64,000 nucleotides of DNA from Pyrenula massariospora (lineage: Eukaryota > Ascomycota > Eurotiomycetes > Pyrenulales > Pyrenulaceae), in the NCBI GenBank assembly GCA_021030905.1, contig JAGFMI010000014.1, forward strand, positions 1,054,001 through 1,118,000, written 5' to 3'. Positions within the stretch are counted from its first letter, which is position 1; every line of letters begins with the position of its first letter. The translations under genes were made by a program, and so were the position numbers. Below are positions 1 through 64,000 of this stretch, one piece after another. The notes under the pieces were generated by a model. The model ran no database searches and was not told the DNA's origin. It worked only from the letters and a program-made list of their open reading frames with translations.

Positions 1-2257
1 AGACCGAGACCGTCCTAGGCAGGACTCAAGTGAGGGAGCATCGCATGGCCGGGCCGGCTATGCATATTGTGCGGGGGGCAGTGATATTAAGATGCTCGTT
101 TCCATGATAGGAAGATGGGACACCCGTAGTCGGGCGAAAACAACTCTTCTCGAGGGTGGAGGATTCTGTCAAGTGATGTCACAGCCTCGCGGCATCAAAT
201 GAAGGGCCGCCTTGGGGTTTCATGCATTGGAAGCACGGTCTAGTCCCTAGATGTCGTGCAACGAGGAGAAATATGGAGTTGCAGTATGTCGGAACTTAGG
301 GGGAGTTCCCTTAACAAGAAGTCATGCGGACAAAAGGAGGGAGTGGTAACATCCAGTATTACCAATGTAGATAATAGAAATGGTGATTTTGGAACGTAAT
401 GACAATTATTATTGAAGCCTAGACTTCTTTGAAGGTGGGAGTTCTTGGGAAGGACCGCCCCGATTCGCCGAAACTCGAGTTACAGCGCATCTTCTGCCTG
501 ATGAAGATCCATACACAATTTGCATCTCGACGACGGACGATAGCAACATGCGGAGAGTCACATTTGGGATATGAATCTGATCGGCTGTCTTGGACAGGAG
601 CAGGAAATGGACGTTGAGAATTCTTAAAGCAGAAAAATCGCCGCGCTTTAGGATGGTCACCTCCTACCGCCATACTCCTTTGGGGGATCCCGAAGGCTGT
701 TGTACCTCGGCCGCAATTTGCTGGCGGCGCTGACCAACATTTAAGCCTTGCCACAGCCGAGTGTCCAATCTTATCAAGCTAGGATTGATTTATCTTCGCA
801 AGTGATTCGCTTGGCGTGGGTCCAGATACGCTCGACTGCTCTCGTATGCTTGATCAACCTCGGGCACAACACATTCTTCTTCCGACTAGAACAATAGCTA
901 GCGCATGAGGAACTGCATGCTTAGGCATTATCATGAGACGAATCGGAGCTTTGATGCGATAATGGGAGGCTTTCCTCAAGTTTTCGTCAAGGAGATGGGT
1001 GACATTTGCAGCAGCTCCTTCAGCAAAGTCTATCGCGATCTGCGCAACAAGTGCCCAGGCGTGCTTTCATTCGCCACATGCAACGATGTAGTATCGCATT
1101 CGCGATTCGAGTGTGATCGAGATCTTACCAAAGAACGAAAGCGGATTACCTGTTCACTTTGTTCCATGGCATTCCGAGATGCAGTCGTAGACCCGTCTCA
1201 TTCTTCGATCAAGGGTGGTCCCGGTGCTCTAGAACAATCAACCAACGCATTCTCTCAAGAGAAACCTCTCGGTAATTCGGCGGTAGGCTAAAAGTCTTCG
1301 TTGCCTTATCCGGTGCAGACCTACCAACGCCAGTTACTTGAGGTCGGGCCAAATGGAAGCTTCACTCGCGGTGCCGGTAAAACTTTTCTCCGATACCGTG
1401 GCACAGACTTGCCTGACCAGGCGCACTGAAAGTAAATCATACGATGCAAACATAGCAATACAACTTGTTTTGGTATTGACATTCCTCATCATAAGTTAGA
1501 CATAGCAAGTTGAAATATTTCGAATTAATATATAGTGACCTCTTCAAGAGACTCTTGATTGCGAATGCTCTATCCTTTACTAGTCAGTAATAGGCCAAGT
1601 TTCCGCAGCTTTAGGCAACTTATTTGTATTCCCCTTGGTGATAGGTTTACGGTCCTTAGATAATAGATTTATTACTCCTATAATTTTAGATCTCCGCTGC
1701 CCTGTAGATATCTGAAAGTATAAAGGCTGCGAAAACTTGACTCATTACCGACTAGTAAGAGATATCCCAACTTTATTTACGAGTCTTGATCATGAGAGTG
1801 GTCTTCCAATCCATTTAGCAGTCGTTGTTTGCAAGCTTTGAGGGACTGAAATAATAGGTGGGTATCCTGCTGCACGGAATACAGATTCAGCTTCTTCAAG
1901 GCTTATTACAATTCTCCGTCCACACCGTCCAGAGCATTGTTTTCGGTAATAGTGGCATTGATGATCGCCTAGCCGGGTAATTATAGCGATTTTCATCGAA
2001 CACCCTTTCATCATACAGAGTTGGCTGCTGCAAGGAGACAAAATCACCTCCAAATCAGCCAAGTAACAAGGTACGCTTGCAAAATCAATCGCCGAGGTAT
2101 CGCCAAGAGCTGCTCATCATATGAGTCCACATCGGCAGCGATCAGGGTCAGCGGTACTATTCGTTGATTTGCTACAGACGTAGCAGAAACGCTGGCCGCA
2201 TCTACATCTGCATCATCGTTAACATCTTTCAATAACAGCTCAAGACCAGATAATCAC
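1..2257. other. No supported gene
   Basis: No reading frame here shows a recognisable domain or a convincing exon chain. A 128-codon plus-strand frame at 905-1291 is the longest but has no family signature. The part from about 1450 to 1750 is AT-rich. On the minus strand, 1790-2062 holds a Cys-rich open frame that might belong to the 3' end of the RBR gene to its right, but I could not join it in phase through good splice sites. Confidence 0.5.
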
Positions 2258-3211
2258 TCACCTCATTTGATTGCATCCGTAGGACTTAGCAACAGTTGCA
2301 CCACACTTAGGGCACCGGCTCCAACGTTCTTTCTTGATGAGAGATTTGAAATCGTTCTCGTTTCGGATTTCCGATGCCGCAGCTTCTGGACAGAGCCCCT
2401 GTGAGTCAATGTGCATAGTGTCCGGTTTCTTACAAACATAGCAAGTCTTATGGGAACATTTCTCACACCTCCCGAATCTCCCAAATCTTCCGAACGATAG
2501 CTTGACGTTCGGTAGGAAAACCGAGCAGGCTTTATTGGCGCAATAGACCCTCGCAGCGACAGGTGTATTGTACTCTTTTAATTTCTCCAAATATAAAGAA
2601 AGCAGAGAGCCACGGGCCAGCCGTTGAATCTGGGAGAGAGAAATGGGCTCACAGCATCTCGCTGGGAAGCTACCTCCACTCGTTGCAGCTGTTCTTATCA
2701 GGTACTGGAGACACCCGTTACACCAGTGATGACCGCAGGACAAAGTAGTAGTCTTGGATGGTGGAAACTTGTCGCTACAAGCCACACATTCCTTCTGCTC
2801 CTGATAGACAGACTTGCTGAAGAGACTGGGCACCCAGGAGAAGGTTTTGTCGGTCTTTAGAGATTGGTTCCCATTCTCATGTACTTCTGCTATGTCAGCA
2901 CAGTCAGGAATGCGGGAGACTCTCCTACCATCAACTTCCAGAGCTGTATTAAAGTCTGAGCGCGTGCTATCTTTCACTCTTGTGCTTGTAGCTAATCCAC
3001 CTCTGACCCTTCCTCCTACTTTCTCTGCATTGATGTCCCCTCTTTCTGCAACGGAAGCTGTAATGTCGATTCGTTGCGAAATTTCCAATCGAAGGTCATC
3101 TTTCATCAGACGTAAGGCAACCGCTGCATCGTCTCCAGGCTCGAATTCATAGTCGTCAAGAAGGTTCAGCTGCAGCTCCATTGCTAGGCAAAGAGATAGA
3201 TTGTTATCCAT
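2258..3211 (-). CDS. RBR (RING-IBR-RING) E3 ubiquitin ligase, 3' end unresolved
   Basis: RBR ligases pass ubiquitin from an E2 to a RING2 cysteine and then to substrate. The N-terminal ~140 residues are acidic and low in motifs. RING1 starts at CVAC (about residues 142-145), with CGHHWCNGC and CC after it. An IBR region follows with CANKAC, CEKCSHKTCYVCKK and the later H and C. RING2 begins with CPKCGATVAKSYGCNQM. A good donor (GTGAGT, minus strand 2261-2256) ends the exon at 2262, two bases into a codon. No downstream exon restores the second half of RING2, which should hold the catalytic Cys: one candidate exon gives RCRCG and then stops. The gene may be truncated or decayed at its 3' end. 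A second, complete RBR gene lies at 15270-16138. The family call is firm; activity is doubtful. Confidence 0.75.
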   Translation of the reverse strand: MDNNLSLCLAMELQLNLLDDYEFEPGDDAAVALRLMKDDLRLEISQRIDITASVAERGDINAEKVGGRVRGGLATSTRVKDSTRSDFNTALEVDGRRVSRIPDCADIAEVHENGNQSLKTDKTFSWVPSLFSKSVYQEQKECVACSDKFPPSKTTTLSCGHHWCNGCLQYLIRTAATSGGSFPARCCEPISLSQIQRLARGSLLSLYLEKLKEYNTPVAARVYCANKACSVFLPNVKLSFGRFGRFGRCEKCSHKTCYVCKKPDTMHIDSQGLCPEAAASEIRNENDFKSLIKKERWSRCPKCGATVAKSYGCNQMR

Positions 3212-3662
3212 GATGCAGAGAATGTTGAAGAAATTCAGTTTTTTCTAAGTAGAAAGATAGGGAAATTTTCAGTTTTTGGTTTTTGTTGCTGCAACAGAGT
3301 TTACGGGTGTCACATATGATGAGAAAAGATGACAAGGAAGCCAGTATATCGTTGATATAGTGAATGTTGAGAAATATGGTCTTGACTCGGCCAACATCTA
3401 AGTGTATAGATACATTCACCAATCCGTGACTGCTGCATAAACGTCCAAGTATCACTCAATGGCCTTCAAAGACAAAATTTCTCACTTTTTACTCTTCATA
3501 CTACGACTCGATCTATATGGTCACGATAGAGCTTCGAGGTATGAAAAATATTGAGTGATATGTGTGAAAGCTTCTATAGTATGATGATATTCATGGTATT
3601 GATTGGAGTGAACGAGATAGAATAAGGTCTAGACTACACATTGGTCTTCTTCCTGATTCCGA
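3212..3662. other. Intergenic, nothing recognised
   Basis: AT-rich spacer between the start of the RBR gene and the end of the next minus-strand gene. It presumably holds the RBR promoter. No motif could be assigned. Confidence 0.5.
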
Positions 3663-4338
3663 CTAGGTACTACGCATCACGGCAAGACTGATGCAGCCTT
3701 GCAGCACAGTCATCATGCCACAAAAGGAAGCGAAGAAGCTCAAGCCAAATTCTAAGTGGTGTGAGAAGAGACTCAGAATCACACTTAGCAGTAAACTTAT
3801 CAGTGTAGTCGTTATGAACATAGACACGGCTCGAGCTGAGCTGAAATGCAATGACAAGATGAGAGCTTTCGACCATTCATCGTCATATTGAGCGTCGAGC
3901 CGGCAAAGATCGGGGTAAAGCCGTCGAAAAGGGAGGTTGAGCCCAAGCATGTTGGACTCCCGGATTGCAGACGTCAAAAATTTGTCGAAGTCATGAAAAG
4001 GCACAAAGACGCATTGGATGTCTGCTTGAGGCTCCTGATCAATGAACATTATCTAAAACCGCAGAAAATGATTAGGCTCTAGCCATAATGAGACAGATAA
4101 GGATACTGACCGAGGACCGATCGACTAGTGAAGCAACGAGATCTTGGCACGTCGCAATTTCATATACAGAAAGCGATACTCTTTGGTGAAGATTTTCTCC
4201 GTAGTACATAGCTTTTAGTCTCGATATGACAGATAAGACTTCTTCGTCTAACGACACAGTCATTGAACTTAAGAGCGCGCATTGTTGCCGTCTCTTAAAG
4301 ACTACAGGGAGCTTGCACTGGTTCGTGGGCCTTGACAT
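3663..4338 (-). CDS. Orphan protein with C-terminal membrane segments
   Basis: This is a two-exon model: 4338-4111 and 4052-3663. The 58-nt intron (GTCAGT...TTTTAG) joins two frames exactly in phase, giving about 205 residues. The N-terminal part is soluble, with a stretch like a helical domain (SLDEEVLSVISRLKAMYYG). The C-terminal ~55 residues contain two hydrophobic segments, roughly TTTLISLLLSVILSLF and FGLSFFASFCGMMTVLQG, which suggests a membrane-anchored tail. No family was recognised. An internal Met about 25 residues in is an alternative start. The in-phase splice between two frames of similar character is the main support; expression is unknown. Confidence 0.5.
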
Positions 4339-5017
4339 AATTAAAACGATTTATCATCAATTTGAAAATGAGCTTTGGGTTGATTAGAAAATCCTTAAAA
4401 CGAAATTGCACATTTTTTCTCCCGCTTTTATGTCGTTCATCACGGAGAGAAGAACGTTCACAGCGGTGAATAAAGATCAAGGAGGTCAATTAGAGCAGTG
4501 AAGTAGTTTGCTTGTTTTGCAAATGTAGAGATCAGGCTGAAAATTTTTCCATCAAAAAGCTCGTTTAATTTAACAGCCGTGCATTGATGTGCCTTCCACA
4601 ACAGCATGGATGCCAGAATAGCAACGTTCCTGGAGCCTTATGATGGCTCATAAAGAAAGACCCTTTGTGTCATAGGCAATCGAGTTTCTCGTGTTTGGGG
4701 GCCAATATGTGAGCGCCAGCCAGAACAGTTAGGCTAAGAGCCGTGGGCCTATCGGCTCCGCATTCTATGCAGGGAAGATTCGGAAGATCTTATATCCGGC
4801 ACTCGGCGGCGCAGAATTCACAGCTGTGTAATGAGCCTCGTTTGGATTAGAGAGGGCAGAGAGGGAGAACGGTAAAAGTCTAGGCGGATACATGAAGACT
4901 TTTGACTGTAGTCTTTCTGTGGATTTTAATCTCTTAGGACCTTCTTGGTAAGAGTCCTTTCTACTTGAGGAATCTTTGATCACTTAATCTATTTAGCCTA
5001 GGACTCAACGTGACGTG
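4339..5017. other. Intergenic, upstream of the APSES gene
   Basis: No supported gene. It lies between the divergent starts of the orphan membrane protein (minus) and the three-module transcription factor (plus), so it probably carries both promoters. Confidence 0.5.
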
Positions 5018-7944
5018 ATGCAAGCTGGCACCGACCTTCGCGCCGTGAGACCGATCCAGGTCCACGGTCTACCAACACCACACGGTAGTGCGAGCCCATC
5101 ACACCACTTTCCAACGCGCCACCAGTCATCATCGCGCGTGAGGAAATGCGAACAATGCAGGAGGTTGAAGCAACGGGTACGTCTTCGATCCCACTCGTTC
5201 TTTAGATTTGTCTTCAACTGTGAGCGCTCAAATTGATAGTGTAAACCTCTATGTGGCAGCTTATTATCGGATGAAGAGAAGTGTCAACTTTGCATGGAAT
5301 TGGGAAAAGAGTGTGGCCCAAAGATTGCCGCTCAAGATCTTCCGCAGACGCCAGCTTCCATTCATGAACCATTTATGCCCTATAGTTATCATCAAACCGT
5401 CCAAAATGTCTATGAGCAATGGCAAAATCACTTGCCCAAAGGGTTTGATACGACTGGTCAAGTGGCTCCTCCTGGTGTGACGCCAAAGTTAGCGGCAACC
5501 TTGTGGGAGGATGAACGTACATTATGCTTTTCGGTAGAGGTGAGGGGAGTATGCGTGGCTCGTCGGGAAGACAATTGCTTCATCAATGCCTCTGAACTAC
5601 TAAAATTAGCTGGCAGGATCGAAAGTGAATTGTATGGTATATTGAAGTCCGAAAAAACATGGCGTGTGGTAAGGAGCGGGCCAATGCACCTAAGGGGCTG
5701 CTGGTAGGTAATTTATCGCATCATCCTGTGCGATACTCATAAGAACAGGATCTCTTTCGAACGAGCTCTTGCTCTGGCGAATAAAATGAGATTGACAGAA
5801 GATTTATATCCCTTATTTGTCCATAAAATTGGTGTCCTCCTCTCTAGCCCGCCAAAGGACCCCGATATGACAATAAAAGATTCGACGACTGCATTTATTG
5901 AAGCACAGCCAAAAGAGCAGCACACAGTTAGACTAGATGCGCCTTCAATGAATAGCCACCCCGCCATTACCATGCATCAATCTCGTGTGGCATGTCATGC
6001 GAATGAAAGGGATCGAAGGCTTTACGATGAAGAGGCCGTTCAAATACCGGAGAAAGAGGCTGATACAGCTTCTCCCAATAAATCAATCAATACTGCAATA
6101 TTCAATCGCTGTACGCCTCCAATTTTTTTGGCAGAACATTCGAGAAAAAGAAATTTTGATTCGGATTGTCCTGAATCTCGTGTTGATTATACTTACGACC
6201 TTGAGAATCATTCCATGAAAAGCCAATGTCCATCACCACCTCAGCCATCATCTCTCCCAGTCCTTGGTCATACAAAGATACTAAACAAAGAGACCCAATC
6301 ATGTGCAGGTGGACAGCTTTATTCCGAACCACACAATGACCAAGAAGCAGCCTCACTGTCTACAGCCCGTAAGGCAACATCGAGTCCGTCATCGCGTGAA
6401 TCTTTGAGCCCATGCTAGAACTATGAGAACCAGTCTCCACAGTTGTCGCAGTTCATTTCTCGGTCAAGTACAGTATTTCTCAAGCTTTACTTGAAAGTTA
6501 TAGCGGCTAGATATCCATGTGAATCAAACGGAGGAAACTCGACAAAATCAAAGCCGGCGAAAGAAATACCAAATCACCAACATGACTCACGACATGCAGC
6601 TGATTCTCGTAAAGGGAAGCGCAACAAACGCTGTAGGGGCTCAGATGAAGAAGAAGATGAAAGTCATAATTCGAAACGGCCACGCTATGGCCTTCAAGGT
6701 GCTATTAACCCTGAAGATCGACCTTTGGCGTGTCCGTTTAACAAGTACGACAACACACTATTTGGTCCGGACTCTTCTGAAGAGAGCTATCATGCCTGCG
6801 CGACGTGTAGCTTCGTGAACACTGCTCAGCTAAAGTGAGTATCACTTCTAGGGAGAAGGATTTGATTTAAATATCTTTCAGGCAACATCTTCAACGAAAT
6901 CACTACCTCCCTAAATATTACTGTTTTCGTTGTTGCAGGCGCGACTTTTCATCTCAGTCGATGATTGCATCGCATCTCCGCGAAGAACCGATGTGTGAAA
7001 CACTTGATCCTCCCCTGTACCGCGAGAGAATTGGCGAAGATCTAATAGAAGAGCTTGGTCTTGATCGCAAGAACTCACCAGGAACAGACAGAGTTGCATT
7101 TTGGCACAAAATATACGAAAGGTTCTTCCCAGGCGCAGCAAAGATTCGCCCCGTGAGTCCATGTGAGTGAGATCGGTTGACCTGATGCTCAAGGCTGCTA
7201 ACAAGTGCAACAGATTATGACGGTCCGAAATCAGAGCATCTGAATCATTTCCTTCATTTCACTACTCAGTTGATGGATGTCGTATATCCAATTATAAGGG
7301 AGCGGCTAGGGCTGCAGGAATTCTCATCGGCGAACAGCCAACAACAAATTCAGCAGGAGATTCTGCAGCAGGCAGGACAAAGATATTTGCAGCACATCTC
7401 CGAGGTACCTCAGCTTGGACATTGGGTGCCGAGAACTGTACCGGGAACGGAAAATACTTCGAGAAGTACAGACACGCCAGCTGATGGCGAACAATTCGCG
7501 GGTAGAACGTCTAGAGCCAGGTCGCTATCCCCAACAACTCGACCCATTATTCCGCTAGCCGACAGCCTGAATATTTCTTATAACTCCACAACAGCATCAT
7601 CGCATTTAATTTCACCAACTTCCCCTCAAACTCCAATCGCGGGTACAAATAACCAGCCAGCTTCGCATGGCCAAGAACAGGAAGGACCGCCCCCGAACCA
7701 ACAAACGGTGTCTGATCCTGTGACCGACGTCCAACAACATGAAGATACTTCGAACAACCTTCATCAAACCAACAACTACGACAGAAGAGAGATCTTGGAT
7801 GGTCTACCAGGAGTTTCCTTTGACTGGGAGGCGGAGATCGACACTGCACTAGCATTCGATGGCGAAGAGTTCTCTCTCAAAGATAAGGATGATATTGGTT
7901 TCGACTGGCTCGCTCATAGAGACGAAATCATTCCATCTGGCTAA
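5018..7944 (+). CDS. Zn2Cys6-APSES-C2H2 three-module transcription factor
   Basis: Proposed exons: 5018-5176, 5240-5703, 5749-6368, 6504-6834, 6882-7162, 7214-7944, in phase, about 861 residues. Residues 44-78 form a fungal zinc cluster, C44-x2-C47-x6-C54-x13-C68-x2-C71-x6-C78, with the basic RRLKQR segment between C47 and C54. The first intron sits just before C54. Residues ~140-240 are an APSES (KilA-N-like) DNA-binding domain: [24 protein letters not shown], then HLRGCW, then [12 protein letters not shown] and [13 protein letters not shown]. After a disordered linker comes an acidic/basic patch (DEEEDE...KRPR). Residues ~513-563 hold a CATC...H....H finger and a CFRC...H...C finger, typical of a fungal C2H2-like family, followed by a Gln/Ser/Thr-rich tail. 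A TAG at 6416-6418 lies in frame, so an intron (6369-6503, or to 6473) must remove it for the fusion to exist. The C2H2 part has no in-frame ATG of its own near its start. The alternative is two adjacent genes. All three domain calls are firm; the join is inference. Confidence 0.7.
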
Positions 7945-8827
7945 TACTTAGAAGCTTTAGAGGTCTCTAGCCGCATATCCTCGACTTTTTCGACAGAAAA
8001 ATGGATGTCTACTTATGTACATGCACGCAAGTCAGTGATCTCGCTTAAACTTCATTACAAGCTTGCATCAACGGAGAACCAGAGTCTCCCAATTGATTAT
8101 CCCTCCATCTCCTCTCCAACCCCTCTTCCTTCCCTAGTTCATCCCCTTCCCAGCATTTCCCAAATAAACCCATTCTTCCACGTCCGGAACCTCGCAGTAC
8201 CCAGCACTCGGTATCGATGACCTACACACGGCACAAGACAGAAAACGCATAGACAGCGTATAAATCATGTCTTGCCCGCGCGATACGCCATTGCTCATCC
8301 CCATCCAAACCAAAGTCTTCCAAAATCCGGCGCATCGACGCGTCATTAGCCGAGAATTGCTTCCTGCTTGAGAAGCAATTCCAACTCCAAGTACTATCTC
8401 AATTCCACAGCTTTCACCTTGACTCATATTTTCACCACCGCCTTAGAAATTTAGGGCGGAAGAGTGCGAGTATTACGTTAAGGGGCAATGAAAAATTGTT
8501 GAGTACGCGTGGTTTGATTAGGAGTCCTGCGCGGGCGCCACAGGCTTGGAAAATGAGATGAGCTGGGATGCGGCAAGTAGAGTCATGAGCATAAGGTGGC
8601 TTACCGTTACGTGTACGATGAATTAATTCTGGAGAGTCGTAGGTTTCCCTTATATTTTAGGAGCGATATTATACGACTCTTTACCGTTAGCCTCTTCTTT
8701 AGCGGAATTCGGATTATCGCCTTTCGTGTCTAATGCATCTTCTGCCTAGTTCTTCTTCGGCGGAATTTGAACAATCTACTACTATGTCTAGGTCATCTTC
8801 CCCCTCGTCATTTTCTCCAAGAAAGTT
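7945..8827. other. Intergenic between convergent genes
   Basis: 3' flank of the transcription factor and of the ankyrin NLR. Short frames on both strands have no family signature. Nothing else recognised. Confidence 0.5.
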
Positions 8828-11800
8828 TCAGACACCATCATCTTCAGCCCCTCTTTCACACAGCAACCTCACTATTCTTGTCCTTCCCAAACGACGCGCT
8901 ATACGAAGTGATGTCTCTCCATAGAGTGTTTTCTGATTAAGGTCTGCTCCGTTGTCAAGCAGTAGAGGTACAGCAGCTTCATTGTTGATTGAGACTGCAC
9001 AATGCAACGGACTGAAACCTCTCTCGTCCCGAGCATTAATCTCAGACCCTTTATTCAGGAGTAGCTCCATAATTGTCTGCTGGTATTTCCATGATCGCGA
9101 TGCAACATGAAGCGCTGTCCATTCATACCTTCCTTTTATATTGACGTCAGCTCTATAGTCTAATAATAGTTGCGTAATCTTCTCATTGCCAATTTCGACC
9201 GTCTCATGCAATGCAGTCTCACCATAATTGTCTTGAATATTTGTATCGGCCCCGCTATCTACCAATAGCTGCACAATCTTCTCATTGCCGATGCCGACCA
9301 TGTTATGCAAAGGAGTTCTTCCACCGAGATCTCGTATGTTTACATTGGCTCCGTTGTCCAACAAGAGCTGCACAATCTTCTCGTCACCTATATGGGTCAA
9401 CTTCTGCAAAAGAGTCCTTCCGGCAATATCTTGTATGTGTAAATTAGCTCCGGCGTCCAGCAAGAGCCGCACAACCTCCTCATAGCCTTTATCAGACGCG
9501 ACATATAACGGAGCTTTGGGAATATGGTCTGGAATATTCACATCGGCTCCATTTTTCAACAAAATTTGCGTAATTTCCACGAAATTGTGTTCTACTGCAA
9601 GGCATAGAGCGGTGTCATTAACATCCACGTTCGCATGTGGCAATGTAGCAAAGAGAACTGTCCCTCTATGGACGTTAATATTAGCACCCATATCTAGCAG
9701 CAGCTTTACGATCAGCTTATGGCCCGAATCGGACGCGGCATGTAATGAAGTCCCGATGTAAGGGATGGAGCTATTCCCTTGCGCTTCAAGGATGCATTTC
9801 ACAATTTCAATGTTCTCTCTGCCGATACAGTCTCGGCAATGATCGGCCCAGAAGGGCACGGAATAGGAAAGAAAATGGTATCCTTTGCAATAATTGTTTA
9901 CCACCGTCGGCCTTCTATAAATTGGCAGTAATGAATGGCAAAGACCCATACGTTTCAAATCCAGGTTTGAGATCATAAATGACCGTAGACAAACGGTCTG
10001 CATGAGATATTCTGCTTTGTGGCTGTCGAAAGACTGCTGCCAGCGCTTTGAGACTGGCAAAGTTTTTTCGTTTCCAAGTAAGTATTCCTTCACCGTCTGA
10101 TGGATGAAGTAGACCCTTGACCTCACTATTGAGATAATTAATCCACATTGGCTCGAAAGAGAATATTTCAAATGAGCAGCTCCAGCTAAATCTATTTTGT
10201 CGTGACGGGCGTTTGGATTTTCAATTGCAAGAGCCGCATCCAGCTCATCCAGAGTTAGGGGTCTTCGAGCGACCAGGACGAGCTGCAGTACTTTCCTTAC
10301 GTAATCTGGGTCATCAACTTGTTGGATTAATGCTTCGTAGGCTTCATGAATCCCGGTAGGTAAATTGTCGATCAAGTCGTTCATCGCCGTAATAGTGGCA
10401 GGGCATTTCTTTGGAAGTATCGCAAATATGAGCCGAAGCCAAAGGTACGTTCTGTTCTCCATCTCTAGGAGTCTTACTTGTAAATGATGTCTGACACCAT
10501 CTGAAAGACCAGTTCTTCTTGCGTATTCTGCAACTTTTGATCTGATCACAAGATTGATTTCTTTCTTAATAGACTCTGACTCGTCTGTGCCAGCCAATTC
10601 AATCAATAAGACTCTTTGGAGAAGACGACCAAGATTGTACTTGAGATGCGCATAAGGGCGGCTTGTGATCAGAAACTTGTGACGTGCATGATGCGAAGTC
10701 GAGCCACCAATCTTCCCATTTCGAGATTAATGTCGATTGCTCCTCTTCGTTACACTCATCAAGGGCATCAAAGATACAGATAACTTCTCCAGCCACAGGG
10801 TCAGATAGAGCAGTTACAAAGATGGACCAAAGTTCTTCAAAAGATTTCGAGATGTTCTGCCCAACTCGGTTGAAGCGCGTTAGCGCGTATTTGATCAAGA
10901 CTGTGTTAGAATCAAAGAGCTGGTGCAGCATCGCCGATATAGCTCTGCATACACTTCGCTGTTCAGTGCTTGTATCTTTAAAGAAATAGTACAGCACATT
11001 CATCGTCGGATGATCACTGTAAGCTCGTGGAAGATCCTCGTCAATGATGCATCTAGCGAGCACCGACTTTCCACAACCTGGATCTGCACTTATCCATAGG
11101 AAGTTCGAATTACTGTTTTCGATATCAATCCATTCTGTGTATTTCGGATTCTGCAAAGCCCATAAGCATGTGTCTTTCACTCGCTTCGGGTTCTGATTTT
11201 TCTGTGACTTGTAGTCGATTCCGGTCGGCCAAAGCGCTTGAAGACATCTTTCTTCTTCCTTCGTCAGAGGCCTGATTCAGTTAGTAGGTGAGGTCAAAAA
11301 TCTTCTTTGGAATGTACAGTCAGTTATACCTCCCAGCAACTGGTAAATTTATTACATCTCCTGGATCCATAGTTAGGAGGATTTCACGTGCCACGGTAGC
11401 AGCAGTGGCTGCAGCATAACCTTTCCATTGATCGTTTTTGTGACTGTCAGCATAATCCGATAACCCTCTGATCACGAGGCAGTTCTGTCTGTCGAGGATT
11501 CCTGCAGCTTCCATCTCAATACTGATAGCGTCAAGGTCCTTTCCGATCCGATCTCTTCGATTAGCGTCATTAACAACCGTATCAACACAAGCAATGGTAC
11601 CGAAATGTAACTGAAACTCTTCTGTTTCTCTTTTTGGTCTATGAACAATCCGATCAACTCCACATGCCTTGCAGGTTGCCTGATCTCCAGCCACATGGCG
11701 ATGGTCCGCTTCATACAGATTATCGGAATGAATTCCAGGAGATGAGAATTCATCTTTTGCGGTTTTATTCTGGGTGCATCGATCGAGGTGTTCTTGAAAT

Positions 11801-12297
11801 TTGGTGTAGCCAAGGATACGATTCGACTGAAACTTGTTGAGCACGTTCAGAAGTCGCCGTGCCGGTGGTGGAAGGATGCTGCGAGATTCCCAGTGTATGA
11901 GAGCTTGTTTCTTATCTCCGTCCCACCCAATTACTACGTCACCGAGGTGGATATCTTTGACCGATTGTGGCGCTGTATTCTTTCGGGGAATCCCACCGCC
12001 GATTCCCACTAAGAGCGTTGCTCTGAGACTAGGAAAACTTCGACACAGTGGATTAATAAGATGCGCCGCAGATATGAGACCGTTCTGCCGTAGAGGAAGA
12101 CTGGCTATCACGATGTTGTGGTTGTTGATGGAGCCACAGGTGTATATATTATCATCACCTGAAACGTCCAGGAACGGCGTCCGATGCTCCTCATCCAGCA
12201 TCAACCTCACAGCGGTAAGTTCAATCGCCAAGGGACAGATGAGTGCGACGGTATAATCTTGAACATGAAGTTGTCGTGTGTATCTCGTGCTCGGCAT
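8828..12297 (-). CDS. PNP-NACHT-ankyrin NLR-like protein with a frame break
   Basis: This belongs to the fungal NLR class linked to non-self recognition. Exon 1 (12297-11330) encodes a nucleoside-phosphorylase-like domain: DYTVALICPLAIELTAV near the start, VGIGGGIP, IHLGDVVIG, then EMEAAG and VIRGLSDYADSHKNDQW. A 58-nt intron (11329-11272, with TACTAAC as branch site) leads into LTKEEERCLQALWP and a NACHT domain with P-loop ADPGCGKSVLAR (GKS near residue 391) and Walker B ICIFDALDEC. The next family motif, KFLITSRPYAHL, lies in another frame. The shift falls between about 10735 and 10670, and I found no usable intron there. The remaining ~600 codons to 8828 are open and end in about nine ankyrin repeats. 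ATG at 12297 was chosen because the frame upstream has no ATG. It is probably a recently broken gene or a sequence error. Confidence 0.85.
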
Positions 12298-14286
12298 TTG
12301 AGAGCTTGTTGGATCGGTCGATGTCTCGACCAGGCAGGAAAAGGCGCCGAAGAACAGCAATCATGATCTGTCAACATCTGGCATTACAGCGTGAGATTTG
12401 ATAGAGCAACATTGAAAGAAGGAATCCCGAGAAGGAGACCGTCGATGGTTTCATGATAGATTGTAAAGGCGAAAAATCTTGGACCTAGTCTGTCACCATG
12501 TTTCTGTCGACGTGCAACTTTTGCGGCTGAAAGGCGAAGCAGGCACAGAGTACGAGAAAAAAGAAAATAGGGGAGGACGATACAAATGGTGTATGGGCAC
12601 TTACTTTCATTGGTAATTTAATTGCGGAGGACATACCGACAAATCAAACCTTGTCTGTTCGCAAGGCTGTCACTTGGAGTTTCATGAAAAATTGGAGCCT
12701 ATTGGCGGGGCGAAGCAGGGGCATCATGAAAGCCTAGCAGAAGGCGACAAATCTCGCAGATGAGGCGCTTACCACCTGGGATTGAGAGTTTTCCCGTCGC
12801 TGATAACATGTAACGATATTGGGATATCCTGTAGATAGACCTGTCGGGCCCCAGCCTAAATTCATGGATGAAGAGAGACGACATTCCGACAAGACGACGA
12901 CCATGAATTGACAGGGTTTGTAATTGGTATAGGGGAAGTCGTACTACCACTACTTGGGCCGTGCCGGCTTGGGAACAGTGTGGCTCTATTTGATTGGTCC
13001 AAAAAGAGAGTCCATTTCTGGCCTTTCATGGGATTTTCTAGGCTTTGCTCCTGCCTCGCCTCGGACCGAAGGACCAACTCCATCCCCACACGACTCGATT
13101 CGTGCCTCAACACTGGCACAGCAGTAAGCTATGGCCAACCTCGGCTCGAAAAACAATTAAAAGATTATCTAAAAGCGTCAAGTTTATTAAAAACAATCGT
13201 TTGAGTTCCAGGGCAGAGATTATTTCCTGCTTTCCAATCGCCAGGCACCGAAGTACTCCTATTTCCGAGGCCTCCAGCCGCAAGACCTCATCTTCCAAAC
13301 CTATAAGCATCACTTCAGCCTATACTAATAGAGATCCCTGAAATTGAAAGATAACTCCATAAGAACCTCTTCTCTGGCCCACCACGCCTATAACATTTAG
13401 GCATCCCCAGGACGTTGCCAACAGCAACACCTGCCACCTGCCCAGATTGTACAAACCCAGAAAAAGCAGAATCTTCCAGCCAGAACAGAACGGGAAATGG
13501 TCTTTGCAGTATCCCTGATCCTACCTTCTTTGAAACTATCAACACCACCCCCAATTCCCCAAAGTCCCCAACACCGCACCCGCTCCGCACCCGCCACCTC
13601 CGCCGCTACCGCCGCTGGTGGCGAGCCTGTAAGTGTGTGTCTAGTGTCTATACATAGGACCATTTCAGTCAGTCGGGCATTCGCCCTTACTACCATGGGC
13701 GGAAAGTGGATGCACGTAGAGATCTGAGGACGGTGGCTGTGCGTGTTAGCGTGTAGATAGGGCGGGGAGGAGGCGTGGATAGGGTGTGAGGCGTGCTATC
13801 GAAGAGAGGAGAGGTGGGCAGGTCGAAAGGGTTCAAGGTGATGTGACGTGAGAGGGGATGGTTTGATGAGGGGGGGTCTTTTTTATGGTGGTGGGAGATT
13901 AGAGGATCTTGAATAGCTTGCGGACGGTGTTATAATAGATTGGCCTTAACAGATTCTGCGAGAGAGGTAGGCGGAGTCACGAGACAAATTCTGCTTGTTC
14001 ATTGGAATGAGAGCAAGATGCTGATTATTAAAGCTGCCAAAACCCACGGGACAATAATCCCGCACTAGGCGGAAAAGGAAATCCACAACATGTACGCTGA
14101 CAATAAGTCTAGCCGTGTCAAGGAATGTAGGCCCGAAGGCAGCATGGAACATGTCTATGCCATACAGTAAAAGCAGAAAAATAAGGAAAATAAGTCAGAC
14201 ATATATCCCGCTGCCCGAAATACTCATACAGATCCTGGACATTGCTCCAAGAGTACACCTCGCAATGCTGCCGAATATATCAGAAG
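12298..14286. other. Long intergenic stretch, no gene supported
   Basis: About 2 kb upstream of the NLR. It contains several short overlapping frames in a C-rich (plus) region around 13400-13700, which look like compositional artefacts. A G-run lies near 13868. No element ends, no repeats and no RNA gene were recognised. Confidence 0.5.
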
Positions 14287-14730
14287 CTATTTCGCCGCCT
14301 CAGCAGCTGCAGCAGCCCCTTTCCGGGCCGCCTCGGCCTGAGCAGCCCTCTGACACGCCACGCATTTGCCAGGTATGGGCTCCAGAAGCTTGTCGTTCCC
14401 GATAAATCTGTCCAGCTCAGGCGGCTCTTCATCCGTCATTTTGTACTTCATGTTTGGTGGTTGATTTGGGTCGTTGGCCGATGGAGTCGTGTGCTTACAC
14501 CAAGAATGTCCCCATACATTTGCGTTCATACCGTCTCCATATCTATCTGCCTTTCCTTTCTCCGCCAATTGTGGCTTCTGCAGCTTCTGCTGTCGGAAGC
14601 ACTCACAGAACTTCTCCATATGGTCTTGTTTGAGAGGAAACTTGTGGTCGCAGGCCCGTACTACCCAGTGCCAGTAGACCTTACACTCTCGATTCGGTTG
14701 CTCCTCCCAAGGCGGAGGAAGATGAGGCAT
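14287..14730 (-). CDS. Small Cys-containing hypothetical protein
   Basis: Single exon, 147 residues. It starts MPHLPPPWEEQP and runs through ECKVYWHWVVRACDHKFPLK, a charged helical middle, and PIPGKCVACQ. It ends in an Ala-rich tail (RKGAAAAAEAAK). Cys residues lie at the N-terminal ECKVYW, RAC, FCEC, SWC and CVAC positions, so metal binding is possible. No family was recognised. Composition, the ATG and the clear stop favour it over the overlapping plus-strand frame. The repeat region at 14740-15000 lies just upstream. Confidence 0.55.
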   Translation of the reverse strand: MPHLPPPWEEQPNRECKVYWHWVVRACDHKFPLKQDHMEKFCECFRQQKLQKPQLAEKGKADRYGDGMNANVWGHSWCKHTTPSANDPNQPPNMKYKMTDEEPPELDRFIGNDKLLEPIPGKCVACQRAAQAEAARKGAAAAAEAAK

Positions 14731-14739
14731 GGTCTCTAC

Positions 14740-15000
14740 TGTGCAGATAGCTCTCAGCGTTCATTGTCGAGCTCATTGGGACTCTAGCGGCCGATACTTG
14801 CCTATTTGAGTCGGTGAGCTTGTCTCTGTACTCGATTTTCGACAGGTATATTCGTGCCAGGGGCCGGAGCTCTAGAGGGCTTTTCTCAGAGTCTATTATC
14901 GTACTTATTGGCGCTCTGGCGTGCAGTACCTGCCAATTTGGGGTCGCAAGTCTGTCTCTGTGCTCGTTTTTCGCTGTGATACTGTCAGAGATAACCATTC
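14740..15000 (-). repeat. Diverged 132-bp tandem repeat, possibly coding
   Basis: Two copies of a ~132-bp unit lie side by side. On the plus strand each contains a pair of recognisable blocks (...TTGTCTCTGTACTCG... and ...CTGTCTCTGTGCTCG...). Read on the minus strand, both copies stay open and give related 30-residue segments with a period of 44 residues (pattern K-x-E-[HY]-R-D-[RK]-L ... Q-V-x-x-A-R-[AV]-P-[IM]-S). Most differences between the copies are conservative, which hints at a translated past or present. No gene could be built around it. Confidence 0.55.
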
Positions 15001-15269
15001 CAGGCGGTGGTTGCTGGTACGCACCTTATACGTGCGTCAGGAGGCGCTATTGTCTCTGAAACGAGATATCGACGAGATTTCTGAGATATCAAGGCCCAAG
15101 AAGCTCAGGATACCAATTTATAGCCATGATGGTATGACTCCCGGTCTCACAGTCATCGCGGTCGTAGTGAATTGGCTCTGGCGTCCCGTCAGGTACTTCA
15201 AGTTCAGAAATTGAATGATGCGTCCAAGACATTCAATCCAAGCTGCAAGAGCCAGACACCCTCTGTGAC

Positions 15270-16138
15270 TCAAGAGAATGGTGAGACTGCTCGCTCTTGT
15301 TCAGCCACTGCCTGTTGTACAAGTGCTCGCTGTTGGGCTAAATATCGATCATATGCCCGTGGCCTGTCTGCATCGCATCGACAGTTAGGTAAACCTTTAA
15401 CGTCCGGCCAGGTACCTCCGCAATTATAGCAAAATTTCTGCCGACAGTGGCATCTAAAACGGTGTCAGTCAATGTTGGTTTCGATCACTGTTTTTCCGGA
15501 ACTTACGCTACGATAACGCATCCACCATCCTTTTCCACCAGTCTCTGGCAGTTTGGGCAGGTTGCCCATTTTTTCTTTTTAGCTAGCTTCTTCAGCAACT
15601 CGAGATTGACAATTTCCTCAAATTCCTTTGCAGGAGATATAAGAAGACAGCCGCCTTTCCAGTCGTGTTCTTTCGCCGATCGTTTGCAGGAACGACAGGT
15701 TGCCGCTTTGCATTTGCCGCAATATGCACCATGTCTCATCTTAAAGCAGCGCTTCGACTCCTTAGACAGAAATGCAGAGCATTGAGGATCCGAGCAGTAA
15801 GTCCTTTTCTCGGGTGGGATGGTGTATTCTTTAGCCCTTTCTTGATACTGCTCCACAAGGTCTGCTTTCAGAAAGCGAGCGATTGGCTGAAGGGCTGCCG
15901 GCTGGTTGCAACATCTAGCAGGAAAGTTGTGTTCAGTGAGTGCGAAACCAAATAGCGTACCAAGACATCCCCGGCACCAAGAATGGAGGCATGGAAGAAC
16001 GGCGAGGTCTTGGACAGGCGACATATTAAAGCACACCGCGCATTTGGCCTGTAGCGAAGGTGGATCTACTCCATAAAGAATTGCGGCATTTCTTGGACGT
16101 ATCAAACGACGTGCAACTCGAGACAAGGTATTGAGCAT
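15270..16138 (-). CDS. RBR (RING-IBR-RING) E3 ubiquitin ligase
   Basis: Exons 16138-15507 and 15453-15270 are joined by a 53-nt GTAAGT...TTTTAG intron, in phase, giving 271 residues. RING1 is CAVCFNMSPVQDLAVLPC, HSWCRGC and RCC. The IBR region has CSDPQCSAFL, CGKCKAATCRSCKR and H. RING2 is split by the intron: CPNCQRLVEKDGGC in exon 1 and CHCRQKFCYNCGG in exon 2, so the catalytic RING2 cysteine is present. A short helical tail (RYLAQQRALVQQAVAEQERA) ends the protein. It is small for an RBR ligase and has no N-terminal targeting domain. It resembles the gene at 2258-3211 in layout (FPARCC, intron in RING2), so the two are probably paralogues. Confidence 0.85.
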
Positions 16139-17606
16139 CTTCTTGGATAAGGTCGTGAGTATTTTGGACTCGAAATTTAATCTTTAGTCACCCTTGCAGG
16201 AAAGAGGTTCCTTGCATTTTGTTGAAAATTGTTAGGCCGCCTGGATGTTTAGTCGTAGAGAGCAAGGAATATAGCCAGACTGGAGATCAGAAGGAGCAGT
16301 GGTCTATCATAGATGCTCGCGCCAGATGAAATCACGACTGTCCAGGAAAGATTGAGCTATAGCATGCGGTAAGGCCTAGATTTACAAATTGAATAGCGGA
16401 TTAGTGGTAAAAGAAAAAGATCGAATTATGCTTCAAATAAGATCTAGGGCGTTCATAAGTCGAGCGACAACCGTAGAGATGGAAAAAGCCACCAGGCTAA
16501 GGTCTTGTCTTTCACCATTTGGCCAGCGGACTTTGCGTCCATGGTAGACTAGGTATTACTGGATTGGCCTGCTCTTTGGATGAAAGAATGTGCCGGCTTG
16601 GACATGTGCGGACAGAACTATCGTAGTTCCATAACATGTCGTAGATGGACGAATTCTTTCATTGGTGATCACACGATGGAGCCGGCCAGCCTGAGTCCGT
16701 TCCGATCCAGAATAACGGTAGAGCGGGGACACGAAGATAACCTACACAATGCGTCCATTTTCAAGTCCAATTCAGAAAATTGTTTTGGCACGTTGACTGG
16801 ATTCCGCTTCGGCCTCGTGGATACGGCGTGAATTTGCGGCTTTGTTGACCATGCCTTTAGGAAGCTTTGTAAGTGCGTTAGGTCGCATAGGTTAGGTCAG
16901 TCGCGAGGCACTGTTTGCCTTCCAACGACTCGCAGTGCAAAATGATTGCAGCCTGCTTGTTATCCTAGAGCTCTCAGAATGAACGTTTCTAGGCCTCACG
17001 TAGACTGCCCAGCTGTTCCGTGAGCCACGATCAAGCAGTCTAGTCAGCAGTCTTGTCAACCAAGTCGGATGCCTGCCCACAGCATGTCAGGCTCAAGCAA
17101 ATCCTATGGTTGAAGTGCTGCTGACCGAGTGCTCTCTGAAAGGGCGCAAACATGCTCATAATGACGCTCTACATCATCCCCGTCCTAAATCACAAGGCTG
17201 AAGATTTTCTTCCTCCGTGACCGTCACGTGTAAGCCTAACCCTTTCTGGGCTTATACCTCTTCCTACGCTGCAAAGGACCTTCGTCAAGCCGCTTTGAAT
17301 ATGACTCTCATGCCGATCCTAACCGCCCGAGATATCCCCTTTAGGCCGGGAGTTATGAGGCTTCCTACTAAAACTTTCATTCGCGAGGCGCCGAACCAGC
17401 GTATATACTGTTCTAGCAGCCACACATCACACCACCTTAAGAGGTTCAGGTCAACATTAACCAGGCCACAAGGACTTTGAGAAAGGACATGTTCGCTATA
17501 AAACATCAATTTTTCACAAGCCTCACATCAAGTATTCTATTCAAACAAATCCAGACCACAGCAACCCACCATTTCTCACCCAGAGTTCACACCCGCCAAT
17601 TTCACC
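16139..17606. other. Intergenic with a candidate TATA box
   Basis: No gene is supported over about 1.4 kb. Near its right end TATAAAA occurs at 17497-17503, about 104 nt before the ATG at 17607, and a C-rich leader follows, as is common in fungal 5' UTRs. Confidence 0.45.
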
Positions 17607-18305
17607 ATGTATACCTACACACTCTACCTCCCCACCACCCACAAAATGAAGGACTCCTTCTCAGAGATCCTCATCCAATTGAAAATACTACACGATCCTC
17701 CACCAACTCCGCCTCGTACAGACACAACCCACGCCCTGCACAAGCTGTCCACGATCCACATCCTCGACAACGCGGGCCCGTTTCTCGGCGGGAAATGTCG
17801 CTGTACAGAGAATCATAGCTGTCCGAATGACGACATCTTCGATCGCGTCGTCTGGGACGAGTCAGATTCGATATTTGCGTTGGCGGGGCAGAGTGCAGAG
17901 CCTAGATCTGAGTATTGTGGCCATGATGGCCGGTTAGTGGGTGTTGGGAAGAAGGAGAGTGGGGGTTCGAGGTACAGCCGGGAGGTCGATGAGAGGCACG
18001 AAGACGGCGGCGCAAAGAATAGGAATAGAGGGTTCAAAAACAATGGCGCTATGTCGGCAGGTGGATGCGAGGTGCAGGTGGAAGACGTACAACGGCGACA
18101 CGAAAGACATACATTTTTCAGTGCTGACTCCCAAGAGAATGGGGAGGGAAGCCTGAGGAAAAGGAATATCGTCATGCGGGAGGAAGAGCGCCAGGGTAGT
18201 AATCTGAGTCCGCACACAGACAAGAGTGAGAACACTAGAAAAGAACAGAAGAATGGATGGGCGGTGGAGAGATGGAGGGTAAGCCGGATGTGGAAGCATA
18301 AGTGA
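17607..18305 (+). CDS. Orphan hydrophilic protein
   Basis: Single exon, 232 residues, with ATG in a good context (TTCACCATG). The N-terminal third is ordered in appearance (MYTYTLYLPTTHKM, then ALHKLSTIHILDNAGPFLGG) and has three cysteines in KCRCTENHSC. The rest is highly charged and Gly/Arg/Glu-rich, so likely disordered. No domain was recognised. The opposite strand is also open but reads as low-complexity Ser/Pro/Leu. The TATA box and leader upstream favour this strand. Confidence 0.5.
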   Translation: MYTYTLYLPTTHKMKDSFSEILIQLKILHDPPPTPPRTDTTHALHKLSTIHILDNAGPFLGGKCRCTENHSCPNDDIFDRVVWDESDSIFALAGQSAEPRSEYCGHDGRLVGVGKKESGGSRYSREVDERHEDGGAKNRNRGFKNNGAMSAGGCEVQVEDVQRRHERHTFFSADSQENGEGSLRKRNIVMREEERQGSNLSPHTDKSENTRKEQKNGWAVERWRVSRMWKHK

Positions 18306-18469
18306 CTTGAAGAGTGTGGTAGGAATACACTTTGAATACAAGTGCACACAGCTCAAAATTAACATAATGCAAAGTCATCTCCGAATCAGGAAAGAAGATG
18401 TCGCTTTCCATCTCCATAGGCGTGAATATGTGAGTGACTAAGATCGTTCTTCCAGGATAAGATATGCCA

Positions 18470-20024
18470 CTACCGATCAACTTCACCGAACACCTGAAGT
18501 CTGTTAGCCGTGCGTTACCGACGGGAAATAGAGGCTTAACTCACCAAATCCATTGTGCCGATAATTGCCACAGCATCCGCCAGCAGATGTCCCCGAGCTA
18601 CGTGGTCCATACCTCCTAAATGAGCAAATCCTGGTGCCCGAATCTTGCACCTGTAGGGGCGCTCACTGCCATCGCTAACAACATATACACCCATCTCACC
18701 CTTTGGAGCTTCAATTGCGCTATAAGTCTCACCCGGCGGTACTGTATAGCCTTTGGTGAAAAGCAAGAAATGGTGGATCAGGGCTTCCATATTCTCTTTC
18801 ATGGCTGCTCTTGGCGGTGGCGAGATCTTGTAATCTTCAACTCGTACTGGCCCTGCAGGCATCTTGTTCAGGCACTGGTGAATGATGCGAAGGGATTGAC
18901 GAAACTCTTCCATTCGGCAGAGGTAGCGGTCGTAGCAATCGCCATTCACACCGACTGGGACATCGAATTCAACTTTGTCGTATGCATCATACGGCTGTGA
19001 TTTGCGAATATCCCATGGAACGCCACTGCCTCGTAGCATAACCCCAGAGAACGACAGATTTAGGGCGTCTGCGGCGGTAACCACGCCAACGCCTTTCGTC
19101 CGGCCGATCCAGATCCGATTGTCTGTCAGAAGCTCTTCCGTTTCATCGATACGATCGCCAAATTGGGTCGCCCATTGATAGATATCGTCCAACAGACCAA
19201 GGGGTAAATCCTGATGCACGCCACCCGGACGAACGTAGGCAGCATGGAGACGGGCGCCGGAGACACGTTCATAGAATTCCTAGTCATGCAATTTAATACG
19301 AAAGTCCAGATATGAAAAGATATTTATTGCCACTCACCATTAACTTCTCACGTTCCTCGAAACCCCACAAGAACGGCGTTAGCGCTCCAACGTCCATGGC
19401 ATGCGAAAGGACCGACATCAAATGGTTAAGAATTCTAGTAATCTCTCCAAACAGGGTCCTGATCCATTTCGCCCGTTCTGGAATCTCTATATTCAGCAAT
19501 TTTTCCACCGCCAACGAGAAACACTGTTCGTTCGTCATCATTGAGACGTAGTCTAGCCGATCGAAATATGGCAGAGCCTGAAGGTAGGTTTTGTACTCGA
19601 TCAATTTCTCCGTTCCTCGATGGAGGAGCCCAACGTGAGGATCTGCGCGAACAATCTCTTCACCGTTCAGCTCAAGGATCAGTCGCAGCACGCCATGTGC
19701 GGCCGGGTGTTGGGGACCAAAATTGACTGTGTAGTGCCTTATTTTGCGATCTTCCTCCTCCGGGGCATCTCCGAGCGACGAGTCTGGAGTCTTGTTCATG
19801 TATTGGCTGTCTGGATCAATGGGATGAGCGAACGACTCGTCCACCGGTATTATCTTCGTGCCATCATAGCCAGGAGCTGGCTCGGCTTTCCGAAGGGCGG
19901 TCGTCGATAATGGTCGGGCACGGCTCCACGATTTGTATATTGAGGTTGGCGTTGTGGAATTACCACGAAGGCAAAGCCGTTTCGGAGCATGTCTGCAGCA
20001 GATGCGGGCAAAAGGTGAAGCCAT
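18470..20024 (-). CDS. nuo-49: NADH:ubiquinone oxidoreductase 49-kDa subunit, mitochondrial
   Basis: This is the catalytic-core subunit of complex I that helps form the quinone site (NDUFS2/NuoD family). Exons: 20024-19338, 19279-18545, 18493-18470, with introns GTGAGT...CTAG and GTGAGT...TTCAG, all in phase. An Arg-rich, acid-free N-terminus ([20 protein letters not shown]) is a mitochondrial presequence. Family motifs run in order: [45 protein letters not shown], then [20 protein letters not shown] across the first intron, [12 protein letters not shown], and APKGEMGVY. The tiny last exon supplies the conserved ending VFGEVDR. The length is normal for the family. The identification is secure. 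Confidence 0.97.
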
Positions 20025-21182
20025 GACAGGTAAGAAGATGGGCTACAGCCCTTGAGAAGATGGAAAAAACCCCGGACACTTGATTCACTGGTCGCACAGG
20101 AAGAGGCAAATGTGTGTAGAGGTAGATGGTCGATGATGAATTGAAGATGTCTAGCGCTGTGTGCTGATTGGCAGGATCAACATAGAGCTCTCCAAACGAC
20201 GCCCCCACCACAGCGGCCCAGGGTCTTGCCCCGGCCACCATATTCAATGTTCCCGCTGCTGGATCCATGCCTCGAAGGATTTGAAACCAAAAATACACTG
20301 AACGAGCCCTGGGATCCCTGAGGAAGTGTCCAGCTCAGTGAGGACCCCATATTCTCTCTGTGGTTGGTGGGACGCGCAATGGATTATTGGTATCGTGGCC
20401 ATTGCATCTCTCTTTGTTTGCATCGAGCTAAAATGAAGTGATAAGAGCCTTAACGATCCTCACGCCCAGGGTGCCCAAGCGCCCAGCAGCATTCAAGATT
20501 AAGGACTCTGCGGCACCCCTACACAGAGCTTGAGAGCGGCAGGTTGCTACAAGGTTTAGCTGATGTTGGCCTCCCCCGCTGTCACTACTACTATAGTATT
20601 ACTACTGCTGCTGTTTGACTGTGCGCTGTGCTTCCCCGCCGTCAGCACCCAATCCCGCGCCAAGTTTCAGGTGCTCGGCTTCCTTACTAGTCCTGTAGTT
20701 GGGCAGCCCGTGTCTTGACCTGCGTGCGGCTCTTCGCAACATCCTCCTCCATCCCAGCGTTGTGAGACTGAGGTTATTACTTGACAGCACTCCCTCCAGC
20801 TATCCCTCAGCGGCGTCCCTTTTATCCCTTGACCATTTGCTTCTTCCGCCCGACTCTTCCTACGCCGCAACAACCTATCACCCGAACTGGCAAAGAGCGT
20901 CTCCTGCCCCGCAGCTCCCCTGCTGCCTTCCTGCTCAGCCTCAAGCCCGTGACACTCCTAGAAAGGCAGACGTCTGCGTGCTCCTGGTCAAGATGAGTTG
21001 TGAGCGCCACCTCTATTCTTTCTACTTTCCACCCTGTACTCTCTGCCTTTTGCGCGACATCTGAACGATAGCCTTGGACGGCTTGGGCGCATACCACTCC
21101 ATAGCTTGGAGTCTCGGGTCAAGAGCTCCACCACCGTCCTTCAACTGTTTTCCTAGCCTGTATTCCTTACACAAAGTCCACA
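20025..21182. other. Divergent intergenic region
   Basis: It lies between the start codons of the complex I subunit (minus) and the kinase gene (plus) and probably holds both promoters and the kinase 5' leader. Short C-rich frames in it have no family signature. Confidence 0.5.
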
Positions 21183-22694
<1,512 letters not shown>

Positions 22695-23286
22695 AAGTTT
22701 TTGGGATCGGAAACGTTACACGACAGTTTATGGAAAGGAATTAGAGGACGGTTTCTTCTCTTCATGCTGATACCCGGTGTCTTCTGGGGATAATGTTGGT
22801 TGAAGTGCCATTCTTGTGCGCTAACAAGTAATTTGCTCGGCCAGTCAAGAAATGTATTTGCTTCTGCCCACAAGCGTCCCCTCCACATAATCATCCGGAA
22901 TGGCACTTTGTGGTTACCAAATAGATAGACATGTGTAGATATCACGTGCTCAAGGGGTAATGGATACACGTGACCTTGGCCTGCCTCAGGCAGTTCGTGG
23001 CCCCGATCCCGCCGCCCTGACAGTGTTAACGCCCTCGCTTCAAGAGAATGCCTACCGACCTACTCCCCTCGACATACCGGAGCCTGAATGCCTGGTCTCG
23101 TTAGCTTGACAACAACCAAAGAGCTTTCATACCTCCTTATATCACGTCGCTAATGCTCATGTCGTGAGCCGGCCGTCTACTGAACTCCGCTTTAACTACC
23201 TGTATCACAAGCTCGATGTGAAACCCCTTGACACACAATCTGGTCCTCGCCCTACTTTTCGAAGTCCTCCCACATTCTGGTGCAAA
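22695..23286. other. Intergenic, upstream of the E2 gene
   Basis: 3' flank of the kinase and 5' flank of the E2 gene. It contains CACGTGA (near 22945), an E-box-like palindrome core. Nothing else was recognised. Confidence 0.4.
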
Positions 23287-23926
23287 ATGTTTGCGTCAAA
23301 AAGATTAGGAAAAGAGCTTCAGAAGATAAATCGTGGCCTGCCGCCTGGTATCGACCTCGTGAAGGCGGACGACCTACGGCAATGGCACATGGATATTAGA
23401 GTACTGGATTCGAATCCAATTTATAAGGACCAGATCTTTCGGTTACAGTTTGTCTTTTCAAACCAATATCCCATAGGCACGTTACACTCATAGACAGTCC
23501 TACTCGATTGTTTGCCTATTACAATTTTCCCATCATATTTGGGTCTGACAGCGTCTTTCATTTACAGAAGCCCCTGAAGTAACGTTCATCTACCTCCGCG
23601 ATCCACCACCAGATGAGCCGAACACGACAGCTAGACCTCCACCCACAGCACCGTCAGCGCCCAGCGAGAGCCGCGCCCCATTCCGACCCATCCCAATCCA
23701 CCCCCATATCTACTCTAACGGCTTCATCTGTCTCGATCTTCTTGGTTCGCAAGGATGGTCACCGGTTCAGAGCGTAGAATCGGTTTGCATGAGCCTGCAG
23801 AGTATGCTGACAGGGAATACCAAGAACGAGAAGCCGCCAGGGGACGAAGAGTTCGTACGGCAAAATGCCATAGCGGGAAAGAGACCGAAGGACATTGGGT
23901 GGTGGTATCACAACGACGGAGTCTGA
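23287..23926 (+). CDS. UBE2W-like ubiquitin-conjugating enzyme E2
   Basis: An E2 carries ubiquitin as a thioester. Exons 23287-23476 and 23568-23926 give 182 residues. The only phase-consistent junction uses a GC donor (ATAG|GCACGT) with a TTTACAG acceptor; it rebuilds the family motif NQYPIEAPEVTFIYL. The GT two bases further on leads straight to a stop. The active-site region reads HIYSNGFICLDLLGSQGWSP, with the catalytic Cys in FIC. The C-terminus GWWYHNDGV matches the UBE2W type (WWYHD), which ubiquitinates protein N-termini. A Pro-rich insertion (about 20 residues) after LRDPPPDEP is longer than usual. Confidence 0.9.
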
Positions 23927-24747
23927 ACGCCGTCGAAAAGCCGAGAAGCATTGGATGTGGCGATCTCGAAGCTCGATAGCGTTCGAGGAGGAGATGAATA
24001 GCATTGGTTGGCGCTGAAGATTCCCTGGGTTTCGATAAAGGTAGGAGGTCCTCTGGTTATATTGCGCAATTAGCGTGCATTTCACGACTTATATGACGTG
24101 TAGCGAGGGAAGAGTAATCCATGATCTCGTGGTGTGAATGAGACAGTGATGCCCTCATAGAGGCATGTGAAAGAAGACCATTCATTGGTGCCAAACAGCC
24201 CTTCCACCTTCCTATTGCAGACGTGACCATGAGCTCGTTAAACAGTGCTGTGGTGTACAGATTCTTCCCCTTGCTCTCTGCTTGTCCTGTCGCATGACTG
24301 GTTCGTTCCTTGAGTCTCTGCCTCTCATTCCGTTACATCAAAAGAAGAGGAGCCAGTTGTTTTTCTCAAAAGTTTGTCCTTCCCAATCAAACAGCGGTCA
24401 ACCCAGCAATCAGACTTGGGTCACACGTGCACCACCGATATCATGCTCTTATCGCAACCCTGGACATTCACCGAAACGCTCAATCTATAAGCGATAGGCA
24501 AGACGCGCTTCGTTTGGGGACCCCCTCGGATCAAGTCGGCGAGATTAGACTTACTTCCATTCACCAAGCAGCACCAGGTCTTGAAAGTGCGACTACGCAT
24601 AATTCCCATCTTAAATGCCCTTTACTTCCTGCTCTCAACGTCACATCCTGTAAACAATTCCCAATACATATATTGCTTCTAGTGGGGGGACTTCATCATC
24701 TTCAAGTTCCTATCCTGGGACCTACATTCGTCAAGCTTCATCGAATC
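23927..24747. other. Intergenic, leader of the OPT gene
   Basis: The frame of the transporter's first exon stays open upstream to about 24310, but the likely start is the ATG at 24748. No other gene is supported. Confidence 0.45.
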
Positions 24748-27656
24748 ATGGCCTCCCAGAAGCTGAGCAATGACAGAGGCGCTGATGGGAATAGTCGAGC
24801 CCGTACTTCGGGATTCGACAAAAATGACGTTTCCGCTGCAGTCTACAATGAGAAGTCCGATACTCAACTTCGAATTGGTGACGACTCGAAAGGATATGGG
24901 CAGAGCACTACAAATGTATCTATACATGGTGACGGGGAGGAACTTGGAGAAGATGCTCCCGTGGTAGCGACGGCCGGAGACTTGGTCACGCAGGTCCTCG
25001 AAGTCAAAGATGACCCCTCATTGTCAGTACCCTTTTGGACCTACTATAAGACATGGCTGATCGTTTTATAGGAATCCATGGACATTCCGTGTTTTCTTCT
25101 GGGGTATGTCTCGCAAGCTCACCGAGACAATGACTGCTGATGAAGTTACCATAGGCATTGGACTTGCTGTATTTGGAGGGGTCTTGCAGCAGATTTTCGC
25201 TTTCAAGCCTCAAGCGGTCTCCGTGTCCCTGATTTTCATGGTCGTTATCAGCTACGTGGGCTGTATTGTCTTCGAATGTGCGTTGGATTTCCTGGCAAAT
25301 ATGTGCAATTGCTTACAGTACAGATGTAATTCCGCGCAAAGGCTTCATTGGGCGTTGGCTCAATCCTCACTATTTCAACTCGAAAGAACATTGCGCGATA
25401 GTCATCATGGTATCCACCTTTGATCTTGCACAAGAAACTCCGTGGCCACTTTCTTGCTGATCTCTTCTTAGGCAAATTCGGCAACAAATGCAGCTATGGC
25501 GTGGGAGGTCGTAGCTGCCCAACGCCTATTTTATCCATCTTCCCCAAACGCTGGAAGTTCGATTTTCTTGATGTTCTCCTCTCAGCTGATCGGTAAGACA
25601 TGATAACCTACTTTACTTCGCCGATCTTAACCGCTATGTAGGCTATGGCTTCGCAGGATATCTTCGAAATATCTTGATACATCCCACGAAAATGTTATAC
25701 CCAAGCAATTTACCGGCCAACAACATACTTGAGGCTCTGCATCAGGACAAAAGCGCGAACAGCAAGCGTCTGAAGTTCTTTTGGACCGTTTTCCTCTGCA
25801 TTTTCATTTGGGAGGTATTCCCAGAGTACATCATGCCTGCCCTGACAGGTATAAGCATCTTCTGCCTGGCGAAGAGGTGAGTATCGTACTATGCCCTTGC
25901 AAACAGCATTGGCTAAAGCCTTTCAGGGACAGTATGGTCTTCACCAATCTATTTGGTGGCTCCAATGGAAATGAAGGCTTAGGCTTCCTGAGCTTATGTC
26001 TCGACTGGCAGTACATTAGCAGCCCACTGTATATGCCACTTCAAACCCTGACAAACAATTTTGTCGGCTACGTCAGCTGCATTGCCCTCTTCATGGGGTT
26101 GTATTATGCCAACACCTGGCGAGCAAAGGACTTCCCCTTCCTTTCTCAGCTTCTCTTCGATGGCAAGCTATCAAATGGCACCGCTGTAAGTCAAGCAGAT
26201 CCCTCAAACCCTCTCTTCTAGCTTGCGCCTTTCAAGCCACCATTTCAAGATCTGTATCAAGGTTTCTAATCTGTTGAGAATACTAGTATACTCCATACGA
26301 CCAGACGGCAATACTCAATGACAAATTCGAGCTAGACCAAGCGAAGCTAGAAAGCTACGGGCTTCCTTACATAAGCACAACTTACGTCTCAACCTTGATC
26401 ACCGGAAACATGGCTGTCACGGCAGGACTTGTGCACCTTCTACTCTGGAATTACAGTGACATTAAATCCGGTTGGTCATTTCTCCGTCCTGAAAAACTTC
26501 GCAAGTACCTGAGACCCTCGTATTGGTCACCGAAGAACTGGAGTTTGAACGACGGAGCTGGCGAGCCAGACGCTTTGAATGAGCATCTAATAGATCCCCA
26601 CTACAAGCTCATGCAATCTTATAATGATGTCCCGAACTGGTGGTACGGTCTTGTCCTCCTAACCTCTTTCATCATTAGCATGGTCGTGATATACACCTGT
26701 AGCAGTACTCTACCATGGTGGGGCTTGATCATTGCGCTTATGATCAGCTACATTTTCATCCTCTTTTTCGGGGCTCTATATGCTGTAAGTTGACTTGGTA
26801 GCATGCTCAATCATTGATCATGGACCATCCCTAATTTTGACGCTCAGCGCTAATATGTTTTTGCCAGATGACGGGTTTCGGCGTCCCTACTCAACCCATC
26901 ATCCAGCTCCTTGGAGCGTATCTTCATCCCGGGCGGCCTCTCGCGAACATGTATTTTACACTCTATGGCTACAACTCTTCAAGTCAAGGGTTGCTCCTGC
27001 TACGCGATCTCAAGTTAGCCCAAGAAGCCCACCTCTCCCCCCGTTGCACCTTTACGATGCAAATTCTCGGGACGCTAATCGGCGCAATCTTCAACTATAT
27101 CATGATGGACTCCATTGTACGGAACCAACGCGACGTCCTCATATCAATCGAGGGTACCAACATCTGGTCCGGCCAACAAGTCCAAACGTATAACACTCTA
27201 TCTGTCGCTTGGGGCGCCTTAGCAAAACATATGTTCTCCGTGGGCGGGAGGTACCAGTGGGTCAGCATTTCGTTTTTTCTCGGCTTACTCGCGCCGCTAC
27301 CGACATACTTCTTGCATCGCCGTTTTCCAAAGGCAGGTTTCTGGTACATTATCACGCCTATTTTGATTTGGTACCTTGGCTGGCTTTGCGTGGGAATCAA
27401 TAGCAGCATCTTGTCCTGGTTCACGCTCGGTATATTCAGCCAGTTTTACATGAGGCGATACAAGACAAGGTGGTTCATCAAATACAATTACCTACTCAGT
27501 GCTGCGCTGGATGGCGGGACTCAGGTGCTGGTTTTCATTCTCACCTTTGCGGTATTTGGAGGCGCTGGGAAGGAGAGGACTTTCCCGCCTTATTGGGGGA
27601 ATAATCATCAGAATGGGCACTATGATTATTGCATGTTAGACCCGAGGTCGGCTTAG
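24748..27656 (+). CDS. OPT-family oligopeptide transporter
   Basis: A plasma-membrane proton-coupled transporter for small peptides. Nine exons are in phase: 24748-25022, 25072-25103, 25155-25277, 25324-25409, 25472-25592, 25642-25876, 25927-26185, 26287-26784, 26868-27656. They give 805 residues, within the usual OPT range. The cytosolic N-terminus (~90 residues) is polar. Then follow the family hallmark NPWTFRVFFWGIGLAVFGGV, many hydrophobic spans, WEVFPEYIMPALTGISIFCL, GLGFLSLCLDWQYI, GMFG-like MTGFGVPTQPIIQLLGAYLHP, MYFTLYGYNS and RWFIKYNYLLSAALDGG. It ends with PYWGNNHQNGHYDYCML, the usual OPT terminus. No neighbour suggests a substrate. Confidence 0.95.
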
Positions 27657-28188
27657 TAGGAGGGAGAGATGATGTAATGGCAGGGAGGAAATGTGAGCAT
27701 GAATATCGAGACCGGGTGGATATCTTTCCATTGGACGCAGGAAGTACACTCTCTAAATATGATTTGCTAGATAGCAGGCATCTAGGATGCGATCCTAACA
27801 GTTGCAATATAGTTACAGAGCTAGATGATGAATCAGTCACACATATAGGTAGAGAGATTTTAATTCAGAAACTTCTCCGAAACAGTCGTCCTTTCTCCAT
27901 TCGTACTTCCTGAAACATTTCGACACACGTACGTCATCAGGCAGAATCCCAAACTACGAGACAAAGACAGCTTTTTATACCACCAACGTTATAAAAATAA
28001 CCCAGATTCCCTATCCATTGTTTCATCAAGATCATTCTACATTCATCAAACCCAAATCCTAAAATCTTCCGCCGAAGTATCTCACCAAAAATCCCCTTCT
28101 CAATCCAACCATCAATTTCTATCCCCCCGTCCCCTTCCTACTCAATCTCAACCCAAACTCCCAAACTCCAAGACCAAGTTAAAAAACA
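27657..28188. other. Intergenic
   Basis: 3' flank of the transporter and a CA/CT-rich leader of the next small gene. No gene is supported. Confidence 0.5.
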
Positions 28189-28529
28189 ATGCTCCGCTTC
28201 CTCTTTGAGCTCACCGCCCTCCTCGGCCTGACCTTCCTCTGGGTCACCGGCCAACTCGACCCCCTCCAAAAGCGCCTGCAGGAGATCCTCCTCGACGTCA
28301 TGGGCGAGACCAAGATTTCTTACGGAATCAAAAGTAAAATTCCCCCCCAGGCGCCCACCACTGGCGTGCACTAACATCCACCCAAACAGAGTCCCTAACG
28401 GGCAAAACCCTCGTCGAAGACGAGAACCTGGCGAAAATCCAATCCCAGCTCGGAGGACAGGTTAGTGGCGTGTTCGGCAAGGGAGGGGTCGGCGAGGGCG
28501 TGGGTAAGGGGTTGGGGAAGATGCTTTGA
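28189..28529 (+). CDS. Small membrane-anchored protein
   Basis: Exons 28189-28333 and 28390-28529 (GTAAAA...AACAG, in phase) give 94 residues. The N-terminus is a hydrophobic helix (LFELTALLGLTFLWVTG), either a signal anchor or an uncleaved signal. An amphipathic helix follows (LDPLQKRLQEILLDVMGE). The end is a Gly-rich segment, GKGGVGEGVGKGLGKML. No family was recognised. The in-phase splice and CA-rich leader support it as real. Confidence 0.6.
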
Positions 28530-28988
28530 TCTCTTTCTCCCTTCCCTACTTTTCTATCTAGACTTTTAGGGTGGGGTTGAGGAAGCTTGCACACAGGCTT
28601 ACGTGGTCGTGATTGTAGGCAGTCAGGTGTGTATTTCGGTGAGTTTGATTCCGTTGTGGTTAAAGGGAGGGGGTAGGGAGGGTACGAGATGTGTGGCGAG
28701 TTTTAGATGAAGTTCTGTGAGAATGCGAAATTGGGCAAAGGCGGTCTAAGACCATTAGAAAGTATGGGAATAGTAGTATGTCATAGAAAAGGTATTTTAA
28801 GAGGTATTCATTCGCCTAGTAGACCTCGATTCCTCGCTACTAGCACTTAGGATCATAATCTAGAGCAATTTCGCTAGCAATGCAACCCCCAAAATCTGCT
28901 TGCAAAAAGATGGACTAATCCTCCGCCACCAATATACAAACCCACGCACCCCACACTCCGGGAACTTGTCCAAAATGCCGGGCAAAGG
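28530..28988. other. Convergent 3' flanks
   Basis: Space between the ends of the small membrane protein gene and CWC22. No gene is supported. Confidence 0.5.
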
Positions 28989-31316
28989 CTACCCCCTCCT
29001 CCGTGGAGGCGACCGCGACAGGGACCTCGATCTCGACCTGTACGGCCGAGCCTCCCTCCGACGCGGCGGCGGCGTTGGCGATCTTGAAGAGGAAATAGAC
29101 CGATACCGTCGAGATCTCGACGAAGACGACGTGGAGCGGTACCGTCGACGGCGGGGCGGCGGGGAAGGGGACCTCGACTCCGGCTCCGACGAATAGGACC
29201 TATACCGTCGGCGACGAGGGGGCGAACGAGATCTTGATTCCGACTCGGATCTGGATCTGGATGAGTAGGAGCGGTGTCGTTGACGACGGGGTGGTGGCGA
29301 TGGTGAGCGTGACGGGGACCTTGAGGAGCTGGACCGGGAAGAATATGAGGAGTAGCTGGAGTATGAGCTGACGGAGTCTGAGCGCGAAGAACGACGGGTA
29401 ATTGCTGGTAGGGGAGGAGGGGGTGCTGGTTTTGGGAGGTTTTTGAGGTGTTCGCGCATCTCTTCGGTGAGCACGCCCATTCCGATGCTGGTGAAGTAAT
29501 TGATGGAAAAGCGAGTATTTTTGGGCTCATTCGGATCCGTAGGGAAGATGCCGTCATAGCTTGGACGGAGAATTTGATCTTTTAGGCGCTCTTGGAGTTT
29601 TGGCATGCCAAGGGCTTCAGCGAGATCTTGGAAAAGGATCTTAATAAAAATGCGACTGCTTGATGTTGTTTCATCCTCATTTAGGTGGACAATCGACAGA
29701 ACATGCCAACCGATGGCGTCGCTGCTAAGGAGATGTCCGAAAAAGCGGGCTATGTTACGGAGACGATTTGTTTCGTAACGATGAATAGTGTCGTAGTATT
29801 TGCCAAAGGATTCTTCAAAGAGGTTCAACCAGAGGCGGTTCAGTTTTGCGAAGCGTTCGCCGACGAGTCCGTAGAATTTAATGTAAGCTCGTTCTTGAGA
29901 ACAGCATTCCACGATCATCGACGGAAGCTCTGGTTCCTGGCCAGCTGGAAGGGTAACTTTCATCAATTTATGGCAACACTCTTCAAAATCGCTGCTAGAC
30001 ATAATAGTGAGGTAGATTGTTCGCCGCAGATTGACCAAGTCGGTATTGCTCTGGTCCTTGATTTCCATCTGGCGCTCTTTCTCGGCTTCTTCGTCTTCGG
30101 AACTCTCATCGTCTGAGCCGTCAGAATCCGCCTCATTACCACTTGCTTCGCCTAAAATCTCTGCCTTGAGTTGACGATAGGCCTCCTCATGCTGTTCCCA
30201 TTCCTCGTCAAATTTGAAAATGTTGAGTCCATTTTCGATGTTGATATCTTGATCGTCTAGATCAAGGTTATGTGTGATTTGATCCTCATCCTCAACTAGA
30301 TCGAGCTCTTCTTTGATGGCGGGGTTATCCCGAAAACGATCTTTTCGCACCTGAAACAAGACTTCAATCATGTACTGAACACGCTTGTCAATATCGGCTT
30401 CGTGGAGAATGTTTCGGAACTGGTCAAAGACAAGAAGTGCAATCTTGGGATTCTCCTCTTCGAGGTAATGTCCTACTTCTCTCGTCAGACCAACCGCAAT
30501 CTCAACGCTATCATCCGTTGGACGAGTAAGTAGCAGCAGCAATATTTGTGCAGCGACCATCTCATTCGCCACACGCTGGTTAACTAGTTGAGCGATGAAT
30601 GTTGTCGAGGAAAGGCAGACGGCCTTATCGTTGCGCCGGTAAGCTTTGCGAAATTGGTCAATCAACCGTTTCAAAAGTAGTTGTCCAACTTGTGGAAGTT
30701 TGGTGTTTACGATGGCTGCTGTGGCAGCATAGATCGGCGTGAAGGGTAAACTAGCTGCCTGCGCTTTCATGATACTCCTACAGAACAGTCCTCGGCCTCT
30801 GACCAGATTCTCGCCAAAAAGCTCCGGGACAATGTGCTTGATGTTGGACACGTTGATCTTGTTGATCAGACCGTTGATAGATTTTTTCAGGGCTTCCCAT
30901 GCCATGCGCTGGTACTCTTTGCTAGTCTTGTCTGTGATCTGTGCTTGAAGCGCTCTCAGCCGAGCAGGAGGTATATAAGTGCCACCTGACCGCATAGTGA
31001 GAAGCTTTTCATATTCTGCCTTTGCAGCCGCTTGCTTCTCTTCCTCTGTGAGCGGTCTTGATCTTGCCTCTTCTTTCTCTCGGTTGCGAAACCTTTCGGC
31101 AAGTTGGCGCTCGCGCTCGTCGACGCGCCGCTCCGCATCGTTTGCTGAGACACCATTTGTGCGAGTTGCAACCGGCGGTGATCTTCGTCGACGTGGTGAG
31201 GGTGATCGAGAGGGTGGGGATCTTTTTCTTGCAGCCGAAGGACCTGGAGAGAAGGCGCCAGCTGGGGGAGGCGTTGGAAGGCGGACAGCGGACTGAAGCA
31301 TCATCGTTTCCGCCAT
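28989..31316 (-). CDS. cwc22: Pre-mRNA-splicing factor CWC22
   Basis: Spliceosome component that in other eukaryotes escorts eIF4A3 and supports the first splicing step. Single exon, 775 residues. A Pro/Arg-rich N-terminus is followed by ARLRALQAQITDKTS and the MIF4G domain (about residues 140-340), with WEALKKSINGLINKIN, NLVRGRGLFCRSIMKAQ and KRVQYMIEVLFQVRK. An acidic linker (SDGSDDESSEDEEAE) leads to the MA3 domain (about 430-550) with RRTIYLTIMSSSDFEECCHKL and the CCSQERAYIKFYG loop. The C-terminal ~120 residues are an SR/RS-rich tail. Start and stop are clear. It shares a ~300-bp divergent spacer with dpm2. Confidence 0.97.
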   Translation of the reverse strand: MAETMMLQSAVRLPTPPPAGAFSPGPSAARKRSPPSRSPSPRRRRSPPVATRTNGVSANDAERRVDERERQLAERFRNREKEEARSRPLTEEEKQAAAKAEYEKLLTMRSGGTYIPPARLRALQAQITDKTSKEYQRMAWEALKKSINGLINKINVSNIKHIVPELFGENLVRGRGLFCRSIMKAQAASLPFTPIYAATAAIVNTKLPQVGQLLLKRLIDQFRKAYRRNDKAVCLSSTTFIAQLVNQRVANEMVAAQILLLLLTRPTDDSVEIAVGLTREVGHYLEEENPKIALLVFDQFRNILHEADIDKRVQYMIEVLFQVRKDRFRDNPAIKEELDLVEDEDQITHNLDLDDQDINIENGLNIFKFDEEWEQHEEAYRQLKAEILGEASGNEADSDGSDDESSEDEEAEKERQMEIKDQSNTDLVNLRRTIYLTIMSSSDFEECCHKLMKVTLPAGQEPELPSMIVECCSQERAYIKFYGLVGERFAKLNRLWLNLFEESFGKYYDTIHRYETNRLRNIARFFGHLLSSDAIGWHVLSIVHLNEDETTSSSRIFIKILFQDLAEALGMPKLQERLKDQILRPSYDGIFPTDPNEPKNTRFSINYFTSIGMGVLTEEMREHLKNLPKPAPPPPLPAITRRSSRSDSVSSYSSYSSYSSRSSSSRSPSRSPSPPPRRQRHRSYSSRSRSESESRSRSPPRRRRYRSYSSEPESRSPSPPPRRRRYRSTSSSSRSRRYRSISSSRSPTPPPRRREARPYRSRSRSLSRSPPRRRG

Positions 31317-31619
31317 GACTCCCAGGTTCGGCGACCAAAAATGAATGAAGTGGACAGGAGATTGGGCTAGTAGTGTAAGGTCATGTCAGAATTTTTACAT
31401 TCTGGCGTTACTAAATCATGGAAAAAGTGGTTGAAGGTGGAGGTGACCCAAGACTGCGCTCCCCGCAAAAGGCGGAAGGTTTGCCGTAGGCCACCTCTAC
31501 TATGGAGCTCTCGAGATTGATCGAAAGTTCCTACAGACAACAACACAGCTTCGACGACACCTTCGAAGCTGTCTCATCCGCGGACCTATTCGTCAAGAGC
31601 TCTTGGTGCGCCTGTCACG

Positions 31620-31995
31620 ATGGTGCGTCTCTTGCAATCTATTCCAGCTTTCTGCCGGTGCTAATTCAGGAGGTCTATATAGCTTGACCAGCTAATTGGG
31701 ATGGCTATGCTTATCATAGCAACAACGGTGTTTCTCTACTACACGGCATGGACATTATTAATGGTACGGTCACAACCCTTAGCCAGAGTTCGTAGCTGAG
31801 CCCATCTAGCCATTCGTTGACCCTGGTCATCCCCTTCATGACCTTTTCCCGCCGCGAGTATGGGCTATCAGAATACCTGTCATCATTATATTACTTGGCT
31901 CGATGGTTGTTGGCTCTTTCCTGAGCATGGTCATGATCAGAAGCAACCGCAAAAAAGCAGCAAAAGCGAAAGCGGCTGAAAAGAAAAAATCATGA
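31620..31995 (+). CDS. dpm2: Dolichol-phosphate mannosyltransferase regulatory subunit DPM2
   Basis: DPM2 stabilises and anchors the DPM synthase at the ER, which supplies mannose for N-glycans, GPI anchors and O-mannosylation. Exons 31620-31622, 31683-31763 and 31810-31995 give 89 residues, the usual size. The first coding exon is only the ATG, followed at once by GTGCGT; the frame that continues upstream of it would stop straight after the splice. Two membrane spans are clear: IGMAMLIIATTVFLYYTAW and IRIPVIIILLGSMVVGSFL, with the conserved loop MPFVDPGHPLHDLFPPRVWA between them. It ends in a Lys-rich cytosolic tail. Confidence 0.93.
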
Positions 31996-32921
31996 CAGAA
32001 GTCTGGACCGCCGTCTTCGTCCTTGACACGGACGAATTTGTTCAGCGTTGGCGTTACAAGCGCAAAGGATCAAAATACCCAAGAACAGAGGGCAGGAGAT
32101 TGTCTAGATATCTGGAATAATCAAGCCTATAATCTTTTCGGCGAGGAGTGGGTTTGTTGTGTTATCTCTCGTCCACTTTGTATCTCGAGCGCCAGCCATG
32201 GGATGGGATACGTCCGAGGAACAAGAAGCGAAAAGACTTCAAGGTACGATTTTGTGATTAGTATGTGCCTCGAGCTGTGGTGGAGTTTGAAAGGTTTTGG
32301 GCGCATCCTGCTATGTGTCTGGGATCCACTAGTAGGATTCGGTGCCGTACCTCGTACACTAGACCATTGAAGGTGAGAGAGCTGGGTGCATGGTTATGAG
32401 CGAGAGCTTTTGGTTTACCCAAAAATCTTTAACCTCAATGCAACTTTTACCATCTTTATTGATGCCGGCATTACTCGATGACAACCTATTTCCAAATTCA
32501 CGGTCCAACACGGAGATGCGGCTGTATGGTCGTGCCGCCCGAACTCGGGTAAGGGCACCCTTCAGCAAGGTAGCGTTGCTAGCTTCATACAACATTTCCA
32601 AACGCCAAAGTCAGTTTAAGGAAATGCTTGAAAAAACTCTCAACTCTGACTCACATGTCAGTTCACCGCCTTGTAGCTCCTAGGTAATGCGACTCCCAAA
32701 GGCTATCCACTCGGGGTCAAGTTCCTGCAGGGTTGATGGCACTGAGGGGCTTTTCGTATTTTCGTATAAAAAGGGCCTCCTTACCACGACCCGTCATAAT
32801 AAAAAGTGATTTTTCTTCTCTCTGTTACCAACATTCAGAATCTATAGCTTCTTGTGTCTGACTTCAGGAGCTAGATATCGCCAGCTTCTAATCCTCTATC
32901 CACCAACAAGTCCGTACGACA
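31996..32921. other. Intergenic
   Basis: 3' flank of dpm2 and promoter of the hydrolase gene. Frames at 32023-32370 and 32390-32683 have no domain signature. Confidence 0.5.
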
Positions 32922-34223
32922 ATGTCCTTGCTTACCATGAATGAAGAAGAGTCTCTCCGCCTTGCGAAGAAGGCGCCAGAGTGGGAAGAGGTAAGAGCTT
33001 CAACCTTTTTTCATATTACAAAAGCAGTTCCCGGGAAAGGCTCAAGTACAAGACTTGATTTGTGAGAATGATGAGCTCCAGCTAGCTGTATGAATACTGG
33101 TTGTATGAGCTTCTTGCATGTTGTGCTCTCACTCTAGAAGAACTGAGAAAAAAGGCAGTCATAGCGTCCAAAGTAACTGATGACCAATTTGGCACTTGAA
33201 TACCGCTGCCTATATTGAATGTCCAACACAGCAAAGTTTCAACTCCCTTTATACCGATAATATTAACGTAGCTCGCAGGTAGAGAAATCAAATCCAGCAA
33301 TTCCCAAGCAGATCCCATATGAGGATGTTGTGAAGTTGCGCAATTCCTTTCCATCGCCAGTATATCCACCTACACCGTCAGATCTCCAGGAAACAGACAT
33401 CGAAATTACTATGTCGGATGGGCACAAGAATGGGGCGAGAGTTTTTAAGCCAGAGAAGCAAAGTGCCTCTCCGAAGCCCTTCGTTGTGTTGTTTCATGGC
33501 GGAGGATACTGCTTCGGAGACTACACAATCGAAACGAGAGAAGGGCGCGCGTTTGCACAAAACCTGGACGTCGTTGTCATCAGCATTGGCTATCGCCCAG
33601 CACCCGAGAATCCATTTCCGGCGCCGATCAATGATGCCTGGGAAGGTCTGAAATGGGCCGCAGCGCATGCAAAAGATTTCGGCGCCAATCCCTCTACGGG
33701 ATTCATTGTTGGAGGAACCTCCGCTGGGGGAGGGATAGCTTCTGTCTTGGCTCATCTTGCAAGGGATGAGAAGCTCTCCCCACCCCTCACTGGACAATAT
33801 CTCTGCATCACCAGTGGATGTCCCGCAGCTTTCATGCCAGAGAAATACAAGGCCGATCTATTCTCAAATGTGCACAACGCGGATGCACCAATTCTTGGTT
33901 CGGAAACATTGAGAATGTTCCGCGAAGCACACAACCCACCTTCCACACCGCATCCGCGATTTGCGGCTCTGCTGAATCCCAATGGGCATAAGGGACTTCC
34001 TCCGGCTTACTTTCAACACTGCGGGTTGGACCCACTGAGGGACGAGGGGCTCATTTTTGAGAAGGCTTTGCGGGAGGAAGGAGGTATCAAGACCATGCAT
34101 GATATGTACCCTGGTTTTCCACATGGGTTTTGGAGCGCGATGCCTAATAGCGAGCCAGCTAAGAAAAGGATGGCGGACGCTGTCAAGGGAATTGAATGGC
34201 TGCTTGGGAAAGAATCGCATTGA
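32922..34223 (+). CDS. Alpha/beta hydrolase (HSL/arylacetamide deacetylase type)
   Basis: A serine esterase or lipase-like enzyme acting on ester bonds. Exons 32922-32990 and 33279-34223 give 337 residues; the 288-nt intron is long for this window. The oxyanion-hole motif HGGG is near residues 96-99. The nucleophile elbow GGTSAGG has Ser near 171, the acid lies in GLDPLRDEG (about 274) and the catalytic His in GFPHGFW (about 305), so the triad is complete. There is no signal peptide, so it is probably cytosolic. The substrate cannot be told from sequence. Confidence 0.9.
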
Positions 34224-35305
34224 ATCAGTTCATGAGACCGATGCCACTGTGAAAGATGTATTGGGTCCATAGGTGATTCGTGCTTCGAGAAGCTTTGGTC
34301 TTCTGGTGCGATAGCATAGTGTACCTACAATGGTATTTCTTCTATCAGCCTTATTTAACCTGCCTTGAAGCCGATCTTGGAATTGACGTGACGATAAACT
34401 TTCGAATAGTCGAGGCCAGCTATCCGGCAGCCGACGGCCAATTTGTCGACCCAAAGTAACGGTAGGATAGGACGTTATCCGAAACTTGTCCAAGCCACAG
34501 AGGGGTCTTGATCGGATGGCATGCCGCCAGCCTTGTTGGGAATGACCTATTGTCATGAGCCGGAGAAGGCTGCCGTATTTTCGATTTTGAGATCTCAAGT
34601 ACATGATCAAGCGGATAAGGTGGCTGATGAGAGCGAGTACAGGCGACTTGAGAAACAGAGGCAGATGATGGGGAGGAAGCGAGAATGACCCCGCCGGCGC
34701 CGCTTTCGTCGGGCCACGCACTCGACCGGTCTTGGCAGCCGACAAAGGCGTGGCTCGTCATGGAAGGCCCCGCCTCCCAGCCGCAGATCAGGTACCTGCA
34801 TGACAGCTTTCCCCTCCTCTGGGATCATCTCTCCCTCATTCCTTGCTTGTACAGTCATAGCTCCCCCAGAAGAAACACAAAGTCCTCAGTATAGAACCAT
34901 AATCAATCATAATCGCTTTGCTAAACAAATCAACTTTTGAACCAGCAGCAAACCAGACAGATTGCCTTGCTAGCTACCCTCCTGACGCGTTACACGCCTG
35001 CGAGCTCCCCTACGTCTCACCATTACGAGCAGAGCCAGGACCAGGTGTCTGCTGTTGCTGTTGCTCTCTGGATCTATCCTTCAGTGCCGTCAGAGGACTA
35101 TTTACCCAAGCTCATCGTGTGAGCATTCCTCGACAGCACCATTCAGGACGACCGACCGCTTCCCCCGACCTATGAGCGACTGAAGGCTGAGGCACAGCCT
35201 TGTCCTTGAGCTACCCGAAGAGTGCAGGACACAAGAATAAATCGTCAAAGGAGGCAGAGCTTGCTGCATGAAGGGGGCAGGCCACCTTAAACCAAACATA
35301 ATTGC
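34224..35305. other. Intergenic, leader of the BCAS3-like gene
   Basis: About 1.1 kb without a supported gene. Several overlapping frames on both strands in 34230-34890 have no family features and are not favoured. Confidence 0.5.
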
Positions 35306-38300
35306 ATGCCCCAATCGTCTAGTTCGCCTTGGGGACAACACCACGTCCTAGGGACGAGCCCTTCACAACAATCGCAACCTACCGCCGTGGCGGAGCAGGG
35401 TAAAGGAAAGAAAAAGAGAGGAAAGAATGCCTCCACAAAAGATAAGAATGCCCAGGAGGCGACAGAGAGTGCCCGACCGGCCGAGGCAACAATGTCTCCG
35501 CCGACGCTTCGTCCCCAAAGCTTTGGAGGATACCTACCCTCAGGGTTCCCAACAATAGGTGACCACATGACCCAAAACCACATCACCTCACCTGTTCTAG
35601 AAGCACTTGGGTCCATAGGCGCGGTTCCCGAAGATTCTGCGTATCGAACAGATGTATGGGCCCAATCAGTGCCTGTTGGCAAGAGCCCACCGCAGGATAT
35701 CCTTAGCGGCATCAGTACTAGTGAATCACCTCCAAGTCAAGCTCCAAGCAGACTCTCGGAGCGAGGGCCACTCGTTAGTACACCTCCATCATCTCCGCCT
35801 GTACGGAAAGCAAGGCCCGTCAGCTACGGAAGCGCTGTTCCACAATACAGATCGAGACCTTCGTCGCATGACCAGGCTTCTCGCTACCCCTACGGAAATC
35901 AACTCATGGCTCAGCCGCCCCTACCGCATCATCCTCAAGCTCATTTCTATGGAGCCCCCGACATTGATCTTCACGTTGGCAGCACATTCCCACAGAAACC
36001 TCCAGATCCAAGCGTCTCGCTGCTAGGATTCGACGTTGTTCCTGTTGTCTCCGCTGGACGCAGTAAATACTCTGATCAGCGTGTCGCGATACTTCGCTCG
36101 CATAGCCGTCTTGACATCATAACAGTACACAAGAATGATTTGAAACCAGTCGCATGCATCGATGGCATTAGGGGAGAAGTGGTTGATGCCAAGATCCTGA
36201 CTTGGCAATCTGTACCTGATCCTTTTGCCGGTCTTCGACCTCTAATCGCCCTTGTCCTCCATGGTCAAGCTCTAGATCCCGACTCTAGTGATTCTGATGA
36301 CTCTAGCGTTGCTCTTGAGAGCGAAACACCTCGCCCATCGCATAGGATCAACGTCTCAGACAACGCACATAATGACACAGGGTTCCAGACCAGAGTTGAG
36401 GTATATTCTTTGAAAACCCAAGAGCAAGTGAGCCTACTGCTAGCGACCCAACCAAAGCAGGTCGCACCAGGTATCCTGGGCTCACCTCCCACAACGCCTT
36501 CACCCATTGGAAGCCTGAAATTGGAGAGCGAGGGAGATTTTTGTACAGTCACATCTGCTGAAAGCGGAGAAATATTTGTTTACACAGCTAAGGCGGTGGA
36601 AGACAATGTTTCATTTTCACTCATTGGGAAAGCCTGGACGACGGTCAAAGCTAAGGATGTTCGGCGCTATTCGAGTTCTTCTGCCTCGACAACTACAAGT
36701 CCCTCACCAGCCGATCCCTCCAGAGGACAAGCCGATCCTGAACAGGCTCTGATGTCCCTAAGCAGTAGATGGCTTGCCATTGTACCACCAGGCGCCAATG
36801 TTCGCTCGTCCTTGCGCGCAATTATACCGCCATCATTGACTTCTAGGAAACCCTTTAGCATTGATTCTTATACAGCTCCTCCAAAGCCGACTCCTTCTCT
36901 TTTAATCGATTCTCCCGATGCAGATAGTCTACTAAATCGTGTTGCTCGAGGTGTGGCTCAGGAGGTTGTAAAAGGCGCTGGCTGGCTCTATGAACAAGGT
37001 TTACAACAGTGGAGAAATTACAGAAGTCAGAATACGACAACGCCTACAAGCACAGCTTCCGGTTCTGGACCCAGCGTAACGAATGGCCCAGCTTCTTATT
37101 TCCCTCCCACACATGGACTGGAAGCGCAAACTAACTCCTCAAGCGAACCAGAGCTTATCTCACTAATTGATTTAACCAGGCTAGTCCGTCCACCGCCGAC
37201 GAAGATTCCCGAGCTGTTGGAACCGATAGCGACATTTCAACCACCTGGTGGCTGTAGCTTTGTATCTTTTTCGCCAACTGGGCTTTCGCTCATGACATCC
37301 ACTAAGAAGGGAGACGTGCAGTATGTCTGGGATCTGATGCAAGCTGTCACCATTCGGGTGGCATCTATCATCAGTGCCCAGCCTTCCTCTGTGGACCCTG
37401 ATAAGACAGACTTTCCAGCTAGGGTCCGCCAAGTCGCTCGTTTCTCTCGTTTCACCGATTCTAGTATCATTGACGTAGTGTGGACAAAGCCACTAGGCGA
37501 CCGCATCGCGATCACAAGTCGAAATGGTACTGTGCACGTACATGACTTGCCGTACAGCGCCTTTGTTTGGCCTCCTCTTCGGCGTCGGATCCAACACAAG
37601 TCACCTGCTGCTGCCGACACTTCTCTCAGCCCCATACCAGGAGCCGACGAACCTAAACAATCTGCTGGCTATTTTGCATCTGCCTGGAAAGCAGCAAGTG
37701 GTACCCAGCCAATGTTCGCCAATCTCCGTGGCAGAGCCCCAAGCTTCCACAGTACTATGTCCGGTTTGGGAGCAAACAGCCTTAGTTTTGCGGCAGGCGC
37801 TGGTATGAAGGGCGGCAAAGCTCTTGCAGCAGGAGTTAGTCGGTCTGTCGATACAATTGACAATCTCCGCCATGCGGGTGAAAGCCGGATGAAGGTCCAG
37901 AGCCTTGCTCGGGATCCTGCACCTGGTCGGGTTTGCTGGCATATCGGTGATAATGAGCAGCCCAGCCTCACGGTATCAGATGGCAACGTTCTACGCACGT
38001 GCCGTGTCTTCCGTGGGAAGCAGAAAGGTCGTCAAGGGCAAGCTACGGGTCTCACATCCGTCATTGACACTCACACGCCTTCCGAGATGCGCATACCAAA
38101 CCTTGACCGTCTGAGCAACCCCGGCGTGGCGGCTCATGGAAGCGCTGCCGAAGACGCTGGTTACAGCTACTGCGCTCTTCCATCTCTATATCACTCTCTC
38201 GGCGCCGCAAGAACTAAGACGCCTCATCCTCTTTCTCATGCCGAGATCGAGACAAACCACCCCTACCAGCCCTTCCACTCGGACCACCGCGTCAATCTCT

Positions 38301-38680
38301 TCACGTACTCATCCTCTTCCGCTTCCTCCCGTTCGTCTCCCTATGACTCGGAATCCAACACGGCGTCGGCTATCCTGACCCGGGTCCCATCCCCTCCTCC
38401 TCTCCCGGCACAACCTGACAAGTGGGTCTTCGGCCAGCCCATCCCCGCGACGAGGCTGAACGTGCGCCCGGCGCGGGAGGCTGACGACGGGAGCGGAGGC
38501 GAGATCGTGTACACGGAGATCAAGGAAGAAGGGCATGAGGAGGGGGAGAAGTTGGTGGTTACGACGAGGAAGAAGAAGGGTGGCGCCAGATCTGCGGGGG
38601 TCTTGGCGGTGGGGGATGATGGGGAGGAGATCTTTGAGGAGGATATGGAGGTTGTGGATTGGGCGGGGGAGAGGGTGTAG
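35306..38680 (+). CDS. BCAS3-like WD40 beta-propeller protein
   Basis: Single exon, 1124 residues. A Ser/Pro/Gln-rich, likely disordered N-terminus of about 220 residues precedes a propeller-like region: VVSAGRSKYSDQRVAILRSH, LIALVLHGQAL, VEVYSLKTQEQVSLLL, FVSFSPTGLSLMTSTKKGDV (a WD40 blade) and GDRIAITSRNGTVHVHDLP (another). The later sequence VCWHIGDNEQPSLTVSDGN and the propeller order resemble the BCAS3/Atg18-like family; animal BCAS3 acts on phagophore membranes with PHAF1. The C-terminal tail is acidic and Lys/Glu-rich. The role in fungi is not clear to me; the family call is moderate. Confidence 0.75.
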   Translation: MPQSSSSPWGQHHVLGTSPSQQSQPTAVAEQGKGKKKRGKNASTKDKNAQEATESARPAEATMSPPTLRPQSFGGYLPSGFPTIGDHMTQNHITSPVLEALGSIGAVPEDSAYRTDVWAQSVPVGKSPPQDILSGISTSESPPSQAPSRLSERGPLVSTPPSSPPVRKARPVSYGSAVPQYRSRPSSHDQASRYPYGNQLMAQPPLPHHPQAHFYGAPDIDLHVGSTFPQKPPDPSVSLLGFDVVPVVSAGRSKYSDQRVAILRSHSRLDIITVHKNDLKPVACIDGIRGEVVDAKILTWQSVPDPFAGLRPLIALVLHGQALDPDSSDSDDSSVALESETPRPSHRINVSDNAHNDTGFQTRVEVYSLKTQEQVSLLLATQPKQVAPGILGSPPTTPSPIGSLKLESEGDFCTVTSAESGEIFVYTAKAVEDNVSFSLIGKAWTTVKAKDVRRYSSSSASTTTSPSPADPSRGQADPEQALMSLSSRWLAIVPPGANVRSSLRAIIPPSLTSRKPFSIDSYTAPPKPTPSLLIDSPDADSLLNRVARGVAQEVVKGAGWLYEQGLQQWRNYRSQNTTTPTSTASGSGPSVTNGPASYFPPTHGLEAQTNSSSEPELISLIDLTRLVRPPPTKIPELLEPIATFQPPGGCSFVSFSPTGLSLMTSTKKGDVQYVWDLMQAVTIRVASIISAQPSSVDPDKTDFPARVRQVARFSRFTDSSIIDVVWTKPLGDRIAITSRNGTVHVHDLPYSAFVWPPLRRRIQHKSPAAADTSLSPIPGADEPKQSAGYFASAWKAASGTQPMFANLRGRAPSFHSTMSGLGANSLSFAAGAGMKGGKALAAGVSRSVDTIDNLRHAGESRMKVQSLARDPAPGRVCWHIGDNEQPSLTVSDGNVLRTCRVFRGKQKGRQGQATGLTSVIDTHTPSEMRIPNLDRLSNPGVAAHGSAAEDAGYSYCALPSLYHSLGAARTKTPHPLSHAEIETNHPYQPFHSDHRVNLFTYSSSSASSRSSPYDSESNTASAILTRVPSPPPLPAQPDKWVFGQPIPATRLNVRPAREADDGSGGEIVYTEIKEEGHEEGEKLVVTTRKKKGGARSAGVLAVGDDGEEIFEEDMEVVDWAGERV

Positions 38681-38951
38681 GATTGGATTGGACTAGATTT
38701 GGGTTCGTGGGGTGGGGTGGTGTTTTGGCGCGATTTTTGTTGGGTGTGGTGGAAATGCATGTATGGAAGAGGGTTGGGGGCAAGGCATGGCTTTTGAGTG
38801 GAGCGGGGTTCGGGTGGAGTTTGGGTGCTGTGTGTTACGGCTCTTTTTGTGCATTTGGACTGGACTAGATAGATCTGGGTAGAGAATGAATGATTGTATA
38901 CTTTGTGTTGCGTGACATTGATATTTTCTATTCTTCCTGCCGCCATCCTCT

Positions 38952-39191
38952 TTAATTATTATAAAACCCACTCGCCGGCACCTTCCCCGGATAATTCAAC
39001 ACCCGTCCAACCTTTTTCAAAAACCTTTTCATCCCCCCTTCTCCTCCTCCTTCCTTCCTCTCCGTGACCCCATCTCTCGACGCGATCTCTACGCTATTCC
39101 TCGCTTTGTCGTCGCTTGCAGCGGTATTAGTATTCGTGGCGGGCCCCGTTTCTCCCCCTCTCGCAGTAGCAGATTCGGTCGGATCCATCAT
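38952..39191 (-). CDS. Small basic-tailed hypothetical protein
   Basis: 79 residues: a polar, Thr/Ala/Glu-rich first half, then a Gly hinge and a basic amphipathic end, GGMKRFLKKVGRVLNYPGKV. The stop and composition look natural, but no family was recognised and the frame is short. Confidence 0.35.
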   Translation of the reverse strand: MMDPTESATARGGETGPATNTNTAASDDKARNSVEIASRDGVTERKEGGGEGGMKRFLKKVGRVLNYPGKVPASGFYNN

Positions 39192-40681
39192 CTCTCTCGC
39201 GCGCGGGCGGGCGGCAGAGTTGGTTCTCTATCGGGTAATGGTAGTCGTAGTGCGCAGTGTACTGTTCGTTTTTGTCGGTACCTTTCAGCTGCTTAGGTAG
39301 GCACCGAACTTGGATGTCGATATACCGGACACAGCCTCCTGGCTTGAAGTAAAACCGTCGAAAGTAAAAACTAGGTCGAAGTGTCCAACAGATTTTTTTC
39401 TTTCAATCAAAGCGCAAGACAGGTAATTTTGGTAGCCTTCTTATGTGGTACCTCTTTCTTTTCCTGCGGATGAAGGAGGTGTTTTTTTAGAACCTAGCGA
39501 GTTACATACAGCGCCTAAGTCAAGGTATATAGGATAATAGGTAGAGAGAGAGAAACTGATATATATATTTCTGTCTGAGGCTGAGGCACTTCCCTCCCTC
39601 ATCGCCCTGCCCTACCCTGTTCACCCCATGCCAAGTCCCCGTAGCGGCTGAGGAGCCAGCCGCCGACCGGGATCATGGCAAGGCAGGGGCACACACACGA
39701 CCCGAAAGTCGATCTTGGGGGCGCGTGCTGCGGATGGGAGTGGATGGTAGGTATTCAAGTAGTAGAGGGCATGCATCACGAAATAGGTAAAGGGCAGCGA
39801 TGATTTTTGTATCGCCCAGAACGGTAGATATGCCGATTTACTCTATTTGGGGGGAGGGGTTGCTACTCAAGGAGATTTTTTAATTATAAGATATAATGAT
39901 CTGAGGCGGTTCTTTTAGAAAAAGTCAATTTTCTAACTAAGTCTTGTTTCCTAACTTGGTGGCGAGAATATGAGCCGTCGGTAGTAGTAGCAAAGGCAAA
40001 TACGACGGATTTGTCCCTTATTTTATGAAGGTAGATGTGCCCGTGGGCCTGTGACTAGAGAGTGCCATGTGAATGGGTAGTTGCATAGGCAAGACAAGGC
40101 GAAGGGGGCTGGCTAGCCGGTGGCTAGGAGATAGTGATAGATTGTATGACTGCCCGTGTAGCTCTCGGTGCTTTCCGAGAAGGGTTTGAACCGGGTTTGC
40201 GAGGTGGTTTCTAGAATAGTTTCTCTATGAGGACTTGGCTCTCTTAGGATAGGGTTCCCAACGATGAGTTTCTCTGCGATGGTTCCGTTCTCTGAAGCTT
40301 TTGGTGCGATTCCCCTTGTTTCTGAGGTCCGGTGGCTGCTTCCTAGATATGTGACGGGAGGAGTCCAGTGACTGAGAGCATGGCGGTGTAAATCCACTCG
40401 GACAGGGCGGGGTTTTCAGGTTTCAGCTTTGGTCGAGGGTCTTCGCTGAAAGATCTGTTCTAGGATTCGTGATGATTATGAAGTCCTGTCTAGGAGATAG
40501 GTTCGTCTAGAGAGATTGAACCGATTGACCGTTGATGGTTATTACAGAAGGCGTAGACTCCGCACAGCCTCCTAGAGGAGTGCAGCAAACTTCTTCCGGC
40601 TCGGCGTCGTGGGTGACCTGTTGAATCGAAAAGGTTCAAAGTCCTTGGGCAGCTGTTCAAAATTCTACATATGGAAATTCT
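39192..40681. other. Intergenic, no gene supported
   Basis: About 1.5 kb with AG- and T-rich patches near 39480-39570 and 39870-39950. A minus-strand frame at 40113-40397 has no signature. No transposon ends were seen. Confidence 0.5.
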
Positions 40682-40900
40682 TCAAGTTCGATTTTTCCGC
40701 CCGACAAGATCAGCCGCCTCCGGCGGACTTAGCCCCAGCTCAGCAAGGCATTGCGTAGTCTCGACCGAGATCTCAAACGGCGAGAAATAGACGCCAGCGA
40801 TGCATTTCTTGATCGCTCGTCGTACCGCTCGGGTTGTTGCCGGCTGGGCGGTCGTGTAAAAGATCAGACAGAAGAGAGAGAAAAAGAGAAGAAGACGCAT
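40682..40900 (-). CDS. Possible small secreted protein
   Basis: Starting at the ATG at 40900 gives about 72 residues. The N-terminus is a classic signal peptide (MRLLLFFSLFCLIFYTTAQP), with cleavage likely after TTA or AQP. The mature part is about 50 residues with two cysteines (KKCIAG and TTQCLAEL) that could form one disulfide. An upstream in-frame ATG at 40939 would bury the signal and is less likely. No family was recognised. Confidence 0.45.
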   Translation of the reverse strand: MRLLLFFSLFCLIFYTTAQPATTRAVRRAIKKCIAGVYFSPFEISVETTQCLAELGLSPPEAADLVGRKNRT

Positions 40901-41673
40901 TTTCAAGGTCGGTTTGGCGACCAGCGCAAGTAAATGCAATGAAAATAGGGCTAAGAGACGGGTTTGAAGGATGCGAACATTTCGCTACACATGAGAGGAG
41001 ATAAGATGTAGCAGTGCCTGGGCGAAGGGCGCACATAATAAACCTACACCCCCCGCCGGCGCCGTATGTGAGGACAACGCGCGGAGGTACAAATGTGTTG
41101 CGGCCGCAGTTGGAGTCTTGACAAAGAAAGGCATAGATACCGAGCAAGGTAATGTTTGGAGCCTATTACTCATTAAGGCCTGAATTCGGCGAGCTGTTGT
41201 CCTCAAAGACAGTCGGGGGCACCAACTTGAGGTGGGCGGTGCATGCTAAACCAACGTCAGGCAAAAGCTGGGATTAGAAGAGCTTTGTTGGTTCACGTGA
41301 CTTCTTGGCACCAGATGCCAGATCGCCGCGACTTCTGCCATCCCGCCCCCCGTCGCCTTGGGTATCGGTTTCGCTTGACACGCGACACGCGACACGCGAT
41401 TGTGTTGGTACATGATCGCAGTGAAGCACGAATCGGAAGACACTAATAATCTAACATGATAGATTCTTCGCTGCATGGCTCACAACGCTCAGTATTTCTG
41501 AGCCATCCATTTGAGGAACATCAGCACACAATCGTCGTCTCAGGTCCTCTCTCAATAGCCTCAAAACTGTCATCGACACCGAGAGCTCGAACGCCGTCTT
41601 GAATGCAATGGTGCTGAGGTCAAGAATTTGATGATCTGTTCAAGATGCGGTCGTCGCACTCGGTCGCGTTAGC
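40901..41673. other. Intergenic
   Basis: No supported gene. Around 41380-41400 there is a short direct repeat of GACACGC units. Confidence 0.45.
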
Positions 41674-42414
41674 TTATGTTGCGTGTGCCCCTGCCTCCAC
41701 CGTGATGGCGAAACCGTGGACATTGACGGTGGTTGTTGTCTGAAGCGATATCGTCAAGTCTCGGTAACGAAGACTTGGACATCCATTACATAAACCTCTG
41801 ATTGTCACCAAATCATCGTCTATCTGCTCGTTGCTCGCACCAGCTTCGCCGCCTGGCTCAGTGAACCTATCGGAATTGACGGCCCTAAAATCTGTGTCTC
41901 CAAGCGCAATGTCCGAGGCAGTGGTCTCACCATCATTGTCTGAAGATGTATACTTTTGCATTCTGTTTTCCTGAGTTGACCCTTGTGGCTCTGAAGAAGA
42001 CGGGGCAGTTGTGCTGTTCGTCGTTGCTGGCTCACTATCTTGACTAACATTTTGCGTCTCCTCGTACCGATTAGCACGCATCCTCGCTCGTCCATTGTGA
42101 ACGAAACTCGCAGGTAACTCTTTCAGGCAACTTTCATCACTTGGTATGCCAGTATATGTGTCCGCCATGAAACTCATGAAACATTTGTCTCGTGCCCCGT
42201 CGCCACATTGTATGGTTTGACTTTCTCTGCCAAGGAGACTATGGCACGGGAACCGTCTCTGACCCCTTTCTTGGACTTCAGAGCTGAACGTTGGTATGCT
42301 AACATTTGTAGATTTATGTGTGAGACATTTGGTCACGATATGCCCACACACTGGAGAGATGCGCTCGAGAGAACAAACTCCTATCTGATAATGGTACGGT
42401 CGATCGGTCTGCAT
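41674..42414 (-). CDS. Hypothetical protein with a Cys/His-rich N-terminus
   Basis: 246 residues from the first true ATG at 42414. The N-terminal ~80 residues carry a Cys/His pattern (GVCSLERISPVCGH, then KCLTH, RRFPCHS, IQCG, DKC) that loosely resembles the motif of the three Cys-rich neighbours. The middle is polar and Ser/Thr/Glu-rich. The end is QTTTTVNVHGFAITVEAG. No known family was recognised. Membership of the Cys-rich group is a guess here. Confidence 0.5.
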   Translation of the reverse strand: MQTDRPYHYQIGVCSLERISPVCGHIVTKCLTHKSTNVSIPTFSSEVQERGQRRFPCHSLLGRESQTIQCGDGARDKCFMSFMADTYTGIPSDESCLKELPASFVHNGRARMRANRYEETQNVSQDSEPATTNSTTAPSSSEPQGSTQENRMQKYTSSDNDGETTASDIALGDTDFRAVNSDRFTEPGGEAGASNEQIDDDLVTIRGLCNGCPSLRYRDLTISLQTTTTVNVHGFAITVEAGAHAT

Positions 42415-42681
42415 TGTTGAACACAACAATAATCATATGACTAAAGGAGCTTAACAAATCAGATGACGCAAGGTTTGTGTACCATGTGCAGCTAAAGGGA
42501 CAGGCAAGGGGAAGAAAGTTGCTTGCAATCATGCTCTAGCGTTCTATTTATGCCGACGATGTCTCATACCCTCCAAACCCATTTCACCCATTTCTGTCCA
42601 TGAAAGTGGTGATTTCATCTGACGCTTGTCATATCACGTCTCCTTACTTGGCTCTTCCGCAGCTTTCGATCCCATTCTGCG

Positions 42682-43269
42682 CTACGTTTCAAGGCAAGAG
42701 AGGAATTCCCTGACTTCTTGATCTGAAATTGGACGTATTCTTTCAGAAACTCCCGTTCGACACCTGATTTGCCATTCCACGCTGTCACGTGGCCACTCAG
42801 GAGCAACATCTGCATGTATGAACAGGCGCGGATCCTCAGGGTGCTTTTCCATCCAAGCCTCAACCTTTGCACGCAGTTTTTCCTCGCACTTCTTGCATAC
42901 GATTTCGACCAACACAGATTCACCCTCTGCGCCGTGGTCACAGCATGTGCAGATCAGGAATCCTTGTGACAACAAATTCTGAGATGTCCAGGCGGGGAAT
43001 CGCCTATGTAAGGCTTTAAAATGCGTGCAGACTTTTCTTGTTTGATTACCGCATTTGCAAAATGGTCGCAAAATATGACATCCCAGAGCTCGGATTACTT
43101 CGTGGACTTCTTCAAGAGCGCGTTCGTCCGGTTGAGGTTCGGATGACGCATGTCTTTGCTCTCGCGCTGATGAATCCGTTCCTCGTATATGTGGTTCATG
43201 CCGCGGGATTCTTTCGGAAATTGGAGGGCTCGCCAATGCTTGGAGGAGCCGGTCTCGATCGATATTCAT
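42682..43269 (-). CDS. Cys-rich family protein (CxCG...CxH motif)
   Basis: 195 residues from ATG at 43269. The core reads FCKCGNQTRKVCTHFKALH, then ICTCCDH, and after a spacer VCKKCEEKLRAKVE. This fits C-x(1,2)-C-G-x(5,7)-C-x-H-[YF] ... C-x(1,2)-C-x-H ... C-x2-C, a likely two-zinc module shared with the genes at 43981 and 49634. A charged helix and an acidic patch follow. No named family was recognised. Confidence 0.6.
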   Translation of the reverse strand: MNIDRDRLLQALASPPISERIPRHEPHIRGTDSSAREQRHASSEPQPDERALEEVHEVIRALGCHILRPFCKCGNQTRKVCTHFKALHRRFPAWTSQNLLSQGFLICTCCDHGAEGESVLVEIVCKKCEEKLRAKVEAWMEKHPEDPRLFIHADVAPEWPRDSVEWQIRCRTGVSERIRPISDQEVREFLSCLET

Positions 43270-43980
43270 CCTGCACAAACCCTCCTAAACAGTCGAGGCT
43301 GTTCTCCAAGTCAGCTGTAATGAACCAATATCTCGCCATTCCAGAGCGCCTTACTCTGAGAAAAAGGAAATTTGCAGCCTAGTCTGAACCCTTGCCCAAT
43401 CCACTGTCGATACGGTTAATCTGCTTCAAAGCCTGAGCGGGTACTTATGTATAGAAATTTCGATGGTGTTGAAAATCGCAAGGTAGAAGAATTCAAACAT
43501 CTCGAGAGCAATGTATTGATAATTCGGTGATTGTGAATCTCCATTCACTGCATCTGTGTGCCATCACCTGCTCCTGGTGCCTGAGTGTCACCGCTTGGCA
43601 CTAACTCACAGTCGATTTGGTGATGCACGCCAAGCTAAAGGAGTGACACAGTTGAATGCTTCCTATTACGGAAAGGAGACGGAACGACTGCCGTCGCAGT
43701 TCATCGACCAACTATGGGATTAAAGGTGAAAGTAGTGAGAGAGGTGAGTATGGGAAACATGGGCAATTCCTTTGTCTACGCTAGCGCTAGCCATAGCAAA
43801 GTTGATGGCGTCAATCCTCACCTCCGAGAATGTTCTTTCAAATATAAGCTCGTACAGATGTCCCTCAACTTTTCTTGCACGGAAGTTGCCTCTTCGGCAT
43901 CCATAGCGACCTGTTTGGGGCGCTCTTTGGAACGTATTCAACCTTCAGGCAGCTCTCTGGGGCTCATTGTATTTCCAAGG
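43270..43980. other. Divergent spacer between two Cys-rich genes
   Basis: It lies between oppositely oriented members of the Cys-rich group, so may act as a shared promoter region. The plus-strand frame of the right-hand gene is open from 43714, but that part reads like untranslated leader. Confidence 0.45.
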
Positions 43981-45105
43981 ATGTTTCCTTCTCAAACAGA
44001 CATCCAGGCACCGCTACATCCTCAGTCTCATCCTCCGATGGATAGCCAGAGATCTGGTGCTCGACACATTAGTGCCAATACCGCTCCCCAAGAGTTGAAC
44101 GAGGGACAAACCAGGATGGCCGTAGAACGATCATCATTGATGACTTACCGGCAGCGAGAGCTTTTAAACGACCTCTACGACCGTATTTCCGAAGTACAAC
44201 AGCTATATGATGGCTCGTCAACATCAAGACAAGTTCCTGAGGTATATGCTACTATCCAACGAACTTCTCCCTCTTCTGCCGGAAGCCTACGTCGCATCCA
44301 ACGCAGCAATGATCTTCGACAATCTACATCTCTAACAGCGAGATCACCATCCCTCCGGTATGCCAGTCCGTCTCCATCAGTCTTCGAGCTCCCAGGATCG
44401 GAAGCTCCATCCCAGCGGCCAGGATTGAGCATCCTGATACCCGGCTCTACTCCAGCTCGAGAGCCCCCTTCAGAACTTTCAAACGCCGCGAGCCAGAGGT
44501 CGCTAAGTGAGAACCTCTTGCAGGGTCTTCACCTTCTTCCTCGCAGCTCCGATGCATCTCTCGCCACCCTCCTCCAAGGCCCGGACCCCCAATCCAACGA
44601 CCCTCCACCGGCCTACCAAGAAATCTCCCCAGAAGCCCCGTTCTGCTCTGGTGTTCTCCCAGCCACCCCCTCCCATCCTTTCCCATCCTCACACTCCCCC
44701 TTCGACACCATACCCGGCAACGGCCCACCGCTCGCCTGCTACGCGAATCACCCCGATCACACCCTCTACATCACCGCACGCATCTGCCGCCGCTGCGGCG
44801 CCGCGCATAACACCTCCCGCTGCAACCACTATGTGCGCTTTGTCAATGACGCGGGGGATGCCGGGCGGCCGGGGCGGCGGGAGTGGTGCGTTGGGTGCGA
44901 GCATGTTGACGGTCACGGGAGAGCTGTGAGAGAGGGGATGAGGGTGAAGAGGAAGTTGGACTTGCGTGGAATCGAGGCGTGCGATCGGTGTGTGGAGGAG
45001 ATTGGTAGGGAGAGGGAGCGGAGGAAGAGGGCGGCGACGTGGCCGGAACGACCTGTTAGAAGTGTTAGGCAGTTTTTGAGGAGGGTGTTTATGTGTGATG
45101 ACTAA
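43981..45105 (+). CDS. Cys-rich family protein with long disordered N-terminus
   Basis: About 374 residues from ATG at 43981; 44038 and 43714 are alternative starts. The first ~250 residues are Ser/Pro/Gln-rich with a short coiled stretch (ELLNDLYDRISEVQQLYDG) and a PPAY motif (DPPPAYQEIS), a possible WW-domain ligand. The C-terminal module reads LYITARICRRCGAAHNTSRC, then CNHYVRFVND, RREWCVGCEHVDGHGR and ACDRCVEEI, followed by a basic tail. Its closest relative is the gene at 49634-50491. Zinc binding is inferred from the paired CxxC sets. Confidence 0.65.
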   Translation: MFPSQTDIQAPLHPQSHPPMDSQRSGARHISANTAPQELNEGQTRMAVERSSLMTYRQRELLNDLYDRISEVQQLYDGSSTSRQVPEVYATIQRTSPSSAGSLRRIQRSNDLRQSTSLTARSPSLRYASPSPSVFELPGSEAPSQRPGLSILIPGSTPAREPPSELSNAASQRSLSENLLQGLHLLPRSSDASLATLLQGPDPQSNDPPPAYQEISPEAPFCSGVLPATPSHPFPSSHSPFDTIPGNGPPLACYANHPDHTLYITARICRRCGAAHNTSRCNHYVRFVNDAGDAGRPGRREWCVGCEHVDGHGRAVREGMRVKRKLDLRGIEACDRCVEEIGRERERRKRAATWPERPVRSVRQFLRRVFMCDD

Positions 45106-45957
45106 ATAAGGTCTCAGCGTCGTGATCGTGGATTGAATTGAATGTTGATTTGTATGATGAGTCTGAGATGTGGAATACAGTCAAGCCTCAATGTAAGCAA
45201 TCGATATTTATTGAATTTCAATCTTCCAACACCAACCTGGCTCACTTCTTCAAGCAGCGGCCTCCATAGCCATAGTCATAGTAGACCGAGGTCAATGAAC
45301 TACTGTCGAAGCGTACAGAATCAACTACAGGGATTTTACTTAGCTTTAATGAATTATTGTATCGAGTCATCACTGTAGGGCTTTGAATGGGGTTGACATC
45401 GAGCGGTTCCACTAGAAATTTGTTTTCAAGACCAGCGAAGGTTCTCAGAGAGGGCATTGTCTACGAGTTCATAATGGCATTGTATGTTTCGGAAGACTTC
45501 TGAAGGAAAGACGAGAAATAGCGACGAAGAACACCCGATTGTGTTACCGAGAGTTATCCAACCATCTTCTTATCAGTATTCTCTACGGTTTAATTTACCA
45601 GGTCAACTTCTTTGGGTCATGAGCTTGGCATATGGGCAATTTCGGCAGTGGAACATCAGACCGACAGTGCAGATAGTGGAGCAGAGCGAGGATCTCCACT
45701 GCAGAACCCGCGCTTGCTCATGGATTATACGTCCATGATAAGCCCATCCAGGTAGTATCACGAGCGATGAGGGAGGAGAGCTGGCCATCTTGGGGGTTCA
45801 GGAGATGAATATTTATCCGCTGAAGGTTCTCCCTGATGTGCTATTTCTGACGTTTATTCCTATCCCCTCTATATCCATGCTGTACCACAGCGAAGGAGTA
45901 TAGGTTAGTGTAGCGCGATTGCAGGCATTGATCGCAGGAAAAAGAATGCATCCCGTC
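45106..45957. other. Convergent 3' flanks
   Basis: Between the ends of the Cys-rich gene and the HET gene. Short frames only; nothing recognised. Confidence 0.5.
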
Positions 45958-47880
45958 TTAAACAAGGTGAATACTTTTCTTCTCCGGTCCAAATATATAC
46001 AGCCGATCATCTGAACTTTCCGGAGTGTATTTATAGAATCCCCTTCTTTCATACAGCCTCAAGCCCCCGGACTCGAAGTCTTTAAGGATCAACCCCTCCA
46101 TCAGCATATTCGACCCACCATGCGACAGCAGAATGATCGAAAACCGATCTCCTTCGGCCGGCTCGTCCTCAGGATTATCCAAAGAGACATCCAATGTACA
46201 AGCCATCCGAGTACCGTTACGTAGTGTGCTTCGAGTAATAAAGCTTCCTTGCTGAACCTCTGCATCCGCACAGTAGGTCCGGAAAACAAGACATGCCGAG
46301 AGGAGTGGCGTGGATGGTTCCTTGTCGTAGACAGGCACATATCGATACGAGTCCATAACCACTACCAGGGGGTCCTGCAGTATATTGCCTTCAGTCGACC
46401 ACCCTCTCAGAGACGGCGATCCGTCCATTGACGCCCAACTCCAGCTCGGAATCTTGACCACTCCATGAGCAGGGTGTACATCTCTCGGCTCTATCATCCT
46501 TCGAATTTGCACGGAGTAATCATCTGTATTGAACGGACCATACCACATCAGCGAGAGCGGAAGTATTTTCCAAAAATGGCCCGCGATATACTCATCATCC
46601 ATCATGGTAGCCATGCGTGCTGCAATCGCAGATAGTGCCACCAATTTATCAGTCTCTGGATGTGTAAGATTACAGTTAGTATATTCCTCCAGAATCTTGT
46701 TCCAGGTCTCGTGAAGTGTCCCGAAGTTGGCGTTTGTGTTCGGGAATTCCGTCACACGGTGCTCGAAGGGATCTGGTATCTTATCGTGTATAGTAATTCC
46801 CGAAGGAAAAGACTCGCTCGCATGTGGAGCCTGAGTACAATCCCAGAATAGCTCCCCAGAGCCAAAACTCAAGACCCGTGGGGCGAGAATTCGTTCTTGA
46901 AGAACCCACGCACGGGAACCAAGAGGCTGTTTATAGAGAGCATCGCAATAATAGTTAGCAGAAATGACAAGGTGATTTGATCTGGGAGGCTGATCCGGGA
47001 AACTGAAACTGCTTAATTGCACCTCGAAGGGAAGAGTGAAATCAATGGCGCGCTCGCCCGATAGACAGCTTTCATTTGGATCGGCAGCTCGGCTAAGGGA
47101 AATGTTAAGAATGCTGTTAGAATATACATCCTGCATCTTGATAGATTCGGACTGCCAGTCTTCTACACTACCAGAACCAGATTGAATAATACAGAGAGAA
47201 TCGATCCAGAGGTATTGTATAGAAAAGTGCTTAGCGAAAAGGATGGCTTCCTGAAAAGCGATCGGTAGACCAGTGTACAATATTCCTTGAAGAAAGTCTT
47301 GCATATTCGCGGCGGTTAGACACAGAAAATCTGGATTTGGTCCCCAGCAGTAACTCAGCGCTATGTAAGGCCCTGACAGGTTCGTATCTGCTGTCGGAAT
47401 AAGATGAAGAGAAGTTTCTTGCAATTGGAGTAGTCGTGTAGGATAGGAGTCGGTCCTTGTACGGTTATGTTTGTGACACTGCTTATGGCCGATTAAGCAG
47501 TCATCCAACCATTTTTTAGCTGTTTGAGCAGCGTCTGAAAATGGGATCGTTGACCTTCGAAGCCTGACTCCGAGGTTTGCCTTGGCCAGTGATCTCGGGA
47601 CTACATAAAAGCGCCTGAGAACAAGAATTTCTGCTCCATCTTGCAGTATCTGCATATAAATTACGATTGTTACATATTGATGGTATTGGCGAATACCGTA
47701 TCTAGACCTTCGTATCAGACAATTCTCAATGGTCCCGGTCTGCTTGAGAGCATATTGTAGTAGCGGTTCACATATGTCACAACGATCTGCAGCAGCTTTC
47801 TCAAGGGACATAATATCGGGATGGTGGTTGCCTTCGACAGCCTCGCTTTGGAATAGAGTAGTGCATTTTTCGCAAAGCAT
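45958..47880 (-). CDS. HET-domain (heterokaryon incompatibility) protein
   Basis: HET domains trigger a cell-death reaction during non-self fusion in filamentous ascomycetes. About 640 residues from the first true ATG at 47880 (an in-frame TTG lies upstream). The N-terminus has CEKC and CDIC pairs, a common feature before HET domains. The HET domain (about residues 172-330) shows the three blocks in order: YIALSYCWG, then LPIAFQEAILFAK and YLWIDSLCIIQ, then DWQSESIKMQDVYSNS. The LGSRAWVLQERILAPRVLSF block follows. No STAND or repeat domain is attached. The identification is secure. Confidence 0.93.
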   Translation of the reverse strand: MLCEKCTTLFQSEAVEGNHHPDIMSLEKAAADRCDICEPLLQYALKQTGTIENCLIRRSRYGIRQYHQYVTIVIYMQILQDGAEILVLRRFYVVPRSLAKANLGVRLRRSTIPFSDAAQTAKKWLDDCLIGHKQCHKHNRTRTDSYPTRLLQLQETSLHLIPTADTNLSGPYIALSYCWGPNPDFLCLTAANMQDFLQGILYTGLPIAFQEAILFAKHFSIQYLWIDSLCIIQSGSGSVEDWQSESIKMQDVYSNSILNISLSRAADPNESCLSGERAIDFTLPFEVQLSSFSFPDQPPRSNHLVISANYYCDALYKQPLGSRAWVLQERILAPRVLSFGSGELFWDCTQAPHASESFPSGITIHDKIPDPFEHRVTEFPNTNANFGTLHETWNKILEEYTNCNLTHPETDKLVALSAIAARMATMMDDEYIAGHFWKILPLSLMWYGPFNTDDYSVQIRRMIEPRDVHPAHGVVKIPSWSWASMDGSPSLRGWSTEGNILQDPLVVVMDSYRYVPVYDKEPSTPLLSACLVFRTYCADAEVQQGSFITRSTLRNGTRMACTLDVSLDNPEDEPAEGDRFSIILLSHGGSNMLMEGLILKDFESGGLRLYERRGFYKYTPESSDDRLYIFGPEKKSIHLV

Positions 47881-49633
47881 CGTTGATTCCGAGACACCAA
47901 TAACTTTACAGGGTCTGACGAATGTATGTACTTTCAAGTAAGCTCTGTGGGAGCTAGTCTCAAGCTATGATAGATAGACAGTTTTGTATCCGTGATGAAA
48001 TTTTGGTCGCTATCTTGACTAGATGAGCCCACCAGTGTGATAGCGGCGTTACGCCAGCCGTGCGTGTGGCTGACTGATTCTCGGCCTGTCATTGGTAATG
48101 ATTATGCCGGCAGCTGCTGCGCTGCGACCCAATCATCTTCAAGGGATAATGTGGCGCTTGAAATGCTGGACGGTTGATGATGAGGGCAATGAACGAAGGG
48201 AGCACGCTATCTAGCACCGAACATGTCAGGACTATGTCAAAAAGCAATGAGCCCTACAGCCTAGGTGCAAGAGAAGAAAAAAAATCATAGAAAATCTGTA
48301 AAGTTTTCTACGAAATCCGAGTATTATTCCATCCATGCTGATGCCTACATTCGCGCCACCACCGCAAAAGTCGCTGGCCGTCTGTGGGCAGATCGCTGAC
48401 GCTGATTTGCCATACGAGTATCAGACCTGTGCTCGTAGACCCTCTAGACACAGCCATTCTCTCAAACTCATCACACTCCCCAACCTACCCTCCCTTCTCC
48501 TTTCACAACTCGTCCTCATCCTCCTCATACAAACCTTCCTTGCACCACCACCGACATTCTCTTACCCTTTTCGCCCTCTCTCCCAAACACACCACACCGC
48601 CACTCGCCAACCACAGCCAGAGACCACATGCCCCTACCTCTCAACTCTGACCTCCATTCTCTTTTCTCCGACATCCCCGCCGCGGCTAGGCAGGCAGGCA
48701 GTGGGCTTTGATGAAGCGATCTGGAGAGCACGCGCTAGGACGAGACGGGTTAATGGTGTCGGCTAGCGCGAAGCTTCTGAACGGTGATGGTTAGGTTGAG
48801 ATTGACGTTGAGAATATACGGTGCTGGTGGCAAAGGGGTGATGGTGATGGGGAAGAAAGGTTGGAGGCTGGGAGAGGAAAGATGGGGGGCTTTGGGGGAT
48901 TCTGTTCAGGGTTCGGCATAAGGTAGGCTAGGGGTAGGTATAATAGGGAAGCGTTTGGGGGATAATTTATCTAGGGGTACGATATTTAGGGTAGGAGTTA
49001 GGGGGATATTTAGTAGACGGTGCTGGAAGGTAAGGGAGTTAGATTTAGATATTCCTATAGCCTTTAATATTCAACACCAGGGGAGAGGACCGTATATTTG
49101 ATGAAGTCGGTTGGAAGCTTGAGCTGTTTAGTTTCGTATTACTGAAATGCCGCGACATAATGCCTTTATTTGATACGTGGGTGATATTTGTTGTCTTGTG
49201 AGTGATAAAATTCTCTCGACAACGAAGCACAGGTAGAGAGAAGAAGTTTTTGGGCTTGATTCCCAAGTAAGTATTGTCTCGAATATTCTGCAATCGATAC
49301 AATTCTAGTTATTCATTGAGTGGTATTTTCCCTCGGTGCAAAGTAAGGCTCGGATAGGCCGCAGCCCGTGATAGGTGACGACGGTGACGAAGGTGCTAAT
49401 TGAAGAGGATGAGAACGGTGAGGATGGTGACGACGGTGAAAAGGTGAATGCGATGAGAATGGTGAGTCTTCGTCGATCCAGCTGCCTAGTATTCCAAAGC
49501 TTTATATATCGATCCATTAGAGCCAATTTTCTTCCGATCCGCTGTCTTGCGGATCTACCAAGTATCAATTCGACAAAGAAATTGGTACTCTGATAGAAGC
49601 CTCCATACTTCAACCTTTAAAAGCCCAACCAAG
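47881..49633. other. Long intergenic stretch
   Basis: HET promoter side and upstream of the next Cys-rich gene. A C-rich frame at 48335-48766 is low-complexity (Leu/Pro/Ser/Thr) and not favoured. From 48850 to 49030 there is a G-rich plus strand with repeated TAGGG(G) words. No gene is supported. Confidence 0.5.
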
Positions 49634-50491
49634 ATGGCCTCAGAGACATTTGCACTATCTGTCGACTTTCCGAGACCAGTCCCAGGTGACCGACCAAATC
49701 AGGGAACAGCGATTCAGCGAGCAGATGTCGAGTCGCATCTTAAAGCTCTCGAGGAAGCCCTTGCTGGGATTGATCTCGAAGATGAAGGAAGGGACCGGCA
49801 AGAAGCTTGGACTTCTGAGGGCCTTGGTCGGTCAAACTTACCTACTCCTCGCGACAGCCATGAGCTTGTAAGATCTGCATCTCTGAACAACGCCCAGTCA
49901 AGAAGCGTTTGTGACGCAGGGTCCGATCTGCACGATCATCAAGCCGACAAGCCACGTCAAAAAGATGCAGCTCCTAATCGCATTCTACGACCAGCTACTC
50001 TCTACCGCCCGATCTCTCCACCACCACTCCGAGCCTAAATAGAATCGTCAGATATACGCGCACAACCCACCCCAGACCCGTCAGATCCTCACCCAATCAG
50101 CTACACCAGCACCACAACAATCCTTTCCGACCGCCGCGCCTTCGCACTCTCCCTCTGCACCCTCAAACCCCACAAAATCGCCATCCTAAAACTCCTCTGC
50201 AGCCGCTGCGGCACCGAAACCAACCTGTCAACCTGCAACCACTACGTCCGAAGTGTGAACGACTGTCGCGGGGCCGGTAAGCCATGGCGTCGGCGCTGGT
50301 GCGAGGGATGTGTGCATACCGATGAGAGCGGCTGGGCATTCGAGGAGAGCGTCGTGAGTGTAGATTACGATCGGGGTCGGTATCTGGAGCGATGTGAGTT
50401 TTGCGATGGGCGGTGCGATCGGTCAAGTCGGGATGTGACGGGTGTGGGGTCCAAGGAGGGGGGGATGGTGAGCGGACATTTATGGCTTTAA
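49634..50491 (+). CDS. Cys-rich family protein, interrupted by an in-frame stop
   Basis: The first part (49634-50038, 134 residues) is polar with HLKALEEALAGIDLEDEGR and ends at TAA 50036-50038. The same frame then stays open to 50491 and encodes the family module: LCSRCGTETNLSTC, CNHYVRSVND, RRRWCEGCVH and ERCEFCDGRC. It is the clear relative of the gene at 43981-45105. Either an intron removes the stop (GTGACG at 49911 with an AG at 50051, 50075 or 50084 keeps phase, but the donor is weak) or the gene is broken. The module itself is intact. Confidence 0.5.
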
Positions 50492-51486
50492 GAGGACCCT
50501 TGACGCCAGAACACATTTCGTGGCGGAGGATAACACTCTAGTGGGCCTCTAAGAGGAGCCAGAGCTGAAGGATTCGCGATGTTATGGACCTCACAGTACG
50601 TAATGTTAAGACCGAGTCGTAATTCTTGGCATTCGACGACAGACGGCCAGTTGGGACCGAATTACCAAGACATAGCATAATTTTCCTAAGATTAATTTCT
50701 TTCCTCTCATCTACTTGGAAAAATTGAATGATTCTTAGACGTCTGCCGTGGAAAGGGTCTCGGTCTTTGCCGTCTTGTGAAAAGACCGACTCTGTCGTGG
50801 TCGTTACAGCGATAAACCATGGGCACAGAGGCTTGGGTACAGCCGAGAAGAAACCTGGCGGCTATCTGGAGGGTAAATCTTAGTATCTAGAGGGGTGTGT
50901 TGGGGACGCTTCATGATAGTAGAAAGGGGGCGGGTAATCAGAGACAACGTCTTTTTCCGACGCGCCTATTCCGGTTAGGCCACCTTGCCGCCTTTATACA
51001 TGCGTAATTCACCTCTCTTTACCCTCTATTTGCCCTGGTCCCCTGTTCAGCCTCTAAGAGCTTGTGTATGAAAATGGGCAGCTCTCGCCGCTTCCCGCCG
51101 ACCGTCGCCGCTTTTATGTCCGCACGCACCTTACCCTGCTCTCACCAGCCATCCGCTGCATGCCTGGCGCCGCGCTGTCGCATACTATGGTATGACGTCC
51201 TTGTCCACTCCCTCTTCGCCAGGATTCAGAATTAGTAGCGGCTAAGATGGACCATTCCTAGGTCCCATGCCGTCTTGATTCCCCTGCCTAAATGCTTGAG
51301 CCAAGCCGTTTTAGGAAAACAAGATTGCTTGGCGTTTAACGACGCCCCAGATGGACGTTCGTGACGTTCGTGAGCAAAGCAAACTCAGCAACTCCAACCA
51401 CGCAAAAACTTGGGTCAACTTGTGCGAAAGTGATTGCTTGCGGGTTTCGTTGCTTCAGATCAGACCCACCCCCAAATCAAGTCAAC
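50492..51486. other. Intergenic
   Basis: About 1 kb with no supported gene. It includes the promoter side of the regulator gene at 51487. Confidence 0.5.
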
Positions 51487-53076
51487 ATGTCTACCAACCA
51501 AGTGGGCTTTATTCCGAATTTGACATTCCTGTCAATAACTGGGCCCACACTTGACAATCTCAGCGCGAAAGCAATGCGGGCTCACACTACCAGAGCTAAT
51601 TTTGCACGACGACGGCGGCGCCTGGTGCGGGAATATGCTGATCGAAAAGAGAGTGCTGCCCGCGTCGAGCCCCTACAGGTCGAGGAAGATGATCAGACCA
51701 CGAATCGTAATCAAGTAGTCGATACTCAGCTTCCCATCTTCAATTATCTAGACTTGGACCGAAAATTGAACGAGAAAGATGCCTTCTTAATCAATCATTG
51801 TGCGTGAGACATGGGCTTGCGTTTGTTTCATCATTGTTCGTAGCTAATTAATGACCCTTGTATAGTGACGCAAGCAATGGGAAAGCTTCATTTACTTACG
51901 GACGTTCCAGAATCAGACGCCACCTTGTCTATGATGAAATCTGACTGGCGCTTTCTTTTCGATCCTACTATACTCGATGTGTCTCTGTACTTTGCCAGGC
52001 ATGTCTATACAGGGCGACTGCAGCATCATGCGACTCAATTCGTTGTGGATGCGTACAAAGGTAGGGCACTACGATCCGTGAGGGAGTACCTCAACGACAA
52101 GTCCAATGGTCTCAGTGATAGCCTCGTCGCGGCCGTTCTCATACTTACAATTCTTGATGTTCGTCTCGCCATGTAAAGCCACACTACTGCGAAGTTACCT
52201 GAAGTCGTGCTGATAGTTTGGTCTCGAATAGCAAAGTTTAGGCAATGTTGAAGCGTGGAAAATCCACATCTCCGGCCTCCTCCAGATCATCGTGATTCGC
52301 TCGCAAAATTCAGACGAGCCACCCACATATTGGATATCACATGCGATCCCACGGTTCGTACACTCCTGCCGGCTGATGGGTTCGGGCAGCTGACTGTTTC
52401 ATCAAGCACAATCATGCAGGGACTTTTTCTTTTTACTCGGCATGATGTAACATTATTGACAATGATCGAGAAGACCGGCGTATTCGACATGATGTTCTCC
52501 GGCCCCACCAAGAAAGCAGCCTACCTCATCCTCGCGAACACAGAACAGGTAGCTACGTTGCATCATACGTTGGTCCAGAACAAGCAGCTATCCACCAGTG
52601 AACAGTTACGACTTCGTCGTATCGTCAAGTCCCTCGATACAGCTGTCCAGTTGAATAGTATCGGACACACAAGCGATCCGTTTCTTACGGCAAAAGCGTT
52701 GTCAATCAAGATCTTCTTGGAAATCGTACTGCACTGCACTACAAACACGAAAGAAGATTTTGGAAACACGGCTGTTCATTTGATGGAGGTCTGGCAGGAA
52801 CCCGAGCAGCCTTTGTGCTCCTCGTTGGCGCTGTGCTCTTCCTTGGAGTCAGTATTCTGGCAAACGATGATGGGCGCCATCGCTGCTCCCGATGCTCGGA
52901 TTAAATCATTTTATACATTAAGGCTCGGGCGAATAATCGTCCCTTTGGCGCTCACATCTTGGCATGATGCCTCGGTCGTTTTGCAAAGATTCTTTTGGAT
53001 ACCGTCCATCTTCGATGCCCCGTGCTACCAAATATTTTCGGAAACCCTGAATTCGCAAGGTCATACTAATATATAG
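51487..53076 (+). CDS. Fungal transcription-factor-like regulator without zinc cluster
   Basis: Model exons: 51487-51799, 51866-52158, 52232-52291, 52390-53076, in phase, 450 residues. The N-terminus has a basic segment (RANFARRRRRLVREYADRKE) preceded by FIPNLTFLSI, the arrangement of fungal regulators that carry an Arg-rich patch instead of a Zn2Cys6 motif. The middle (HLTQAMGKLHLL, LVAAVLILTILD, NVEAWKIHISGLLQII) fits the fungal-specific TF domain. Between NVEAWKIHISGLLQII and SSSTIMQGLFLF the frame changes. The 98-nt intron 52292-52389 solves this, but it discards an open stretch (DSLAKFRRATHILDI) that itself looks like family sequence. A frameshift near 52292 is therefore the rival explanation. 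Confidence 0.6.
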
Positions 53077-53743
53077 TCCGATATTCACAACTAGCCATAT
53101 AACCTATGCGTCCTTCCTTTCTTCAAGACTGATTGCGGTAGACCACTACGTTGAAACCAGTATACTTGATCAGTGCAACATCATTGCAACCATACACTCC
53201 TTGATTGGACCGCAAGTGTGTCGAACAAGCCTCGCGAACGGTGGAGCGAGATTGTTCCACCAAATAACAATGTTCCGGCCAAGATTTGTGGTTTTCTCCT
53301 TTTCAGCCTTTTTCTTCCACAAGCTGATTCTAATTAAAACGATTTCACATACCTCAGAAAGGGAGCAACATGGTGACAAAGTGCAACAGATCAGCTGGAA
53401 ACAGGGAATTAATTAGTCAAGGCTTGGAAGAAGACAGAAAAAATAACCTAGTTGATATTCAGGTCACATTTCTCACGCTTTTTCTCTACCGGTTATTATC
53501 TGAGGTCGGTATAGTACTTCAGACCTTTCACACATGAAAAGGGGGCTCAACTAGGAGTACTTGCAAGTGATAGACTGACCCCTGCTCCACCGCCACAAAC
53601 TTCTTCCAAACTTTTCCACTTGTCTTATCACATCATTCTGCAGGGCGTTGCTTCTCGCCGGACACGCAGCCCCTTGCGTTGACAGCATTTGATCTGCCCA
53701 GCCGACTTGCCAGAGCGGCAGAATGTTCTCCATCGCCAACAAA
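53077..53743. other. Convergent 3' flanks
   Basis: Between the regulator and the SDR gene. No supported gene. Confidence 0.5.
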
Positions 53744-54841
53744 TCAAAGCCATTGTTTGGTTCCAAGGTGAGAAACAAAGGAACCTCCATCTCCATTTGC
53801 GAGGCTCGCTTTCTCGTAGACCGAGATGGTAGCTTTCACCGATTCCTCTGCGGTAATCGGACCCTGAAAATGCGGCGCATATTTTTGGAACTTGGCTAGC
53901 ATTGCACCAATACTCTGCTGTTGCTTCTCCGTCACTGTTCACCCCGCGTCAGATTAGTTTCGTCTCACTTCCCATGGATTGAATTTCCGAAAGGAAAAAA
54001 GCAGGGGAAGTAGTAGCTTACGTTGGGCAGGGTCGAAATGTCCAGTGTCAACGACTCCCGGGCTGATGCTCATGAAAAGCACCCCATCCTTGGCATACTC
54101 GGCGCTGAACTTCGCCACGACGACGTTCGCGGCGGCTTTGCCGACGGAGTACGGTCCGCTCACTTCGACCTCGTATTTTGAAGTTAGGTCCAGGTCGGCC
54201 ATTCCCGTGGAGATGGCGATGACCTTCTTCTGCTGGCCTTTGAGAATAAGTGGCACGAATAGGTTGAACAGATGAACGGTCCCGACGACGTTGGTTTTGC
54301 AGTTTGCCATGAGCTCTTCTTCCAGAGCGGCTGGGTTCTGGCCCCTGGTGGCTGTAAGCATTGGGCAATGCCGCTGTATAGCAGTGATGCAACAGAATGC
54401 TCCAAAGCACGGAAAAGGGACACTCACATCTCTCCAAAGCTAACAAAGGCAGAATCTTTAGGAAGAAGAGCTCCGTTGGCAATAAGATAGTCGAGTTTTC
54501 CGCTGGTGATTTTCGCGGTGGCTTCGCTTGCTTTCTTTGGAGATCAATCAGTATTATCTCCCGAGCAGAGCGTTTGAGACCTGCCTTCAGCGACTCGTAG
54601 TTGTCCAAGTCTCCGTGTATGACATGGACGTTGCTTCTGTTTATCTCCGCTGCCACCTTGGCTTCAGTGGTTTTGACGTCGCGCACCAGGCCGATGACGG
54701 TGTTTGCGGGATTGATTGAGAGTTGGCGTAGAAATTCGAACTGTCCCGATTTGTGAGTCAGAAATGCTTGTGTGATGCAGGGTGCTGGGCGAGTCCTACG
54801 CCGATGCCTCGCGAGGCTCCATTGATGACGTACGAAGACAT
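53744..54841 (-). CDS. Short-chain dehydrogenase/reductase
   Basis: NAD(P)-dependent oxidoreductase of the classical SDR type, probably cytosolic. Five exons are in phase: 54841-54800, 54740-54581, 54530-54428, 54344-54022, 53934-53744, giving 272 residues. The cofactor motif NGASRGIG sits at the very start. HGDLDNYESLKA follows, then LDYLIANGAL (the NxAG-like site, here NGA), NVVGTVHLFNLFVPLI, the Ser of VIAISTGMAD, and the active-site YSVGK, after which SPGVVDTGH matches the family. Several introns are only 50-90 nt. The second donor (GTCTCA) is weak, but phase and motif continuity support it. The substrate is unknown. Confidence 0.88.
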
Positions 54842-56049
54842 CCTGTTCGATGCGATGGCGCAGTTGCAAATAGCTGAGAGAAGAACTTTTGTCTTGATAG
54901 TTAAGATGTGTCAAGTAGAAAGACTGGCAATCTGCGACTGATATATAGGTCATATTTCATCTAACATCGAAGCATTTGTCATACTACTATTGTGATTATA
55001 AATGCTTTCCGGACGACTCTCGTCCGGATTTCTTCGATGGATTCTGTAGAATCATTGGTCCTGATCAGGAAAGCAGCCCTGTCGCAGCCAAGCGATATCA
55101 TTTTCCTAATTGCGTTACTACCCGCGTTAGGTTCCGGATTTCCCGCAAGTTCATCACCCCCGACCCGGTGCAATACCCCCAGCTTGCAACTCTATCACCA
55201 CGTGCGTCCTTGCTAGAAGAGAATCGCAACCGAGGCGTGGGGGCCGAAAATTGTCCTTGCGGAAAGGCAGGAGCCGAGACTTGGGCACTTTACTGCTCGC
55301 CTAGGCGTTCACAGGCGCGAGTCAGTCTCTGCACTGTCAGCTCAGCTTAAAGCGGCATCAGTTCAGGGTGGTCACTGAGACTGACACTAGGGAAAAAAAC
55401 CTCGTCTCCAACTATAGAGGTAAACGCCTGGAGGGTAATTTAAATGTCAAATTCTGGGCGTATAAGATTGCAACACAGAGGCTTTTACATGCCAGAAAGT
55501 AGGCAGGCGAGCAACTGCAGGATACATTATAGTGTCTAATTGTTTGTGTAGAACAACTATACATAGGCTTCGGGAGAGAAGATGGGCGGGTGAAGACCTA
55601 TGGGTTACAGCCTAACTTCGTAGCTTGTACATTGTCAAACTACAGGATTTAGGTAAGCAAGATTCAGTGGGAAAAAATTTGATCAGAATGAGCATTGAAA
55701 AATTGGTTTTTACCCTCATTGTCTACATGCTTTGATCGTTTGTTGTTGTTGTAAGGAGGTTTACTTCACCTGGCCCGAGAGTGCTACGATGACAAAGTCC
55801 CCGCCAATGCCAAGAAACGGGAAAAGGGGCATCACGTGCATCCAGAACCGTCTGGTGCTCAAAGTTCTCGTTGCCATTTCCCCAGATGCAAGTTCCATAA
55901 TGCATTCATTCACTCATAATTCATAGTAGAATTTGCCTGCAGCATCGCAAATTCACTGTCGATCTCATTCACATAGCCAGAAATCCGCCCCTAAAACTCA
56001 GTATTAGCTCAATCGAGCGTCTTACTAAAAGCCCATCTAGCAGATTACA
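54842..56049. other. Intergenic
   Basis: About 1.2 kb without a supported gene. A plus-strand frame at 54976-55350 lacks any family signature. Confidence 0.5.
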
Positions 56050-57126
56050 TCAGTTGGCATGAGTTTCGCCGCACCCCTCCCTCACCTTCGATGGCCTCCC
56101 GGGCTTTGCATTCGCTTTGACCTTTCTGTTCTCTTTTGTCTCGCGCCTCTTCTTCGAATCCTTCCAAGCTGCATGAACACAAAGTTCGTCCCAGTCTCTG
56201 TGAAATTCCCTCAGGACCTCCGGTGCCTGCTGGAACTTCGCATAGCTCACGATTTCCTCCTTTGAGAGACGACGTGCTAGAGCACCGTAAACAAGATGAT
56301 TCTTGACTAGACTCCGAAGTCGTAGATTCTGGTAGACGTCAAAGATCATGCTAAATTCAAAAGATAATCTCTTGTTGTTAAGTATGATGCGAAGGTCTCT
56401 AGCGGCGTGATTGAGCATAGTCTCGCAGGCCATGACAGTAGCAGCTGTAGCGCTTGATACGATTTTTGAGGTAAGTTCGGTCGAAGCTTCTTTAATCGCA
56501 GGAGGTGGGTCGGTACCAGTGTAAGGGCACTTTCCTTCTACATACCACTGGAACTGCTGTAGAATGGTAGGAGTCAGATCACTGCAGCGATAAATGACAT
56601 TTTTGTCGTTTCGGGTTTGAACAAGGCTGTCCTTTTGACGGTTTCGGAATGTCGGAGAACTTTGATCGAAATGTTGCATGTTGATGTAGGTGTTGAGAAG
56701 CTTGTATGATGCAGTGAATTCCATGGTGTCCTTCAGTTCAGTCGCAATGATCGTCAAGGACGCCTCATTGGATTTGAGTGCCTTGCGAATCTGATTGAAG
56801 GTAGTACGCCGCGTAGAAACACTGGGAATCATACCGAGGGGAGGATCAGTAAGACTTTGTTTGTCAGTCAGTGGCGCATAATGGAAGCCCTGAATGGAAA
56901 GCGGTGTATCAAGGCGCATAGGATCGGGAAGACCAGCATTCAAGAAGGGCGTGATTCGCAGTTCCTCATTCGCCATGGTGATCTCAAAGATATCAAAAGG
57001 AAGACTAGGAGGGGTTATGAGGGGAAATGTTGGGTGTTGTATAGGTAGCCGGGCTATTCCTGCTCGATTGAGGGATAGATTGTTGTCACCTGAGTTTCGT
57101 CTGAAAGACTCTCTATCGGCGGTCAT
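56050..57126 (-). CDS. Hypothetical protein with basic C-terminus
   Basis: Single exon, 358 residues. After a Pro-rich N-terminus there is a predicted all-alpha region (for example TTFNQIRKALKSNEASLTII, TASYKLLNTYINMQHF, ARDLRIILNNKRLSFEF). The C-terminus is Lys/Arg-rich with KPGRPSKVREG, an AT-hook-like GRP core. An internal ATG (MANEELRITP) is an alternative start. No domain was recognised. Length and composition argue for a real gene. Nuclear localisation is plausible only from the basic tail. Confidence 0.65.
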   Translation of the reverse strand: MTADRESFRRNSGDNNLSLNRAGIARLPIQHPTFPLITPPSLPFDIFEITMANEELRITPFLNAGLPDPMRLDTPLSIQGFHYAPLTDKQSLTDPPLGMIPSVSTRRTTFNQIRKALKSNEASLTIIATELKDTMEFTASYKLLNTYINMQHFDQSSPTFRNRQKDSLVQTRNDKNVIYRCSDLTPTILQQFQWYVEGKCPYTGTDPPPAIKEASTELTSKIVSSATAATVMACETMLNHAARDLRIILNNKRLSFEFSMIFDVYQNLRLRSLVKNHLVYGALARRLSKEEIVSYAKFQQAPEVLREFHRDWDELCVHAAWKDSKKRRETKENRKVKANAKPGRPSKVREGCGETHAN

Positions 57127-57398
57127 CGGCGGCCGTCATGATAACAGTTCCAAACCTCGACCGGTTGCAGGCAATAGACAAGCCGGCCCGGGGGAAGGTG
57201 GCTCGGTCCGGTGGTGGGAGTTGAGGGCAGGAGCAACCAATGGTCACGAAGTGAGAGAGAACTGAGTATTGAGAGTGTATCCAGTGTCGATGTCCTCCTC
57301 TTACTGTTTTGATCAGTGGATTCCGATCTGATTGTCACCGCTTAAGCGAGCAAAGCCACAAGGACCTAGGCAGGTATAACGGTGTGGAAGCATGTCTA

Positions 57399-59107
57399 TC
57401 ACTTCTTGCGTTTGCCTTTCTCTCTTTCTCTTTCTCTTTCTCTTTCTCTTTCTCTTTCTCTTTCTCTTTCTCTATCTCGCTCTCTTTCCTTCCCCTTGTC
57501 CTTGTCCATATTCGGGCTCAGGTTGCTAGCATGAGCGAGCAAAAATTTGCAGCATGTGAGAGCATATTTGCAGGCTTTGGTCCAGCTCTCATCTTGCTGA
57601 AAGCCTGCTCCAAGCTTGATACTCACGTCTCCAATTCGGTCCCCGTTAATACTGTATGGGAGATTGACCTGCCCACCGGCACCATTTCGAGTCGAGTACG
57701 AAACATGCCGACCTAGCTGCGAGAGACAATCAAGGAACGCAACCATCCCGGCATCGAAGCGGCCATGGCTGAAGATTCGACCTAGTGCCATATCACCGCT
57801 TGAGAAGAGATCTAATGGTGTTACTTTCGTAGGTGGGAGAGGAGGGTTTTGATCGCTGGGGCGCGCTTGGCGTGGCGTCTTTCGAGCGGAACTTTGGCGT
57901 GTTGGTTGGGTGCCTTGTTGAGCATAATCTAGTTTATCAATGTGGCTATTTGAGCCCATGGGTTTCAGGCGGTAACCTTGAAAAACGAAGCCGACCTTTT
58001 CAGCGACTGTGACAAGCAACAAAAGAGTCAGACCCCATGCTGCATTGATTTCGCTCCATTCTACCGGGTGGTCAGGGAGGCGCCCGAGGCGGAGTCCGTT
58101 GATGGTACCGAAGAGACCGTCATGCCCGATGCAAAAGGTGTCGTTGTACACATTCGTTCGCCGTAGCTGTTCAAGTCGTTGGCTATCATGGGCATATTTG
58201 TTAGCGAGCGCCTCGCGCGTTGTAGAAAGATCATGGAGAGTTTCGGAAAAGGCATTTCGAGAGACCCAGAACTCCTGCTCTGCAGCATCCAATTGACGTG
58301 ATTCTTCTTCTAGCTCGCTGATTGAGGCCATGACTTCTTCCTTCTCCTCTTCGAGCGCGAGTAGTTCCTCGAAGAGCGAAGATTCGAGCTTCTTAGCCTT
58401 GTCTAATGTGACCTGGGCAGATTCAAGGTCTTCCTCACTGGGCAAGGAAGATCTCAATTGCCTCAAAAAGCCTGAATAGGCATCTCGCTGTTTCGTAGCT
58501 TCTTGCACCTTCTTGTTCATTGCTGCAACAACGAGGTCTGTGCACTCAACGCATATGGGATGGTCGATATCAGAGTGGGCTGCGATTATAGAGTATAGCC
58601 TTGTGGCTTTCTCGACATCCGCTGACAGCGGCTTACTTTGTGCTGCTTCTACATGGCCATTAAGTTTCTTGTCCTGGCCGCCTTTGCTCTCTCGTGACGG
58701 GGTTGCTGGTAATTGTGTTGTAGGAAGACCTGATCTTTCTGGAACGACTTGTGACTCGGTAAGCATCACAAATGACATATCCTGTCGTGTTTGCGACTGC
58801 GCGACGGGCGATCCATGCGCAGAGGGAGCATGGCGAGGATGAGGGATCGAGCGCTTATAGGTAGGAGGCCCCGGTTTCTGAGCGTCGTAGAGATCTTTGC
58901 GGTCTCGAGGATAGCCAACAGCCGAAGGAACTTTCGTTGTGTGCGGTATTTTATCTTCAGGGCCTTCAAAGTAAAATTAGCATGGACACGGCTTGTCGAT
59001 AGAGATAGCTGACCAACGAGGAGGTCAAAGGCGGCGGGATTAAGATTGCTGACCGAGCCATCAATCTTTAGAGGGCTACGACACTTTTGGCAGTACATCG
59101 CTGCCAT
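57399..59107 (-). CDS. atg6: Autophagy protein Atg6 / Beclin-1
   Basis: Subunit of the Vps34 PI3-kinase complexes in autophagy and vacuolar sorting. Exons 59107-59014 and 58963-57399, intron GTCAGC...TTGAAG, 552 residues. It starts MAAMYCQKCRSPLKIDGS; a second ATG three codons on gives the more usual MYCQKC. The intron joins NPAAFDLLV to PEDKIPHTTK. CVEC forms a second CxxC. A long coiled coil runs from about VEKATRLYSIIAAH to EEESRQLDAAEQEF. The conserved BARA domain starts at TNVYNDTFCIGHDGLFGTIN and includes NAAWGLTLLLL and WTKACKYALTCCKFLLAHAS. The last ~40 residues are an Arg-Glu dipeptide tail coded by a microsatellite, beyond the normal family end. Confidence 0.96.
57417..57490 (+). 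repeat. (TTTCTC)n hexanucleotide microsatellite
   Basis: About ten near-perfect copies of a CTCTTT-type hexamer, ending in slightly degenerate units. Read on the minus strand inside atg6 it encodes alternating Glu and Arg. Because the unit is six bases, length changes keep the frame. Confidence 0.95.
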
Positions 59108-59729
59108 AGCTTGCCTGAAATTCCCCTATCTGGAAGCACAGGGGCTTCAACATGGGTATATTGGTTCGTCGATGCACAAACATTTCTCAAAGAGATGACA
59201 GCCTTGTCTCTCAAGCCTCGTTCGTAGTCTGGTTTTTCCCCGCGACGCGGAGAACGCGTGGCGTGTGGCGCGAAGCTTTTTAGCGCGCTCATACCCCGTT
59301 CATGAAGTTAAATAACTTATTTCCAACCAGAGCAAGCAAGAAGTTGTCATTCTTGCTACCCTAGACGAGGCAGAAAGCCCAGCAAACCTGCAAGCTAACA
59401 CCATGAGATGGATCCCTCTGAAAGTTTCCCCAACTTCAACGAAGAGTTTGCGGTAGATGGACGGAATTTCCGCTGACACCGCCTCGCCCTTCGTTTCTAC
59501 AACTAAGCAATTACGGCCTCTTCTACAGCTTTAGAGAAAGTTCCCTTATCGTGTTCATTATCCACTGTAGACTCTATAGAAAAGGTATCTGCGGTAGACA
59601 CGTTTCTGTGACGAGCGACTGTCCGGATACGGGCCTAATTGTCAGTGCTACGGCGTTGATGTGTTGTACGTGGACGCATTCTTCTCATTGGAACATACTT
59701 ACCTCAATAGCATCAAAGTACTCATCTCC
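59108..59729. other. Intergenic, atg6 promoter side
   Basis: Between the atg6 start and the 3' end of the next minus-strand gene. No supported gene. Confidence 0.5.
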
Positions 59730-62700
59730 TCAATCCCTTGCGATTTGTTCAATCAGCCACTCGCTTCTCAGCTTTTCTAGCCATTCTTTTCTGAGCACCA
59801 AGTTGCCTCCCACACCATTCCTTGCCATATCCTCGAATCGACCTTCCGGAATTGGCCACGCCTGGTACCACTTGTGATTGGCATTGCACTGGCGCCGCTG
59901 CTGCGTATCATTCTTCACGAGCTCGAGACAAGCGTCGCAGAAATTCGTGTCGTGGCATACTTCGCAGAACCACCTAAGGAGGGGAGAATATGAGTTCGTG
60001 TTTCGATCTTTGGGGCAGAAGTAACTCGGAGGTGACGATGGAATCGCAGGCTGAAATGAAAGAGGGAAGGAAATACTGGTCCGGAGCGAAGAATGGAGAA
60101 ATAGGGGATACGTACATTGACCCTGCGTCCTCGGCGTCCTGTTCACATCCATCGCATGTATACATCCAAGCATCTGCCTCAAGGTGGAGTTCGAGGATCG
60201 AGGAAGCTTTCGTTGACGGGGCGTTTGGTAAGGTAGGCATAATGCTCCTGACATCTAACGGCCGGTTCAGTTCAGCTTGTGATTCTTCCCGCATGACCGC
60301 TGAGACGACTTGATCACCCGATGTTTCGGCGACAGGTGTTGTTTCGGGCTCATTGACGACCTCCCGACCTTCACTCATGAGTGGCGCCGAATCCTTTTCT
60401 TTGAGTTCCTGGCGTGCTCCGCTGCAATTGCTTCCCACTACCGCTTCATCAAGTCTCTCGGTTTCTCGGCGGGCTTTCTCTTCTAAATAGCTTTCCAAAG
60501 TCTTGAACAAGGTAGCCACGATGGAAGCAGCGTTTCGCTCATCCCCGGCTTGGAACAAAGTAATTGCAAGAGTCCCACAAGCAGCAGTATCGTTAGTTGG
60601 GTCATCATCGTCCAGGCCGTTCATTTGCTCCAGTAACCTGGACCTAAAGCACTTCTTCCATACCATGTCATCAGCTCTTGCATAATCTCTTAGCCAACGG
60701 CCCCAAAGCAAGGCAGAATAGCTCGGCGCATAGTATTTGACGACATCTTCATTATCGCTAAGACCTGCGCCGACTGCTGTCGCCAAATCTTCGAGTTTTG
60801 CGGCCAGCTTGGAAGAATCACGGCCACCTAGAAACCGCAGGTGAGTATCGGTGCAGTCGCTTAGAGACTTGTACACTCACTTTGATGGTTTGCAGCAGCT
60901 AAGTCGAAATACATTTGTGCCATCTTATTGATGTACCATGTAATCCAGGACCTGATGTCGCGTTGAGTCGCAGCATCAGTCGCTCTTAATCGAGCCAGAG
61001 CCTCCTCTAAAAGTCGCATAGGCTCTTCATTTTGGTCGTACCATTCATACCGAAAGATCGCCGTCAGGCAGAGATTTTTGATAGAAGCAGCATCATGACC
61101 CTGAGAGAAGAGCTCAAGCGCCTCGCTCATAGCGCGGAGGAGGAATTCAGGAAGATCGCATTTTCGGCAAGCTGGACCGAATACATTTCGGATGCCGTAG
61201 TCTCTCAGAAAAAGAACCAGGTTGGAGCATTCAGATGACGTTTGACAATTATCAAGGCACTGGAGCACTTCGATCAACGTCTCCGACTGGCCGGCTTCGC
61301 CGAGAGCATTTATATAAGCATTGACGGCCGGGAACGAATCATGGTTCTGGTCAAAAGCTCTATAATTCGAATCAGTACTCAGTACCAAGGTCACACTACC
61401 AGGTCATTTCAATTCCACGAAGGAGCAAGATATGCAAAGGAGAGGATCTTATTGCTTGCCTTCTTGCAATTTCTAGCGCATGATCATGGTCGCCGATTGC
61501 CTCGAGCCAACCGGAGCAGTATCCTTGTAGATATGAACTAATACCGTTGTCTTTCATATTTTGTGGCATAACAGAAATTGCTTTGTTGATCCAATCGATG
61601 GCCGTTTGGTAATCCTCTCGTTGGGCAAGGCAGCGAGCTGTGGCCTCCATCGCGACCCAAGCATTTTCGTCCTGTCACAAGGTGCAAGTCAGCTCTGTCA
61701 ATCTCATTTATCGTTGGACGAAGGAGTATCTCAAGGCGAGAGAGTTTAAGTTTCTAACGGGCAGGTAGGGCAATTACAGTTGCCGTTGAATATCGGAGCA
61801 TACTCACCAATTCAATCGCTTTTGCGAGTAGTGTCAAAGCTTTGTCATAATTCTCTGACTCCCACAAGATCCATCCTACGCCCGTGTACCAGTGCGTAGT
61901 CTTCTCTAGCCGAGCCCATTCCGCCATCGACTCTATCTCCTCAGCAGTCATTTCGTAAAAGTTTCCGTCTCGTGCCCAGTGGAAGTTCAGAGTCTGGTCA
62001 AGGACTTTACCATCTTCATCTAAGGTCAGATAAGCTTTGAGAAACCCGACTTGGAATTCTGATTTATCTGTGTAGGCATCGTCATCATAGCCAGACTTGG
62101 TCAGCCACATCTTGGCAGCTGTCGTTGCGAGAGGTTCTAGCAAGCATCGAGCTGAGTCTGAGGCCGATTTCATCCACATCTCCTCGTCAGTGACCTGTTG
62201 AGAGAGTGTGTGACTCTGCTTAAGCCAGTGTTGGATTTGCTCAATATTAGCATTACTGTGGAACCATGTACTCCAAAAATCGTCGCATTCACTCAAACCT
62301 GAGAACAACGACCGGCACCCTGCTTCCTCATCTATATACGGTGAGTCAGTGTCCGCCGAACCTAGACCAATCTGAAGGGGTTTTTCCCTTACGGAGTAGC
62401 CAGTACAGCCCTTTGACAATATAATCTCTTTCATCAGCCTCAAGGTGTCTTTTGTCAATGGTCCCCAAGTGGCTGAAGAGGTTATAAGTGGGGTAAGAGA
62501 GGTAATGGAATTGGAAACATCCTAGAGAATGTTAGAGGACTTCTAGGTCTTCCAAAGGGAAACCGAGTGTGTATCAAGCATTGGATGCACAGGAGTGTCA
62601 TGAGTGGCTGCGCTTTTACCTTTCGAATGAGCAAGCCGCATCATCTTCAGACAATCGATCACTATGATGATGTCTGCACGATGAACGTTCATGAGGATGG

Positions 62701-64000
62701 GCAAAGGCTCGTGATGTCGCGTCTCAGGGTGTCCCTCGATTCGGACCATGTCGCGGAACCTTGTATGTGCAAATTCGACGATCGTCATCTTCTGATACCA
62801 GTCGTAATTTTCATCGGCTTCAGTATTGGCATCTGTAGGAGAGCCATTGTTATCATTGAGAAATTCCTGCTCAGCGTCGACAAGGTCATCTGAGTCTTTT
62901 GACGAAGAAGCATCGCTCTCGTCGTTAAGTGACAAGTGCATCGCTCCCGATGCGACACTCTCTGCCTGATCATCAGCTATCTCTACCTGAACTTCATCAT
63001 CTTGCCGTGGGTCAGTGACAGCATCGGGATCGTAGCCTTTTGGATAACGTAGCCTGAATATGCTGGCAAATTTTCCAGTAACATTGGCCCATAGCATCCA
63101 GTTGGTGGTTCTAGAATCCACTCTTGCAATGACATCGAGTTCCCCGAAGTTTAATGGTCGACGAGCAAAGGAAACCCATGTCAGAATCCTTGCCGTAGTA
63201 TTTGAGTCAAGCTCTGGGTCTTGGGACAGCCTCTTTAGGACAGAGAAGATCATGTCATCAAGATTGCGGGGCGGCGTAGCCAAAAGCTTGAGAATTTGGC
63301 CCTCATCTTTGCCCTTCATTTGATCGAGAATAAGTTGCGCCTCCACAATGTACGGTCAGAATTAATCATGCAAGAGTGCGGATGAGGCCCATACCCAAAG
63401 AAAGACTCCATCAGCTCCATCAAGAACTTTTTTCTGCACAATACGTACGAATTTCTTGGATCGGTCTTTAATTGCTGACTTCTTGTTCTTCATCTCCTGA
63501 ACTACTGCAAGTTTTTGTATACGGTCCAGGATATAATTTCTCAGATCTTCGTGATTCTTAAGTGGAGATACAAGAATAATCTTCTCTTCTCTATCGAAAT
63601 TCATCGAGTGAAGGTCTGAACGTAATTCTGACCGTCCGAAGATAGCAAACTGAATTCTATGTGGTCGACCTGTGCGCGTTCCTGCAACATAATCCTTGAA
63701 GAGCGTGAGTAGTCGATATCTTGTGTCATAGCTAGCTTCATCGAGCCCATCAAATACGAGAATTGTCATATGCCCTTCAGCGGCGGGGGATTGGTAGAAC
63801 TTGAGGAACACATTCTCCCAGGTGTCCTCAGCTCGAGCAGTATCGCGGGTAATTTGGCAGACCGCTGCAGCGTGCTGCTTGAACGCGAGATCTGTCTGTT
63901 GCAGCTGCCATGCCATTGTCTTGAGAATTAAGTTGGGATTACGTAAGCTTTCTTTATCCTCTCTGATATAGAAGTAGCCAACTGTGGTTCGATGAGTGAC
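59730..64000 (-). CDS. NACHT-type protein with TPR-like region and ZZ-like finger (partial)
   Basis: The 5' part lies beyond the right edge. From 64000 the frame is open: YFYIREDKESLRNPNLILKT, then MTILVFDGLDEA (Walker B of a NACHT-type ATPase), FAIFGRSELRSDL and the winged-helix-like ARILTWVSFARRPLNFGELD. A long helical-repeat region follows, with TPR-like pieces (WVAMEATARCLAQREDYQTA, ALEIARR). The C-terminus has CDGC, WFCEVCHDTNFCDACLELV and CNANHKWYQAWPIPE, a ZZ-type zinc finger. Exon ends that keep phase: 63396/63340, about 62551-62580/62522, 61808/61671, 61460/61359 (GC donor), 60881/60827, 60116/59973, stop at 59730. The join near 62550 is the least certain. The P-loop is not in the window. 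Confidence 0.8.

Follow-up and report, generated by a model that had tools for sequence, protein, structure and literature searches.

On the forward strand of the 64-kb stretch of fungal DNA analyzed here (the window), positions 5018–7944 are predicted to encode an unusual transcriptional regulator. As read from its translation, a chimera of a zinc-cluster motif and a StuA-like APSES domain stands, and a fusion that adds a third, finger-like module is probable and forms our leading model. In its complete form, to which we give an even chance, this model predicts that 5018–7944 is one gene for a three-module chimeric regulator of 871 aa, whose in-frame TAG is removed by a predicted 105-nt intron.

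Two coding blocks lie within these limits, with two introns each, set by frame, splice sites and phase. Block 1 runs from the ATG at 5018 to an in-frame TAG at 6416–6418 and encodes 430 aa containing the zinc-cluster motif and the APSES domain. Block 2, which uses the frame of block 1, stays open between 6419 and the intron at 6835 and ends at a TAA at 7942–7944. The upstream and downstream open reading frames thus share a frame and are separated by that one stop only, and the finger frame holds no Met codon in 6419–6834. The sequence-only reading had described three modules in line, in one direction, with phase-consistent introns; the modules, the plus strand and four clear introns were recovered, but the single continuous frame was not, since the TAG interrupts it and the fifth intron that would restore it is a prediction. 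A tblastn search found no second copy of the three modules within the window, the next best match having an E-value of 0.091. The coordinates of all features are collected in Table 1.

Table 1. Features of the predicted regulator locus in the 64-kb window.
Feature	Positions	Strand	Description	Basis or status
Exon 1	5018..5176	+	ATG start, Cys 1 and 2, basic RRLKQR stretch	Frame and splice site
Zn2Cys6-like cluster	5147..5314	+	C-x2-C-x6-C-x13-C-x2-C-x6-C, split by intron 1	Below Pfam cut-off
Intron 1	5177..5239	+	Phase 0, 63 nt, GTACGT...ATAG	Frame, splice site and phase
Exon 2	5240..5703	+	Cys 3-6, StuA-like linker, first two thirds of APSES domain	Open frame
StuA-like region	5441..5842	+	APSES/KilA-N proper 5540-5842, split by intron 2	Pfam KilA-N, Mbp1 structures, StuA comparison
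Recognition-helix segment	5615..5638	+	RIESELYG, K62/R65 region	PCG2 alignment
Intron 2	5704..5748	+	Phase 2, 45 nt, GTAGGT...ACAG, interrupts a Trp codon within the APSES domain	
Exon 3 (fusion model)	5749..6368	+	End of APSES domain and linker with basic patch	
Rival start codon	6336..6338	+	Context CACAATGAC, other frame, overlaps end of first open reading frame	
Candidate junction intron	6369..6473	+	Phase 1, 105 nt, GTAAGG...TTCAT...ACAG, spans TAG 6416-6418	Predicted only
In-frame TAG	6416..6418	+	Stop of the 430-aa protein if the junction intron stays	
Exon 4 (fusion model)	6474..6834	+	Short hydrophobic segment, basic/acidic stretch KGKRNKR...SKRPR, start of finger region (LACPF, CATC)	
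Finger-like motif 1	6797..6903	+	C-x2-C-x10-H-x4-H, split by intron 6835-6881	Below Pfam cut-off
Intron between exons 4 and 5	6835..6881	+	Phase 2, 47 nt, GTGAGT...TCAG	
Exon 5	6882..7162	+	Finger-like motif 2 and region behind it	
Finger-like motif 2	6922..6996	+	C-x2-C-x13-H-x6-C	Exon 5
Intron between exons 5 and 6	7163..7213	+	Phase 1, 51 nt, GTGAGT...CTAAC...ACAG	
Exon 6	7214..7944	+	C-terminal region, acidic aromatic tail, stop TAA	

The N-terminal cysteines lie at C44, C47, C54, C68, C71 and C78, a 2-6-13-2-6 spacing across residues 44–78 that bears out the zinc-cluster pattern with a longer loop proposed earlier, and an additional Cys58 sits inside that loop. The Zn2Cys6 pattern is C-x2-C-x6-C-x(5-12)-C-x2-C-x(6-8)-C, and zinc clusters usually occupy a position near the N terminus of their proteins. 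Measured against this pattern, the predicted protein has all six cysteines in order, but its loop is 13 residues long and carries one extra Cys. When cysteines were placed at random and scored for a Zn2Cys6-type pattern (loop 5–16, last spacing 6–9), the pattern arose in 5 of 300,000 trials for the whole 430-aa protein with its 17 cysteines, and in 8 of 300,000 trials for the first 90 residues, which hold 7 cysteines. The Zn_clus family (PF00172) stayed under its Pfam cut-off of 21, with 11.1 bits for the whole protein and 15.0 bits for an isolated 49-residue segment, and the same segment retrieved no Zn2Cys6 chain among solved structures up to E 10, returning two unrelated hormone chains only. 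We therefore speak of a putative, divergent zinc cluster, not of a proven one. Its linkage to the APSES domain is firmer: exon 2 (5240–5703) is one open frame that encodes Cys 3–6 together with most of the APSES domain, and because it is uninterrupted across both, the APSES domain and at least some of the zinc-cluster motif are joined in one protein.

The APSES domain had been read as complete, and this held after removal of the intron at 5704–5748: KilA-N (PF04383) matched residues 158–235 with 25.2 bits, above the Pfam curated cut-off of 23.8. Four solved Mbp1-type sequences were also matched by the APSES part (E 0.002 to 0.019). Across the linker and the APSES domain, 73 of 121 residues (60%) were identical to a StuA sequence that had been entered by hand and not taken from a database, so that placement in the StuA subfamily is best regarded as a strong lead. 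On these grounds the APSES part looks StuA-type; the sequence-only reading mentioned neither this nor the altered recognition helix. Like the members of the StuA/APSES subfamily (StuA, Asm1, Efg1, Phd1 and Sok2), it has the linker FDTTGQ-APPG-P, the APSES domain and the wing GPMHL-G-W; it differs from them in its N-terminal zinc-cluster motif, the helix segment RIESELYG and the possible fusion to fingers. With Mbp1 and PCG2, of the SBF/MBF branch of KilA-N, it has the winged-helix domain family in common by sequence, yet it is without the Q-x-G-x-G-x-x-Q wing motif, without the K62/R65 contacts and without ankyrin repeats, for which Pfam gave no match in either half. Structure prediction from single sequence, run on two contiguous exon pieces, was of low confidence (mean pLDDT 47.8 and 50.6). 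Protein-based scans of viral, bacterial and archaeal contig collections yielded nothing usable for the APSES part, and the finger part gave one locus in the viral contig collection with an 18-residue match only, which we set aside as chance. Because these collections consist, by their descriptions, of viruses, bacteria and archaea, the absence of relatives is silent on fungal orthologues.

The recognition helix of the APSES domain appears to have changed. In the published account of the PCG2–DNA structure, K62 and R65 of helix B touch DNA, as do Q82 and Q89 of the wing, and most base contacts come from the wing and not from helix B (PMC4333399). In our phmmer alignment, K62 and R65 fall on the E and the L of RIESELYG, so that both basic contacts are missing, while Q82 and Q89 align with Arg at both positions; among the helix A contacts, K56, a backbone contact, aligns with Lys and H53 with Glu. 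In StuA, both wing positions are occupied by Lys, and the helix contains the basic stretch TRGRRDG. The wing is thus StuA-like and the helix is not, because basic Arg residues stand at the wing positions and RIESELYG takes the place of TRGRRDG. From this we infer altered or weak DNA binding by the APSES domain, a view tempered by the fact that the wing of PCG2 makes most base contacts and that the wing here is basic; with such a wing, DNA binding by the APSES domain may persist. That KilA-N domains can mediate protein contacts has a precedent in Bqt4, MtgA and FspTF, in particular in Bqt4, whose KilA-N domain is described as binding DNA moderately and unspecifically and as mediating protein contacts (PMC10375492). 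Those proteins combine KilA-N with a membrane tether, and FspTF, as described in the same source, has a coiled coil and a membrane helix at its C terminus, where the present protein would have a zinc-cluster motif and possibly fingers.

The C-terminal half is the more divergent part. Canonical C2H2 fingers follow C-x2-4-C-x12-H-x3-5-H, and both finger-like motifs depart from this spacing. The C2H2 families PF00096 and PF13894 remained under their Pfam cut-offs, the best score being 16.4 bits for zf-C2H2_4 (cut-off 27) on a 58-residue segment, and no C2H2 family reached E 1 or better on the whole 475-residue finger part. PRDM9 fingers did match the finger part with a whole-sequence E-value of 0.00097, a value that sums three weak stretches, the best of which alone has E 0.83. 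Of the C2H2-like fingers reported initially, two finger-like motifs were thus retained, with a spacing off the canonical one and scores under the Pfam cut-offs. The region LACPF...SPYYDG recalls what we take to be a widespread family of ascomycete C2H2-like proteins. The protein ends in an acidic and aromatic tail (about 7810–7941, +) that closes with GFDWL; the last 60 aa contain 16 acidic and 5 basic residues, and by this composition the tail looks like an activation-type domain.

Fungal factors with two classes of DNA-binding domain are known, and the combination proposed here is absent from the classes listed in the two surveys consulted. In the dual-factor table of a survey of 191 fungal TFomes, a zinc cluster is paired with C2H2 in 140 genomes and with C2H2 and a homeodomain in 64 genomes; the table has no APSES row, and since it omits dual factors found in <5 genomes, a rare APSES fusion could be missing from it (PMC5415576). 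In the entries of that survey's family table considered here, APSES stands alone (PMC5415576). Botrytis cinerea was counted to have 4 APSES domains, and in the lists given, none occurs among its 16 two-domain factors or among the 10 of Trichoderma atroviride (PMC8637145). These tables and lists, as far as they extend, agree with the initial remark in which the combination was not recognized as a described architecture. Among the matches listed in our literature search, no title or abstract opening of an open paper described a protein of such architecture, a scope in which body-text descriptions could be missed, and the search found no paper printing the protein's peptide motifs. Among the closest known parallels are Cmr1/Pig1-type factors, which unite C2H2 and Zn2Cys6 modules in one fungal protein, as proposed here, and for Cmr1 the same survey relates that deletion of either domain had an effect (PMC5415576). 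In the Aspergillus nidulans C2H2 plus zinc cluster group, the fingers adjoin the cluster, in most cases at the N terminus, and the survey's description of the group mentions no APSES domain (PMC5415576); in our model, an APSES domain and a long linker lie between the cluster and the fingers. As to dual specificity in the sense of two DNA-binding classes in one protein, the zinc-cluster motif and the APSES domain share an exon, only the latter passes its curated cut-off, and binding is a prediction.

Whether the fingers belong to the same protein depends on the junction across the TAG, and here the single regulator with three modules that had been proposed is upheld in part: the zinc-cluster motif and the APSES domain share an open exon, while the finger part hangs on the predicted 105-nt intron. 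We scanned for phase-matched GT-AG introns of 40–200 nt across the TAG, taking donors at or after 6200 and acceptors no further than 6600, and obtained 29 candidates, the best donor being GTAAGG at 6369. The GTAAG motif is scarce in coding sequence of the window: its eight long open reading frames (14,625 bp) contain it 3 times in sense and 15 times in antisense orientation, and pairing a GTAAG donor with an acceptor of matching phase bridged 0 of 3755 in-frame positions. With the looser donor GTRNG[TGA], 11.6% of 3755 random in-frame positions were bridgeable, and 278 (7.4%) when a branch site was included. The acceptor ACAG at 6473 has the required phase and is preceded by a YTNAY branch site at a distance of 18 nt, and removal of 6369–6473 gives 871 aa with no internal stop. 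From the same donor, further in-phase acceptors lie at 6497 and 6503, with branch sites 8 and 14 nt upstream, and at 6533 and 6563. At 105 nt, the junction intron would have roughly double the length of the four clear introns (45–63 nt). Intron 1 (5177–5239) has no branch site at the usual distance, and because a clear intron is without one, the branch-site criterion is not strict. The 33 codons of 6369–6473 have a codon bias of -0.050 in the joint frame, under about 90% of 408 coding windows, and another frame in this interval scores 0.146; because coding and non-coding sequence are poorly separated here, with exon 1 at -0.093 and exon 2 at -0.026, both below zero, codon bias is not decisive for the junction. 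A scan for bacterial promoters and terminators was disregarded because the DNA is fungal.

The surroundings of the locus were annotated from their open reading frames. Downstream and convergent with it, PNP_UDP_1, NPHP3_N and ankyrin open reading frames lie in line at 12360–8831 (-), NACHT scoring below its cut-off, and 8831–12360 (-) is, by this prediction, a fungal NLR-type gene with PNP, NACHT and ankyrin parts. Its NACHT (10602–11276) and ankyrin (8831–10726) open reading frames overlap near 10602–10726 in different frames, an arrangement that points to a frameshift, an overlooked intron or an error in the sequence. IBR/RING-type half fingers like those of RBR ubiquitin ligases are encoded upstream at 3244–2261 (-), below the Pfam cut-offs, and at 15506–16183 (-), above the Pfam cut-off for IBR. 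A heterokaryon-incompatibility (HET) domain (E 4.2e-22) lies in an open reading frame of 668 open codons at 47964–45961 (-), and the translation at the right window edge (62546–64000, -) was judged by eye to be NLR-like. Regions of this kind presumably turn over quickly.

Three other explanations of the locus deserve weighing, two of which concern the junction. There could be two genes, a 430-aa zinc cluster plus APSES factor (5018–6418) and a finger gene that begins at the ATG at 6336, inside the end of the former, and has an intron from 6369. We consider this arrangement rather doubtful, in spite of several features that accommodate it: the start context CACAATGAC agrees with the fungal consensus, 12 introns are possible from this ATG (donors 6369, 6384 and 6396), and donor 6369 with acceptors 6418, 6433, 6442 or 6451 would give introns of 50–83 nt, near the lengths of the clear introns, while a fifth acceptor at 6484, which has a YTNAY site at a distance of 29 nt before it, would give 116 nt. 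It requires, however, that the second gene overlap the 3' coding part of the first and be transcribed from a promoter within that first gene; YTNAY is absent 6–40 nt upstream of the four short acceptors, although clear intron 1 likewise is without a site at the usual distance, and the ATGs of the finger frame within 5900–6720 (5948, 5972 and 6215) all precede the TAG. The ATG at 6423, just past the TAG, was rejected as a separate start of a finger gene, no intron being listed for it (donor score at least 4, introns of at least 45 nt). Alternatively, the fused gene may be broken, the TAG being a nonsense allele or an assembly error in a frame that formerly was, or in truth is, continuous; the short product may still work. 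The open reading frames on both sides of the TAG, in one frame and divided by a single stop, fit this, and the neighboring NACHT-ankyrin gene, for whose frame change near 10602–10726 no intron is established, points the same way: because its two parts differ in frame, damage or sequence errors are possible at the locus. We nevertheless hold breakage to be unlikely, since a plausible predicted intron spans the TAG and the frames are still open on both sides of it. Repeat-induced point mutation (RIP) as the origin of the TAG is not favored either, as the dinucleotide ratios over 4900–8000 (TA/AT 0.63; (CA+TG)/(AC+GT) 1.34) are not RIP-like.

The remaining explanation bears on the other end of the protein, holding that an ordinary StuA-type APSES paralogue lies beside a finger gene and that the N-terminal cysteine motif forms no working zinc cluster. 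The Zn_clus scores, both under the cut-off, the 13-residue loop with an extra Cys between Cys 3 and Cys 4, and the absence of a Zn2Cys6 chain among the solved-structure matches all speak for it. Six cysteines in Zn2Cys6 order together with the basic RRLKQR stretch, a cysteine pattern that so few of the shuffles reproduced, and their location near the N terminus, the usual place of zinc clusters, speak against it, and we regard it as very unlikely.

Under the three-module fusion, which we prefer, the gene would derive from a diverged StuA-type APSES factor and its product would be a nuclear regulator whose N terminus carries a Zn2Cys6-like cluster and whose C terminus is fused to a divergent C2H2/C2HC finger protein that ends in an acidic tail. 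Splicing of 6369–6473 would take out the TAG at 6416–6418 and join the halves in frame. Target recognition would then come from the zinc cluster, and the APSES domain would either bind DNA differently or weakly, perhaps via its basic wing, or serve as a protein-protein module as in Bqt4; the C-terminal half would bring the finger module and the acidic activation-type tail. Retention of the junction intron would yield the 430-aa zinc cluster plus APSES form, devoid of fingers and acidic tail. Going further, and as a long shot, the protein might be a StuA copy with a changed DNA reader, in which the APSES domain no longer selects targets and instead competes with or recruits StuA-type partners, the zinc cluster picks the targets, and the product switches between a short form devoid of the activation tail and a long, activating form that includes the fingers, depending on whether the intron with the stop codon is kept or spliced out.

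Fungal development is under the control of APSES factors, and the two surveys consulted list no APSES protein that has a further DNA-binding domain. A StuA-like copy with a zinc cluster, without the basic contacts of the recognition helix and perhaps linked to a finger protein would represent a natural domain-swap experiment on how regulators acquire new targets, and it would make testable the idea that a soluble regulator can retain a KilA-N domain for the sake of protein contacts.
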